This document shows, piece after piece, positions 1-64,000 of a DNA stretch of 64,000 bases. A program made the position numbers and the translations under genes. The notes below the pieces were generated by a model, which was not told the DNA's origin, made no database searches, and worked only from the letters and a program-made list of their open reading frames with translations. Every line of letters begins with the position of its first letter. Positions within the stretch are counted from its first letter, which is position 1. Origin of the DNA: Dicyema japonicum (lineage: Eukaryota; Dicyemida; Rhombozoa; Dicyemidae); NCBI GenBank assembly GCA_011109175.1, contig RDEW01000012.1, positions 970,552-1,034,551 of the forward strand, given 5' to 3'.

Positions 1-341
1 CTTTCTTCGGAGTTTTCTCTGGTTGGCCCATTTCATCAAACCAATGGTGTACTGCTCCCTATACTGTTTATAGGTACTCTCATTAATGAGACCTCTTTCC
101 TTGGATTCCTTCATGTATGAGCCAACGTTACCTCCAATTTCAGAATCACGTCAATTGAGTTTGATTTGCTAATTTTATATTTTGTTTCTGTCATTCTCCG
201 ACGAATTGCCTTATATTCTTCGGCTACGTTGCTTTTCGAAATTATATGATAATTCGAAGGCTTATATTGCAGTCTTGGAGATTGGCGCTCAGTTCTACCA
301 CGTGTCGACGGATCGTCTTTATTTTTAGTGTTTGTACTCAT
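1..341 (-). CDS. Unidentified gene, first part only (runs off window)
   Basis: An ATG at 341-339 opens a 76-codon frame on the minus strand, rich in Ser, Lys and Arg. Near 155-160 the frame closes, but the next frame is open from there to position 1 and also looks coding (it contains GSYMKESKERGLINEST and ends with a basic stretch near KWANQRKLRRK). Joining the two needs a one-base shift, or an intron I could not place. I do not recognise the family. The product would be hydrophilic with no membrane segment. The remainder lies left of the window. Confidence 0.4.
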
Positions 342-2059
342 TTATTTCGTTCAATATGATATTACTGAAATTTCGATTTTCCCGTTTTTATACTCCCGAT
401 GGACGCAAAATTCAAAAGTGCAAAATTATTTGAAATTTGGTGAATCTTTTTTTGTAATTTTTACGAAAATTAAAATAATAAAGTTTTCCAGCGAAATAAC
501 TCGATAAATTTTATGCTGATTGATCGACCACAAGTAAAGGAATTTAAATATAAATTAACCACAATCATTAAGACTTCTAATTTATAACATGAAATGACAG
601 TACGAGTTTTCTGACTCTGATAAATTGTACTGTCCTCGTGGTGGAAGTTAGGAACTAATGAAGCGTTAAATAAGCCTAAAGGCGAGGTTGGGAGGATATA
701 TATTCCATATTTATATGTTAGATTATTTTGGGGGATTTATTTGTAGCAATATTCGAACAAGATTTTCTTAAAATAATCAAAAATCAGTTTTCTAAATCGT
801 GACTTAGATTTATGAAGAATTTGTTTTGTGGTTTAAACATTTTTTAAATTTTTAAGCACTGAAGAATGGTTGACTAACACCACCAATCGATATTCTCAAA
901 TAGCTAAAATTCAGTGGCCTCTAATGGAGATAGGTTAATCACTGCGGAACAAGGCTGCAGGGATTATCCACGTTGCTGTTTTTACTATTTAAGCGTAATT
1001 TAAATAACAAAAAATAAAATCGTGAGAGGAAATAGCCACGCATCAGGGCAGCCGCTATATAACCGTTTACTCTTGTTTCTTTCATAATAAAAAGTTTTAT
1101 TTAAAAAAATAAAGAACATTCATTTTATATGATTTTTGAGATTAAGTTTTCTGTTATTACTTTTCTTGTTATATTGGGTTCTATCCCTTAAGCTTGTCTA
1201 TGAATCTAAAATTTTAGTTTTTAAGAAATGATATTGTTATTTTTGAAACTTTGTGTATTCTCTCTAGTTTGCCAATTAGTTAGTTATCCCCACACTAACA
1301 TGTAGCAGGCAGACTGCCATCAAACGTCCAGGTAAGAGTGTGGGCCTATTTCGTCTTTGAGGTATAATCGACCATCAATGACAATAAATTTCTAGGATTT
1401 TTTCATTAATTTGTATTTCTCTTGTCTTGAAGATGTACAGGATCACCATTTAGAATGTTCACTATAGATTGATATTCCATAATATTTTTGACAAAGTCTA
1501 TTATTATTACATAAAGAGATGAACATTTTATACAGCACATGTTGAATATTATGAATAACGGCAAAATATATTATATATGTCTTACACAATCAAAAATGAT
1601 CAAAGCCACATTAAGTATGACATCAGACAAGTGGCCCGACAGTGATTGACAGGTGACAAGTAACCAGCATGGGACGCGTGCCACCACGGGACGCGACAGT
1701 TCCGGAAAGATTCCTTGGCCAATGAAGCTTTCATTTCTCTACGAGTTTCCACTTTCGAATTTCAATCCCCGGCAATAAACAATAAGTATGATGAACTGAG
1801 TTCTGTTATGTCCTTCCCTGCTCATAGAAACTTTTCAGGATTTTATAGGATACGTCCACTGTGCTTAAACGTTATAATGAAATTAGCCTCCTCGAATTTC
1901 TGTTTGATCTTTTACATAGTTGTAAGACGCTGATCCTGTCATTGACTTACTAATAACGATATAACCCAGTATATAACCCGGTATCCTTGTGTATTACAAA
2001 ACCTAGTCCATAATGACTCGATTCCGGGGAAGCAATGTTAAGCGTTAATTTCCATGTAT
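342..2059. other. Gene-free stretch with one dispersed repeat
   Basis: AT-rich sequence without a convincing gene. The stretch around 1645-1715 (GATTGACAGGTGACAAG, then two GGACGCG words) reappears in altered form at about 3925-3995, so at least part of it is repeat-derived. A 72-codon frame at 1715-1933 has no recognisable motif. Confidence 0.5.
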
Positions 2060-2520
2060 TTCTTCGAGTCCATTTTTATTTTAGTCTCCTGCAAATTTTG
2101 AAATTTTAAAGACAATAAAGTCAATTTTGAAAATTAATAAATCATTATTAAGAAACAAATAAAATAATCAGTTAATTTATCCCCAGTAAAGCATATTTAA
2201 AACTGCCATCCATCCAAAGTGGACCCCGCCGACATTATCGACGTTGCGTTGCCTCTCACGATTGCAACAGAGATCAACTGGAGTAGACACCGGGTCTCAC
2301 GTACGTCGTGGCTTTTTAGTGTAGCTAAGCGTCCAAGTTTCTTTAGGAAGCGAAGCGATTTTCCACTTATTCCTCCAGTTGTCTCGACCACTATCGGATA
2401 AAACGCGAATCGGTCGCGTAGCGCTTCGTACTTCTTCTTTGCCATCATCGTTTTTTCCGCGGAATACAGTGTGTCAATTTTTTATGTCAAAATTTCGGAT
2501 TTATAAAATCAAAAAATCGC
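2060..2520 (+). mobile_element. hAT-family fragment, interrupted by a LINE piece
   Basis: The left part (2090-2150) and right part (2475-2520) carry the AAAGTCAATTTT and GTCAAAATTTCGGATTTA words found near the ends of the complete hAT copy at 35381-36624. The right part ends in AAAAAATCGC, matching that copy's terminus. Between them lies the LINE fragment at 2190-2450. No transposase is left. Confidence 0.5.
2190..2450 (-). pseudogene. C-terminal tail of WYLDD-type LINE
   Basis: An 83-codon minus-strand frame carries VVETTGGISGKSLRFLKKLG and a downstream RGNA motif. It resembles the end of the WYLDD LINE family found at 28208-28972 and 13985-14700, where FxPVAxET and FLxxLGxL occur at the same place. 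Only the last part of the protein is present. It lies between two halves of a hAT fragment, so it probably inserted there. Confidence 0.6.
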
Positions 2521-2715
2521 AATAATATATTTCTCAACATCGGAACATAGCCTCTTAGCCACGTTATGAAGGTATGGATGGTCAGGTCATTGGATTGTTC
2601 TAAATGCTTTATAGGCATAGTGCAATAGAGGCATGTATAATATTCTTTGATCAAATGTTTCTTTAATGTCATTTGTCACACAAACATTTGACAGCATTAA
2701 CCACAGAGCCATAAT

Positions 2716-3260
2716 CAGTCAGTTATCTTGGACGTGAATTGGGTGAAGGTGTACCTAGAAGGAAGAAGCTCCTATGATAGATACGGATGCTATTTTTCAA
2801 ATATGATATTATTGAAGAGAGGAGTCCCACAGGGATCAATTTTGATCCCTCTTTTATGTTCTTATGGTCGGTTTCCCGTCTCCGAGATAGTCAAGTACGA
2901 GATCTCTATATACGCAGATGACGTGTGTTGAGATCGAGTATGATCTTGGAGGAGACTCAATGACGTGTGTTGAGATCGAGTATGATCTTGGAAAAGACTC
3001 TTCCTAAAAAGAGATGCCACCATTAACTTGTATGTCGAAGCATAGAATGAAAGATAAAAGGGGTCTGAGAGCGCATAAAATAGTCCAAGCTATTGTAGGA
3101 CTTGTGGTGAGAAGCCTAATAAATATTATGAAATTTCAAGTGAGCATTTTAAATGGTGACCCTGTACAGACATCTTCAAAACAGGTGAAATACAAATTGA
3201 CGAAACAATCGAGAAATTTATTTGATGGTCGATCATACATCAAAAAGGAAAAAATTTGAA
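2716..3260 (+). pseudogene. LINE reverse transcriptase fragment
   Basis: Plus-strand frames contain the RT block GVPQGS, then IYADD followed at once by a stop, and further on a thumb-like segment ending VKYKLT. The catalytic YADD is present but the frame is broken. Just after it, about 34 bases (ATGACGTGTGTTGAGATC and what follows) are repeated in tandem at 2920-2995, which itself breaks the frame. The endonuclease end is missing, so this is a dead, 5'-truncated copy. Confidence 0.7.
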
Positions 3261-3299
3261 AAGCACAGACTAGTTATTTGCATGGATAACTAGTCTAAA

Positions 3300-4160
3300 T
3301 GCGAACTATTGCGGAGTCTATCATAGAAATAGCCATTCGGGGATTCTTAAACTGCAGCAAGAATGTTTGCATTCCTTTTTTTAATAAAACGGAAAATTAT
3401 TAAAAGAATTGTCAAAAAGTGCAAATTTGCAAGTTTTCTATTTCACTTGAAGTAGAAAATTAATTTATAGTTTTCCGATTCTAAATACCATGTGATTGCC
3501 AATGACCTAATGAGTCAATCATGACTGTGTTTATTATTTTAATTTCAAAGAAAGTGAGAGTTCGGATGATTTTTTTTCATGTTTTTCACGATCATCAGAG
3601 GATGGAACATATTTCAGACGTTCCAGGTAATTATTGTATGAAATATGCTAGAAAACTTAGATACATATCACTTTGATCTGAATTTTATTCTAGCAAATCT
3701 ATTTCAACCTATTTTATGCGGATGAAAAAAAATGAAGGTTAATCAATCAAAATATGACTTTTCAATTGGAAATGAGGTTTTTAGTGGATAATTTTAGATA
3801 CAAGTTTTAAAGGATTGTGGGACTAATACATCGCTAAAGTTGAGGAGATTTGTATCTCCATACGAAGAATAAAGTAATTTCTCAATTTTGTCGAACAACC
3901 GACGATTTTTTGATTGATCGAATGACAGGCGATAGATTGATTGACAGTGACATGCAACAAGCATGGAATGGGTAACCCCTGCAAGACGCGACATATCCTT
4001 CTTATCACGATCCTGGCCTATCAGCCAGAGGGGGTGTTAGATCTCACCCCCTTTATGGTTTTTAAACAAAATTAAATCTTCACTATTCCTTATGTCTGGA
4101 AGTCTCGCTCACAAGTTTTTCTCTAGGAGTCTTGATCAGCCCATATTACTAGGGCAACGA
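3300..4160. other. Gene-free stretch
   Basis: AT-rich, no recognisable gene. The 3925-3995 segment matches 1645-1715, and the overlapping minus-strand frames here (3794-4008) appear to be non-coding repeat sequence. Confidence 0.5.
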
Positions 4161-4161
4161 G

Positions 4162-4290
4162 AATATTTTAATTTTTAATAATAATGACACCAGAGACTAA
4201 CTAATCACGTGATCCCATCACTCACTAGCAGGAGCCTCATCTTGGACCGATGCTCCTCTCTCGACCCCACACAAGCACATGTAAAAATAG
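4162..4290 (-). mobile_element. LINE 3' end fragment
   Basis: This short piece holds ACTAACTAATCACGTGATCC (4196-4215), then CTCGACCCCACACAAGCAC, next to a TAATAATAA tract. It is the reverse complement of the LINE 3' end at 42120-42240, including the same CACGTG palindrome. It is a severely 5'-truncated insertion. Confidence 0.65.
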
Positions 4291-4295
4291 CGAAA

Positions 4296-5290
4296 ATTAT
4301 TATTATTATTGAAAATTAAAAATCACCGACAAATTAAATAACTAATAGCCGTCAGGTGATTCCGGCCGCCTCGAATAGCCATCTCATTCTTGCTCGATGT
4401 TCCTCCCGGATTCCAACGCATTTCCTGATTGGGCGTGGGTTTCTTACTTTTGGGGTTGGTAGTAAGGCTCCGGTTTTCCTCACTAATTTCTCAAATGGTG
4501 TAGGGTTTAGTGGTGTATGGGAAAACCTTTACACAGCCTTACTGGCCATTTTTGGAATATATTAATTTTTTCCATATTCGTGTTTGATAGTTTGGTTCCC
4601 CATGCAGCACACCCATAAGTCAGAGACGGTTGAATATACTGTACGTAGAGCGAGTCCAACTTTGTATTGAAACACCCCTTATATTGTCCAAAGAGTGTTT
4701 TAACAAAATTTAGCTTTCGTTGTGCCGAGGAGATAACGTTGTCGATGTGTTTGCTGAAGATCAAAAGTGGGTCGTATGTTACGCCCAGTATCTTGACCGA
4801 GTTGGTCGTGGGGATTGAGTTTCCATTTATGGTTACACATGGAGTGGAGTTTGTCAATTGTTGTATAAGACTTTTCGGGACTTGTATGTAGAATGTTCTT
4901 AACGAGCCAGCAGTTAATCGTCCAATGAAGCTTTTAGCCGGTATACAGCAGTATTAACGCACTGGTCTTTGACTGCGACGATTATATCATCCGCATATAT
5001 CAGAATCAGAGTATCGTCACTGGTAAGGGAGGGCATATCATTTTGGAATAGATTGAATAGGTGTGGTGACAGTGAAGATCCTTGAGGGACCCCATTTGGA
5101 AGGAACTTGGTCACTGACCTAGTTTTTCCAGCAGTCACTCTTCCTCTTTTTCCATTTAGGAAATTATCAATCCAGATTTTCAGGTTGTTTGGGATTTTTG
5201 GCGTAAAGATCTTCCTTATCAAAAGCTTTCTTGGGACAGTGTCAAAAGTTTTTTCTATATCGATCGAGCATATCAATGACTTCTTATAAG
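4296..5290 (-). pseudogene. APE-type LINE, RT domain to 3' tail
   Basis: On the minus strand, 5276-4914 encodes RT blocks with DIEKTFDTVPRKLL, GVPQGSSLSPHLF and the catalytic IYADDIIVAV. After a frame break, 4857-4507 encodes the thumb with ILGVTYD and the LTYGCAAWG block. The 3' untranslated end (4330-4520) is the reverse complement of 41050-41220, and an ATT tract at 4296-4311 is the tail. The endonuclease half is absent. Family relatives in the window are 43198-44660 and 49400-51330. Confidence 0.85.
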
Positions 5291-5395
5291 GTTTGCGTTT
5301 AGGCCAAAAATATAATTTTTTAATTTTCGCATAAAAAATAATATGTGCTTATAAAAATTATTTATTATTATACAGGGTTTTCCGATTTATTTAAT

Positions 5396-5530
5396 AACTT
5401 TGTCATAAAATTTAATAATTTTGTCAAAATATTTAATAACTTTGTCAAAATGTTTAATAATTTGTCAAAATATTTAATAACTTTGTCAAAATGTTTAATA
5501 ACTTTGTCAAAATACTTAATAACTTTGTCA
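5396..5530. repeat. Left iterated terminal repeat array of the Tc1/mariner element
   Basis: About six copies of a 21-22-bp unit, TTTAATAACTTTGTCAAAAT with small variations (TAATAATTT, ATATTT or ATGTTT). The right array at about 6232-6390 is its reverse complement. Confidence 0.9.
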
Positions 5531-6231
5531 AGGGTCAAATTAAAAAAAACCAATTTTATAATTAATTGAAAAAAACAACTATAAATTAAAATTCTTCATT
5601 AGCCAATGCTTTAACTAAATTGCTCCGCATATGGCTGTACAAATTATTGCACACATCTGATGAAATTTCTCCGATGTTTTGGATTGCGTTTATTAATTCA
5701 TCGAGTTCCTACAATTTTTCTTTTTGATGATTATTTTTCCAAACAGAAAAAAACTCTTCAATTGGATTAAGTTGAGGAGTATAAGGAGGCAAAAATACAA
5801 TTCATACCCTATATACGTTAAAAATCAATTGGATACCAGTTCCGAATACAATGTAAAAGGCCGTCCACAGAAATAGCAGCACAAATAGAGAAATTTTTCT
5901 CTCTTATGTTTCTAGTACATTTTTTCGAACTCTTTTATAGATCTTCCAAATTTGGATCTCATCAAACATTTGACTCCCATTTCGTCTATAAAAATAAGTC
6001 GTTGATTATCAACTTCAATTATTTTTCTGGCAGATCTATATCTTTCTTCCATATTTATTGTAGAATTTCTCGCCATAGGTACAAATTGATTTTTTTAAAC
6101 TATATCCAAATGTCTCTAGCGTCCTATTTATTGTCGATTGAGAGACATTTTTTCTTTTCACATCAAATAAAGAATTTTGTAAATTCTTCAGCGTAAATGA
6201 AGCATCTTCTTCAATTTTTATTAGCATCTTC

Positions 6232-6395
6232 TTAAAGTTATTAAGTATTTTGACAAAGTTATTAAACATTTTGACAAAGTTATTAAATATTTTGACAAAT
6301 TATTAAACATTTTGACAAAGTTATTAGATATTTTGACAAATTATTAGATATTTTGACAAAGTTATTAGATTTTATGACAAAAGTTATTAAATAAA
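6232..6395. repeat. Right iterated terminal repeat array of the Tc1/mariner element
   Basis: About seven copies of ATTTTGACAAAGTTATTAAA-type units, the inverted counterpart of 5396-5530. Some units drop one or two bases (TTTTGACAAATTATT) in both arrays. Confidence 0.9.
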
Positions 6396-6635
6396 TCGGA
6401 AAACCCTGTAACAAAATCAAATAGTAATTAATAATTTGTTTTGTGGGAATTTTGGATATTAGTGAAATATCACTTTCAACTGAGGCAGAACAGGCAGTAC
6501 ATCCTCAGAGATTTGCATGCACAGATGGTGGGAGACTTTTATTTGAATATTTTAGTATTTCCAAATTCTCTGTCATTTAAAGTTTTGTGGAAAAATATTA
6601 ATTCACTTTGCAAGATCTTTGGTGACCCTTTCGAT

Positions 6636-6760
6636 CATTGAGCCGATACGATGGACTAGATCGTCCGCTTGTGGAGCAAGGATTCTATTGTCTCAACAGC
6701 AAATGGAACAAACAAATGATCCTCCATAAGTCGAACGGATCCCTTCTCTGCATAACTTGC
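6636..6760 (-). pseudogene. WYLDD-type LINE C-terminal fragment
   Basis: Plus-strand words GAGCCGATACGATGGACT, GATCGTCCG and CAACAGCAAATGG match the corresponding segment at 36660-36760, which lies in a minus-strand C-terminal fragment with FVPFAVETSG. Only about 120 bp remain. Confidence 0.55.
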
Positions 6761-6779
6761 ACTGAGCGCCACACAACAG

Positions 6780-7700
6780 GTGAACGCACATGAACGAATA
6801 ATCGGTGTCTCTCAGGGAACAGTCCTCTCCTCACTTTTCAACTTTCAATTAACTTTTCACTTCATGCAACCTTCTCTAATCTGCTCTAGTGATCTCATTA
6901 TTTTAGCCAAAATAGGAACATTCAAACAGCCGCAGATAAAGTTCAAATCATTCAAATCTCTCCGGCTAGATGACTTCAAATTGGATGACTTTTCACCTTC
7001 AAATTCCCCAGTAACCTTGTTTACCACAGACCGAAAGGAATTCACTATAGTTAACTCTATCCTTACATAACCAGTTTTACTAGTTAACAACACCCAAAAT
7101 TCTATGAATCGTCATTGATTCTTCTCTGCTTTAACGAAACGATATAATCTTGCACTAATCAAGTTTTTTGCAGTAGTGGGTCGCTCAAACAACCAACCTA
7201 AAGAATGTCTAACGCTTTTATAAAGTCAACGCTTAATTATGCTCCCCAACATGTGTCCCATCATTCATTTTAATACTAAAGCTACAGTAGGTGCAAAACA
7301 GACAACCTATTTGAGAGCTACTCATGTCGACCAGTTACATGGGAGACGAGGATTCCTTCCGTCAAGTGGCCACCTCAAAATTCAAAACTTACAATATCTC
7401 CGACAAACACTTGACCCTAACCATCCAACCTTCACAATATCAAATCCACTAACCTCAGTCCGTAAAATATCTAACTTCCTAAGAAAATTTCCCCAAATTT
7501 CACCCCGAAAAAAATCGAATTTGGACTAATATACGGCTTTGTGTACACATGGGCACTTAAAAACAACGAAATACTAAGACACAGACCTTCTAAATCAGTA
7601 CTTCTCCAGAAGGCCAACAAAGTGGGACTCGCATGCCTATGGTGTGGACACAGTTTATCTCTGGATGAAAATAAGACTTCTATATTGTCTACTATTTTAA
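6780..7700 (+). pseudogene. Decayed APE-type LINE RT
   Basis: A plus-strand frame begins near ERIIGVSQGTVLSSLFNFQ, an altered GVPQGTVLSPLLFN block. The following DD catalytic block is degraded. VTLFTTDRKEF, which matches TLFTTDR in the LINE at 43320-44213, lies 3' of it, and a TLNYAPQ-like block follows near 7215-7235. Many stops and deletions are present. No functional product is expected. Confidence 0.6.
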
Positions 7701-7789
7701 AATAAAGTTGCTTGTATTTTTAAGCAATAAAAACACGAGTGGAAATAGATAACTATGTGACCCAGACACGTTCCAGCAGAACTCTCAAC

Positions 7790-8340
7790 ATGTTTCAGTG
7801 TGTATCCGCGAACCCACACAAGACTTTGTCAACATTGAGATCGACTATTAGCTTTCCCAGTCTCCCGTCTTATGTGTAAAGAAGGGTAATTGATTGTAGT
7901 GCTAGTCAATTGTCCTTAAACGAATCATGTAGTCGATCAAACGTTGTGTAATTGTCACGTGGGCCATGACGATAATCAGATAGTCATTACCGACGTAGGA
8001 AGATCGTAGAGAATAAGTTCAACAAGAGAGGAGACAGTGGCGATCTGTAGGAGACATCATTAAGAGAAGTTGTGATGTTGATTTGCCAACACTCCAAGAA
8101 TTTATCGCATTTTTTTTCACTTTATTCTATTCTCTCGTTTATCTCTTATTGACTACTCTGAGATTCCTCTGCCCCATAAATATCCATATTGTCACTAAAA
8201 GCACGATTTATGCACTTTATGAGGTTTTTGTATATAGTAAGACCTTCATATAGCTCGAAGACAATATTTTCCCCCATAGTTTCACAAATCATGAGAATAC
8301 GTCTGAATCCTCAACGAGACAATAACTTCAGGGTTTCTAA
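7790..8340 (-). pseudogene. Heavily decayed LINE RT (minus)
   Basis: The plus-strand words AGGAGACAGTGGCGATC and ACTTATAAGTTC-like surroundings match the reverse complement of the LSPxLFN region in the LINEs at 4296-5290 and 32871-34980 (GGTGACAGTGA.GA.CCTTGAGG). No open frame over 90 codons survives. Function none. Confidence 0.4.
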
Positions 8341-8755
8341 ATCACTCATGACTGCTAAAAAGTTCTGTCGGTTTACTTGTAAAACGTCAAACTTATGCCT
8401 TAGTCTTGTTGCAATGAAATATCTGTATTACCCCGTCTTCGTTCTTTGATTGTGCTTGTGGAAGACATCAGATATAAAGACGTTCTTGACTCGAGACTTG
8501 ATTGATTCAAATCCTGGAAAATTTCAGTGGAATTACTTTAAGAACAAGTTTATAAAAAAATAGTTCCACCGCAATAAAAATCTCACCCGTAATTCTGTAG
8601 TTTTACCATTGTAGAAGACATTTTATCACAATGTCCACGTTATCCCAAGGAAGCGACTTAGTTTCTACTGAGTTGTTCATGTTGAAACCATTTACCAAGT
8701 CGAGCTTATGACATCAGTTCCTGAGAACTATTTCTTTAAAACTCCTTAGTGATAA
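8341..8755. other. Gene-free stretch
   Basis: No gene, RNA or ordered repeat seen here. Confidence 0.4.
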
Positions 8756-8960
8756 ATAGGGAGATTTTTGTCATATGTTCTTTAAAATTGTTTAAAACTT
8801 ATTAAAATGCGATTTTTAATCAAAAATATTATATAAATCAAAAATTATAAAGTCAAAAAAGTCAAAATTTTGTGTAATGTCAAAAAGTCAAAATTTAACT
8901 TTTTTAGATCAATAAAGTCACAATTTTTATTGATTTCGATAATGACGACCTTTCTAGTCA
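8756..8960 (+). mobile_element. hAT left-end fragment
   Basis: Starts TAGGGAGATTTTTGTCA, close to the hAT terminus TAGGGCGATTTTTGTCA at 35381, followed by the same AAATTGTTTAAAACTTA and GATTTTTAATCAAAAATATT words. Homology fades after about 8960, so this is an end fragment or deleted derivative without transposase. Confidence 0.65.
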
Positions 8961-9138
8961 TCCAGACACAACAATTATTATTTATTAAAACGCAACAACC
9001 ACAAGCGGTTATTTAATGAAATAAAAAATTAAACAAAATATCAATTTTCCAAATGAGTTATATAATTTATGAATTGGACCCACGTCAGTATATAAACGGA
9101 ATGTATGGGTTAACAATAGACGGATAAAAACAATATTA

Positions 9139-10293
9139 TGTCACGAGCCTAGGGTGTTACCGAGTCTAGGTGGTTACACTTCACTTATTTTTTGATAAAG
9201 ATTGAAAATTAATTTATCGTTAAGATAAATAAAGGAAATTAAATTTTTTATAAAATAAAAACAGCGACCGAAAACCGCATAGGGAATTAGTGTCTATCAG
9301 AGATGTAGTTTCATGCGAGATTTATAATAATATTCTATCTATGTTTAGTTATTTCTCGTGATTGTGGATAAAGGACTTCCTAACAGGACGGACTTCCCAA
9401 GTACGTGTTGGAGCAAATATGTCAAAAGACAGCATACTGAAAAGGGGAGTTCCACAGGGTTCTGTCTTGAGCCCACTTCTATCAACATATTCCTATCAGA
9501 CTTTCCAACTCCACCGAATATAAACACCAGATTATTTATATACGCTGATGATATTCTGATAACGGATACATCCGGGAAATCAACTCTCTCAGAAAAAAGA
9601 ATCATGTCATTCATTAAACAAGTACAGGACTGGTGCACCAAAAAAGGGATAAGATTGTCCACGGAGAAGTCCAGCTTTCTACGAGTCAGTCGCCTAAGGA
9701 GGCATCAGACGCTTACTCACTAGAGATTCTTAAAGTAAATTCACTGCGCTACCTCGGCATAGTAATCGACGGAATAATTCCTTCATGGAGGACATTAGAA
9801 GAAGAAGGAAGAAGGCGCTTAAGCACTCTTATGTGTAAGCCTGGAAACCTTCTTGTTCATCTTCATGAGGATCATTCTACCGGAGCTGCTATATGGATAC
9901 GAAGCATGGTTTTTCTCTTGTCAAAAAGAAAGAATTATGTTATGGAAAAAACCAGAAGGTCGGCAATAAAGTTGACTTTGGGGAAAAGGCTTTGTGATGC
10001 TCTCAGCACTGAAGAAGACAAGATTCTAACACCGGTCAAAAATATTGTAGAGAAAAGGATCAATGGGATCCAACGATAGAAGAAAACTAAATAGAGTCAG
10101 GATGCATCGGGAGTGTCCAGGCCGCCTAGGCGGACACGTTTAAATATACTTAAACTAACTCCTTATTTACTGTCGAATAAATTTGGTTTTGTTTCTTTGT
10201 TGTTGTTCTTGGGTCCTATAAAAATGGTCGCCATAATTTTTTAGTTTATGGGTTATTCTAAGTCCATAAGTGTAACCACCTAGGCTCGTGACA
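9139..10293. mobile_element. TIR-bounded unit with 5-bp target duplication enclosing LINE RT sequence
   Basis: The right end reads TGTCACGAGCCTAGG then TGGTTACACTT when inverted (10293 back to 10268). The left end has the same two blocks (9139-9153 and 9171-9181) separated by 17 extra bases that are a variant duplicate of the block itself (CGAGTCTAGG). Both ends are flanked by TATTA (9134-9138 and 10294-10298), a likely target site duplication. The interior holds a LINE RT fragment and no recognisable transposase. It is either a non-autonomous DNA transposon that captured or received LINE sequence, or an unusual composite. Confidence 0.7.
9345..10079 (+). pseudogene. LINE RT fragment inside the TIR unit
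   Basis: Plus-strand frames show GVPQGSVLSPLL in one frame and LFIYADDILITD in the next (catalytic YADD intact), then a third frame 9633-10079 with SLRYLGIVIDG, the thumb motif of APE-type LINEs. At least two frameshifts separate these blocks. No endonuclease domain is present. Confidence 0.75.
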
Positions 10294-10298
10294 TATTA

Positions 10299-11500
10299 CA
10301 TTAAAACTATAGAATTGGAAAGTCATGCTGATATTGTAGGATTGAGAGAAGGGGCCAAATTGTTGCTATTAATTGTCACAATTTGGGTAGTGTGAATCAC
10401 CAAAAGTTTGCTACGTTAATTAAAAGTCAGACAACTCAGTTCTCCGTTAAAATACAAAGATTTGTGAACTGGCATTCCTTCTGATGTAAATTCTGTGGAA
10501 TCATCACCAATAATCCTGAGTGCGATTTCGTTCAACAAAAACTTAAAAACCCTTTTTTTAAATCAAAACATAAAATTCCCTTTTACAAAATATTTCAAGA
10601 AATCCTAGAAGACATATTGATTGAGGACAACCAATAAAAGTATGATGATATAACCAAAAGAGCCTCCATTTATAAAGAGGAATATAAAAAGGGTATTAAA
10701 GTCCTTTAAGCATAAATTCAAGTTTACGTCAAAATCCCATGATTCATATTTTACTTTTTAATGAATATATATTATTGAATGAATACAGTAGTCTCGATTC
10801 CTTTTCTGATAGACCACTCGACCTGTTGGCCTTATAAGCTGAGAAGCAGTGAACGCAGACAAGGAGATATAACTTTGGTAGAAATATTCAGTTCACTTTA
10901 ACCATTTTTCAGATCAGATAATTTATTTAGTAACCCATGAACTAAGTTAACCATAGTGATTCTTAGTGAACGATAACTACATTCGTTCAAGAGAGTAAAG
11001 ATATCGTTAGACATCCAATTTGAGTAAACTACTACTCATTTCTATATTAATGGTTTCATTATTTAATCAAGCAAAACTAATTTAAAATCTCCCTATAACC
11101 TGTTGAGGGACGTTTTCCTTATTGGGAGAATTATCATCAAAAGATAGCGATTTTTAACCTGAAAACCTTTGAATTCATAAAGTCTCTAAATTTTTATTCG
11201 GAAACAGAAACAAAAATAAAGAACTTCATCCATCAAGAGATACTGGCCACTGGTGCGGATGATAGCCATACAAAGCAGTTACGAGACAATTGCCGTCTGG
11301 GAAGGAATCGAAGTCATACTGCAATCGTATTCTGATTTCGGTGAGGACCATTACATATTTTTTCAATCGGTTTAGATGTTTTGAAGGCGACTGAACAATA
11401 CTTACTCTTAATAAGCATTGTGAACTACAACTCTTTAGTTTGAAGTGAAATACCCTTTCGTTAGTATTGCATTGGCACTTCTTAAGATTAATAAAATATT
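10299..11500. other. Stretch with possible unresolved exons
   Basis: No gene could be assembled. Two plus-strand patches look protein-like: about 10493-10638 (a frame with CGIITNNPECDF, ending in stop) and about 11120-11450, where two different frames (one with ENYHQKIAIFNLKTFEFIKS, the next with YETIAVWEGIEVILQSYSDF) read in succession. Given the tiny introns elsewhere, these may be exons of an unidentified gene, or decayed remnants. Confidence 0.3.
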
Positions 11501-11509
11501 ATAATCAAA

Positions 11510-11590
11510 GAATGTCCAAAATTTTATAATTTTTACGGTCAATAAAGTCAAAAATTAATTTTTAAATAAAATAACATCAATTATCATTTT
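11510..11590. mobile_element. hAT-derived short fragment
   Basis: Contains TCAATAAAGTCAAAAATTAA and neighbouring words found inside hAT-related fragments at 8756-8960 and 35381-35600. Too short to orient with confidence. Confidence 0.4.
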
Positions 11591-11599
11591 ACATATTAT

Positions 11600-12010
11600 T
11601 CTGTCGAATGCAATCAAGAAATCATTGGAAAGGTTTAAATGCTGTTATGAATTATCCTGGACAACATTCAATGGATTCATCCAAGAAAGCGACCTCAAAA
11701 TTTGTCGATTATTACCCACTAATGTAAAACAAGTATCTCCCAATGTCCAAAAGCATGTTCAGACGAGCCAAGAGCATAACAACAAATCTCCAGTTCCCTC
11801 ATCAATGGCCTAATCAAACATGATCGAAACTACACCTCAAATAGAATATGAAGTCTTCATTTAAAACATCTTTAACTCAACTCAGAATTCTTCATAAATG
11901 CTACATACCTATGATCTGGAGAAAGTCTATCATCATCCTTGTCTTCAAAGCAATCAAAGATCCTTCGTCTTACAAGCCTACTATTTCTCTCAGTTGTATT
12001 GAAGATTTTA
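11600..12010 (+). pseudogene. LINE RT N-terminal fragment
   Basis: A plus-strand frame from about 11850 to 12008 reads IPMIWRKSIIILVFKAIKD, then SSYKPTISLSCIEDF. This is the RT0-RT1 pattern W+xxxIIxVxK....YRPISLL.cixKxxE of APE-type LINEs. It stops abruptly beside the ORC4 gene. Upstream frames are degraded. Confidence 0.55.
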
Positions 12011-12232
12011 AAAAAATAAAGTAAATTCAACTATCAGTCTTCAACCATTCTAAATCAAAATGTTTTTTTAAATCCTTAATAATCCATAAATTAGTGAGGG
12101 AGATGATAAGAAAAAAACAAACACCAGTAAGATATTCTGCCAACAGAAACATAATCAATAAAAAACAAATATACAAAAATAAACATAATTCAAAGACAGG
12201 ACTGGGCATACTCAATGAGTGACGTAACAGGG

Positions 12233-13729
12233 TTATGCATAGACATAATACTGGTAACAAGCAAATGCCTGTCCATCGACAAAAAACCGGCTGGTAGAAC
12301 TTGGTCCCCTTATGAAGAAAAGTCAGATAATTGAGTTCCACCAAATGTTCGAAAACCCACAAAAATATACAATCATACCTTAAAGGTCACCTCCTTATCA
12401 CAACGAGGAAACGAAGGTCGGTCAAAACAGACAATTTTTAACTCTACAATCACCAATCCACAAAACCGTTATAAATCACTTCAAAGTTGATATTTTCCCC
12501 CTCAAATTTCTTGATCAAATTAGCGACAACTAAAAGGAGCACCAACTCAAGTATCGGCAAATCTAAGCAATACAAGACACCACAATAACCTAAAAGATCT
12601 TTAATTTTATAATCAGTTGAAATCAAACTCCATGCGAAATTAAATCATCAACACAAAAATAATCATCACTTTTAGAAAGACTCACAACCAAGTACTAAAT
12701 TTTAATTAATTTATTACAAAATATATTTAACAAAAAATTAATAATATATTTAAAATAACCAAAAATTCTTGACGGCTCTAAGTGACTTTGAATAATGATA
12801 CTGAGCCAGCAGAATACTCTTAATATAAGAATTCCACTTTTTAGCAGAAATTAAAATATTTTTGGGAATCTAAAAAATAAGAAATGTATGTAAATAATAA
12901 TTTAAAAATACCATCGATGTGGAAGAAAGAATTGACCCGTGAAAGTCAGTAAACTCTTCCAGTGAAAAAGTATTGATTAGCTGAAGAATTCTCCCAGAAA
13001 ATCTCGAGCGAACTCGTTTTTCCAGTAATTCAACAATGTCCTTGGTAATATTAAACTTCATCAAACCAGTCTTCTTGTCGTGCCCACAACCAATGTCGGT
13101 ACCTCACTAATATGACACGCAGAAAAGAGAGAATATAACAGATTTTGTTTCTGTTTGGTTGCCAGTAAATCAATGTCTTCAACCAAAAACATGATAATTT
13201 TTTTCTCTAAAAGATCAAATAATTAATTAAATTATTAACTAACTTTAAGTAAAAATTAATTTTAATAATTCAATAAAATAATTTTAAAAAACCTTGCTGT
13301 GATAGAATGTTAGTTACTGTGGATATGTTGTCAGCAAATCCACTCTTAAACTAAAAAAACTCGTTTCACCCGGTTGGTCATTTCGCCACAGATTTTGTTT
13401 AGCTGGCTGGCCGTGTCGGCAAAAGCTGACTTTTCGTCACTGTATAAATAGCCTTAGTCAGTAAAAATACATACAATTCAATTTGACCACATCGACGACA
13501 TTTTCCACGGAAAAATCATTTTCCAATTTTTTAAGCAGCTTGAATATTTCATAAATTACCGTAGTTTTCCCACTGCCTCTGAACCGACTATTATAACAGA
13601 GTCACTAGTCTTGTTATTCACCAAATTGTTAGAAATGACATTAAGTTCCCTATTTTATAATTAAAATAACTTGTATATATTTTCCTGCCAGTTTATCTTT
13701 ATTAGCGTATCATCCTGACAACCCTTCAT
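12233..13729 (-). CDS. ORC4: Origin recognition complex subunit 4-like (frame-broken)
   Basis: ORC4 is an AAA+ subunit of the complex that loads the replicative helicase at origins. Reading the minus strand from ATG 13729: SDSVIIVG, Walker A as RGSGKTT, then DTASQLN, SGFADNIS, Walker B region MFLVEDIDLLA, NLLYSLF, VPTLVVGTTRRL, DIVELLEKRVRSRFSGR, KKWNSYIKS, VDDLISHG, LPILELVLLL, FEVIYNEL and FEHLVEL, colinear with human ORC4 over most of its length. Introns, high to low coordinate: 13650-13670 (21 nt), 13453-13474 (22), 13351-13369 (19, or 13345-13369, 25), 13207-13292 (86), 13041-13066 (26), 12870-12911 (42), 12695-12759 (65), 12444-12466 (23), and 12357-12378 (22, ending GG rather than AG). 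Oddities: Walker B has ED where DE is usual; single-base frame breaks occur just before RGSGKT (about 13582), near 13112, and at the 12760 and 12600 junctions. Either a recent pseudogene or a consensus with indel errors. The exact C-terminus is uncertain. Confidence 0.9.
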
Positions 13730-13984
13730 CACTGTTTATTGCGGCACTTGATATTATTTTTCTTTTATTTTAAAAAATAATATTTATTTTATATTTAAAT
13801 TAAAATTTAAGTTTTAACTAAGAATGAAAGCTTTGAAAATTATTGTTGATTAATTAAACGTTAATTCTCCTAATTTTGTTTCCGATATATCCGGGGTTAT
13901 TAAATAAATAATTAATAAATGAAGAGTTGGTCTGACTTTTGAAAGGACCCCTCTTGATACATACAGACTGAGGAACTGGACAAA

Positions 13985-14700
13985 TATTATGTACAAGAAT
14001 ACTAATTCGACTTTTATGGAAACGGACGACATGCACCGTCAGACGTGCATTTCGTCAACCTCTATTTCCTACAGCGGTGCTTGGCTGAACGCGTTCCCAT
14101 CATAATCAATTGGTCTCCTTTTGTAAGGACACCCTCCAAACCGGGATATCTATCCTTCTCGAGATCGACCTGTGCCAGCCTCATCTATGCCGTTGTGGAT
14201 CTGGTGTGGAATGCACAGGACTTTACCACTCTCTTGCCACCTCACCAGTTGCCGTTCCAATGTCATGTCGCCATCAAATGGGTTGTGAAGCGCTCTCTTG
14301 AGGCGGCTGGATTCCCGTCATCTCTGGAACCGGTGGGACTGGATCGTGCAGATGGAACGCGCCCAGAAAGGGTAACTGTCATTTTTTCTCTCTCGAATGA
14401 AATGCTTGATTTGAAATGGAGCTTGTACAGACATTTTACCCTGTCGAGACTTGCTGGTTCCATGTTGAATGCTGGGGAGGCTGCTCGGAATTTCGAAAAT
14501 TTAAAGATAAAAAATTAATTCAGCGTCTCCATTAAATTCCATGTACAGCCTGTTGTCGTCAGACGAGTCTTCGGGCCCATGACGGTCTCTTTTCTGAGAT
14601 CGCTTGGGTCGATGATATCGAAATTGAGTAATAAGCGTCAGAAAACAGAATGGTTTCTCCAAGGATTTCTCTGTCTGTTGTTCAAAGGATTCTAACAAGT
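13985..14700 (+). pseudogene. WYLDD-type LINE C-terminal region
   Basis: Plus-strand pieces show EIDLCQPHLCRCGSGVE (Cys-rich block), then SLEPVGLDRADGTRPERVTV (the RPDG site is altered to RPER), then FGPMTVSFLRSLGSM. Order and spacing match 28208-28972. Stops and frameshifts separate the blocks, so it is dead. Confidence 0.75.
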
Positions 14701-15744
14701 AATTTCTGTAACCAAATCCTCCTCGATAGTTTATACTCCACCAACATGCTAAACATAATCGTCACTTATCCTGCTAACCAGAATCAGATCGCTCATCGTG
14801 AAAAAAGGAGAAAAAGGAGTAGGCTCATTGAGTGCAAATAAAAGTTATAAATCGAGTCAAAATATGTTGTGTCAAAATTGTCAAAAATTATTTTTTTGAT
14901 TTTTATTTCATTCAAATATTAAATATTCTGAGGAATTTTCTATCAACTCGAAAGGGATGTGCAGTCTATGTGGTATACTTGTGAGTTCAAAAAATCAGTT
15001 TTCATCGAATCGTTCATCTGAAAATATCTCAAACTAACTGGTTTTTCAGACGCCAATATCTGAGTTTCCTCAGTCCATCTAAGACTCCTTTATTGATAAG
15101 GTCACTTTCAATCTGATATTCTTTCGCATAATTGAAAAGCTTACAAGGCTTGTTTGAGTGCATTGGACATCATCTTACGTCCACTTAGTGTAGAAAATGT
15201 ACATCAAAGACAACGTGACGAAATATGTTATTCTGAGTTTCATATGCACTATAGAACTCTAAAGTTTTTGTTCTGATAGTCGAAATCGATAGTCGGGCAG
15301 AAATATGTGAATACACTTATAGGAATAGTTTCTGACCACAAGAAAATATTTTTAATATCGTGTGGTATGCACAAGTGCTGAAACGATTTTTACATCATAT
15401 AACTTGCGTTGCACAGCTTAAAGATGTTGATCTAACTTTTCTGCAAAAACCACAATCAAAAACATATTACAAGTCAACTAAATGGGGAATTGGCTGAGGC
15501 TGATATTAAAGTGAAAAAAATAATTGAGACATAATCCGAATATGTTTAGCGGGAATCCAAATGAACTACCAATTTCTCGTCGATATTGAGTAAATATTAG
15601 TCTATGAATTAGTAAAAAAGGCGGAATAAGTCAATCTCATCATTAGGTCGACTTTTTATTTTGACTTTATAAATCGGAAATTTGGACATAAAATTGACTT
15701 TATTTTTTTGATTTAAAAATTTATTAACAATAAAATATTATTTA
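14701..15744. other. Gene-free stretch ending in a hAT fragment
   Basis: No gene seen in 14701-15640. The stretch 15640-15735 (GGTCGACTTTTTATTTTGAC, then AAATCGGAAATTT) is the inverted right end of a hAT copy like 36540-36624. Confidence 0.45.
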
Positions 15745-17392
15745 TTAACTATGGGGGAGAGCGGCTGCTGACATCACGGAGTAAGTGTTTCCGCAAACAA
15801 CTGCCGGCACGGCATGTGACAGAACGTCGTGTACTTTTCTCCACGGCCCTCCAATTGTGGCGTCATCGAGATACCAGAGGTTTAGTTGTTTGTTTATAGA
15901 GCGGACAATTTCATCGATGGCCAGAGCGAAGAGTAGTGAACCAAGTGGGTCTCTCTTGTTGAACTCCGGTCTCCGAACAGATAATCTTGTCCCCGAAAAC
16001 CAGTGAAGAATTGGTTCCGTAAGCGAGGTAGACAAGTGGAATAAGTTCCGGGGCTCGTTTGCTTGTAGTTTCGAAAATTTGATCCCTCCTCAATGAATTG
16101 AAGGCATTGCAGATGTCCAGCTTGACCCCAATGTGTGGGTTTTGTTCGTCTTTCTGTCCAAACAAACACCTCGCAGCATGCACTGCCGCCTCGCATCCGT
16201 TTCTTACACCAACCCTCAGTTGGAGGGGGAAAATTCTTCAGATATTATCGGACAGACAATGCTGCATGCGATTTTCGCTGTCAGTCTTCTGAAATAGTTG
16301 CCGACCGCGATGGGGCGGACTCCACCTTCGGGTTTTTTAAAGGCCAGTAGATGTGCACTGAAAAGAGCTTCCTTGCGTTGGAAAGAATATCTCCGTTCAA
16401 AATACGCATAACCAGTTTTGTAATTGATTTGACAAGGTTGCAGGCAGCTTCTGCAGTAGCCTCAGTCGAAAGATCCTTGATGTGACCCGGCCGCAAGCCA
16501 TTGATACCTCCACTGCTACTTGCCACAAACGACGAAATGCCGCGTCGCACTTCGCTTTCGGTAACGGTCATCTTTGACAAATCTGCCGGAAGCACGAATG
16601 GGCACTAATCTGCCGGAGGACATGGATGTTTTCGTCTGATTAGATCCTGCACCTCAGGCGTCGCAGCCATAACAGCTTCGTCACTGGCGACGACGGGCAA
16701 CGCCGCTCGGACGTCGCCTTCAAATAGTTTGCGGTTTACCCTCTCTCCAAGTATTTCCGGGCCATTCAAATAAACCGGAGGATTGGAATCAGAATGTCTT
16801 GATTTCTTGACTTCCGTCTTGGTGAGAGAATACACATAGAAAACCTGAATGTTCTTCTTCATTTTTGAAGGAAAGGGAGTTCCAAGTGTCGTGCTTTTCT
16901 CTGTATTCCGTTGATCTCCTTTTGAGTCAATGAATGGAATTCCAAGGGCCATCGGAGCAAAACTGAGGAGTTTTAGCCAGGCCTCCAGGTCGTCGGACGT
17001 GAGAGCATCGTCAATTGCAGAGGCCAGGCATGTAGCCGCGGGGATCCGGACGGGTCTTGGGATCCTGATTGGGATCTTCCTGCTTTCCTTAGATCCGACA
17101 AGAGAAGAGCAAGAGGCTCGTTTGGTTCAACGTGCTCGTTTGGAATGATCCTCTGGGTTTTCCAACCAGTGCCCATTCAGACACTGCAGTTCCACAGGCA
17201 GAGCGAGCACGCAGCATGCTGAGGCATCTTTATGCATCCAAGGTGGAAAAAGTCACGGCAAGACGAGCAGAAAAGTACATATTTGCGTGCATTGACAAAA
17301 CCGCATGTAGAGCATGTAGTGTCCAGTCTCTTAGGTGTAATGTGTGTTGCTGCATTGTATGAACGACGCTCCATGATGATACAATTACTCAC
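15745..17392 (-). pseudogene. WYLDD-type LINE: PHD-like finger to RT, frame-broken
   Basis: Read on the minus strand. 17392-17177 encodes a Cys/His finger with CSTCG, FCSSCRDFFHLGC and CSLC, spaced like a PHD/FYVE-type zinc finger. 16952-16605 is a linker. 16595-16281 carries SSSGGINGLRPGHIKDL, the entry block of this RT family. 16183-15911 gives KLDICNAFNSLRRD, and 16035-15745 gives DPLGSLLFALAI and the catalytic NLWYLDDATIGG. Each part is in a different frame, so the copy is inactive. The C-terminal nuclease-like region, seen in other copies, is missing at 15745. This is the only copy in the window that keeps both the finger and RT, so it links the scattered C-terminal fragments to a named domain order. 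Confidence 0.85.
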
Positions 17393-17433
17393 AACAAGAC
17401 CACACGTTGATTTATTTTATTTATTTTTTTTAA

Positions 17434-17790
17434 CATCCAAGACCACGGTAAAACCAAAACTAACTATCATGTGATCCCTGATGCGCTCCGCCAAAATCCT
17501 CATTTTTCCCGGTGCTCCTCCCTCGTACCCACACAAGCTCGTACAGGGCGGCTGACTGTATTTGCAGGGCCACCTTCCCGCATGCCGGAGTTTTGTTTAA
17601 TAAGGGCCTCCAGAGTAGTCGGTCCGGTTCTATGTCTCCCACAAGACCACCGCTCCGTCATTCTGAAAGCCTTCTTTTGAACGTCCTCAATCTTCTTAGT
17701 GTTCGTCCATGATAATGAAAGTCCCCACGAAGCACACGCGTACGAGAAGCATGGATCGATGTATTGCTTGTAAATGTTCATCAAGACTAA
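17434..17790 (-). mobile_element. APE-type LINE, 3' 0.36 kb copy A
   Basis: Encodes on the minus strand the last RT/thumb part (DPCFSYACASWGLSLSWTN, VQKKAFRM, LIKQNSG) and the 3' end with ACTAACTATCATGTGATCCC at 17459-17478. It is nearly identical to 58735-59098, and both copies stop at the same GTTCATCAAGAC boundary, so the two share a truncation point or a common short source. Confidence 0.85.
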
Positions 17791-17794
17791 ATCA

Positions 17795-18680
17795 AATTAA
17801 ATAAATTTTTTTGACTTTGATAAATTTATTTACAAAACTAATCAAAATCTTTATTAAAATATAGAATAATGTAATTAAAAACGTTTTCGAGTTTAAAATT
17901 TCGGTCTTTAGATAGTAATTTTTCCAATAAATAAAAACATCTCTCAACAAATAATGACGAAGAAGGACACCTTTTCAGATAGTTGTATACATATGGAGAA
18001 ATATGTTGTTTTTCCACTTTTGTGATAAAAACCACTCGATTGATAAATAATCTTGATTTCAGTACTTTTTGATTCCACATAATCGTTCCAGAAATGCAAT
18101 TTCTGAATGCATTAACATCGTCTTCTCAATTATTCGCAAAATCCCTTAGAACATCGGTAATTATTTGACAAATAAACGAAGAGTTTGCTGCAGAAGATAA
18201 TGGGCGACATGTAAAATATTTTCTTGGGATCAGAAATTCTTCCAATAAGTGTATTGACATATTTGTCCCCTGATATCAGTTTCGTCAATCAAAACAAAAA
18301 TTTTATTCATATCTATAATAAATGGAATTAAGACCTCAAAAATAGCTTAATTCTGTCAAGTTACTTCTGGCATAAATTTTCTACACTTTATCGGCAAGCG
18401 TAAGTAGAAGAAAGATGATGTCCAATACCCTCAAATAAGTCTCGTAAGCTTTTACTGTTCAACATATGCAAAGGAATATCGGTTTAGACAAAAGCCTTAG
18501 TGACTTTATCGACCCATTCGTGGGCAGATGGGACGAGAAAATCATTTAGTTTTATGATATTGGCGCATGTAAAAAGTAATAAAAATAATAACTTGTTAAT
18601 TTGATATCCTTATTATTGATTTTTGATTACAAACTACATTTTTATAAGTTTTAAACAATTTTAAAAACATATCAATGTTT
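17795..18680 (-). mobile_element. hAT-family element, minus strand, decayed
   Basis: The minus-strand frame 18080-17838 has the hAT dimerisation pattern: PSSSLFVERCFYLLEKLLSK then ENVFNYIILYFN. Further upstream (about 18290-18230) FVLIDETDIRG resembles the DESTD region of hAT transposases. The distal end (about 18680-18600, inverted) carries AAATTGTTTAAAACTTAT as in the complete copy at 35381. Terminal TAGGG is not clear on either side. Confidence 0.7.
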
Positions 18681-19812
18681 GAATTCCACATAGACAAATA
18701 GCAGTGACTATACTGTGAGTATGACTGGGTCGTCCAACGTCGGGATCACAAAGCCACACGATTCAGACAACAGTGACCATCCTGATTTGTCTTATGACAA
18801 TCATAACTGGTATTCTTCGAAATAAGATCACCAACAAAAATGCAATAAAGATTCTTGGTTTAGAACTCAGAAATCTCCGTAGAACATGTCTCCAGATTAT
18901 TCGAGTATAGACCTCCAACACTAATACAAAATCCCCCACAACAGACATCGACGCATACAAATTCACAGGATATATCGAAACGATATTCGCATTACGAATT
19001 ATGAGACAGTCCCGGTAGAAGATAGACGTCTCCACACCACCTACTGCTCAATAGAATATCAACTGCCTCAGTATTTGACCGTAGACTTTCTCTAGGTTTG
19101 TCTCGCTGACCACAAAGATATTGACTTTGAAAGCTGCTGTAAGTAGTGCTAGTTTACTATGCCTTTTCCTTAAGGAGAGGGCATAATAAGGAGAGGGAAC
19201 CATAACTTGAACCAAAAGTCCCTGTTGTCCAGCAATATTAAGTTAGGTCATGCTTCTCTGTACAAAAGAGACATCTCTTTTTTTAGAGGGAGGATCTATG
19301 TTCATAGAATTGGCATTAAAAAATCTCAGGTAAGGTCTATTTGCCCATGCGCTCAAGATTGTTTTCGCCCAATGTAGAAACTAATAACTAGGGCAACCAG
19401 AAAAAAGCAATTTTTGAAAAAGTCGCAAAAATTTGTAAAAAATAGCATTTTTTATTTTCATATCAAGGATCTGTTTAAAATAAATTTTTTGCATGTCCAC
19501 AAATGGTTCCTCTGTTCTACTTTAAAATATCGCTGTCGATTGAAGTTTCTGACTTTCCCTGTTGGACGTAACACTTATTTGAGAGTGTGATAGTAGATGA
19601 CATCCCAGACAAATGGTTTTCCATTCTATCAAGCTTTTTCCATTTTTACGGCACAAACCGAAGACAGGTCTAAGAGTTGAGAAAACCGAGCAGCATCAAT
19701 TGTCATAACAACGTCTTTTGGGAAGCATTCTTTCAGAAAAAATTAAAATGCAAAAATGAAAATTTAACGACGATTTCATATAAAATGTCCAATTTTCAAT
19801 TGTGAATAAAAA
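18681..19812. other. Decayed, gene-free stretch
   Basis: No gene can be supported. A minus frame of 90 codons (18763-19035) lacks motifs and is probably antisense to LINE debris. ACTAGGGCAACCAGAAAAAA near 19388 resembles the ACTAGGGCAACGAG at 4149 and may be a transposon end. Confidence 0.4.
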
Positions 19813-19913
19813 ATGATTAGGGTGGGACAAATTTGGTTCAATTTAACAATCTCATTGAAAAGGATTTTATTAATAACTTTTATTTTGATATTTTTGATGC
19901 AAAACTGACTAAG

Positions 19914-21047
19914 AAGAATGTGTCTATATTATCACTCCGTGTCAATTACTACTGAATGGAGATCAAGAAGTGATTTCAAAGTTAAAGAATGAAACAGACA
20001 AATCACGTTTGAGTAATATTGTGGTCACGAACTGCATTGAACACGCAAAATCAAGTGGATATTTTTCATATCCAATCTCTCAAGACGAGAGAGCTAATCC
20101 ACTGGCCTACCTTTTGATTGTTTTCAGGAACTCGAAGCAGGTAGAACAACTACTCAGAACGATTTACCGAACAAATAATCATTATTGCATCCACGTGGAC
20201 AAAAAATCCGATGCAGAATTTCTACAAAGTATTAAAAGTTTCACGAGTTGTCTCCCAAATGTGATTGTAATTAATACATATGACGTCGAATGGGGGACAA
20301 TGACTACATTGCTCGCAGAAATAAAATGCATGGAATTACTCTACGAAAGTTCGAGTGATTGGAAATACATAATAAATCTAACAGGGGAAGAATTCCCATT
20401 GAAATCAAATAATGAAATTGTTAGAATAACGAAAGCACTCAATGGGTCTAATTGGATGGAGAAGCCTGTAATATTACCGTTTGATTTGGGATCATTGCAG
20501 GTTAGACAGATATGAAAATAAGGCCAATAAGTTCGAACACGGAGTTACACTATACAAGGCAGGTTTACACGGTGTCTTCTGTCGGGGATTCGTCCACTTT
20601 ATATTGAAAAATGAAACTTCCTCTGAATTACTTAAATGGTTGGAAGACACATATATTCCTGATGAAACATTTTATTCAACATTAAACTATAATTCCAAAA
20701 TTTTGAAGGTCCCAGGATCATTATCAGGTAATATATTAAAATATTTAGCCCACATCGATCCTTTAAAGCTTGAACCACAAATAGAAAATCGTTACAAACA
20801 ATGGTATGAAGGCTGCTATGGCTTCTTTGTTCGAAGTGTATGTATTTTGGGAGCACAGGATTTACAATATGCTGTTAATAGTAAAGCTATTATCGTCAAC
20901 AAATTTTATGCAGAATATAATCCGTCTACTCTACAATGCCTTGAAAATTGGATTCGAATGAAGTCAATGAATATTATTGATGAGTTTGGAGACGACTACT
21001 TGGACGTTTATAGAAATCAAATTTTCGTAAAAATCATGTATGACTAA
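19914..21047 (+). CDS. GCNT1: Core-2-type beta-1,6-N-acetylglucosaminyltransferase (GT14)
   Basis: GCNT enzymes add GlcNAc in beta-1,6 linkage to O-glycan cores in the Golgi as type II membrane proteins. Exon 19914-20478 joins exon 20501-21047 across a 22-nt intron (20479-20500, GTTTGA...TTGCAG), restoring the conserved RYE segment. Visible family signatures: CQLLLNGDQEVI at the stem boundary, NPLAYLLIVF, LLRTIYRTNNHYCIHVDKKS, EWGTMTTLLAEIKCMELLY, WKYIINLTGEEFPLKSNNEI, and IPDETFYSTL, whose Glu matches the catalytic base. It ends near IQCLD-like LQCLENW. About 370 residues cover the whole luminal domain. The true start is not settled: the frame is open back to 19913 and a CTGACTAAG acceptor lies there; an ATG at 19813 in another frame encodes a basic-flanked hydrophobic segment (KRILLITFILIFLM) that would suit the membrane anchor, but I find no GT donor to join them. 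Which GCNT paralogue it is cannot be told. Otherwise frame-intact. Confidence 0.92.
20479..20500 (+). other. 22-nt spliceosomal intron in the GT14 gene
   Basis: Begins GTTTGATTT and ends ATTGCAG. Removing it keeps the protein colinear with GCNT enzymes (…VILP then LDRYENKANKF). An alternative 22-nt GT-AG pair at 20501-20522 also keeps frame but deletes the conserved RYE residues. Confidence 0.8.
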
Positions 21048-21407
21048 CAATTTAAATTAGCCTAATTTCACTTCAATATTGTTATGGTAAATCATATTAT
21101 TTTTCTGTTACATATTAACCATTACTGTAAGCATGAGATTGTTACTTGTCCTTATTCTCGCCATGCCTCTTTTATCAATCTTTTGCTCCAATGTTTTTGT
21201 AGGCAATTAAAAAGTAACAAAGACAAGTTCCAATTGATCAGTAAATCATTGGTTTTTTATTTGTCAGAACTTTCTCTAATCCCTAATAGCTTATGAAACA
21301 GGTTGGATGATAATTTAATTAATTCAGCATTGTTAATGTTGTTTTTGAATCTAACAGTAGCTTATATATTAAATCTAATTGATGGTAAACAGTAACATCG
21401 ATATAAA
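21048..21407. other. 3' flank of the GT14 gene
   Basis: AT-rich, probably 3' UTR for the first 100 bases. This part (to about 21110) is conserved in the inverted fragment at 46640-46860. Nothing else seen. Confidence 0.5.
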
Positions 21408-21429
21408 TTGTATTATTGTAACGACACTT

Positions 21430-21690
21430 TATTAATAACTGGTATAGCTCATGCAGAGGAGCCTGTCGCGAGCTTCGATTATTTCACAAACGAAGCCGAG
21501 TCTCTTCTGGGACTTCCACAACCAGGACTTGTTTGGCATGTGTTCTCAATTCAGTTAACCGACTGCTATGCTGTTCTGCTGATTCTTCAGCCTGCATTTG
21601 TTGTGCAAGTATCCTCAATACGGTTAACTGACTGCTATGATGTTCTGCTGATTCTTCAGCCCGCATTTGTTGGATGTGAAGATTGACTCA
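21430..21690 (-). repeat. 63-bp tandem duplication encoding coiled-coil repeats
   Basis: Two copies of a 63-bp unit (about 21550-21675) contain GGTTAACTGACTGCTATG or GTTAACCGACTGCTATG. On the minus strand they encode 21-residue repeats of the type QQMQAEESAEQHSSRLTELR, heptad-like and strongly charged. It may be a gag-like or structural coiled-coil fragment; the flanking frame closes quickly and I do not recognise a gene. Confidence 0.55.
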
Positions 21691-21839
21691 TTTTTCGGAA
21701 ATTTTAGTATGTAGATCAAACTATAAGCTGAACACCTATTTATACATATATTCTGACCTTTGGAAAATATTCTTCTCATAAAAGAGTTAACTTAAACCAA
21801 TCTTTATTCCCTCTCTAGTCACACAAATCAGTCATCCAC

Positions 21840-22305
21840 ATCCAATGTAGTTTCCTCATAATAATGTCAGCTCTACAAGTTTGTTTCAAGATAATGATAA
21901 CTTCATCCTCAGGGACCTTCCTGACTATGTTCGATGATCACAAGTTTTTTAATCATGAATGACTGGGTGTATATCCTCATTGTCTTTTATGAATAATTTA
22001 TAATTCTCGAAACAATTTGAAATATTCCCGCCCAAAATAATCGGAATATTTTGGATTAGATGAAACAATTTTATATTTCAAATTTGAATAAGATATCTCA
22101 TTTTTACTTGTTGATTATGAAAGTGGAATAATAACACTACACAGCTAACAAAACCCTACAGAAGATTTTTGAGCCAGTGACAGGACCACCATCCTTGGTC
22201 TTCCACGAAAGCGATTTACATGGAAGAAGTAATATTTGGATGGGATGTCGGGTCTAACCTCAGGAAAATCTCATTGGTCATAAGGTTGTAATATCTCATT
22301 GGATT
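21840..22305. repeat. Dispersed repeat, copy A (inverted partner at 48060-48600)
   Basis: The segment from GTAGTTTCCTCATAATAATG through CTACACAGCTAACAAAACCC to GTCATAAGGTTGTA is the reverse complement of 48060-48600, with scattered substitutions and small indels. No coding pattern. It may be a non-autonomous element or a segmental duplication; no terminal repeats stand out. Confidence 0.8.
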
Positions 22306-22674
22306 TATTGATTTGTTATTCATTTTAACGACATATATTAAATAACTCTTATCATACCTTTCATTAACATCATTTCAATATCCCCTTTAAAGAAATAGAA
22401 CTGATATTTTCAAAATCTGCATAACTCTATTTGATTAAATACAGGAGTTTTGCAATTTTTCCAAATTAGATTTTAGCCATGATATTTGTTAATTTCAGAT
22501 TTCATGAAACAAATTTTCATTTATGTTTTTCTCCAGAGGCATTGGTGTGAAAAATCGAATGATGTTCAATCGTGCAATGGAGTTTTCTCATTTTCCACCG
22601 CCTCTATGATAAACAAAATAATTGTGTAACTTGTCTATGATTCATCATTATCATCAAATTATTTGAAAAATGTA

Positions 22675-22995
22675 CGATCTTTTATTCTTCAGTAAATTCC
22701 TTGGAAAACTAAAAAAGGTCGAATCGAAATTACAGAAAACCTTTATCTTGGAACGGTCTTTCATTCTTCAGTTAATTCCTTGGAAAACTAAAATAGGTCG
22801 AATCGAAGTTACAGAAAACATGAATCTTGAAGCGGTCTTTTATTCTTCAGTTAATTCCTTGGGAAAACTAAAATAGGTCGAATCGTAGTTACAGAATACA
22901 TTAATCTTGAAACGGTTTATTATTTTTCAGTTAATTTTTTGAGATAACCAAAATAAATCTAAACAAAGTTACAGAAAACATGCTTCTTATAGCTG
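22675..22995. repeat. 79-80-bp minisatellite, four copies
   Basis: Four units start at about 22675, 22754, 22833 and 22913. Each contains CGGTCTTTTATTCTTCAGTT, CCTTGGAAAACTAAAATAGG and TCGAATCGAAGTTACAGAAA. The last copy is the most diverged. The 68-codon frame over it is a by-product of the repeat. Confidence 0.9.
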
Positions 22996-23513
22996 TCTAT
23001 TATTCATAAGCAATCGCCAATACGTTGGGATCGTTCGCAGGAATCATATGTATTCAGTCTGCATATTCGATTATCTCAGAAATTAATTATTATTTCCTTT
23101 AATAATGAAAAACGACATATTTCTCAGAACATGAGAGATTGCTTTCTGTATCGCGGTGAGATTTTCACAACTTCATTCTTAAGTAATCCCGATAATTTCT
23201 CAAATGGAATAATCCTTTAATATATTATTATTTTATAATTTATTAAAGTTTTATTAGAATACAGAAATCGACATTATAAATGGATGACGATTGACGTCGA
23301 TACCTCAGCTGTTAAGAGACAGTGGGCTGTGGACGATGGTCATAGCCGAATTCCATATGATGGCTTTACAGTGAAGAGCTTCTGACACGCTGATCTCAGG
23401 AGGTTTTTTCCACCATTGTTTTGCTGTCTTCAAGTGCCTATATAACACGGGTAGTCACTAAGTCGTTTATTTTTTCAATTCAGAATTTTGTCTAACAATA
23501 ATTATATTGAACA
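22996..23513. other. Gene-free stretch, 3' of the R2-type LINE
   Basis: No gene supported. The part nearest 23513 is presumably the 3' untranslated region of the minus-strand R2-type LINE; no poly(A) or microsatellite tail is evident. Confidence 0.4.
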
Positions 23514-25997
23514 TCATTGATGAGTTTGGGTGATGACCTCATCATTCTTGAGTTTCCTACGGTTAATTTCCCAATTATTGTTAATCGCCATCGTTATTTG
23601 TTCAAACCCGTGTTTATATTCTACAAGCATGCTCTCTAAAGTCTTCTTCAGCGCAATCGTTTGGATGTACGCTCGGGTGATGGTCGTAATTCCAATGATG
23701 TCCATGTATGATTTGAAATACCTGGAGACAATTCCATCCCAGGTAAGAACAATTGGGAGTATCTTTACTTTGGCTTTGTAAATGATCTCTAGTTCACTCG
23801 CAAGAATGTCGTATTTATGTAGTTTTTCAACTTCGACAGCCTTGAGATTGTCCATTGCTGTTACTCCAATTTCAATTAGCCATATTTGGTTCATTTTCTT
23901 ATCGTACAAGAAAATGTCAGGCTTGTTATATTGGACTTTGGACTCCGTTGGAATGGTCGTATCAACTCGGATCTCGGCATGCTGATTTGTGATGATGCTT
24001 TGAATAGAATGTGACTTCAATTTTTTGGATTTTTTAAATCCAAATTTTCTAGATAAATGCATGTGAATGCATTTAACTATTTCATTGTGTCGTCTTGTAT
24101 AGTCTGAGTTTAGCATTCTGTTACACCTCGTAGCCAAATGATCGACAGTTTTTTTCGAGGAATTACAATGTGGACATTTTAGACCAAGATCCCGGAAAAA
24201 GATATTCCTATCTTGCAAAAGAAAGAACATCGCTTCAGACTTGGGAGAAATATTTCCATTTGTGATCCATGTAGACGATGATTTTATGTCAAATGTATCA
24301 TTCTCAAGTGATTCAAATAATATTGAATGTAGGCTTTTCTTTTTGATGATAGACAGGAGAGAGTTAATCTGTGAACTCTTTAGATTCTCCACAATGTCTA
24401 TGGTTGGGCCCATTTGGTATTTTACCCGCAGGAATTCTGTGATTGTGGCCATATGTGTTTTTCTTAGCTGTTCGGCCCACAGAATTCCAGCTTTTCTCAG
24501 AGAAATCTTTTTCCGCCTTTCAAGGCTTGTTTTAAACTCAAGTAGCATTTTTTCTGACTTAAAAGTAACTGATATCAGCCCTCTTCCCAGCGTACTCCTT
24601 GGTAAGTATAATCTTTCCTTGGAAGCCGGTTTCATGTGAATACCCAAACGCATAAGTAATTTTCTGACTAATCTATCAAATTCCTCGTATTCACCGGGTT
24701 CCATCTCGAGAAGACCAACATAATAATTAAGAAGGGATAGAGCATGTTCATTTATGGCTTTAAACAAATTGACCGAATTCAATTTCGTTTTTGACAGTTT
24801 TTCAATACGATCTTGCACCTCCTCTTTGATATTTTTAAGTACAACTTCTTTAACTACTTTGCTGGAATTGTCTTCTAACACCCCCAAATAGCGATAACTA
24901 TCCACTCCATCCATTAGTTTAGCATCATTCGATAGTAAATAACTATTTGTTGCGGACTTTTCAAAATTCTTTTCTAAGCCGGACAATTTAAAGTAAGCAT
25001 TCACATCTTTCATCATGCATGCCAGTGTCCCTTCCTCTTTTGCCAAAAGTTTCAAATCATCGATGAATAAGAAATGATTCGCAGAAAAAGTAAAAGAATT
25101 AGATTCAGCAGTATTGATAGACATGCTCGGATATTTTGCAGACAACATTCTGCTTAGTGGATCCAAAACAAATACAAATAATTGAGGTGATAGAGAGTCA
25201 CCTTGGAGTATTCCACGTTCAATATTAATCGTTCCCAATATCTTTTTCCCCAATCTTAATGACACACGCCAGTTTGGAATTATTGATATTACAAACTTGG
25301 TTATCCATTCTGGTAGTCCCGAGTTTTCCAGGATTTTAACAAGATACTCGTGACTCACTGAATCAAACGCTTTTCTAACATCAATCCATGCACAGAATAG
25401 TTTGTTTTCATGGGCTTTGTTAACACATCTGTTTAAAAGTGCCAATTCCTTTGCTCCTTGACAGTGTCGTTTTGTCCCAAGCTGATACTCAGTAATTAAA
25501 TCATAAGTTTCAGCATATTGTGCAATTTTTTCGTTTACACATTTCGTAACCAGCTTGTATAAGCACGGCATACATGTAATCGGTCTAAGATCCTTAGGGT
25601 CAACAGAGTTCTTCTTCTTTGGGATTAGGTATGTAATCCCCGTATAAAACCATCTTTTCGGTTGACTTTTCCCACTAATGATATCTCTGATCTCTTTAAA
25701 TAAATATTGATGAAGAGAATCCAACTTCTTGATAAAGAAGTTATATACGCAATCAACTCCGGGGGCCTTCCAATTTGGGAGGTACTCAATTAAATTTGAT
25801 ATAAAATTATCGTTTATATCAGAGTCTTGCTGTTCAACTCCCGTTATTCTCTTGTTCATTCCAAAACTCAAATCATTTTTATCCCTTTTTTCCCAAACCT
25901 CTGTCCAAAATTTAAAGCATTCGGATGTGTCAAAGCCATCAATGCACTCAATGTCAGAATCTGACTTTTGTTTTCTATAGAATGACCTTCTGTTCAA
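23514..25997 (-). CDS. R2-type LINE polyprotein: reverse transcriptase plus restriction-like endonuclease
   Basis: An uninterrupted 827-codon frame, the longest in the window. Order from the N-terminus: linker; RT blocks WKAPGVDCVYNFF, DPKDLRPITCMPCLYKL, YQLGTKRHCQGAKELALL, WIDVRKAFDSVSHEYL, GILQGDSLSPQLFVFVLDPL and the catalytic HFLFIDDLKLLAKEE (FIDD in place of the common FADD or YMDD); thumb with SYRYLGVLED; Cys/His knuckle CPHCN...DHLATRC; then KPDIFLYDKKMNQIWLIEIG followed by EKLHKYD, the PD...E...K pattern of the restriction-like endonuclease of R2, NeSL and related LINEs. The first ATG/TTG region has no N-terminal zinc fingers, so the copy may be 5'-truncated or rely on an upstream exon. 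A 20-bp tandem duplication (25999-26038) lies directly upstream and closes the frame. Whether it still moves, or is kept by the host, cannot be told from one copy. No rDNA flanks are visible. Confidence 0.93.
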   Translation of the reverse strand: MNRRSFYRKQKSDSDIECIDGFDTSECFKFWTEVWEKRDKNDLSFGMNKRITGVEQQDSDINDNFISNLIEYLPNWKAPGVDCVYNFFIKKLDSLHQYLFKEIRDIISGKSQPKRWFYTGITYLIPKKKNSVDPKDLRPITCMPCLYKLVTKCVNEKIAQYAETYDLITEYQLGTKRHCQGAKELALLNRCVNKAHENKLFCAWIDVRKAFDSVSHEYLVKILENSGLPEWITKFVISIIPNWRVSLRLGKKILGTINIERGILQGDSLSPQLFVFVLDPLSRMLSAKYPSMSINTAESNSFTFSANHFLFIDDLKLLAKEEGTLACMMKDVNAYFKLSGLEKNFEKSATNSYLLSNDAKLMDGVDSYRYLGVLEDNSSKVVKEVVLKNIKEEVQDRIEKLSKTKLNSVNLFKAINEHALSLLNYYVGLLEMEPGEYEEFDRLVRKLLMRLGIHMKPASKERLYLPRSTLGRGLISVTFKSEKMLLEFKTSLERRKKISLRKAGILWAEQLRKTHMATITEFLRVKYQMGPTIDIVENLKSSQINSLLSIIKKKSLHSILFESLENDTFDIKSSSTWITNGNISPKSEAMFFLLQDRNIFFRDLGLKCPHCNSSKKTVDHLATRCNRMLNSDYTRRHNEIVKCIHMHLSRKFGFKKSKKLKSHSIQSIITNQHAEIRVDTTIPTESKVQYNKPDIFLYDKKMNQIWLIEIGVTAMDNLKAVEVEKLHKYDILASELEIIYKAKVKILPIVLTWDGIVSRYFKSYMDIIGITTITRAYIQTIALKKTLESMLVEYKHGFEQITMAINNNWEINRRKLKNDEVITQTHQ

Positions 25998-25998
25998 C

Positions 25999-26038
25999 TC
26001 AAAATTTCGATTATCAGTTCAAAATTTCGATTATCAGT
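25999..26038. repeat. 20-bp tandem duplication upstream of the R2-type ORF
   Basis: AAAATTTCGATTATCAGTTC occurs twice in direct succession. It lies at the 5' boundary of the element's reading frame. Confidence 0.9.
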
Positions 26039-26040
26039 TC

Positions 26041-26339
26041 CATAATATAAATATATTAATTTATTTCTAAAAAGGTTGAGATATTTCGAAGTTTTAACGG
26101 AGCCTTTCTTCAAGAAGTTTTCTATTTTATGAGAAGTGAAATTTGTATCTTATTTTAATGATTCTTAGTTGATAATATTAAGATTCCTTATTTTATGGCC
26201 TCCTCACCTGATATTGTAGTCTTCCACGACAAAAAACATTTTTATGGGTAGTTTCCGAAATAACGAATGTGAACGTACAAAAATCTAGTTTGGTTGTAAT
26301 AAGTGAAAAGTTATTTCGCAACTTCATTTTCAAGTAATC
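26041..26339. other. Gene-free stretch
   Basis: AT-rich; nothing recognised. Confidence 0.4.
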
Positions 26340-27390
26340 TTGATACTCCTTTCACTTGGAATTCTCATTAATGCGAGCGTATCTTCAACGTCCGGTCGAG
26401 GGAAGCAAGCTACACTGTCGGGGAGCGCTTGGAATTCGCAACGTCCGTTCGAGATTACCAATGAAGCAAGCTACACTGTCGGGAGACTCGGAGGGCTTGG
26501 AATTCGCAACCCTGTAGACGTTTCTCTCCCTGCATATGTTTCGTCGCTAATGGCCTGTAACTCCCTTTTAGGAGGATTCTACACTCTCCCTGAATTCTCT
26601 ACTGATCAGGACGTCGGCCATGCTCGTGAGCCGTACCTATCAGCTTTCTCTCCCTTCAAGTTCTCTCAGCGGGGTCTGACGATACTGATGTCAGAATTCT
26701 TTTGAAGATCTGCTAGTGTAATCATCGCCGTGCTTGTTGATTGTCGGGGCGTCTTCCGAGAACGGTGCCTAGCTAACGCCATTCCCAGTAAAGTTTTGGG
26801 TACTTTTTTGAGTGATGAATGTGTCCATTGAGATCTCATTACGATTGGGATTAAAAGTCTGTGTTCGACATCCATGCCGATGCACAGACCAGATCGACTG
26901 TTTGGCCAATACCCTCTCTCCTGCAGGAAGAGGCTTAGCAGAATTCTTAGACATATGGCCTTGAACGAAGTTAGGTGAGCTTCTATACATTGTGGACATT
27001 CCTCCATGCTCGATCCTGTCGGTCTTTGCAAGTGTGACGGAAAACGACTAGATGTGATGACAATCTTCCCCTTTGAAGACTGGGAAATCTCTTGTCTTGG
27101 ACGTCAACCTGCATCGACATGTTTTCCTCTTGCAACCTACTCTAGAGTGGCTCTGGAGCCTGTTCTGACAATGAGTTGGCTTAGACATTGAAACAGGCAA
27201 AGTAAACGGTCCTACCCAATGATTTTTTGTTCGTTCCACTTGCTGTTGAGACATCTGGTTCCCTTGCCCCTGGGACACTAGAATTCTTGAGTCATCTAGA
27301 GTTCGGGTTTCAACACAATCAGGAGACCCCTTGTGAGCGCTGTCGGTTATTTGAGCGAATCTCGCTTGCCATCTAGAGGGAATAACCAAA
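26340..27390 (+). pseudogene. WYLDD-type LINE, post-RT and C-terminal region
   Basis: The plus strand first encodes RLGGLGIRNPVDVSLPAYVS, the post-RT block of this LINE family, with an imperfect duplication of GAAGCAAGCTACACTGTCGG (26402 and 26465). Further on come pieces matching LGTFLxDExL, the Cys-rich PHRCRCG block (altered) and LDPVGLCKCDGKRLDVMTIF, the RPDG site altered to RLDV. Stops and shifts in every part mark it as dead. It shows that GGLGIR and the C-terminal nuclease-like part belong to one element. Confidence 0.75.
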
Positions 27391-28207
27391 CAGTAAGGGC
27401 GGCCGCTAAATATCTATTTGCTCACTTTTTCCTTAATAAATTGATTTTTAATCGAAGACTTAGTTTATTACCATAGATTAAAGTTTTATTAGGAAAAAAA
27501 ACATTAGTAACAAATCATAGTTCATGTTAAAAGACAGTGGCCACAACCAATCGCTGTGAAAACTCTCCTTTCTCAGATATCTCTGAATCGCGCCGTAATC
27601 GCACCTCAATTTTGTTGCAACTCTCTACTCCTTCGGAAGTTTCAAGCGATTGAATAATCATCAAATAGCTTTAAGACGATTTGAGATTGGATTTTGCAAA
27701 ACAGCTCGACATGTCATAAAAACATCAAAGACTATAACAGTAATATTATTTCTTGATTATCATGAATTATCAATGAGTAATCAGATTATTCATTGAGTGG
27801 GCTTATATTGTTACTAAAGCATAGATACTTATAGAATTAGTGTGTGCCGACAGAAAATTTTCTTCACAGTTGATTACGGTGAACAATTTGGACAAGAATG
27901 TTCTTCATACAAGTTGACCACGTTCGTGACTTTCTAGCATCAACAGACAAGAAACAAGCAAAAACTGTACTTCTATGCAGTGCCATATTATAGTTATAGC
28001 TCTCCTCATGCAGGAAACGCACTTTATTTAGTAAAGAACAGTTATGATAACTACTCCTTGAGGGAGAACCAAGGAATGCTCTTCACTTACTTTTTCTTTT
28101 TGTTGGGTGTATCCTCTTAGTAGACTATCAGGTTCCGCATTGAAACTTCACTGATGGCGACTTCCTATCTTTTGTCTTAGCCATAACCCTTCTCGTTGAT
28201 CCCTTTT
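27391..28207. other. Gene-free stretch
   Basis: No gene, RNA or ordered repeat recognised. Confidence 0.4.
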
Positions 28208-28972
28208 CTATCTGGCAAGCAATCCTCCGAGTTCTTGCAAGAATTCAGCCGTCATTGGACCAACGGCTCCCGATGATTCGGTCGCAACAGGAGTAAATCG
28301 GTAGCGATCCCCGAGGCAAGAATATTTCTTGATTTTTAGGTTTTCCGTAGTCGAAGCAGCTGCTCCAGGTGTCTGAACCGATTTGAAAATATTCGTGTTT
28401 GAGAACGTGTCTACACAAGTTGCGTCCCAGACCAATGATATTCCAGACGTGAAAGAGAAAAGGGTCATCCCGTCAGGTCTCTTTCCATCTCCTCGATCAA
28501 GACCCACTGGTTCAAGCTGTGCTGGGAAGCCTGAAGCCTTCAGAGCTCTGACGATCACATCATTCAGAGCAGCATTACGTGGTCCCCTTCCGGCGCTTCT
28601 TCTGCAGGACAGCGGGTGCAATCCTTTCGCATCGACTGTTTTCCCGCATCGGCATCGGTGCTCCAGGCAAACGTCTAGTCCCAGCCTTTGTCCGATTCCA
28701 ATCCTCAAAGAATCGCCGTCCAAAAAGGTCCCGAGGTTTGGGACCTGCTCCACTCCCTCTACTTGAAGCTGACACCAAACAAGCCAGACGATGTTGATTT
28801 GCTTATTTTTAAGGTCTTCCAAAATTTTGAAGCAGACAATGTCATCCCAATCACTTTGCTTCGTTGTGTCTTCGGGGATTTTGAGTCCGGACCCGTTCCA
28901 TTTCCGACAAGCTTCGTCAAATGACTCATTCCAGCGAAGTCCAATTGTGTTATGAAGGACTTGCCGTGTCAA
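28208..28972 (-). CDS. WYLDD-type LINE C-terminal domain, best preserved copy
   Basis: An open minus-strand frame of 254 codons with no RT upstream. It contains LGTFLDGDSLRIGIGQRLGL, a Cys/His block CLEHRCRCGKTVDAKGLHPL followed by SCRRSAG, then ALNDVIVRALKASGFPAQLE, PVGLDRGDGKRPDGMTLFSF and LVWDATCVDTF, then FTPVATESSGAVGP and FLQELGGLL. The RPDG...WDAT spacing (16 residues from Asp to Asp) resembles the PD-(D/E)XK layout of the R2-type endonuclease at 23514-25997 (PD, 15 residues, E). In this family the segment follows the RT, as 26340-27390 shows. It is probably a truncated insertion rather than a host gene, though the frame is unusually clean. Confidence 0.8.
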   Translation of the reverse strand: MTRQVLHNTIGLRWNESFDEACRKWNGSGLKIPEDTTKQSDWDDIVCFKILEDLKNKQINIVWLVWCQLQVEGVEQVPNLGTFLDGDSLRIGIGQRLGLDVCLEHRCRCGKTVDAKGLHPLSCRRSAGRGPRNAALNDVIVRALKASGFPAQLEPVGLDRGDGKRPDGMTLFSFTSGISLVWDATCVDTFSNTNIFKSVQTPGAAASTTENLKIKKYSCLGDRYRFTPVATESSGAVGPMTAEFLQELGGLLAR

Positions 28973-29220
28973 ATAATAATTATAAATAAAATAAAAAATT
29001 AGTAATTATTTTTAAAAAATATAATTAACTTAATTTTTAAATGTATTTTTATCAATTACCAAAATTGTGTGCATTTTGATTGAATAGATCTTTCTAGCAT
29101 TTGACTGCCTTAATTATAATATAACCTGTATAAGTTAGGAAAATTTTACGTGATTTTACTGTAATCATTACTTTCAATAACTTGTGTCAAATAACTAATT
29201 TGATACCTTCAATTTGTCAA
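28973..29220. other. AT-rich stretch
   Basis: Nothing recognised. Confidence 0.4.
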
Positions 29221-29224
29221 AAAA

Positions 29225-29655
29225 TAGCCAAAACAGGTTATTTCCGTCGAAACCATAAATTACGTCTTGTTTCTTTTCTTTTACAATAATAAGGATTAAT
29301 TTGATGATTATAAACAAAATGTATTAAAAACTATGTAATGAAGGAATTTCAAAAATGTCAGATTTGGGTTATCTCTGCCAATTATTTCAATATTGAGAAT
29401 TAAACATTATATTCATTTATGAACTCCACCACAACTGTTTCACAATCAATTAAGAGACCACTTGGTCTAATATCATGCAAAATATGACCAATTAGTCTTG
29501 AGAAAAGAAAACATGACACTTTCGGAAAGACCTGGTCGTGTTATTAGAGCGTAGTAGTTATGAGAGGAATATCGGTTACTGAGATTGATTATTAATATTT
29601 TTAACTCATTTTGACGATAAATTTGATTAAATAAACTAGAAAAGGTCAACTTCAT
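29225..29655 (-). CDS. Unidentified small gene or fragment
   Basis: From ATG 29655 the minus strand encodes MKLTFSSLFNQIYRQNELK through RYSSHNYYALITRPGLSES, a balanced, protein-like composition. Downstream, PSGLLIDCETVVVEFINEYN is also protein-like and ends in TAA. Between them lie possible GT-AG introns of 21 nt (GTCATG...CTCAAG) and 22 nt (GTCATA...ATTAG), but no combination gives a clean join. I do not recognise the family. Confidence 0.35.
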
Positions 29656-30865
29656 TGCGCCACATAGGTTTCCTGAAGGGATATCAGCGAGATTTACTTA
29701 AAATGGATGTCTCCGAAGTATTCCCTTGGGTAGAAGTGGATATCCGAAACTCTTCTCAAGATATGATTAAAAACCTTCTTTATGGAGGTTGATCCTTTCT
29801 TAGACAAATCGTAGGAAGTTATAGATAGACACTGGGGTCACTTAATCACAAGTTAATAAAATAGGTCATAAAACTGGGCTGCAGCAAAATACAGGGAAAT
29901 ATGAATTAAAAATGTTTACGTGGTTAATTGGTCGGAAGATTAGGGTGACAATATCCACTATTCCTATTTAGCTTATCCGTAGATGAAAGCATATGTCTTC
30001 TGTTTTCCCGTGAACATGGCGTGGTGTCAGACTCGGGTGATATCGGAAGCTTAGTTTAAGTGTCAGATGCAAAAACCCCATCTATTAATGCTTTCAGCAG
30101 CAATTTCCAGATATTCTAGAATTGAGATTTAATACTTGTATCAGTAAGCATAAAATTATAACTTTAATGCTCAAACTTAACTGACAGCCACATAATTTGA
30201 CTTAACAATCAGAACTAAAAATCTCTCCTGTAAAGCACTAATACTGGAGATAAAGATCTGTCCATTAAGTGATCGATTTGATATGCAACGCTTACGATAT
30301 TTCTCATTCATTTGACCCCACCACCCAACCTTCCCACTACTCAATCTGAGATCGTGCCTTAGAATCATGATTCCGTTCAAGTAGAAATCGTTTAATAAGA
30401 TAGAGTCTCTATCCAGATGGAAGAAAAGTCAGGGATCTCTTTACTTGCCATGGGCCACCAGGACTCGGTGTGAAAGTGTACAATTTCTGAGAGCGACCTG
30501 CCCTGTCTCTTAATGGTCGCCAGCTTCCTACATGTTAGCAAACCAGGAACTAGCAATTAAATTTTATAGGTTAATAAAAAGTATTACAGGTAAAATCACT
30601 CATAAAATTGCCTGAGAATCCTTTCAGGAATCCAGTGAATTACCTTTAATGATAATCTACCGAAAATTTTGACAGAAAAATGGGGACACGGAATAAATTC
30701 ACTTAATTACTCAGAACCCCAGGATCACCGAGAAAAACATATAATTGCAATGTATTTATATTTTCGATATAAAATAATCAAAAATAAATATTAATAATAT
30801 TTTATTTTAATTTTGCAAAAAATAATTTTAAATAAAATATTCAACATTTGAAATCAGTTAAACAA
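29656..30865. other. Mostly gene-free stretch with protein-like patches
   Basis: A plus-strand patch at 29702-29790 reads MDVSEVFPWVEVDIRNSSQD and another near 29970-30058 reads LSVDESICLLFSREHG. They could be exons of an unidentified gene joined by tiny introns, but I could not build one. The rest shows nothing. Confidence 0.3.
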
Positions 30866-31918
30866 ATGCGAGTCTGCTACCATAAGGATAATGAATTAAC
30901 GACTAGGATTCTCACAGTCCAAAGCTGTGTCGTAACCTCCAATGTAGGTTATAAAGCAGCAAAAAAAATTTTTACAGTTCACATAAAGTCTAAATTCTAG
31001 TTATTTGATGTTGAGTGCGACGGCATCCCTGTCTTAAATATCAGCAGTCACGGAGGTTTTCAACAAATTTAATTTTGCAGGCTACAAATTCAATTATGCA
31101 TTTGTGTACTCACAATCCGACCTCTGGTCCATCATCAATTGTTTGCGTATCAACTTTCCCTCTGGGTATCACTACATCCTCACAGGTTGCATTCCATTCT
31201 CAGTGTAGGATATTTATTCAGACCTTACATTTTGGAGGAAGTGTCGCTTATGATTGAAGCTCTGAAATATTATGAGTCAGATATAGTAGTCGGTATTTTC
31301 TCATTTTACTTTATAGTTTGCGATCCAGTAATAGGAGATAACGGCGAATCTGTTAATTTAATATTTTAATTACTAGTATGTGGATAGTCGATTGGGGAAC
31401 GCTACGGGATTGAGATGATGAAGTTCACTAATATTGTCACTCCCAACTTGTTCGAGCTAGAGTATTTCAATTTTTAATTTGACAAGAATGCTAACTCGGC
31501 GTGTCATAAAAAATGTCGACGAGGCCTTTAGTGCTTTAGAATTATTAAGCGATGGGTCCTTACGCCACCATACTAACAAGTATAGATACCCCAGATCACT
31601 GCCATTTAGTGTCCCTTCTCTGCTATTATTCGAGAGGTGAGAGTGCTTTGTTATTCTCAGGCGAATACCAGCACTATAAGATTCAATACCCTAGATACAC
31701 GAGCATTTCAGTGGAACCGGGGATGTGTTCAGTTCCCTGCTAATCGCATGGTTAGACAAGACACGTGATATCATCGTACCTTTAATATTTCATTGAAGGA
31801 TTCGTTCGAGCTCACAGTGAATTCTCTGCAAATGATTATTCACAAGACATATGTCAATGCAAAAAGTATTGAATTTATGATAATTTGCTAGAAGTTGGAG
31901 TTTCGACTCAAACCTTAA
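30866..31918 (+). CDS. PDXK: Pyridoxal kinase, ten exons with 17-26-nt introns
   Basis: Pyridoxal kinase phosphorylates vitamin B6 vitamers to make pyridoxal 5'-phosphate in the cytosol. The joined exons give RILTVQSCVVTSNVGYKAA (substrate-side start), ISSHGGY, YHYILTG, VVVCDPVIGDNGES, NIVTPNLFELEMLTRRVI, MGPYATILTS, FSGTGDVFSSLLIAWLDKT (GTGD with the catalytic Asp) and a short end KLEFRLKP before TAA at 31916-31918, in the order of animal PDXK. Introns: 30977-31000 (24), 31056-31080 (25), 31205-31221 (17, uncertain), 31293-31316 (24), 31352-31376 (25), 31462-31486 (25), 31637-31660 (24), 31776-31798 (23), 31866-31891 (26). Start chosen as ATG 30866, in frame with the first conserved block. 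Single-base frame breaks occur near 31389, 31551 and 31693, in the middle of conserved exons. Thus this is either a young pseudogene or contains consensus indels; introns and the catalytic site are preserved. Confidence 0.93.
31205..31221 (+). other. Candidate 17-nt intron in pyridoxal kinase
   Basis: GTAGGATATTTATTCAG: GT start, TTCAG end. Removing it joins LTGCIPFSV to PYILEEVSLMIEAL in the correct frame. An indel of one base with no intron would also restore frame but leaves five extra residues relative to animal PDXK. Confidence 0.5.
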
Positions 31919-31935
31919 ATTTAAATTTGGTTGAC

Positions 31936-32450
31936 TCATCTAATTGTATAACAGCCCCCAATATCATCTTTAAGGCTGAGAAATGTAACATTGAGTGAAA
32001 TAGTCTCCATGTCCCTAATTATGATTATTGATAAAATCCTAGTTCTTTTTATAACTGTTGACTTGTTCAGTGAATTTGCTAGGCCTTTAGTGATTCCTGA
32101 TAATCTGTTCGAGTTAATAGGAAGGTCAATTATGGGGAAGAGACCATTGACATGAATTATGCATAAATGTCGATAAGAAAACCATCTTGAAGAATCATTG
32201 GTCATGTCAAAATAATTCGCACAGAATTCGTTCACATAATTCTCATTCCATTGGCTAATTTATTTGTGATTGAATTTGGAGTGGTCCTGTGGTTCCATAT
32301 GAGGACTGCAACTTCGTCTATGAATATTATCTTCTCTCTGTGTTATGATTGGAGCATCACGCCATCAAATAATCTAAATTACTTGTCCGATTTTGCTCAA
32401 ATTGATATTGCCACCAAGTTACTCTCCGTTTTAGTTGACTGATAGTTCAC
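31936..32450 (-). CDS. Unidentified minus-strand coding segment
   Basis: A 99-codon frame (32235-31936) has a balanced composition, including HVNGLFPIIDLPINSNRLSG and TKGLANSLNKSTVIKRTR. Immediately upstream (about 32345-32245) another frame reads EKIIFIDEVAVLIWNHRTTP, whose IFIDE resembles the first catalytic Asp of Tc1/IS630 transposases. It could be one decayed transposase or an unrelated gene. It is convergent with the pyridoxal kinase gene, 18 bases from its stop. Confidence 0.35.
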
Positions 32451-32870
32451 TTAGAAGTAAGACTGATAGGTTAATCATACAAGCACTCATATAAGTTCAT
32501 TTTAGTAAAGGCTGTCCACTCTCAGATAAAAAAACATTTCCCTTGACGATTTGTAAGGAAATGCGTTCAATAAGCGAGCTCATTTCTCTCTTTTCATTTT
32601 CCTCCTCGCGATAAGCGATCCAATACATTCCAGCATTGTTAGTGATCTGTTTCCAACGAGCCCTGATGTTTCGACGGCGACTGGTTCAAGGATTGTCCAT
32701 CGAGACATTCGTATTTCTTTTTATTTAGGGTCTCAGCCCTTTCCGAGGCTGATCCTGCTAAGATAATACTCTATAATTCATCACATTTTTTTCTAAAGTC
32801 GTGACTTTTTATTATACATAGTTTTTAACTATTATTACCCAGGATCACAGGGTCAAAGAGAGAGAAATAA
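32451..32870. other. Gene-free stretch
   Basis: Nothing recognised. It borders the 3' end of the LINE at 32871. Confidence 0.4.
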
Positions 32871-34980
32871 AACCAACTAACAAGTGATCCCTGACCGACA
32901 AGGGAGAGGATGACTCCGGTAGGGTCGAGAATCCTGTACTGCTCTTCTCATCAGACATGGTTCAAACTTTCTGTATGATTGTGGATATTTTGATAGTGTA
33001 TGGAATAAAGGGCAGTTCGGTAGACTAGCCGCCTTTATTAGTTTCTGTTGTAATTCTATTAAGAGATTTTCAATGGGCTGGATTTTGTGTTCTGTCCAAT
33101 TAACCTTATTTTTTCGGATAGTTTCATGCACGAGGAGCGTCAAATCTACATTGCTCATGATAAATTTGCATACGTCATTGTGGTTAATTATTCATAAACT
33201 GTGCCAAGGCTTCGGATCAAAGGTGACCCCAAGAATATTCGGTGTTTTGTTAATAGAAAAAGCCTCGTTCTTCATAAGGATTTTTGGTTCGACACAGAGC
33301 TGTCTTTTATATGTAGTAAATAGTGTAACAAAATTTTGTTGCTGATGTGTCGAGACTCCACCTTGTCAAGCATATGTTGGGTGGACTGTAGCTGATTGAA
33401 TGCTGTTGTCCTTGGAGGCAATAATAATGTCTTTGGTGTAAGAGAAGACTAGACTGATCTCATTGGAGGTTTGTGACATGTCGTTTATGTAAAGGTTGAA
33501 GAGTTGGGGTGACAGTGAGAGCCTTGAGGGACTTCATTTGGAAGGTAGAGAGATCTTGATTTGATGTTGTTGCAGAGTACATGTGCTAGTCTTCCATTTA
33601 GGAAGTTCACAAGCCAAAGCTTCATGTTTGGGTGGATGTTCGTTTCAAATATCTTTTTGTGAGGAGTTTCCTGGGGACTAAATCGAACGCTTTTTTGATG
33701 TCCACGATTATATGGAGTGTTTTTTGATGGGGTTTTGGGGAGTTAAATTCTTTCGCAATGAATTGTGTGAGGGTTGTGAAGTGTGTTGTGGTCGAATGAT
33801 TACTCTGGAATCCTGTCCTGGGACGAAGGTATTGAGATTGAACCTTGCAGACTTTCCAGAACAAACCTTTCAAGGATCCTGGAGACCAGACTAAGAATAG
33901 ATATTGGGGATATGATGATGGTTCACTTATTGGTTAGGTTTCAAATAGGTTAGAGACTTATCCCATATTTCAGAGATTATGTTCATGTTGATGGATAGGT
34001 TGAAGATATAAGCTAATAGTTCCAGGCTTGATGGCCCAGGTGATTTAGTTCACATGTGATTATGTTGTATGGTCCTCTTGCCCCTGAGTTGTTGGCCTTG
34101 GATATGGCTCTGTGGGCATCCTGACTTAAAGAGGACCAGTCATTAGACCTTTTCTGGTTTGATGTTTTTTCAGGTCGAGTTGAATGTCTTTAGAAAAGTT
34201 CATGTGAGCTATTAATGCATAATATTTCATCAGAGTCAGATTGTACTTAAATTTCGTTCTGAGAATTATAATTTTTGAGTAATTTGATGGATATTCTCTG
34301 GGTGAATGTTTACGTTGAGCATTTCCAATATTTTTGTCTACTTTGTGTGTTCTTGTTGCTATATACTTTTCTATTTCTTTGTTCAGAGCTCCTAGTCGGA
34401 TTAAGCCGTCTTTTGACGGCGATTTCTTCTTCAGATAATTCATCAGATGTTTCGTCTTCACGATTGTTCTCCTATTACAATGAATTGTGCTCTTGCTTCG
34501 TGTATAATCGAGGTGGGAGATTCTGTCATTTGATTTACAGAAGATGGAGTCAACAAGTTCAGTAACCCAATAAGAAGTCTTGTATTCATGGAATCCAACC
34601 TAGTTTGCAATTTTGTATTTGATTAAGTTGGGAGTTGATTTATGTGCTTTTTCGTTTAAATCTCAATTAATATCGCATTATGGTCACTCCTTGTAGCATA
34701 TTTGACACTTCAGCTGCAGATATATGGAGACAAGGATGTGGAGCAGAGAGATAGATCTGGTTATGATGGTTTGTCAGTAGGTCTCTTGGGAGTTCTCGAT
34801 AAAAGGCTGGGCCATTCAGAATATATAGTTCTCAGTCAACATATTTCCTCGTATATTATAGGGTTGGCTCTTAAGCCAGAAGGAGTGTTTCGCGTTGAAA
34901 TCGCTGCAAATGATGACGTTCTTTGACAAATTAATTGATGAGACTTGACGGTCGGCCAGTGTAGTTAAACATTTAGAAGG
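32871..34980 (-). pseudogene. APE-type LINE, linker to 3' end, decayed
   Basis: Minus-strand pieces from 5' to 3': linker with KSPSKDGLIRLGALNKEIEK (34461-34126); RT with GFQSNHSTTTHF and DIKKAFDLVPRKLLTKR (33873-33622); antisense of the LSPxLFN block around 33500-33540 (GGTGACAGTGAGAGCC); and a C-terminal frame 33158-32877. The 3' end carries AACCAACTAACAAGTGATCC at 32871. Sequence words match 43198-44660 throughout, so they are the same family. Frameshifts are frequent. Confidence 0.75.
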
Positions 34981-35372
34981 GTGTTATGCATTGATCTTCG
35001 TGGGGAATCAGTCGGGGGAGTTTAATTTTGAAGACCATGATCTCGAAATTGAAATATGGAATACTGCCTCGTATAATAGTCATATGACCTACGCAAGTTT
35101 TACCGCGTATATTTTAGCGAATCACATAGTATCCAGTAATTTCGGAGTCGTGTTTCAGGACAGAGTTTAAATTCTTGCAATATCGTGTTTCTTCAGTAAA
35201 AGTCTTAAATCAAGAATCTTGATTTTGAATCTATTTTTGTTCAATTAAATAACTTTAAGCGCACTTGGATTTGTTTCGACGTAATTACAACGGTGTAGTA
35301 GGTCCTTGGCAGTTCAACCTTTTGCCAGGATGAGGAAAGGGCAATTTTTTTTGCCAAATGCTTATGACAATA
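34981..35372. other. Gene-free stretch
   Basis: Decayed sequence left of the hAT insertion, no gene seen. The last bases are continuous with 36633 onward once the hAT element and one target copy are removed. Confidence 0.4.
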
Positions 35373-36632
35373 GTTATCAGTAGGGCGATTTTTGTCAAAA
35401 AAAGTCAAAAATTCATGTTTTTTAAAATTGTTTAAAAAATTGTTTAAAACTTATAAAAATGTGATTTTTAATCAAAAATATTATATAGCAAAAAAAGTCA
35501 AAATAAAGTAAAGTCAAAAATTTGGGTAATGTCAAAAAAAGTCAAATTTAATTTTGTAGGTCAATAAAGTCAAAATTTTTATTTTTAATTATTAATTTCT
35601 AGAGTTTTTTAATAAAATACTAACGTGGCATCAACTGTTATTCTTCATTCGAATCAGGAAGGTCATTAAAAAGGTTAAGACTGTTATTAGAAAAGATCCT
35701 GGTGAATTTTCCATCAACTCACGAATTTTCTAAAACAACTTTTTATTTAATCTTTTGTCTACTAAACATTTCAAACTAACCCGGCATCTCTCAATAATCG
35801 GACCATCTTTTCTCGATGCTCCGACCGTGACCCCACACATTTTCTATACGGACGGGGTTTTTTTCCTTCCTCTTCTGAAATTGCCTCCAGGTGCTTCTAT
35901 GATAGACTCGAGTGTTCTGAGAGCAATTTCTTTATCTGTATATTTTTCCAGTAACTTTATTGCTCTTGACTGGATCTCTTGAATTTTTATTAGATCCCCA
36001 CGCAGCACATGCAGAGCCTAATTCTGGTCAGAAGGGGAAATTGTCTTGAAATTGTTGAATACTATTGTACAAATATATTGAAGTAAAAAATATCTATAAT
36101 TTTTTTATGGAAATGGTATTTTAATATAAAGATGCTTAGAAGTAAAATGGACTAGGGAGCAATTTATGTCAATATTGGTTAGGAATTGATTAAGATGACA
36201 GGAAAAATTTACTTCACCGTAAAGAAGCAGTTAGCAGATTCAAAAATTGTAATTCAGTAACGACTTATCCCGAATGAAAAAGCATCTGGAATGTAGATTT
36301 TCTGTTAATAAATTTTTTTTAAAAATGGAAAGACAACATATTTCTCCATGCATATACGGCCTTTGAAAATTATTCTCCCACATCATTCAAAAAAGATTTT
36401 TATTTTTGATAAAATTATTATCTAAAGACCGAAATTTTTAACCAGAAAACATTTTAATTACATTATTATATATTTTAATAAAGTTTATTATTAGTTTTTT
36501 AATATTAAAAAATTTTTTCTAGATAAATTATTCAGTCAAAAATAATCAAAATTTTGAATTTTAAAATCAATAGTCAATTTTTAGGTCAAAATTTCGGATT
36601 TAAAAAGTCAAAAAAATCGCCCTAGTTATCAG
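35373..36632 (+). mobile_element. hAT element with TIRs and 8-bp target duplication
   Basis: The unit 35381-36624 starts TAGGGCGATTTTTGTC and ends, inverted, TAGGGCGATTTTTTTGAC. GTTATCAG flanks it on both sides (35373-35380 and 36625-36632), an 8-bp duplication as hAT transposases make. Near the right end (about 36330-36500), a degraded plus-strand sequence encodes QHISPCIYG, LIKLLSKDRNF and a PENI-like block, matching the hAT C-terminus at 17838-18080. The central transposase core is gone, so the copy is not autonomous. Fragments of the same family lie at 2060-2520, 8756-8960, 15640-15735 and 17795-18680. Confidence 0.88.
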
Positions 36633-37110
36633 CATACGCCCTCGAAGACGTCCATTCTCACTTGGATCTTTGAGCCGATCTGACGGACTTGATCGTCCGA
36701 TTGTAGACCAAATATTCCTGACGTCTCAACAGCAAATGGGACAAACAAATGATTCTCTGAACTAATTCGGTACTTCGTTTTCTTCTGATCCTCGGCTTCT
36801 CTCTTGCTCATGTAGTGTCCCAAACCATGTTCTGACCACAAGCAAGAGGAATATTGGTATCCCGTCGGGGCATTTGCTATCCTCTCGGGTGAGACCAGAA
36901 CAGTGAATGATGGATCGATCAAACGCTCGCAACATTTTCGCTCCACATACACAAGACCAAGATGTAAAGAGGCTATTCTCACTGGCTCGTCATCCAACAG
37001 GTTACCAATTTCAGCATAATGATAGGCGTTTAGCCAGGAACCTGCTGAATGGCATTTAACAGTGTTGAGGCATCAAGTCTTCTCCCATCCACAATGCTCC
37101 TTCTTTTTTA
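36633..37110 (-). pseudogene. WYLDD-type LINE C-terminal fragment
   Basis: Minus strand: GSWLNAYHYAEIGNLLDDEP, then VRIASLHLGLVYV, then KTKYRISSENHLFVPFAVET. This is the LGxLLDDExLRIAxxLxLGL and FVPVAxET pattern of the family. The Cys-rich and RPDG blocks between are missing or scrambled. A hAT element is inserted at its 3' edge. Confidence 0.7.
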
Positions 37111-37839
37111 AAGACATGTGTCGAATATGTTCATAAGGGGACAAAAATTCACTTAATGAAGCATCCAAAGGTAAGGTAACTCCCATTCTTCCGAAACTAA
37201 CAAGCAGAGTTGCTTGAAGTGGTCCATAGTTATCAAAATGTATATACAAAATCGCTTCAAAGTTTGACTTAATTTCATTAAGGGGAGATTGAGCATGTCC
37301 AGAAAGATAAATCTAATGGCAAACTTGTCTAGATGCGTCCTTTTGTCACTAAACGACTCTCTTATTCGATTTTTATAACACATCCAAGAAAATCAAGAGA
37401 GCAGAGGTCCGTAATTTAACATCTGGCACAATATCTTCCAATTGCAATGGAAAGAGACATTCAATGATAAAAATGAGTCATGCACTGATCGAAATGAGAC
37501 ATATAACGGTAAAATAAATATACGCAGATCGTCAAAAGATACAAGAAAATAAAGAATTAGGTTATTCGTGTGGGCGTTGATAATTTGTAATCAATAGATA
37601 TTGTTAAATCATTAAATGACCTGTTGAATCCCCCATCTTTTAAAGTCCCAATAAGCTGATTCAAGCGGGTTTACTGTTTTTTATTACTACAATCTATTTG
37701 TAACAAATCAATAAGGGTTTGTCGATTGATTTAATCAATTTAGAATATTTCGTTCAATACAAAAATGAGTTTCTTAAAATCTCCTTATAAGTCCACCATG
37801 AGGAACAACAAACCAGATCTCTTTAAGTATTATTGTCAT
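37111..37839. other. Gene-free stretch
   Basis: A 76-codon minus frame (37153-37383) has no motif. Nothing else recognised. Confidence 0.4.
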
Positions 37840-38060
37840 AGGATCACCAGGTGAAGAAGTCTGTATCTAAGTGATAACAGTTTCCACAGATATACTGAGA
37901 CTTATCCTTTCTAAATATCACGTCTATCCATCTCCGTCACCCCTCCAGTAGAGTAGGGAAGAGTGAGATCTCTTTTTGTATGTCATCCAAACACTGGGAG
38001 TTGCTATGAACAGACGGACCACATGACGCCTCTAGAAATTAAGATAGACAAATAGCAGAA
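37840..38060 (-). mobile_element. LINE 3'-end fragment, partner of 46046-46300
   Basis: Words such as GGATCACCAGGTGAAGAAG, CACCCCTCCAGTAGAGTAGG and ACCACATGACGCC match GGATACACCGAG, CCCCTCCAGTGGAGTGGG and ATCACATGACGCC at 46066-46276. It is a diverged copy of the same LINE end. Confidence 0.55.
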
Positions 38061-38191
38061 GGGAATACTTCGATCTGGTAAAGGCGGTGTAGGATAGAAC
38101 TCAATAACCAGCATCTAGTGTAAAGAAATTATTTAATTACTAGAATGTTGTAACAGGTAACAAATTATATAATAAATACACAACAAAGAAA

Positions 38192-38461
38192 CTAAGGTTT
38201 GGTGGAAAATAAAATAATAGTATTATCCAAATATTTAAGAACAATCTCGAAGATAGGGTCGGTAGTTATATTAGCTGAGAAGTTGGTTCCATAAATTATG
38301 TGCCAATGACGTCCAAACTTTCGTTCGAATTTTTCCTTGACCATGCAAGCCATTTTTAGGAAGCTACCGTATTTATTGAAATATTTATCACAACAGTGAA
38401 GCGCATAATCTTTAAATACTGGATCAGTTGAATTTGAATTTTCAGCTAACAAAGAAAACAT
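38192..38461 (-). CDS. DYNLL: LC8-type dynein light chain, divergent
   Basis: LC8 light chains are small homodimeric hubs of dynein and many other complexes. This intact 89-codon frame, with no intron, has exactly the usual LC8 length. Signatures: MVKEKFERKFGRHWHIIYGT in place of IKKEFDKKYxPTWHCIVG, then NFSANITTDPIF for NFGSYVTHETKHF, and a C-terminal ILFSTKP for ILLFKSG. The N-terminal half (FKDYALHCCDKYFNKYGSFL) matches the helical part. Divergence is considerable, so it could be a paralogue rather than the canonical LC8. The next element, an RTE-like LINE, starts about 80 bp away on the other strand. Confidence 0.88.
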   Translation of the reverse strand: MFSLLAENSNSTDPVFKDYALHCCDKYFNKYGSFLKMACMVKEKFERKFGRHWHIIYGTNFSANITTDPIFEIVLKYLDNTIILFSTKP

Positions 38462-38539
38462 TTGAATTATTATTTATTTATTCAAAATAGTAATTTAAAT
38501 GAATTTAAAATAATATAAAATTTAAATTAATAAAAAGAT

Positions 38540-41040
38540 TTAAAAAACCATCATTACACACTTTTTTGGCTGAGATGGTGACATGGCTCTTGAACTCAAT
38601 GTCTGGAAAACACAGTATCAAACCATTGGACTTCTCCCTTCTCACGTTTAACGTCAGGGGACTCTCTAGCGTTTGGAAACGGAAGGAATTGGTCGAGGAT
38701 CTTTCAAAATACAAGATTTCAATCGCCTGCCTTCAGGAGACCAAACTAATCAACGGGATCGAAGAACATCATGGGAATTTTAGACTAATCTTCCTTCCAG
38801 GTGGAAACAAGCAATATGGGCTAGGATTTGCCGTCAAGAATGATCTATCCAAGAGAGTCTGCCGATATTACAGTGTGAATGATAGAATCGGGGTGTTGCA
38901 ATTGAAACTGGATGATCTCAACCCGTCGAAGAAATATCTAACTATTATAAACGTTTACCCCCTTCACAGTGGATGGCTTAATAAAACCCTGAGGAGATTG
39001 ATGACTTTTACCAGTCTTTCTGCCATTTTCTCCAAGTATGATCTCTCAACATTAGTAATGATCGCAGGAGACCTAAATGCAAAAGCTGACACCCAGGTTA
39101 CGACCGATGAGACATTCATGGGAAGGCATGGTAGGGGGAAAAGAAATCTCCCGGGAACTCTACTAGCTACTTCTGTCAAACAAATAACCTATTTTTATGC
39201 AATACAGCCTTCATGCATCCAGCCAGACATAAATCTACGTGGTCGGGATATAGAACAAATCTCGAAGGGCGAGTGATAAATATGTACAACCAGATCGACT
39301 ATATAATATGCAGGCAAAAAGATCGAGGGATTATACTTGATGCACGAGCTTATGGTGGATCGGCGGAAATTAAAGGAAAGTGGCGGAAATTATCGCTGCC
39401 CACTTTGGAAAACTTTTCAATCCAAGGAACGACACTATCATCCTAGAACGAGGGAAATTGGACGTGGAAATCACACCATATGAAGTTGAACTTGCGAGTT
39501 CCAAATTGAAAAACAACAGGACTCCTGGCCCCGACGGACTCGGTGGTGAATTCTTCAAATATGGAACCCAAAAGCTGTATGAATGCATCGCTAGGATCCT
39601 GAATGAAATGTACTATTATGGTCACACGCTGACCCTGGGAGAGGGTATCTTGATACCTGTACAGAAGGCGAATAAACCAAGATCTAAGGTGGAGTACCTC
39701 CGTCTATACATATTAATGAATTCACTTCGAAAAATTCTGGCGAACATAACATTACAAAAGATGGAAGAACGCCTAGATACTTTTCTGTCGCTATACCACA
39801 GCGGATTCCGAAAAGGAAGATCTACTTCCAATGTTTTGTGGTCCCACAAGTGGAGATCTGCGGCCGTTCAAAAGTTCAAAATGTCTACAACCATCCTCGG
39901 AATCGACATCTAGAGGGCCTTCGACTCTGTCGACGACGGAGGCTAATACTGGTTTTGGAAAGTTTCCTAGATGCTTCCACTGTCAGAATGGCCACCACCC
40001 TCCTAGCTGATACTTGGCTCACTGTAAGAGTCGGGAGAGCCTTGTCTCGCCGATTTGAGACTACTGTTGGCACTCCACAGGAAAACCCTTTATTACCTAT
40101 ACTTTTTGTCATATACCTTGAAGCTGCTTACGGGAGTCAAAACCGATAATGGGTGAAAAGACAAACATTATTGCGTATGCTGATGACGTAGACTTTATTT
40201 TAAATGACAAAATACCGCTCACCCGGTTGATCGGAAAAGTGCCTGGAAGACTAGCCGAATTGTTCCTAACAGTCAATCCGGACAAGACTGAGGTAACTAA
40301 ACTCAAGAGGGAAGAAACAAGACGGATGAGTACTGGTGCAAGTGCAAAAAGCTTGGCTCCTTCCTAGGAGACCATGAAGAAATTACGAGAAGGAAAACCC
40401 TAGCACAAACTGCCCTCTCCAGATTAAAGAACACTGGCTCACAAAAAGGGCCTTGACATTATAACAAAAACTCGATTATACAATTCACTAGTGAAACCCA
40501 TACTACTATATAACGCTGGTACCTGGGCCTGCTCAAGAAATGAACTGAAGAGGCTTTAATGCGTTTCATAGAGACCAACTACGGCATATGATGTTCAAGA
40601 AATGAACTGAAGAGCTTAATGCGTTTCATAGAGACCAACTACGGCATATGATGTCGAAAGTAGTAATACAAGATGTCATCTAATCTTCTTTATAAGAGGA
40701 CGAAAACCTCAGAAATTTCTAATGAGATTCTGGATACACGATGGAGGCTTTTCTGCCATATTCTGCGACTGGACCTAAATGCCCCCGCGAACGTAGCCAT
40801 GGAGAATTACTTCATGTTGGAGGCCCCGTTTCCGTGTCGCCCAAGGACGACACTGGCAGTCGTTCTCGACGAGGACCTCAAAGAAATGGGACGGCATCTT
40901 GGAAGTGAAGAGGATCTTGACTGGTTGCGCACTGCGGCTTTGAATAGGAGGAAGTGGATGAAACTAACCAGTGATTTGCTAACTCGTGTTGCACATGCTT
41001 TGTCAAGTCCTATGACATAGCGATAAGTGCTCATAATAAT
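38540..41040 (+). pseudogene. RTE-like LINE: APE endonuclease and RT, frame-broken
   Basis: 38566-39276 encodes an APE-type endonuclease with LLTFNVRGLSSVWKRKEL, ISIACLQETKL, GLGFAVKN, VNDRIGVLQLKL, AGDLNAKAD and GRHGRGKRN. The end of the nuclease (usual SDH block) is deleted before the RT begins near 39380. RT blocks: NNRTPGPDGLGGEFFKYG, SGFRKGRSTSNVLWSHKW, ILGIDI then an in-frame stop, GTPQENPLLPILFVIYLEAA, IIAYADDVDFI (catalytic) and a 3' domain with RWRLFCHILRLDLNAPANVA and RPRTTLAVVLDEDL. It ends in a TAATAATAA tract at 41034-41042. At 40535-40660 a 66-bp segment is tandemly duplicated (GCGTTTCATAGAGACCAACT twice). Relatives: 41800-42060 and 52030-52575. Confidence 0.88.
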
Positions 41041-41042
41041 AA

Positions 41043-41235
41043 TACACCCTACACCTTTGAGGAATTAGTGAGGAATACCGGAGCCTTACTACCACCCAAA
41101 AAAGTAAGAAACCCACGCTCAATCAGGAAATGCGTTGGAACCCGGGAGGAACAGCGAGCAAGAATGAGACGGCCGGAATCACTTGACGGCTCTAAGTTAA
41201 TTAATTTGTCGATGATTTTTGGTTTTTAATAATAA
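41043..41235 (+). mobile_element. LINE 3'-end fragment
   Basis: Reverse-complement match to 4330-4520 (GAATTAGTGAGGAATACCGG, CACGCTCAATCAGGAAATGC), with a TAATAATAATT tail at 41229. It adjoins the tail of the RTE-like LINE. Confidence 0.8.
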
Positions 41236-41339
41236 TAATTAAGACGCTATAAAGTTCTCGTGTAAGCCCACCTGAGGACAGCTAAGTATTGACAGATATC
41301 AACTGTTTTTTTATGGTGGTCTCATTTTAATAACACGGC

Positions 41340-42060
41340 CCCTCCAATGTCGTCGACTGTATTGCAATCCTTTGTGCAGTTTGTTATTTTGTGCCTTTGT
41401 GTCCGTGGCTATTGTTGTATCCAATCGAATATCTAGAGACTCGTTCTCAAGTTTAAACTCTGGTAACTTTTTTCCTGTCGAAGAAAACGCGTCCGCATTG
41501 GACAGTCAAGATCCATTTCCTGGCTTCTTCGGAATGGTGTTCCCCAAGGATCCCCTTTGTCTTTCTTACTATTCAACACCGAAGGTTGGAAATGATATTC
41601 TTATGACTTATGCTGACAACATTGTCATTGCGTCACGTGATCAGGACATCCAGATTTCTACTTAGAAATTTCAACATAATCAGGACCGTCTATCGTAATT
41701 GTAACATAATCAGGAGCTCAGCTCAAATCGGTAATCAAGATCAACTGGCCGAAGATCTATGCAATCCTGTATAATAAATGAAAATCCGGAGTGCTGTCAG
41801 ATGATATTTTCAAATCAAGATGGAACCTTTTTGACCACGTGTTACGTCTAAATGACCAGGTCCCCATAAATATCGCATTGGACAACTACTTGGCACACAC
41901 ATGAGCCGGATTCCGCGAAAGGCCAAGAACGACACTTCGACTATTTTGAACAAAGACCTATCGGCGGTTGACATGAGACTAACTTCGGCAGACGACCTGG
42001 ACTACCTAAGAGAGCGCGCAACAGAAGATCATGGTCGAGGCTAACGGAGAGGATGACTCG
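41340..42060 (+). pseudogene. LINE RT fragments
   Basis: Around 41515-41660 a frame shows GMVFPKDPLCLSYYSTPKVG then MTYADNIVIAS, i.e. an altered PQGSPLS block and YADD changed to YADN. From 41800, RWNLFDHVLRLNDQVPINIA and ERPRTTLR match the 3' domain of the RTE-like LINE. Stops are frequent. Two LINE types are thus joined here. Confidence 0.65.
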
Positions 42061-42245
42061 GAATTTATGAATGAACCGTGGAACGTGCTGTCGTGACTAC
42101 GAAGATCCAGTCAATCGGCCGATACGTGCTTGTGTGGGGTCGAGGGAGGAGCAAAGGGCAAAGTTGAGCTCGTTGCTAGAACGTGCTGGGATCACGTGAT
42201 TAGTTAGTTTGGTGTTACCGTAGTCTTTGGTATTATTATAAATAA
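42061..42245 (+). mobile_element. LINE 3' end with the GGGATCACGTGATTAGTTAG motif
   Basis: Plus-strand GTGCTTGTGTGGGGTCGAGG then GGGATCACGTGATTAGTTAG (42188-42207), followed by an ATTATTATAAATAA tail. Reverse complement of 4162-4290. Confidence 0.75.
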
Positions 42246-42289
42246 ACCACGATAAAAATATTTTCGATTGAGTTCAAAACACCAATTAT

Positions 42290-42579
42290 ATTTTCTAAAT
42301 TCCTTCCTAGATTCATGGATTCGTAGTCTTTTCAAACAATCTTTATGTCACCCAGAATACAACCATTGATTCTCCCGAAATCACCCTTCTTTGACTTTTG
42401 ATATCCAAAGCATATCCTCGTTTCATCATCTTTGGGTTCCTATCTATCCGGTAAGCTCTGTTATTTGTTCAAGTTGCTTCTTCATTTTTGTATGTTTGGG
42501 TTACATATGGTGGATAAAATCGCTCTTTTTCAGGTACGTTGTGACAGAACCTCAAATACCCTCTGTCCATAAAAAATAA
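42290..42579 (+). CDS. Small membrane protein with two tiny introns (5' end unresolved)
   Basis: Two GT-AG introns can be placed: 42451-42473 (23 nt, GTAAGC...TTCAAG) and 42510-42533 (24 nt, GTGGAT...TTTCAG). Splicing gives RFIIFGFLSIRCFFIFVCLG then YIWYVVTEPQIPSVHKK and stop: one strong transmembrane segment followed by a short polar tail. The TM-then-YxVxxEPPSV-like pattern recalls OSTC, an oligosaccharyltransferase subunit, but the match is short and I do not insist on it. The upstream exon is not resolved because a stop lies about 35 bases before this segment. It may be the start of a longer gene. Confidence 0.45.
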
Positions 42580-42893
42580 AATCTGTAATATTTTTATATT
42601 TGTTGGTGGAAATGACTATATAATTATTGATTGCGGCGTTAATAGCAATTACAACCTCCTTTCTTAGAAGTTGGTACTGTACTCTCTGCGTAGGTTACGA
42701 CTATCGCGAGGGATTAACATGACTTGAAGAATATGGTAGTAAAACTCATATGTAGCATCTATTTAATATGATATTCAGTTTTTGAATATATTTCCAAGTT
42801 CCCGATCCTTTGAGAAATAGGACACTTTGGTTTAGATTTTACCAAACTCTTCAGATTTGGTATGAGTTCAACTTAGGATATTTATCATTGCTA
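42580..42893. other. Gene-free stretch
   Basis: Nothing recognised; might include 3' exons or UTR of the small membrane protein. Confidence 0.35.
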
Positions 42894-43150
42894 TTAGAGG
42901 CCATTTACCTTCAGGTAGTCTTCTAAATCTTCCGTGAGATACTTGAAAATTTTTGTAGCCCACTCAACTTTGTCCTCCTTATTCACCTGGTCGTTACATC
43001 GTTGGAGAGGTATGATATTTGCGCGTCTCTCCAGTTGAGAAATTGGATTAGGAAGTCTTGCACCAATTTCTTGTAAACCAAACAGCTCTTGAACCACTGC
43101 GCCTGCGTTATCATTATTTTGTTCATCCGGCTCATTCGCAGTCAGGTCCG
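42894..43150 (-). CDS. Unidentified soluble protein, 5' end lost at a LINE
   Basis: The open minus-strand frame reads AVVQELFGLQEIGARLPNPI, then SQLERRANIIPLQRCND and EDKVEWATKIFKYLTEDLED, ending VNGL and stop at 42894. It is charged and helical, with about 85 residues. The frame stays open upstream to about 43160 (LTANEPDEQNNDN) without an ATG, then meets the 3' end of the LINE at 43198. Either an upstream exon lies across that LINE, or the LINE cut the gene. Family unknown. Confidence 0.45.
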
Positions 43151-43197
43151 TAGGTAATTTTATTTAACTCCAAGAACACCAAGAAAGCTTGGTCAAA

Positions 43198-44660
43198 ACT
43201 AACTAATTAGGTGATCCCAATCACTTCGTCTGGTCTTCTGATGACCCAACCGCATTCCGGAAGCGCCTGTTCTTCCTTCTGCATAGGAATTCAATCGGCG
43301 TGCACTTTTTTATAACCGACTAAAATTTCTCTGCATGGGGCACCTTTTCCTTGAATGGGTTTCCCAATTTCTTGCAAAACGCAAGAAACCCTGGACATTT
43401 CTCACCGTCGCCTCCTCTGAAAGCAGACTGGGAACGGATAGAAGAAATGGCGAATCTCCAGGCAGAATAGGCATATTCAATCGTCGTCGCAATTTCTTGG
43501 AAATATACTTTGCTGATACAAGCAGTAGGAGGGAAGGGGCTCTTCTTTACGATGGCTTTTAGGACGTTCCATTTTTGAGGACCATTGGCTAGCACCTCCG
43601 ACGTGTGACTGGCAAACGTCATAAGAGAGTCGAAAATAACTCCAAGGATCTTCTGGATTTGTGTATAAGGGATAGGAATGTTTCCGAGGAATATCTCAAG
43701 TCCACTTTTAAATCTTCTGTCCGTAGTAAATAGCGTGAACTGAGACTTGGATGCAGACACAGACAGCAAATTCATGGATAGCCAGTCACACACCTGGTTA
43801 AGGTGTGACTGAACCACCGCCACAGCCCTGGAGGGAGATTTGTCCTTGAGAGGAGACAGAGGGGAGCCTTGAGGGACCCAATTGGGGAGTAGTCTTGATT
43901 TTGAAGTGGTTTTGTCAATCCGGACCCTTCCGTGTCGCCCAGTTAAGAAATTTTCCAGCCATAGCTCGATGTTCGTATTTAGGTTGGAATTAAAAATCTT
44001 TTTCGTTAGGAGTTTCCTCGGAACAGAATCAAAGGCCTTCTGTATATCGATGGATACTAAGGTCCGTAAGTATGTTCTCATGTTGAAGCCGTCAGTAATA
44101 AACTGGAAGATAGAACCAAAATGAGTTGTTGTAGAACGGTCTGCCCTGAAGCCATGTTGAAATTCTGGTAGATGTAGAACAGGAGAGATACGCATTAATA
44201 CAAGCATTTCCACCCCTTATGATAAAACACAAGTTATTGAGAGGGGGCAGTAAGAGAACGTCTTTTGGTTTTCCAGGCTTTAGAATTGGTGTAATCAGGG
44301 AGTTCTTCCATATATTAGGTAGCGTATAGTAGTTGATATAGTCGTTGTACAGTCTTGATAGTATGGCCCGTGCCTGAGGTCCAAGGTGTATGAGATGAAT
44401 AGTGCAAATACCGTCGGGACCACAAGCGCGAGTGGGACGTAGCAATTGAATAGGCTTGTCAACATCATGGGGGTGAAGAAGTGGAATACGGTTCTTGTTG
44501 CGGCCCGCGCCGTCCACATGAGTAGAGCGAGAAAAATCTTTATGGCTGATCGATACGTAGTACTTCATAAGCTTGTTTGCAAGTTTGCGAGCGGGTTCCG
44601 AAGCGATGCGGGTAACGCCCTCAGTACCGCTATCCTCCTCATTGATAAGGCTATTGATCC
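43198..44660 (-). pseudogene. APE-type LINE with in-frame loss of the catalytic YADD block
   Basis: Minus strand: 44568-44092 carries ACGPDGICTIHLIHLGPQAR and WKNSLITPILKPGKP. 44213-43320 (297 open codons) carries FQHGFRADRSTTTHFGSIFQ, IDIQKAFDSVPRKLLTKKIF and PNWVPQGSPLSPLKDKSPSR, running straight into VVQSHLNQVCDWLSMN. In relatives, LLFNLYxSD...YADDITVAV stands between SPL and KDKS, so roughly 40 residues containing the active site are cleanly missing while the frame stays open. Thumb and ILGVIFD follow. The 3' end has ACTAACTAATTAGGTGATCC (43198-43217). A catalytically dead copy. Confidence 0.85.
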
Positions 44661-44944
44661 TTCTTAGCGTTTTTCAAAATGCGGCGCAAGAGTTTTTTTG
44701 ACATAGTCGTAGGTAATGTCTGATTAGTTGAAAAAAAGGTTAATCACCACAAGAATTAATTATATTAATAATAAAATTAACAGTGATTTAGTAATCTGAT
44801 TTTAAAATACTGGTTTGCCATACTAAAATTATACTTTTGGATCATAAAATGGGATATATCGATGGGTGATCATTCTGTTGGATTAAAAGGACTAATAATC
44901 GAGTTATGATGCCAAAAATCCAAAAAAAATAATGTGCAATACCT
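44661..44944. other. AT-rich stretch
   Basis: Nothing recognised. Confidence 0.4.
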
Positions 44945-45190
44945 TGCACAAACCTAGGGACTCTTTTGGACGACGAATCTTTGAGGATTGGAATCGCGAC
45001 GAATCTTGCGATAGAGACATCAAGAGCCGTTAATTCAATGACGGCTGAGTTCTTGCGCGAACTCGGAGGAATGTTTGTCAGAAAGAAAAGGGATCAACGA
45101 GAAGGGTTCTTGCTGAGACAAAAGATTGGAATGGCCATACTCCGAAGGAAATCGTTTGCGATCCACGCAGCCGGCTTCCTCAACTAAAAT
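44945..45190 (+). pseudogene. Internally deleted WYLDD-type LINE C-terminus
   Basis: LDDESLRIGIATNLAIETSR runs directly into AVNSMTAEFLRELGGMFVRK: the start and the end of the C-terminal domain are fused, and the Cys-rich and RPDG blocks are gone. Nearest relative is 48601-49340, with shared GTGCAATACCTTGC and ATCAACGAGAAGGGTTC words. Confidence 0.75.
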
Positions 45191-45224
45191 TTGTTTCATT
45201 GTTGAATAATTATCTTTATAAAAA

Positions 45225-45590
45225 AATAAACTATAAATGATATTTTCGGAATAAACGAGATCCACGGGAGAAATCAGAAATTTCTGCATCATGCCCAACT
45301 TTATCAGAATACCAGCAAAAGTCTCACTCACAATGAATGTATTACCTGATCCACTACCTATTTTTGAGCTCAGACGTACAAACAGTTTATATTCCTCGAT
45401 CTCCAATAATAATTAATTCTAAAATATTTAACAAAACCACGTATTCATTTGCTTCTAATTTTATAAGCTCAACGTAATTATTTGGGAGATAAATTGATTT
45501 CTCATTTAATGCTCATAATAAATTTTTTCCATTCAGATCTGTTTTGAAAATTAGACCTGTTATTTTAGCATTTTTCTATTATTGAATAAT
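45225..45590 (-). CDS. Unidentified gene fragment
   Basis: Two minus-strand patches look coding: about 45515-45435 (IYLPNNYVELIKLEANEY) and 45400-45230 (EEYKLFVRLSSKIG, SETFAGILIKLGMMQKFLIS). They can be joined by a 40-nt GT-AG intron. Past 45230 the frame continues only into antisense of a LINE fragment. Family not recognised. Confidence 0.35.
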
Positions 45591-46029
45591 TAGTTTCATT
45601 TACAACGTGTTACTTTGACATTTCCAATATACCGAGGTGGTTTATGCTATGTATTCCCTAAGCACAATTATTAAATCACCACATACTATATCTTTAGTGG
45701 AAAATTTTAACTTATATCATAAAAGATTTTTATGAAACCATTTTGAAGTTATTTAGTAATGGCTCTGAATAAGTAATCCAATAAAGACTATTTACATCTT
45801 TATAATAAATATTTAATTGTATAGAATCATATGCACTCTCTGTATGCTTGTGGGATCACGCGCAGTCTCTTAACAAAGATTTGAGATATCTAAGTACTTT
45901 TCGAAATATAAAATTTTGTTAATTAATTTAGAATTTTCAAATAAGCATCAGTTTTCCTTATTGTTAACCTTAATTAAAATAGTCCTTCCAATAAGTAGGT
46001 AATATTTCCATTACTTGAACCATCAATTG
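45591..46029. other. AT-rich gene-free stretch
   Basis: Nothing recognised. Confidence 0.4.
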
Positions 46030-46330
46030 AATGGAAATAATAATTATTATTATTATTAACCCCGGATACACCGAGAAAGAAGTTAAAGTAAACAACTAAT
46101 TAAGTGTATCCAGTTTCCACTTCCACAGAAACAGAGACCTTCCGGAATCAACATAAAGGGTAAAAGACGTCTATATTTGCAGTTGGTGGCAACCCCTCCA
46201 GTGGAGTGGGGGAGAGCAAATGATCCTTTTTCGTGCCGGCTTGACACAGGGCGCCACCTAGACAAGTGGATCACATGACGCCACTCTAATAGGAAGAGAG
46301 AGGAGGAACAGACGATCAAACAGAAACTTA
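46030..46330 (-). mobile_element. LINE 3' end with ATT tail
   Basis: An ATTATTATTATTATTA tail (46042-46058) precedes CCCCGGATACACCGAGAAAG and AACAACTAATTAAGTGTATC, a diverged version of the shared LINE 3' motif. CCCCTCCAGTGGAGTGGGGG forms a near-palindrome at 46193. Partner of 37840-38060. Confidence 0.6.
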
Positions 46331-46639
46331 AACCAAGAAGCACCACATGGCGCTACGCGGCTAAACTTGAATTGGAAATAATAAATTCTTAGCCACTGAA
46401 TAAATCAAAAACGACATCAACAAGGATAAAATTGATAAAGATAATACAATATTTTTTTAATATCACAATTAAATTAATTGTTATAAACTTCTCACATCGT
46501 TAGTACGGATTAACGAGTTGGTCAATCAAAAGAAAAATTTTAGATCGTGGAAATCGTTTTGGTTATACGTAATAACCAACAAACAATAGAGCAAATATTA
46601 CGATAAGGAAAAGAGTCAATCACCAAAATCTAAAAATAT
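46331..46639. other. AT-rich gene-free stretch
   Basis: Nothing recognised. Confidence 0.4.
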
Positions 46640-46860
46640 CTCAAAAATCAAATCATAAGCACCACTAAAAATTAATTTGTAACAGAAAGATCATCGATTT
46701 ACCATAACAATATTGAAGTGAAATTGGGTTAATTTAAATTGTTAGTCAACATGATTTCTAAGAAATTTTTTTATATAAATGTCCTAGTAGTCTTCGTCAA
46801 ACTCATTTATAAGATTCATCGATTCTATTCGAATCCAGGAAAATGTAAAATTGCACAAAA
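46640..46860 (-). pseudogene. Decayed 3'-end copy of the GT14 gene
   Basis: Inverted, this segment matches 20940-21115: the last coding part (GGATTCGAATAGAATCGATG for GGATTCGAATGAAGTCAATG; NLINEFDEDY for NIIDEFGDDY), the stop region, and the 3' flank CTAACAATTTAAATTAACCC and CACTTCAATATTGTTATGGT. The coding part is broken by a stop and indels while the 3' flank is better preserved. Only about 100 coding bases remain. Confidence 0.85.
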
Positions 46861-48059
46861 ACATGCTTTGAGATTATAGATGAGACATTACAAGATATTA
46901 GGAAATCTGATAAGCTGTTGGGAAGGTCATATGGGGAAAATATTTTTCTAATTTATGTGTAAGCGCGTTGTTGTGTCAGCAGATTGTCGACGCTATGGAC
47001 GGTAAAATATGAATTAATTAATAGGTTTATAAAACAAATCCGTAAATTAAAGTAATAATTTTGATGTACTATTCCGCTATCTTCACAACAATGTTTTATT
47101 ACACTACTATGATAAGGAAATGTAACGATCAAAGAATCGTTGGTGGCGATGTGTAATAATTAAAATCATTGATTATCACAGATATTGGATTGACTGTCAA
47201 TTTGAAAGTAATCCTGAACTTATCTACGATTCAGAGATATCACTTTATGCAGCAGACATTACTCTACTTCCAGGAGACATTCTATCATTTAAGAAAATGA
47301 ATCTTAAATATTTGTATTAAATATAAATCATTTATAGTCACTGCGAGGAAGATCGTAATATTACAACTATTCATTCAAATTTTTTTCCTACAACAATTAT
47401 AGGATTGTTTTATATATTTTAAATTGATAGAGATTTCATAACTTGCCACGCACTTATATTTATAGATATTGATTTTGCAGTAACCCTGATAAATCTCGGA
47501 TATGTGTAAGTTATATTATTAATTTATAGTAATTTTCCTACTGATTCGATTATACAATCCTTTACGCTAGCTCATTCAAAGGATGTTCGATTAATAGGGT
47601 ATTTTTAATATTAAATTAGTATTCTTGCATTTTGTACTGATCCATTTAACAACCCACAAGCGTATAGAATTATAATTAGTTTAGATATAAACCTGCCCCT
47701 GAAGGTGCATATCTAAGTAATGCTGGAATGTATTCGTTTGATATTAATATAATTAGTTTATACTTCGAATCAACAAATCTATTGAGTAATTATAAATATT
47801 ATTTCAGTCTGCAATGCATAGGAAAGCCAAGCAACGTGTTTGGCATGTGTGGGAAGCGTAATTAATTAATGCTAACATGACTATGGAATATAAGGATTTT
47901 GGTTAGAAATAAGATTTAGTTAATTTATTCAATTTAATTTATTTATTCAATTTTATTACGTATTTTGACTAATATATTAATTCTATTCCTTATTGCTTTT
48001 AAATATTAAAAATTGATTTACAAAACCAGTTTCAATATCAACAAAAGATAATAGGTAGG
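46861..48059. other. AT-rich stretch with one RT scrap
   Basis: At about 47222-47285 the plus strand reads LIYDSEISLYAADITLLPGD, a YADD-type block changed to YAAD, similar to 2905-2930. The rest shows no gene. Confidence 0.4.
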
Positions 48060-48600
48060 TTTAGAAAGGGTTAAATGATATACAACCTTATGACAAACGA
48101 CGAGCTCTACAGAATTACTCAAACAACACAGATTGGGAATAAAGTGACTTGGGCAAAATGGAAGCTCCAGAGGTTGGACCCAACATCCCCTCCGAATATT
48201 ACTTCTTCCATGTAAATCGCTTTCATGGAAGACCAAAAATGGTGGTCTTGTCACTGAATCAAAAATCTTCTGTTGGGTTTTGTTAGCTGTGTAGTGTTAG
48301 TATTCCACTTTCATAATCAATAAGTAAAGATGAGATATCTAATTCAAATTTGAAATATAAAATTGTGTCATCTAATCCAAAATATTCCAATTATTTTGGG
48401 CGGGAAATATTTCAAATTGATTCGAAAATAATAAATTATCTATAAGAGACAATGAGGATATACATTCAGTCATTCATGCTTAAAAAACCTTCAAAGTTGT
48501 GATTATCGAACATAGTCAGGGATAGTCCCTGAAGATGAAGTTATCATTATCCTGAAACAAACTTGTGGAGCTGACATTATTATGAAGAAACTACTTTAGA
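48060..48600. repeat. Dispersed repeat, copy B (inverted partner at 21840-22305)
   Basis: Contains TAGCTGTGTAGTGTTAGTAT, TTATTTTGGGCGGGAAATAT and GTTTGTTTCAGGATAATGAT in reverse complement relation to copy A. It abuts a WYLDD LINE fragment at 48601, suggesting one of its ends. Confidence 0.8.
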
Positions 48601-49340
48601 TGGGTCCGAACTCAAAATCCCCGAAGACACAACGAAGCAAAGTAATTGGGATAACATTGTCTGCTCCAAAATTTTGGCAGACCTCAAAAAAGAACAAAAT
48701 CAACATCGTCTGGCTTGTTTGTTGGCAGCTTAAAGTGGAAGAGGTTTTGCATGGCTTGGTGCAATACCTTGCCCAAATCTAGGGACTCTTTTGGACGACG
48801 AATCTCTGAGGATTGGTATCGGACAAAGGCTAAGGCTAGACATTTGCCAAGAGCACCGATTCCGATGCGGGAAAATAGTCTATGCGAAGGGATTGCACCC
48901 GCTGTCCTGCAGAAGAAGCACCGGAAGAGGACCACGTCACGCTGCTCTGAACCATGTGATCGTCAGAGCTCTGAAGGCTGCAGGTTTCCTATCTCAGCTT
49001 GAACCAGTGGGTCTCGATCGAAGAGATGGAAAGAGAGCTGACGGGATAACCCCTTTCCCCTATACATCTGGAAGATCTTTGGTCTGGTTGCAGCTTGTAT
49101 TGACACATTTCAAGCACGAATCTTTTCAAATCGGATCAGACACTTGGTGCAGCTGTTTCGACTGCGGAAAACCTGTAAATCAAGAAATATTTTTGCCTCG
49201 GGGACTGGTACCGATTTACTCTTGTTGCGGTAGAGTCATCAGGATGGTCCAATAACAACCGAGTTCTTTGTGAACTCGGAGGAATGCTTGAAAAGAAATC
49301 AACGAGAAGGGTTCTGGCTGAGACAAAAGATTGGAATGGC
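48601..49340 (+). pseudogene. WYLDD-type LINE C-terminal domain
   Basis: Plus strand: LDDESLRIGIGQRLRLDICQ, EHRFRCGKIVYAKGLHPLSC, ALNHVIVRALKAAGFLSQLE, PVGLDRRDGKRADGITPFPY. The RPDG site reads RADG, and LVWDAT is altered to LVWLQL. Copy of 28208-28972, about 85% alike by eye at DNA level, with an inactivated nuclease-like site. Confidence 0.78.
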
Positions 49341-49399
49341 CATACTTCGATGAAATTCGTTCTACAATTTTTTCAAATTCCTGAATAACGCGATCTTAT

Positions 49400-51330
49400 T
49401 GGGAAGAATACTATTTATCCCAAGATGCTCCTTCAGGCGGTACAACGATTAACTAGATCAAGAAACTAGAGCTCTCTTCAAAGAAAGGAATCAGCTTAAA
49501 AGGAATCTTCCACTTTTCCCCGGGAGGAGAAGCCTATTCAAAAGCCTCAACAACGCAGTTGGACAGAGGTTGAAATCATCTCAAAGGAATGAATGGGAAA
49601 GCAGAATTAGAGGCCTTTGAAGCATAAATCTACCGATTACATGTGGAAGACCATTAAAGCTCAGACCAAATACAAAACCCAATAACACAGGCCAACCAAA
49701 TGTCCAAAAACTAAACAACCTATGAAGTTTTATGTTGGAATCAGCCACAAGAAATTCCTGAAAACCAGCCCTTCCTTTACGTCCACGAAGCCAAAAAGGT
49801 CTTTTTCATTATATTGCTTATCTGATATTTGGATGAAATTAAAAATACAAAATCTTTCCTCTCCTTCGGTTCTGATTTGATTCCGGCTATTCTGCTCAAA
49901 CATCTCGGTCCAATTGGAATAGAAGCGTTCCAGAACATCTTTAACTTTTCAATAAACCATAACCAAATTCCAGACATTTGATCCAACATACGCCCAATTC
50001 TCAAGCCGAGAAGGCCGAAGAACGACCCCTCTTCGTACTGACCCATTGCACTGTTATGAGTATCCTCGAAGCTCCTGGAAAAACTTGTTCTAAGCATCAT
50101 TTACCCCGTATTCTCCTTGCACATTTCCAACATGGTTTCAGGAAAGACCGATCTACATCAACACACATTACCTCATTGAAGCAGTTCATTGTTGAAGGCT
50201 TTTCTGCAAAACCACATCTAAAATTTGTTTTATGCTGTCTCGACCTACAAAAAGCCTTCGATTCTGAAAAATCCTCACTCAAAAAATATTTAGACTATCC
50301 ATCAACTCGAACGTAAAATCATGGCTTTCAAAATTCCTCAGCGGAAGGAGAGAGAGTGTATGTTTGGATGGGATTCGATCAGTCTCAAGATTACTTCCAA
50401 ATGGAGTTCCCCAAGGCTCCCCCTGTCTCCTGCCCTATTCAACTTATACTTTTCCGATATTCCCAACCCAGTTATGGAAAACTCGATAATTCTCGTTTAT
50501 GCTGATGACTTTTCATTATTTCACGTGATAAAGACCTCACGAATACTTAAAAAAAGTACAAGAACTCTTGCTTCAAATTCAAACTTAACTACACCAAAAC
50601 CGGATGAACATATCTCCCGAAATATCCTCCACCACTCTATTTACCTCGGCTCAGAAGATGTACCGTGTATCTATTCCTGGACAACGAAAAAATCCCTTTT
50701 ACGAAGAACCCTAAAATTATGGGGGTCACTTTTGATACGCACATATGTTTTTCTGCCCATATTGAAAAGACCATTGGAATTTGTCAGAAGAAAATTGTTT
50801 TAATCAAAACCATATTTGGTGGAATAAAAAAGCCATTCCCTGCTCTCGGTATTCTCTATAGGCAATTCATCGAGCCAACAATCAGTTACGCCTGTGCAGC
50901 ATAGGAGATTAATCTCTCGTGGACCAACCGTCTTAAGGTTGATAACACCCTATGTCGAGCGGAGTCTACCATAATGCACATCGCAAAGCTGAACAACATT
51001 CCACCCAGTCCCTTTGACCATCTTATTGAGCAAAACGGCAAGAGCTTCTTGACGTTAACCCTCCAGCAGGACCTGTCGTCGTCAGTCCGTCTTGTGTCAA
51101 GTTTCCAGAAGCACATCTCCCCAGTTAGCTTTCTCACGAACATTGTCCTCCGCCCATACCGTGAATGTGTTTGCTCAAAAGTCCAGCATCAAGAGAAGCT
51201 GAGAAAGCTCTTGAGGATTGTCGAAATCACCAAATTAATTTCAACGAGATTAACTATTGGTGTTTTTGCGTTAAATAAAAAAATCACTATTGCATGCCGT
51301 TTCTCGTTAACCAAAAGTGAAATATAAGTT
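49400..51330 (+). pseudogene. APE-type LINE RT, frame-broken
   Basis: Plus strand: KFYVGISHKKFLKTS (linker), HFQHGFRKDRSTSTHITSLK, DLQKAFDSEKSSLKK, RLPLSPALFNLYFSDIPN, ILVYADDFSLF (catalytic), KIMGVTFDTHICFSAHIEKT, and ISYACAA followed by a stop. Same family as 4296-5290 and 43198-44660. At least three frameshifts. The endonuclease part is absent. Confidence 0.8.
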
Positions 51331-52029
51331 TAGAACATTATGAAAATCTGTACCATTTAAATAGAAAGGATAAAGCACATATTGGAGGTGCTCAGATCGT
51401 ACTTGTCCTGGATCTGTAAAAACCACTCAATCGTGTAATGAAGTTTGGAGTCTGAAGCAACATAATCATCTTCCAAGGAATGAATTTATCAAGAGAGCCT
51501 TATTACGGGACGACATATATAGCAGAAATCACTCTTGTGTGATATGGCTCTTAGACAGATAATAACTAATTCTCTGCTTGGACAAAATTTTATCATTATT
51601 GCTTTGACAAAGACTCATTCTTCTCTGGAACAACTAATTAATGGAACAAGAAAAAGTATCCCACACGAAAGTGATGATTCAGTTCTTAATATTGATGAGA
51701 ATTTAATGTATACCTTACAAGGGCATATATTCTATCAGTTTGGACACAGTTTTCGCCAAAATATTAACTTTTCAGATGTTGAGACAAATATGGTTATTTT
51801 TTAATTCTCAAATGACGACACCTTAAAAATCATAAAAACTTTTTCTGTCTGCCCTCTTCCTTGGAAGCAGTTATTCACAATATCGGTAATAATTGTCGTA
51901 TGTGATAGCGTCCGGGCTGTTGATACTGTCCGGGTTGATAAGACAAATTTATCACTTGAAAACATTAACAACCACTAAATTTTGCTTCGAAAGATCTGTC
52001 CCTTGTTCCCTCAAAAAACAACAAATTTT
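51331..52029. other. Stretch with an unidentified 89-codon frame
   Basis: The plus-strand frame 51535-51804 (with QIITNSLLGQNFIIIALTKT and GHIFYQFGHSFRQNINFSDV) looks protein-like but has no family I recognise and no start context. The remainder shows nothing. Confidence 0.3.
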
Positions 52030-52575
52030 ATTTGAGTCAATAAAGCGATTTTTTGGTTGAGGTGGTGACGTCCCTTTTGAAAAGTATGTCTGAAAAACAC
52101 GAAAATTTCAACCTAAATGACTTCTCTCTTTTAACGTTCAATGTCAAAGGACTCTCTAGTGCATGGAAAAGAAAAGAAATTTATGAAGACCTTTCAAAAT
52201 ACAAGATATCAATCGGATGTCTCCAAGAGACAAAAATATCGAAGGAGTTTGAAATCTTTAACAAGAGAACAGGAAACTGAGTTAATATCATGTGAGATTA
52301 CTGATTCAAGGTGGAGGCTCTTTGGACACATACTCCGCCACGATATTGGGACCCGGCCAACATAGCAATGGAGGAGTATTTTGTCTTAGAAGCTTCTCGT
52401 TTCGGCGGCCGGCCGAGGACAACACTGCCGGTTATTCTAGATGAAGATCTCAGGATACGCTACGGAACATGGCAACGGATCGAAAAAGATGGGGGACGTT
52501 AATTAGATTGTTAACTTTTCGTGTTGCACATGCTTTTTCATGATCTTGGCATCGCGTACGTGCCTATAATAATAA
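52030..52575 (+). mobile_element. Internally deleted RTE-like LINE
   Basis: The 5' part (VTSLLKSMSEKHENFNLNDF, LLTFNVKGLSSAWKRKEIYE, ISIGCLQETKI) matches the start of the LINE at 38540. It jumps near 52240-52270 directly into the 3' domain (ITDSRWRLFGHILRHD, GRPRTTLPVILDEDL). About 2 kb are missing. Both termini, including the TAATAATAA tail, remain, as in a non-autonomous derivative. Confidence 0.85.
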
Positions 52576-52609
52576 TAAAGCGATTAAGCGTTAAAAGGGT
52601 TAAAAAAGA

Positions 52610-53300
52610 GTTTTGTAACACTTAAGTTTCAGCAATATTATGTGATCGGGGGATAACGGCGATTCATGGTATACCAAAACATTCTCAATCACAAGGGCAG
52701 GTAGAACGATATAATCAAACGCTAAAGTGTTGTTTAGCAAAAACCCTATTTCAATCCAAATCCAATAATTGGGTTGATATTTTGAAGAATACTGTCTATG
52801 AATACAACACGACTATTCATCGTGCTACTGGAAAGTTACCTTTCAGGTTAGCTTTATAAATTTTATTTTTAGACTATTATTTTGAACTTCGGGATTCAAT
52901 ACTGTTTCTGTGTCTGATAATAAATTGATCGAATTACCAGCCCAAAAATCTGAACATTTTTCAGATGATGAAATTCACGAAACTTGTTCTCTTTCAGAAA
53001 TTGAATTAGATCATCAAACATCAGAACATTTTGAAACTTATAAAAGAAAAGTGAAATAAAACGCGAATAAAACTTTTCAAGAAAATCATGTCAAAATAGG
53101 CGATACTGTCTTCATCAAATCAGATTTTGATAACAACCAGAAGACAAAAAAATGCCTTGGACAGTTTTTTTGAAAGGGAACATTATGTTGTTATAGAAGA
53201 ACATTTACAATTTGTTATGGTTAAGGGAGATTCCGCAGATGAAACAAAAATAGTTTTAAAATCAAAAATTTAAATACAGTTTATTTGTATGATAGTAGAG
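52610..53300 (+). pseudogene. Integrase-like gene fragment with a 26-nt intron
   Basis: Plus strand: GITAIHGIPKHSQSQGQVER, YNQTLKCCLAKTLF, NWVDILKNTVYEYNTTIHRA, TGKLPF. This is the C-terminal half of a retroviral-type integrase core, with the catalytic Glu in QGQVERYNQ; the Asp-bearing first half is absent. A GT-AG pair (52849-52874, GTTAGC...TTTTAG, 26 nt) joins PFR to LLF, the expected PFxLLFG block, but Gly is replaced by a stop. Downstream (52920-53290) is a Glu/Lys-rich tail with IGDTVFIKSDFDNN, as in chromatin-like tails of Ty3 or Ginger/KRBA2-type integrases. The intron suggests a cellular or DNA-transposon origin rather than an LTR element. Confidence 0.65.
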
Positions 53301-53384
53301 AAGTTTTTTATTTTTTAAATTGTTTTTATATTAAAATTTTGTTATGATCATTCAAATTTAAGGTTTAAGGTTATGTTATGTTCT

Positions 53385-55930
53385 TCAATTAAGTCGTGTC
53401 CGACCCTTGAAGATCTCATGAGCCAATTTTCTCCACTCTCCCCGATCCGTTGCAATTTGGAGTATCCTTGATATAGACATTCCCGTGACGTCTTCCACCA
53501 TGGATAGCCACCGAGTCCTCGGTCGGCCAGTTCTTCTCTTCCCAGTAATATTGCTCAGCACAATGGATCGCTCCAGTGAATCAGAGCGGACAACATGCCC
53601 AAAGAACGCCAATCTGTGTTTTACGATTCTTCATTCTAGCAAAATGTTCGTCTCTACCCGTTTGAGTACATCGGTGTTTGTTATTTTGGAAGTCCAAGGG
53701 ATTCTTAGTAAACTCCTCCAGCACCACAGTTCAAAAGCATCAATTTTCGTCTATCCGCCTTTTTCAGTATCCATGATTCTGCGCCGTATAGAAAAACCGA
53801 GAACACCAGTCTGCATTTGGTCCTTAAGCAAATTTCTTTGCTTTTCCAATTTCTATTCATTCTCTAGAAGGTCCATGGCAATTCGCCTTTTGATTTCCAA
53901 GCCTCCGTCACCATTCCGATTAATTAGACATCCCAGAAAGACAACATTATCGTAACTCTATTTTTTCATTCCCAATTTTTAGTTCCATTATTCCATTATT
54001 AGCATTCGTCATAAATTTGGTCTTCTTGATATTTAGCAATAAACTCTGAATCTTAGAATCAACTCCCTGAGGCCATCCTCTGTTTCAGGCAGTAAGGTTG
54101 TATCGTCAGCATAGCGCTAATTATTTATGTTCCTGCCTCCAATTTTAATCCCGTTATTTGATACAGTGTCCAATCGAGTCATGATCATTTCGGCATAAAT
54201 ATTGAATAGGAGATAATATGCATCCTTGCCTTACTCTTTTACAAATTTTGAACCAATCGATATCTCCATACACTGTTCTAACAGTAGCTTCTTGATCCTT
54301 ATAAAGAGATTTGATAAGCAATATCAGATGGGCATCGAATCCAAATTCTTTTAAAGCGGACCACAGCTTGTCATGTATAACGGATTCAAAAGCTTTCCGA
54401 TAGTCAATGAAGCACATGTATGGGAATCATGAGCTTTCTCCATAATCCACCGGACATTTGCTATATGGTCACGTGTGCCTCGTCCCTTCCTGAATTTTGC
54501 TTGGACATCCGGTAGAATCATTTCGGCATTTGGCATTAGACGATGTTGTATTATCGATGTTGTATTATCTTTCGAAGTATTTTGCTGAATTAAGGCTATT
54601 GTACGATAGTTTGAATAGTCCTTGCTATCCCCTTTTTTCGGTATTTGAATAAATATAGATCTTTTCCACTAGTGTGGCTAAATACCAGTTTCCCAAATTA
54701 TTTGACATAGACTGGTGATAGCTGTCACCGGTATAGCATTTAACAATTCGCTCGAGATGTCAATCTCCGGTGCCTTGTTCCCCGTTAATTGTCGTGTAGC
54801 CCACACGCATTCGTCCTCAAAGATTTTATGCCCCTCACCCAACTTTGCTTCATCAACATATATGGGTGGGCACACAGTTTCTTAATATAGCCGTTCCGTA
54901 TATTCTCTAACGATTTCCGAATTTCGGATGTTAGCAATTCTACACCATCCTTGTCCTTGATATGCCGATCATTTTTTCAGGCATCTTTCGTTCAAATCCA
55001 GTAATCCAATATTGTGCTTAACTTCCATTGCATATTCTGGTGGTATGTTTGAGACATCGAATTTCTTTACTCGGGAGGTATTCCAAGTGTTACTGAATTT
55101 CGTCCTAATTTTTGCAACAAGCAGCTGATGGTCAGTTCCACAGTCTGCCCCTGGATATGTTTTGACGGCTGTTATAGAGCTTTTCCAACGTTTGGCGCAC
55201 AAATATAATCAATCTGGTTCCTAGACATTCCATTTGGCGACGTCCAAGTGTATAATCGTCGTTTGTGTTGTTTGAACCATGTGTTAGATATCTGAAATCC
55301 ATTTTCCTGACAGAATTAGACCAGTCGATCCCCAGCATCATTTCTTTTCCCCAAACCAAAACTTCCTACAATATCCGTATGTGGCACCCAACTTTTGAAT
55401 TGAAATCCCCCATTATGTAGATTATGTCCTTTTTGGGTATTAGTTTTAGTGCCTCTTGAAATTCATAATAAAATTGGTCAATTTCGTCATCCTTGGCAAT
55501 AGATGTTGGGGCATACACTTGCATAACCGTAATATTCAATGGGTCGTCCACGGACGTGGATTAGTATTATCCGATCATTAATTATTCTATGACTTTCAAT
55601 AGCACGTGCAATTTTCTTTGAAGCAATGAAGGCCACTCCGTTTCTCTTCGCACTAATGTTACCAGAATAATATATGACGAAATCATCAGAATGAAAAAAC
55701 CACTGTCAATCCAATGAAGTTCGCTTACTCCAAGCAGGTCAAGCCTTCTCATTTCTCTTTTTACGACTTCTAGTTCCCTTCGTTTAAGCCTCTTACGTTC
55801 CATGTTGCGAAATTGTGAAATTCTGTGTGACGAAGACTCGAGATTTGATGTTTTGCAGTAACGTTGCTTCCAATTAGATCGTAGGAGAGTTTGCTTATAA
55901 GATTTTCTTGGCATTTAAATACAGGGTAGG
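53385..55930 (-). pseudogene. APE-type LINE, endonuclease to 3' end, frame-broken
   Basis: Minus strand, 5' to 3': VVKREMRRLDLLGVSELHWI and PLNITVMQVYAPTSIAKDDE, IYIMGDFNSKVG (endonuclease, 55914-55366); FVRQTLEKL and PGADCGTDHQLLVAKIRTKF (DH catalytic pair intact as TDHQLL, 55202-54969); RT with PDVQAKFRKGRGTRDHIANV, MCFIDYRKAFESVIHDKLW and RVRQGCILSPIQY (54536-54154); the YADD block around 54100 is altered; 3' domain MAFFGHVVRSDSLERSIVLS and GRPRTRWLSMVEDV (53612-53385). Every block is in a different frame. Its 3' end is repeated at 63740-64000. Confidence 0.85.
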
Positions 55931-56039
55931 TTGTCAGGTCTTTCCCCATCAGCAGCTCTTATATTGGAATAAGTTTTAGAGAATGTATAAACACCACAAC
56001 AACACGTTGTAACAACACGTGATTTAAGGTAGTTGTCAC

Positions 56040-56465
56040 AAAATGATTCTAATTAAAATGTTCTCTATCCAATTCCTTTCCTCTTCCAGCAACTATGGGA
56101 GTAAACCCAATTGTCGCAGTCCTTTTCTTTACTCACACTCTTCTCTTGAATTTCTTCATAATCAGATCGAGAGTAAACATCCTTTACCCCTTCATTAAGT
56201 TTATCATAACGCCGCGAAACGTCGACTTCGTTCCTATATGATACAATCATACTCTCCAAAATCTTTTGATTACCAGCGATTGAACATACATATACGTTCT
56301 TTCACTTATATTCAAAGATTTGCATATTCCACGAATGTGAAGTCACTAGGCCATCCCAGTGAGTACAATCGGGACAATCTTGACCTCTGCGTGGTGTATC
56401 AACTCCAGCTCTTTGGAAAGAAGGTCATATTTCGTCTTCTACGCAAGCAACATTAATGACTTCAC
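56040..56465 (-). pseudogene. R2-type LINE endonuclease end, decayed
   Basis: Minus strand: KYDLLSKELELIHHAEVKIV then PIVLTGMA and stops, matching KYDILASELEIIYKAKVKIL and PIVLTWDG of the intact ORF at 23514-25997. It covers only the part after the PD...E motif. A second R2-type copy therefore once existed. Confidence 0.8.
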
Positions 56466-56469
56466 ATTT

Positions 56470-56640
56470 TTGCGAATTCGGCTCTAGTCTACGTGCTGAG
56501 AGGCCAAAAATGGCGGACTTGACCTCTGCCACTCCATTTCCCAGTTCACTCCAATAGTCGCATCATCCGGGTACCACAAGTTCATTGGATCTGGTATCAC
56601 TGAAATTGTAGAATGGATGGCAAAGAATTAATTAACAGTC
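56470..56640 (-). pseudogene. WYLDD-type LINE RT active-site scrap
   Basis: Minus strand reads NLWYPDDATIGVNWE: the NLWYLDDATIGG active-site block with Leu to Pro. It is fused to the R2-type fragment at 56040-56465. Confidence 0.7.
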
Positions 56641-57063
56641 GAATGAAGGCCACACATGTATATTACAAGGTCAACATATATTAAAGACATGCATTGACAC
56701 TCACATTTGCTATTATTGATTAGCGGTTTAATTTGGATTACAAATGTAATTTTTAATAACACAATTAAGTAAGGTTAATCGTGAGGGTCAGTTGAAGTAC
56801 TACCAGTCATGATCGGAACGTCTAATCTCCTTCCTGTTGTCCCTTATCATCCAGTCATTACTTGGTAAACTTAACATATAAAGGCAGGACACAGCCGTCT
56901 ACACGAAAGGCCGTTATTTTCTCCCACACAGTCACCCTCATTGGTCTCAATAGTTTCTCCTAGTCCTCATTCAACTTTGCGTCAGACCACATGGATTACG
57001 CTCCAAGCACATTTATAAATTGTTTTTACGTATATTACTAAAATACCATATTTTGTGAGATTA
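56641..57063. other. Gene-free stretch
   Basis: Nothing recognised. It may hold the promoter of the gene at 57064. Confidence 0.4.
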
Positions 57064-57470
57064 TGGAGTTTATTGGATATGACAATAATTGTAACCAACA
57101 CGAGGAGAGTAATAAGGTAAAACACATTATTTACTGTTAGGAGAATATCCACCTGCATTCATAAACGCCAGAAATAGTAAAATGTTGTTGAAAGCAAAAA
57201 ATCGTGGTAAAGAATACAAAAAATATGTATTTTCTTTAGATTTTATTATTTTAAATTTATTCAGTCACGTTATTGCTTTAGGTGGTTGATGTTGACTGCC
57301 CCCTGTGCCTTAGAAAAAACTCTGTTGATGTTGGAGGAAGGATGGTCAACTGCCATGTTTGTAAGCACAGGTTTTGCCGATATTGTTTCTGTTCACGGCA
57401 CAAATATTCTGAAGATTGTGACATAAATATTGGTGACTCTTGGATTAACAGAGATTTACTATCTTCCTAG
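57064..57470 (+). CDS. Zinc-binding-region protein resembling EMI1/FBXO5
   Basis: Exon 57064-57117 encodes 18 residues from ATG. A GT-AG intron (57118-57281, 164 nt) leads to exon 57282-57470: DVDCPLCLRKNSVDVGG, then VNCHVCKHRFCRYCFCSRHK and YSEDC. Cys/His spacing C-x2-C...C-x2-C-x4-C-x2-C-x-C-x2-H-x4-C is that of the ZBR domain by which EMI1/EMI2 (FBXO5/FBXO43) inhibit the anaphase-promoting complex. No F-box is seen, and the C-terminus after the ZBR is short (about 18 residues). Alternatively a RING/IBR-like finger from another family. A 24-nt GT-AG pair (57118-57141) also exists at the start of the intron but leads to an early stop. Confidence 0.5.
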
Positions 57471-57539
57471 GATTAGATAATATTTTATTAAATTTTAAAA
57501 ATAATAATCATATTTTATTTTTTTTCTACGGACAGCCCC

Positions 57540-57722
57540 ATGTTTCACGGACATGAACTTTTTAAAAGCCATCGATGAAAAGCTGAGGACTACCGTTGAA
57601 GAAACGCTCAACATTCCTAAATAAAACTGGCTGGATCAATGAAAACTACCTCTTCGATACGGAAGAATCGGAATACGTGTTCTTCGACGAAGGGGGAATT
57701 TTATTTGTCTTGGCGATTTTTT
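57540..57722 (+). CDS. Possible small coding segment, unidentified
   Basis: ATG at 57554 begins NFLKAIDEKLRTTVEETLNI and stops. One base shifted, the sequence continues as KTGWINENYLFDTEESEYVF and on to a stop at 57722. The two halves would make a 56-residue acidic protein if one base were missing. WIN also occurs at the end of the preceding gene (SWINRDLL). No family recognised. Confidence 0.3.
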
Positions 57723-58348
57723 AATCCTTTTGAATTGCCATTCGGTTTCCCGACGCTTATTACTCATATTTTAAATAATATAGCACAAACTTTTTGATGT
57801 GACCTGTTATAAAATAAATAGAGTACGATTTAACAAAAAGTATTATTCCTACTCTTGGGGATCAAATTTGGTTTCTACGAACCATCCCAGAGACTGGGCT
57901 CTCTCAGTCGCGCAGAAAACAATCCATGACTGAACATCAACTAAAATCATCAAAAACTTTGGTATCAACAAGCTTCTGGGACGTATTCTACCCTACCACG
58001 GGTACTCCGTTTCCACTTGGCGCATGTATATTTAATCATAAGAAAAAATATTGAATTAAAAAAAACCTAGCAAAAAACAAAAAAATCACTTCATTAGTAC
58101 CTACAGATCCATAAACTATTCAGGATTTTTTTATTCACATAAAGTTGCATAAATCGTTGATAGTGGAGAAAATTGTTTAATATGGGTGATACGAAAAAAA
58201 TGAAAAAAACTGTATTAGATACTTCCTCAACTACGACTTACAGTTCACAACAAAGTCTTTCGCGTCTTTATTTGCTATCTATTAAAGAGACTATAGCATC
58301 AGCCAATAATCCTTTTTAATAATATGATTACCCTCAGTCAATACATAA
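57723..58348. other. AT-rich gene-free stretch
   Basis: Nothing recognised. Confidence 0.4.
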
Positions 58349-58588
58349 TTATTTTTGGTTAGGGACTTTTCCCAACCATGTGGAAAACATTATGACAGAG
58401 ACGAAACAAATGACAACCTTAAAGATCATTTCAAATACTTTAGGAAATAACGCAGAATGCTTGTACACATCCAGGTCGGTGACTATTTTCAGATCTTCCT
58501 TCCGCAAGCGGTTCACAATCCAGGAAGTTCCATCAGAGTCATCGATCCTAATTTCGAGTCTGACACTTAAAAAATTATAATCATACAA
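58349..58588 (-). CDS. Unidentified protein segment with one membrane helix
   Basis: A 79-codon minus-strand frame: LSVRLEIRIDDSDGTSWIVN, RLRKEDLKIVTDLDVYKHSA, then the hydrophobic FEMIFKVVICFVSVIMFSTW and a short polar end GKVPNQK. Composition is protein-like (a folded domain followed by a C-terminal membrane anchor). Upstream exons are not found. No family recognised. Confidence 0.4.
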   Translation of the reverse strand: MYDYNFLSVRLEIRIDDSDGTSWIVNRLRKEDLKIVTDLDVYKHSALFPKVFEMIFKVVICFVSVIMFSTWLGKVPNQK

Positions 58589-58734
58589 TAACTAAAATTC
58601 TTGAAAGCGGCCAATCTGCGACACTTACTAAATATCTCAAAAATCAGCAGGCATGCAGAAAACTACAAGCCCGTTATGGAGAGTAATTCGAAATGCCGGT
58701 TTCAACCAACCCCTTGTCAGCCTGATATTACATA

Positions 58735-59098
58735 GTTTTTTTAGCATCCAAGACCACGGTAAAACCAAAACTAACTATCACGTGATCCCGATTCGCTCCG
58801 CCAAAATCCTCATTCTTTTCCGGTGCTCCTCCTTCGTACCCACACAAGCTCGTACAGGGCGGCTGACTGTATTTGCAGGGCCACCTTCCCGTATGCCGGA
58901 GTTTTGTTTAATGAGGGCCTCCAGAGTAGTCGGTCCGGTTCTGTGTTTCCCACAAGACCACCGCTCCGTCATTCTGAAAGCCTTCTTCTGAACGTCCTAA
59001 ATTTTCTTAGTGTTCGTTCCTGATAATGAAGGTCCCCACGAAGCATACGCGTACGAGAAGCATCGTTCGATGTATTGCTTGTAAATGTTCATCAAGAC
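58735..59098 (-). mobile_element. APE-type LINE, 3' 0.36 kb copy B
   Basis: Near-identical to 17434-17790 (about 94% by eye), including ACTAACTATCACGTGATCCC at 58770-58789 with an intact CACGTG palindrome, and the same end GTTCATCAAGAC. The high identity points to recent movement. Confidence 0.87.
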
Positions 59099-59742
59099 CG
59101 GATGAACATTGCTAACATAGTTAGCAAGATCATTGTATTTTCTATTAATCGAGTGATCCCAGAACGATAAATAATAATTTTAAACAACCAATACAACAAT
59201 CAATAATATACTTTCATCAAAAAATCCATTAGAACAGTAAAACTTATATTAATGAACTCAATAAAGTCACTTTTGCAATACATGCTTCACGAAATTAGGC
59301 TCTAAATGAATTAATGAAAATTTTTATTACAAGGTCTATTATGCCTTGCAAGCATTAAACACTCAATGAAAGTTACCCCTAATGATTGCGACACAAATAT
59401 TGTGGAAGAGTCATCTTGTCATTCTAGGGTCTACCTTTAGCAGTCCAGCAAGCCGAAAAAATATATTATTTTCAGACAAATGACTAAAATCTGTTCCTTC
59501 GCTGCTAGCAAAACACAAAAAATGAAGTTAGACCGCTGTGGATGAATCAGACCAATTAAAGTGATTTTAAATATTTAATTTACTAGTTAAAAATAGGCAT
59601 TATATTATCGATCATTCATTTAAAAAAGAATTTTTTCATTAAAATAAAAGCATTCTAAATCTAAAATATATAATTTTAAAAAATAAAAAAATAAAAAAAA
59701 TATATTTTAAATTAAATTAAAATTTCATCTTACTGTGGTTCG
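59099..59742. other. AT-rich stretch upstream of NRDE2
   Basis: No gene seen. ATTAATCGAGTGATCCC at 59145 recalls the LINE 3' motif but has no LINE body beside it. The last 60 bases, A/T-only runs, precede the NRDE2 start. Confidence 0.4.
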
Positions 59743-62700
59743 ATGGGAGTCAGTTTTGAAAATGATTCTTCGATCCCAGGTTTACCACGATTCATCAATC
59801 TAGAACTTCAAAATCTGGATTGGCTTGTCAACAAAAGCTTCACCCCCTCCTCAGTCAAAGCCAAACTCCATGCTCCCCCGAAATTAGATAAAAGTCTTCA
59901 TTATTAATATATCGAAGGTCCAGTGGACTTTGAAATAAACAGAAAGATGGTCAAATCTAATCTTGGTGGTCTCTACAAGTATGATGTCCCTGAATACAAG
60001 TCCCCTGCTCCAAAAAAACAATTAAACACGAAATTTTACAGCCAGGAAGTTATCCCTAAATCTCTTCGTTATTTTTCTTCAAAATCCGAGAAAATCATCC
60101 GCGAAAATTCTAGCCAAATTGACGACTCATCAATTTTGCTTTCATTGGGTCCCAAAACAGCTGAAATGAACAAATCCTGCCTAGAAAGCCCCCAAGACTG
60201 TGAAAAATGGCTGACCCTGCTTAAACTACAGGACGATGAGTTTGTGAGTCACTATGACTCCTCTGAACATTCAGGGATGCAACACAGACGACTTGTGGAA
60301 CGGAAATTGGCCATATTAGTACGTGCTATTGAGTTCAACAGTGAAAATTTGATGCTTGTCCTTGAACGACTCCGTCTACTTGAACAGATCGAAGACCACG
60401 TGACAGTTAGAAGACAGTATGACCAGCTATTGTTGACTCAAACCAGCCAACCCCTGTTTTGGGAGAGATATATTGGATTTGTGAAGGTAACTGATGGTTG
60501 GACGTTGTAGAGCAGCTCTGTTGCTAATTTTAGCTTTCTTAGAACTGCAAGACTCTATGAGAAGGCTATAAGTACTCTACTGGCTGCGAAGAGGAGGAGG
60601 ATTACTGCTCATGACTATGCTGTTTTTGGTATGCTTTGTTTTTATTTCTACGTGGTTTTCGGGGTTATATGCTTACTTGCTTATTGAAGAGGAAATTTAC
60701 TATTATTTGTATTATTGCTAAATAAGGAGGGAGATTTTGTATTTGCTCTATTATTAAAATTTTTATGTTTGTATTTTTTTATTTATTAAAACGGGATATT
60801 TTATCAAATTGTGTATTATTTACTTTTGAAAGCGGGAAAATTCTTAAATATTTTTGCATTGTTTATTAAGCGGGCAATTCTGTCATTATTTATATTATTA
60901 TCTTCCTTAATGATAACCTCAAACGTGTAGTATCCCTCATAACCCAACTACCATAATTATCTTACTATTTATGTTTAGAACTAATAATATCATATATTGA
61001 CTTTATGACAAATTGTGGATATTTGGAACGTTCTATCACAATCATACAATGTCTATTAGAGTTCAATACCAAGACAACCTCCTTTCTCTCAAGGTCACTC
61101 ACTCCTCAACTTTTGATTCGTTTTGACCTCTTTTTCCAGTCTGGACAACCGCTAATTGGGCAACAGGACTCTAATGGATGGGACAAGTTTTATCTGTCAC
61201 AGAACTCTCGACAAGATCCCATCCAGGAGAACCTCCCATTCGACCGTGATGACATTAACCGGAATAAATTGTGGATTTACCTCGAAAGACTGAGAGATTA
61301 CAATCACTGGCTGCCTCTCAGAGACCAATACCTTATTGATGAGTGTGAGGACGTCGACAGGCTCTGTTCTTTCAGTGATGTCCAGACCGTCCTATGTCAT
61401 ATCGAAGAAACTGATTACTTGACCAGTCTGGCACACGTGGCTGCCAATACTGTACTTCGATGTCCCCGATTCTCAACCGAATTGGACTTTTCCATTAACA
61501 ACGACGACTTTGAACGGATGTTCTTTTACAAACTTGTCCACCACTTCGGAATCACCCCAGATGGAGTCAATGGGTCTCTCCAGTTTGTCACGAACATGGC
61601 TGAATCCCTGGAAGTCTTTAACGTGGACTTGGTTACCTCCCTTTATAAGAATAATCTTATAAGGGAATTTATTTTGACTGAAAAGCTTGCTTATAACTCT
61701 CATGATGATTCAAAATACAGTTCCGTGAAGAAAATGACCAAACATTTGCTAAGCAAACAAATATTCCGCAATTCTCTGCCACTCTACAGTTTCTACATGT
61801 TCACGGAGTTCCTTGAAGGCAATCTGAAGCACGCCCGTAAACTCTTCTACTCAGTGACTCAGGGATTCTCCCAATCAGATAGATTGGGCTTCCTCATAAA
61901 AACTCAGAAAGTGACCCAGCTATACGACTTCCTTGCCCAATTCATAGAACTGGAACTTGGCTTCTCGTCATTCTTTTTCACTCAGAACAACGCCATTCTT
62001 GAGAGAAAATGCAACAAATTTGCTACCTCAGAGCCTACGTCAGCAGAAGTCGATGCTTTGAAGGCACTTTGCATTGTCTCCCTCGTGTGGAATATCGAGG
62101 ACAACTTCTCTGTTAACCTATTAGACAGGAATACTTCCATTTCCGTTAAAAATATCATCAGTGAGGGTATTTCCTCCACGACCAATCTTCAAGCTTCTAG
62201 ATTGTTCTCAAAGATCCCTGAAGGTCATGGAAATTCTTCAATTTGTCACTGCCACGGGATTTTCAGTTTACTTGTGAATGGGTGGGACAACTGTGAGATA
62301 ACATATTTGAGTCATTTGAGGATAAACCACTCCAACGACTTGTAAGGCATTTTATGTGCCTGATTTGATCCCTTTTTTATCAGAGGAAGTTAACGGCCTC
62401 CAAAGTTGCAGCTTTGATCCACGAATGCATTCCTTCGCTCCCAATGAGTTCTCTCTGCTTTCTCTTATCATTGAGGTTAATTCCACGTTTCTCCACGCTC
62501 AAAGGTATTTATATGACTTATTGCAGAGCTCGGAACGCCTTCCTTGCTGCCAGGCATCAAAAAAGGTCTCCACAGATCATAATAATGCACATTTTGTACG
62601 AACTCGAGGATCTGAATGCTCTAGTGGTTTGTTTTGTTTACCAACATTTAGTCCTCCCCAACGGATTGGACTCATCAACAGAATACGCAAGTTGTACAAC

Positions 62701-63037
62701 TATTTTTGTGTTTTGCCTGAGTCTGGGTCATTTCCCCTTATTTGGCGACTTTTTTTGAAGTTTGAGGTAACTTTGATGTTGAATTGTTTAGAATGAGTTT
62801 GGTACGAAGAATGACCTTAATTCTGAGTATTTCCGAGGTATTCAGATTTGTCCATGGTGTAAGGTTTGGTTGGTTATTGAGTAAAGAATTTGTGTATGGA
62901 TTATTTGGTATTCACCTGGGAATTTGGATGAGGTTGTAAGTGTGATGGTGGATAAGGGAATTCGTGTTAGGGTCCCAATTGAGGAGATTGAATTACTCAT
63001 TGGAATTGAAATGAGGAAAATTGAATTGGACTATTAA
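59743..63037 (+). CDS. NRDE2: NRDE2, nuclear RNA exosome regulator, multi-exon
   Basis: NRDE2 is a nuclear HAT/TPR-like repeat protein that binds the MTR4 helicase and restrains exosome-mediated RNA decay. Blocks in order: LQNLDWLVNKSF at the N-terminus (start ATG 59743); ESPQDCEKWLTLLKLQDDEF; ERKLAILVRAIEFNSENLML; FWERYIGFVK; SVANFSFLRTARLYEKAIST; CGYLERSITIIQCLLEFNTK; GWDKFYLSQ; LINRIRKLYNYFCVLPESGS; FPLIWRLFLKFE; ICPWCKVW; GIRVRVPIEEIELL. All match human NRDE2 in order. Introns placed: 59894-59917 (24 nt, or 30), 60487-60510 (24), 60629-60978 (350, far longer than the rest), 62505-62526 (22), 62767-62791 (25). The junction near 62342-62390 is unresolved, and those near 62622-62650 and 62860-62890 each miss by one base. 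The basic N-terminal region between LDWL and the first HAT repeat is much shorter than in vertebrates. Confidence 0.92.
60629..60978 (+). other. 350-nt intron of NRDE2
   Basis: Phase-1 GT-AG intron (GTATGC...TGTTTAG). Its exons meet as DYAVFELIISYIDF, matching the family. It is about 15 times longer than neighbouring introns, and is AT-rich with ATTATT-type runs, so it has probably been expanded by an insertion. Confidence 0.7.
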
Positions 63038-63066
63038 TATGTATTTTATATTTTAAATCTTTTTTA

Positions 63067-63390
63067 TTGTTTTTTGATTTGTCTTTGTATATTAGTTGGT
63101 CTTTGATTATTCAGTCAACTCACAATTGTAACAACATTCTCATTAAAGACAAACAAAGTCGTAGCGATATTTATGGGGAACTACGTTTTATTAAAAATTC
63201 TGCCAGGAGGCCTGGCTTCGTTCGCAGTTTACCCACTCTAGCTTCAAAGCCTAGTATGGAAGTACGTGCCATCCACTCTGGTCCTCACAAGAAAAATTTA
63301 ATCCACTCCACTACCATGCTCGGAAACTGGGGACTGAATGTCTTTAATTAGCTGTTTACTGATAATTTTTTTCAGTTTGTTTGAAATTAA
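63067..63390 (+). CDS. Unidentified small basic protein
   Basis: The plus strand is open from 63067 to 63351, with the most protein-like part after 63150: SRSDIYGELRFIKNSARRPG, FVRSLPTLASKPSMEVRAIH, SGPHKKNLIHSTTMLGNWGL. A 36-nt GT-AG intron (63341-63376, GTCTTT...TTTCAG, with a TACTGAT branch-like word) would replace the end VFN by FV and stop. The Arg/Ser-rich stretch resembles a mitochondrial presequence, but the family is unknown. AATAAA occurs at 63389. Confidence 0.4.
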
Positions 63391-63739
63391 TAAAATTAAT
63401 TATTAAATAAGGTTTTGTAAACAATGGCAATAAACCTTACTTTTAACTGAAATGGTATTTTGAATTCGACATTTTTACCCGCATCATTAACAGCCTAAAA
63501 TTAGCACATTGAGTCAACATTGACTTTGTCCATGAGTATTAGAAGTGCGACGAGACCGAACACATCCCAATTATACATACTCCCTTATATCTCTGATTGA
63601 AGATTCTAACCTAGCTAATCCAACAACTATCATCAATGTACTCAATTTTAAGAGTCTCGTTCTTCTTAATAAGGAATGACAAGACTCCCACCTGATTTGC
63701 TCCAAGAGCCTACTTTTAAAATTTATTATTGTGAGTCCG
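63391..63739. other. Gene-free stretch
   Basis: Nothing recognised. Confidence 0.4.
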
Positions 63740-64000
63740 AGTATTTCTTAAAATTTGGAGTAGCCTTGATATAGGCATTCCCGTGACGTCTTCCACCTTG
63801 GATAGCCACCGAGTCCTTGGTCGGCCAGGTCTTCTCTTCCCAGTAATATTGCTCAGCATAATGGTTCTTTCCAGTGAATCAAAACGGACAACATGCCCAA
63901 AGAACGCCGATCTGTGTTTTACGATTCTTCCTTCTAGCGAAATGTCAGTCTCTACCAGTTTGAGTTCATCGGTGTTTGTTATTTTGGAAGTCCAAGGATG
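63740..64000 (-). mobile_element. APE-type LINE 3' end, second copy (cut by window end)
   Basis: Matches 53450-53705 at roughly 90% by eye (GGCATTCCCGTGACGTCTTC, GGATAGCCACCGAGTCCT, ACAACATGCCCAAAGAACGC). It continues beyond the window. Confidence 0.85.

Follow-up and report, generated by a model that had tools for sequence, protein, structure and literature searches.

The pyridoxal-kinase-like gene copy and its introns

The window, by which we mean the whole 64,000-nt stretch of DNA that was analyzed, carries a pyridoxal-kinase-like gene copy on its plus strand. Two pieces of this gene, read through their introns, matched pyridoxal kinases of the mammalian type in the PDB (E 1.5e-13 and 3.6e-13), and the homology to human pyridoxal kinase (PDXK) is colinear along nearly the whole length, GTGD included. 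Protein family and colinearity are common to both, but the window copy is divergent and frame-slipped, and it reads ISSHGGY where the human protein has FSNHTGY, thereby lacking the threonine. The gene and its predicted introns are as follows; the C numbers denote paralogs that share an intron position.

30866..31998, plus strand: copy of a pyridoxal-kinase-like gene with about ten exons averaging 91 nt, from an ATG (assumed start) to a TGA
30977..31000, plus strand: intron 1, 24 nt, phase 0; both queries; position common to C110 and C148
31056..31080, plus strand: intron 2, 25 nt, phase 1; both queries; position common to C101, C110, and C148
31186..31208, plus strand: intron 3, 23 nt, phase 1; both queries; only in the window copy
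31293..31316, plus strand: intron 4, 24 nt, phase 1; both queries; position common to C101, C110, and C148; readable through without a stop
31352..31376, plus strand: intron 5, 25 nt, phase 0; both queries; position common to C101, C110, and C148
31462..31486, plus strand: intron 6, 25 nt, phase 2; both queries; position common to C101, C110, C148, and C116
31637..31660, plus strand: intron 7, 24 nt, phase 1; C110 query, not human query; position common to C110, C148, and C116; readable through
31776..31798, plus strand: intron 8, 23 nt, phase 0; both queries; position common to C110 and C148
31866..31891, plus strand: intron 9, 26 nt, phase 1; human query only; ambiguous

The introns were placed by a frameshift-tolerant dynamic-programming spliced alignment of region 30800-32100 to human pyridoxal kinase, in which the intron penalty was flat for any GT..AG of 15-120 nt. 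The eight GT-AG introns picked by this alignment measure 24, 25, 23, 24, 25, 25, 23, and 26 nt and have their first bases at 30977, 31056, 31186, 31293, 31352, 31462, 31776, and 31866. With the C110 paralog as query, seven of these eight introns were recovered together with the additional 24-nt intron at 31637-31660, whereas 31866-31891 was taken as exon at the price of a fourth frame slip, which is why the last intron is ambiguous. The window copy is thus predicted to carry eight or nine introns, all of 23-26 nt, and seven of their positions are common to the window copy and its paralogs.

A preliminary description of this locus had listed nine GT-AG introns, eight of them of 23-26 nt and one of 17 nt. 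For the eight, the spliced alignment arrived at the same number and size range. A ninth intron is again supported, now as the 24-nt segment at the paralog-shared position 31637-31660, while the total depends on the ambiguous 31866-31891. We found no place for the 17-nt intron: four 17-nt GT..AG strings occur in the gene (at 31031, 31205, 31243, and 31515), and none of them was used by the alignments. The earlier estimate that the gene is split about every 85 nt is close to the exon average given above.

GT-AG boundaries were required to restore the homology, as is characteristic of U2-type introns. With the human query, GT-AG ranked first among 47 distinct dinucleotide pairs with a score of 230, although the margin was narrow, as the 47 other runs (one pair was run twice) gave a mean of 158 +/- 21 and a best score of 223. 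With the C110 query, GT-AG clearly won, being top of 47 pairs with a score of 419, whereas the 46 others had a mean of 309 +/- 18 and a best score of 352. GT-AG also came first for the C101 copy (444 versus 393) and for the first 260 residues of CCT1 (809 versus 763). When GT..AG distances were counted in the window without homology, there was no clear peak; the window is gene-poor.

Two further gene candidates lie in the window at 19821-21026 (plus strand) and 59716-63031 (plus strand). In the models of the gene finder, both have introns of 22-24 nt, and the second has others of 34-40 nt as well. By eye, we take the first to be glycosyltransferase-like and the second to be a HAT-repeat protein. 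Long open frames are found at 23514-26018 (minus strand), 38509-39913 (plus strand), 43320-44673 (minus strand), and 4507-5348 (minus strand), which fits a repeat-rich genome; judging by their motifs, these are presumably retroelement reverse transcriptases.

Paralogs and reading-frame slips

Pyridoxal-kinase-like sequences form a family of at least five loci in the genome, namely the window copy (30866-31998), C101 (L001/L013), C116 (L010), C110 (L011), and C148 (L012). A genome search with Pfam PF08543 returned the C101 copy only and missed the window gene with its short exons. C101, which has the top score of the family against the human enzyme, has zero slips and introns of 23, 22, 20, 21, 18, and 24 nt. 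Its last intron (24 nt) was positioned manually, a few codons off the site in the paralogs, and its 18-nt intron is readable through and was not relied on, yet it is counted in the sample of 90 introns described below. The divergent C110 copy is split by seven introns of 23-26 nt; leaving aside its first codons, it is slip-free to the stop once an intron at 1843 is recognized. The two remaining copies are visibly broken, C148 by five slips and C116 by a truncation, one slip, and stops.

According to the preliminary description, removal of the introns restores a colinear kinase. This was too optimistic, as the spliced reading frame is still interrupted by three slips, each of one or two bases, so that the copy does not read as an intact pyridoxal kinase:

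31386..31396, plus strand: first reading-frame slip; both queries
31548..31554, plus strand: second reading-frame slip; both queries
31693..31706, plus strand: third reading-frame slip; both queries

Extra introns were considered as a cause of the slips and rejected; the best slip-free model, which requires introns of 19, 36, and 44 nt, scored 196 versus 230 and kept a stop codon. As the three slips persist after intron removal, the window copy is either decayed or mis-assembled.

In one reading, to which we give somewhat less than an even chance, the gene in the window is intact and its slips are due to base-level errors of the assembly. After intron removal, the copy has no in-frame stop outside the slips. 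Clear one-base slips are also found in CCT5, CCT7, and Prp8, which must work; CCT3 and Prp8 add two that are less certain, and Pax6 two more. The assembly thus contains some base-level errors or alleles. The density of slips in the window copy, however, exceeds that of other genes, with three per about 0.93 kb versus three clear ones per about 12.7 kb (lengths partly rounded by hand), which has a chance of about 0.0015, or, calculated by hand, of about 0.005-0.01 when Pax6 and the two uncertain slips are added. Moreover, the contrast of the slip-free paralogs C101 and C110 with the broken C148 and C116 is the pattern of a decaying family.

This excess and the state of the sister copies also speak for the view that the window copy is a pseudogene, in which case its introns would be relics that by themselves say nothing about present-day splicing. 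Assembly errors, on the other hand, can imitate decay. We consider the pseudogene view slightly better than an even bet and lean slightly toward decay rather than assembly error. Even then, most of these intron positions recur, with similar sizes, in the slip-free copies, and essential genes hold similar introns. The conclusion on splicing is for this reason independent of the window copy.

Ultra-short introns in other genes of the genome

To the pyridoxal kinase copies (nine introns in the window copy, six in C101, seven in C110), we added Pax6 (six), CCT1 (seven), CCT5 (eight), CCT3 (five), CCT7 (eight), and the splicing genes Prp8 (20, in two protein stretches), U2AF1 (six), U2AF2 (six), and SF1 (two). 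These 12 genes are conserved genes that were chosen, not drawn at random. A 19-nt intron of CCT3 was dropped, as a 23-nt alternative was found by hand, and so were two introns of U2AF2, 29 and 123 nt long, that lie beside the RS region and were unreliable. The counts exclude the introns of the Pax copies C101, C122, and C1, of the pyridoxal kinase copies C148 and C116, and of five chaperonin loci (L032, L035, L038, L039, and L040) that are gene-finder models only.

The resulting 90 introns have a median of 23 nt, and 81 of them are 22-26 nt long; the others measure 18, 20 (two), 21 (four), 31, and 68 nt. Ultra-short predicted introns are the rule in the modeled genes, those of the splicing machinery included. 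With the 68-nt intron in U2AF2 and the 31-nt intron in Pax6, the set is not uniformly ultra-short. The U2AF2 gene (L047 on C114) has its single 68-nt intron amid others of 22-23 nt, and this could be a regulated intron.

In principle, some of the segments could be short coding insertions that are read through. Of the 76 introns tested, which comprise the sample apart from the U2AF and SF1 genes, six are indeed a multiple of three in length and free of in-frame stops. These six include the 18-nt intron of C101, which is the shortest of all, and two of the window gene, at 31293 and 31637. The remaining 70 cannot be read through and, on this reasoning, must be removed, because the lengths of 51 are indivisible by three and break the frame and another 19 hold an in-frame stop. 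The lengths are also spread evenly over the three modulo-three classes (27, 25, and 24), and GT-AG scored best in the dinucleotide-pair controls, so that we regard read-through insertions as very improbable. Among the introns that must be removed, the shortest are two of 20 nt, one each in Prp8 and C101, and we take this length as the secure minimum. The earlier suggestion that the introns of this organism leave very little room for the splicing signals is thus borne out well beyond the window, as far as the gene models can tell.

Splicing machinery and splice signals

U1, U2, and U2AF homologs had been proposed as a check, and they are present in the same genome. For U2 snRNA, there were 25 matches, 16 of them of full length and above 110 bits, and the GUAGUA branch-pairing region was found in all four that were read. 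U6 snRNA gave 10 matches, nine of them over the cut-off, with ACAGAGA in six of six read. The 11 matches for U1 snRNA were all under the Rfam gathering score (best 69.0 versus 69.5); in two of the three loci read (L042-L044), the 5' end that pairs with the donor is ACUUACCUG, and in the third it is ACUUACUUG, one base different. Beyond the 5' end, the U1 loci look divergent, while U2 and U6 score strongly. The genome carries U1-, U2-, and U6-like genes with the donor- and branch-pairing regions expected of a U2-type machinery. Genes for U2AF1, U2AF2, and SF1 were found as well, and Prp8 has 75-94% identity to PDB Prp8 over the aligned blocks. For short human introns, RBM17/SPF45, Smu1, and RED are reported as factors.

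The splice signals themselves are short. Beyond the GT, the donors are weak, with A or T at position 3 in 88% of 76 introns, and the 3' splice sites are mostly TAG. In 73 of the 89 introns shorter than 40 nt, a TNAY motif places its A 6-11 nt from the 3' end. Shuffled introns gave 40.6 +/- 4.7 and rotated ones 51.1 +/- 3.9, and none of 500 controls of either kind reached 73. At 12-17 nt from the 3' end, which served as a positional control, TNAY occurred in 40 of 89 introns, and the excess was absent. The count did not depend on single gene families, as it was 55 of 69 without Prp8 and 58 of 67 without pyridoxal kinase. In the window gene, seven of the nine introns have the motif at 6-11 nt; it is absent from those at 30977 and 31186.

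On this basis, an ordinary major (U2-type) spliceosome would be at work in the examined genes, removing introns of about 23 nt. Each intron would offer a GT with a weak A/T-rich donor, usually a TNAY whose A lies 6-11 nt from the 3' end, and mostly a TAG. In a 23-nt intron, the distance from the donor to the branch A would then be about 12-17 nt, with the 3' splice site directly behind. It is plausible that the splice sites are first recognized across the short exons of about 90 nt. That the RNA is spliced at these junctions, that TNAY is the branch point, and that recognition begins at the exon are what we infer from the genomic sequence.

Dicyemid affinity of the genome

Four paired-box loci are present in the genome. 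The Pax6 gene on C13 (L028), once spliced, had Dicyema acuticephalum Pax6 as its best match (70% identity over 90%, E 5.2e-108), and the second match, among the best 120 of 451 matches, followed at E 4.0e-87. Aligned to the D. acuticephalum protein, the gene has six introns of 24, 23, 25, 21, 24, and 31 nt. Those in the paired-box/homeobox part (24, 23, and 25 nt) are in phases 0, 1, and 0, and the introns a, c, and d of D. acuticephalum Pax6, for which seven introns are published, are likewise in phases 0, 1, and 0 (PMC2222250). The two Pax6 slips relative to D. acuticephalum include one in the paired box; near the same residue, a slip is also seen in L029, the Pax copy of C101.

As Pax6 is only 70% identical, the genome belongs to a species other than D. 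acuticephalum. Its size of 64.67 Mb and the GC content of the window of about 0.366 (mean over 16 rows, taken by hand) fit D. japonicum, with 67.5 Mb and 36.7% GC (PMC6736024). Pyridoxal kinase itself was not informative as a placement marker, as its 55 matches included no clear neighbor. Introns of similar size are published for Paramecium and Trichomonas, and one might think of another short-intron lineage, that is, a ciliate, nucleomorph, microsporidian, or trichomonad. With four Pax loci, a Pax6 by far nearest to that of Dicyema, and Prp8 and chaperonins that are readable with the standard code, such an origin is highly improbable.

Comparison with published introns

Ultra-short introns have been known since 2007 for dicyemids, which are tiny parasites among the mesozoan animals, and they are short for animals. 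The 16 introns of D. acuticephalum published then have a mean of 26.2 +/- 1.9 nt (PMC2222250), a median of 27 nt was given for Dicyema sp. in 2019 (PMC6543705), and the D. japonicum gene models have a mean intron of 38.2 nt (PMC6736024). The Dicyema species belong to the same phylum and share with the present genome short spliceosomal introns, several of them per gene, and the phases of three Pax6 introns. The present sample, although differently chosen, is slightly shorter (median 23 nt, secure minimum 20 nt), shows a positional branch-like signal, and has six Pax6 introns instead of the seven published. Neither the branch signal nor the smaller size turned up in the open-access papers searched, and a survey of 2008 that analyzed 41 Dicyema introns by another method detected no branch signature.

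The introns of the unrelated ciliate Paramecium tetraurelia are alike in size, with 20-35 nt and a mean of 24.8 nt (as cited in PMC2222250). In the Bigelowiella natans nucleomorph, whose genes are dense, the spliceosomal introns are likewise ultra-short and of uniform size, but they measure 18-21 nt (as cited in PMC2222250) and belong to a relic endosymbiont nucleus. The introns of the protists Stentor (15-16 nt) and mikrocytids (16-17 nt) are also extreme in shortness, but shorter and narrower in size; PMC9505925 lists U2AF1, U2AF2, and SF1 for Stentor. As shorter introns, of 15-21 nt, are published for Stentor, mikrocytids, and the nucleomorph (PMC12316389, PMC10245619, PMC9505925, PMC2222250), the preliminary description overstated its case in placing the introns of the window gene close to the physical minimum.

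Implications

Taken together, the sequence evidence points, with a probability of about 90% in our estimate, to a dicyemid whose major spliceosome removes introns of about 23 nt, the window gene being one of at least five loci, with eight to nine introns, and decaying or mis-assembled. It is an open bet, with equal chances on both sides, that in this dicyemid an ordinary animal spliceosome with U2AF1, U2AF2, and SF1 handles introns kept at 20-26 nt by the donor and the weak TNAY, that dicyemids do have a branch signature, contrary to the 2008 survey, and that this lineage may have the shortest intron population among animals.

With these data, the published dicyemid trait extends to another dicyemid, and a positional branch-like signal is added that lariat sequencing can test. 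In structural models of the spliceosome, there is scant room among donor, branch, and acceptor. An animal that combines U2AF1, U2AF2, SF1, and a very conserved Prp8 with introns of 20-24 nt in essential genes would be a natural test of minimum spacing. The dicyemid would also be a natural test of recognition across exons, with proteins that resemble the human ones much more closely than ciliate or nucleomorph proteins do.
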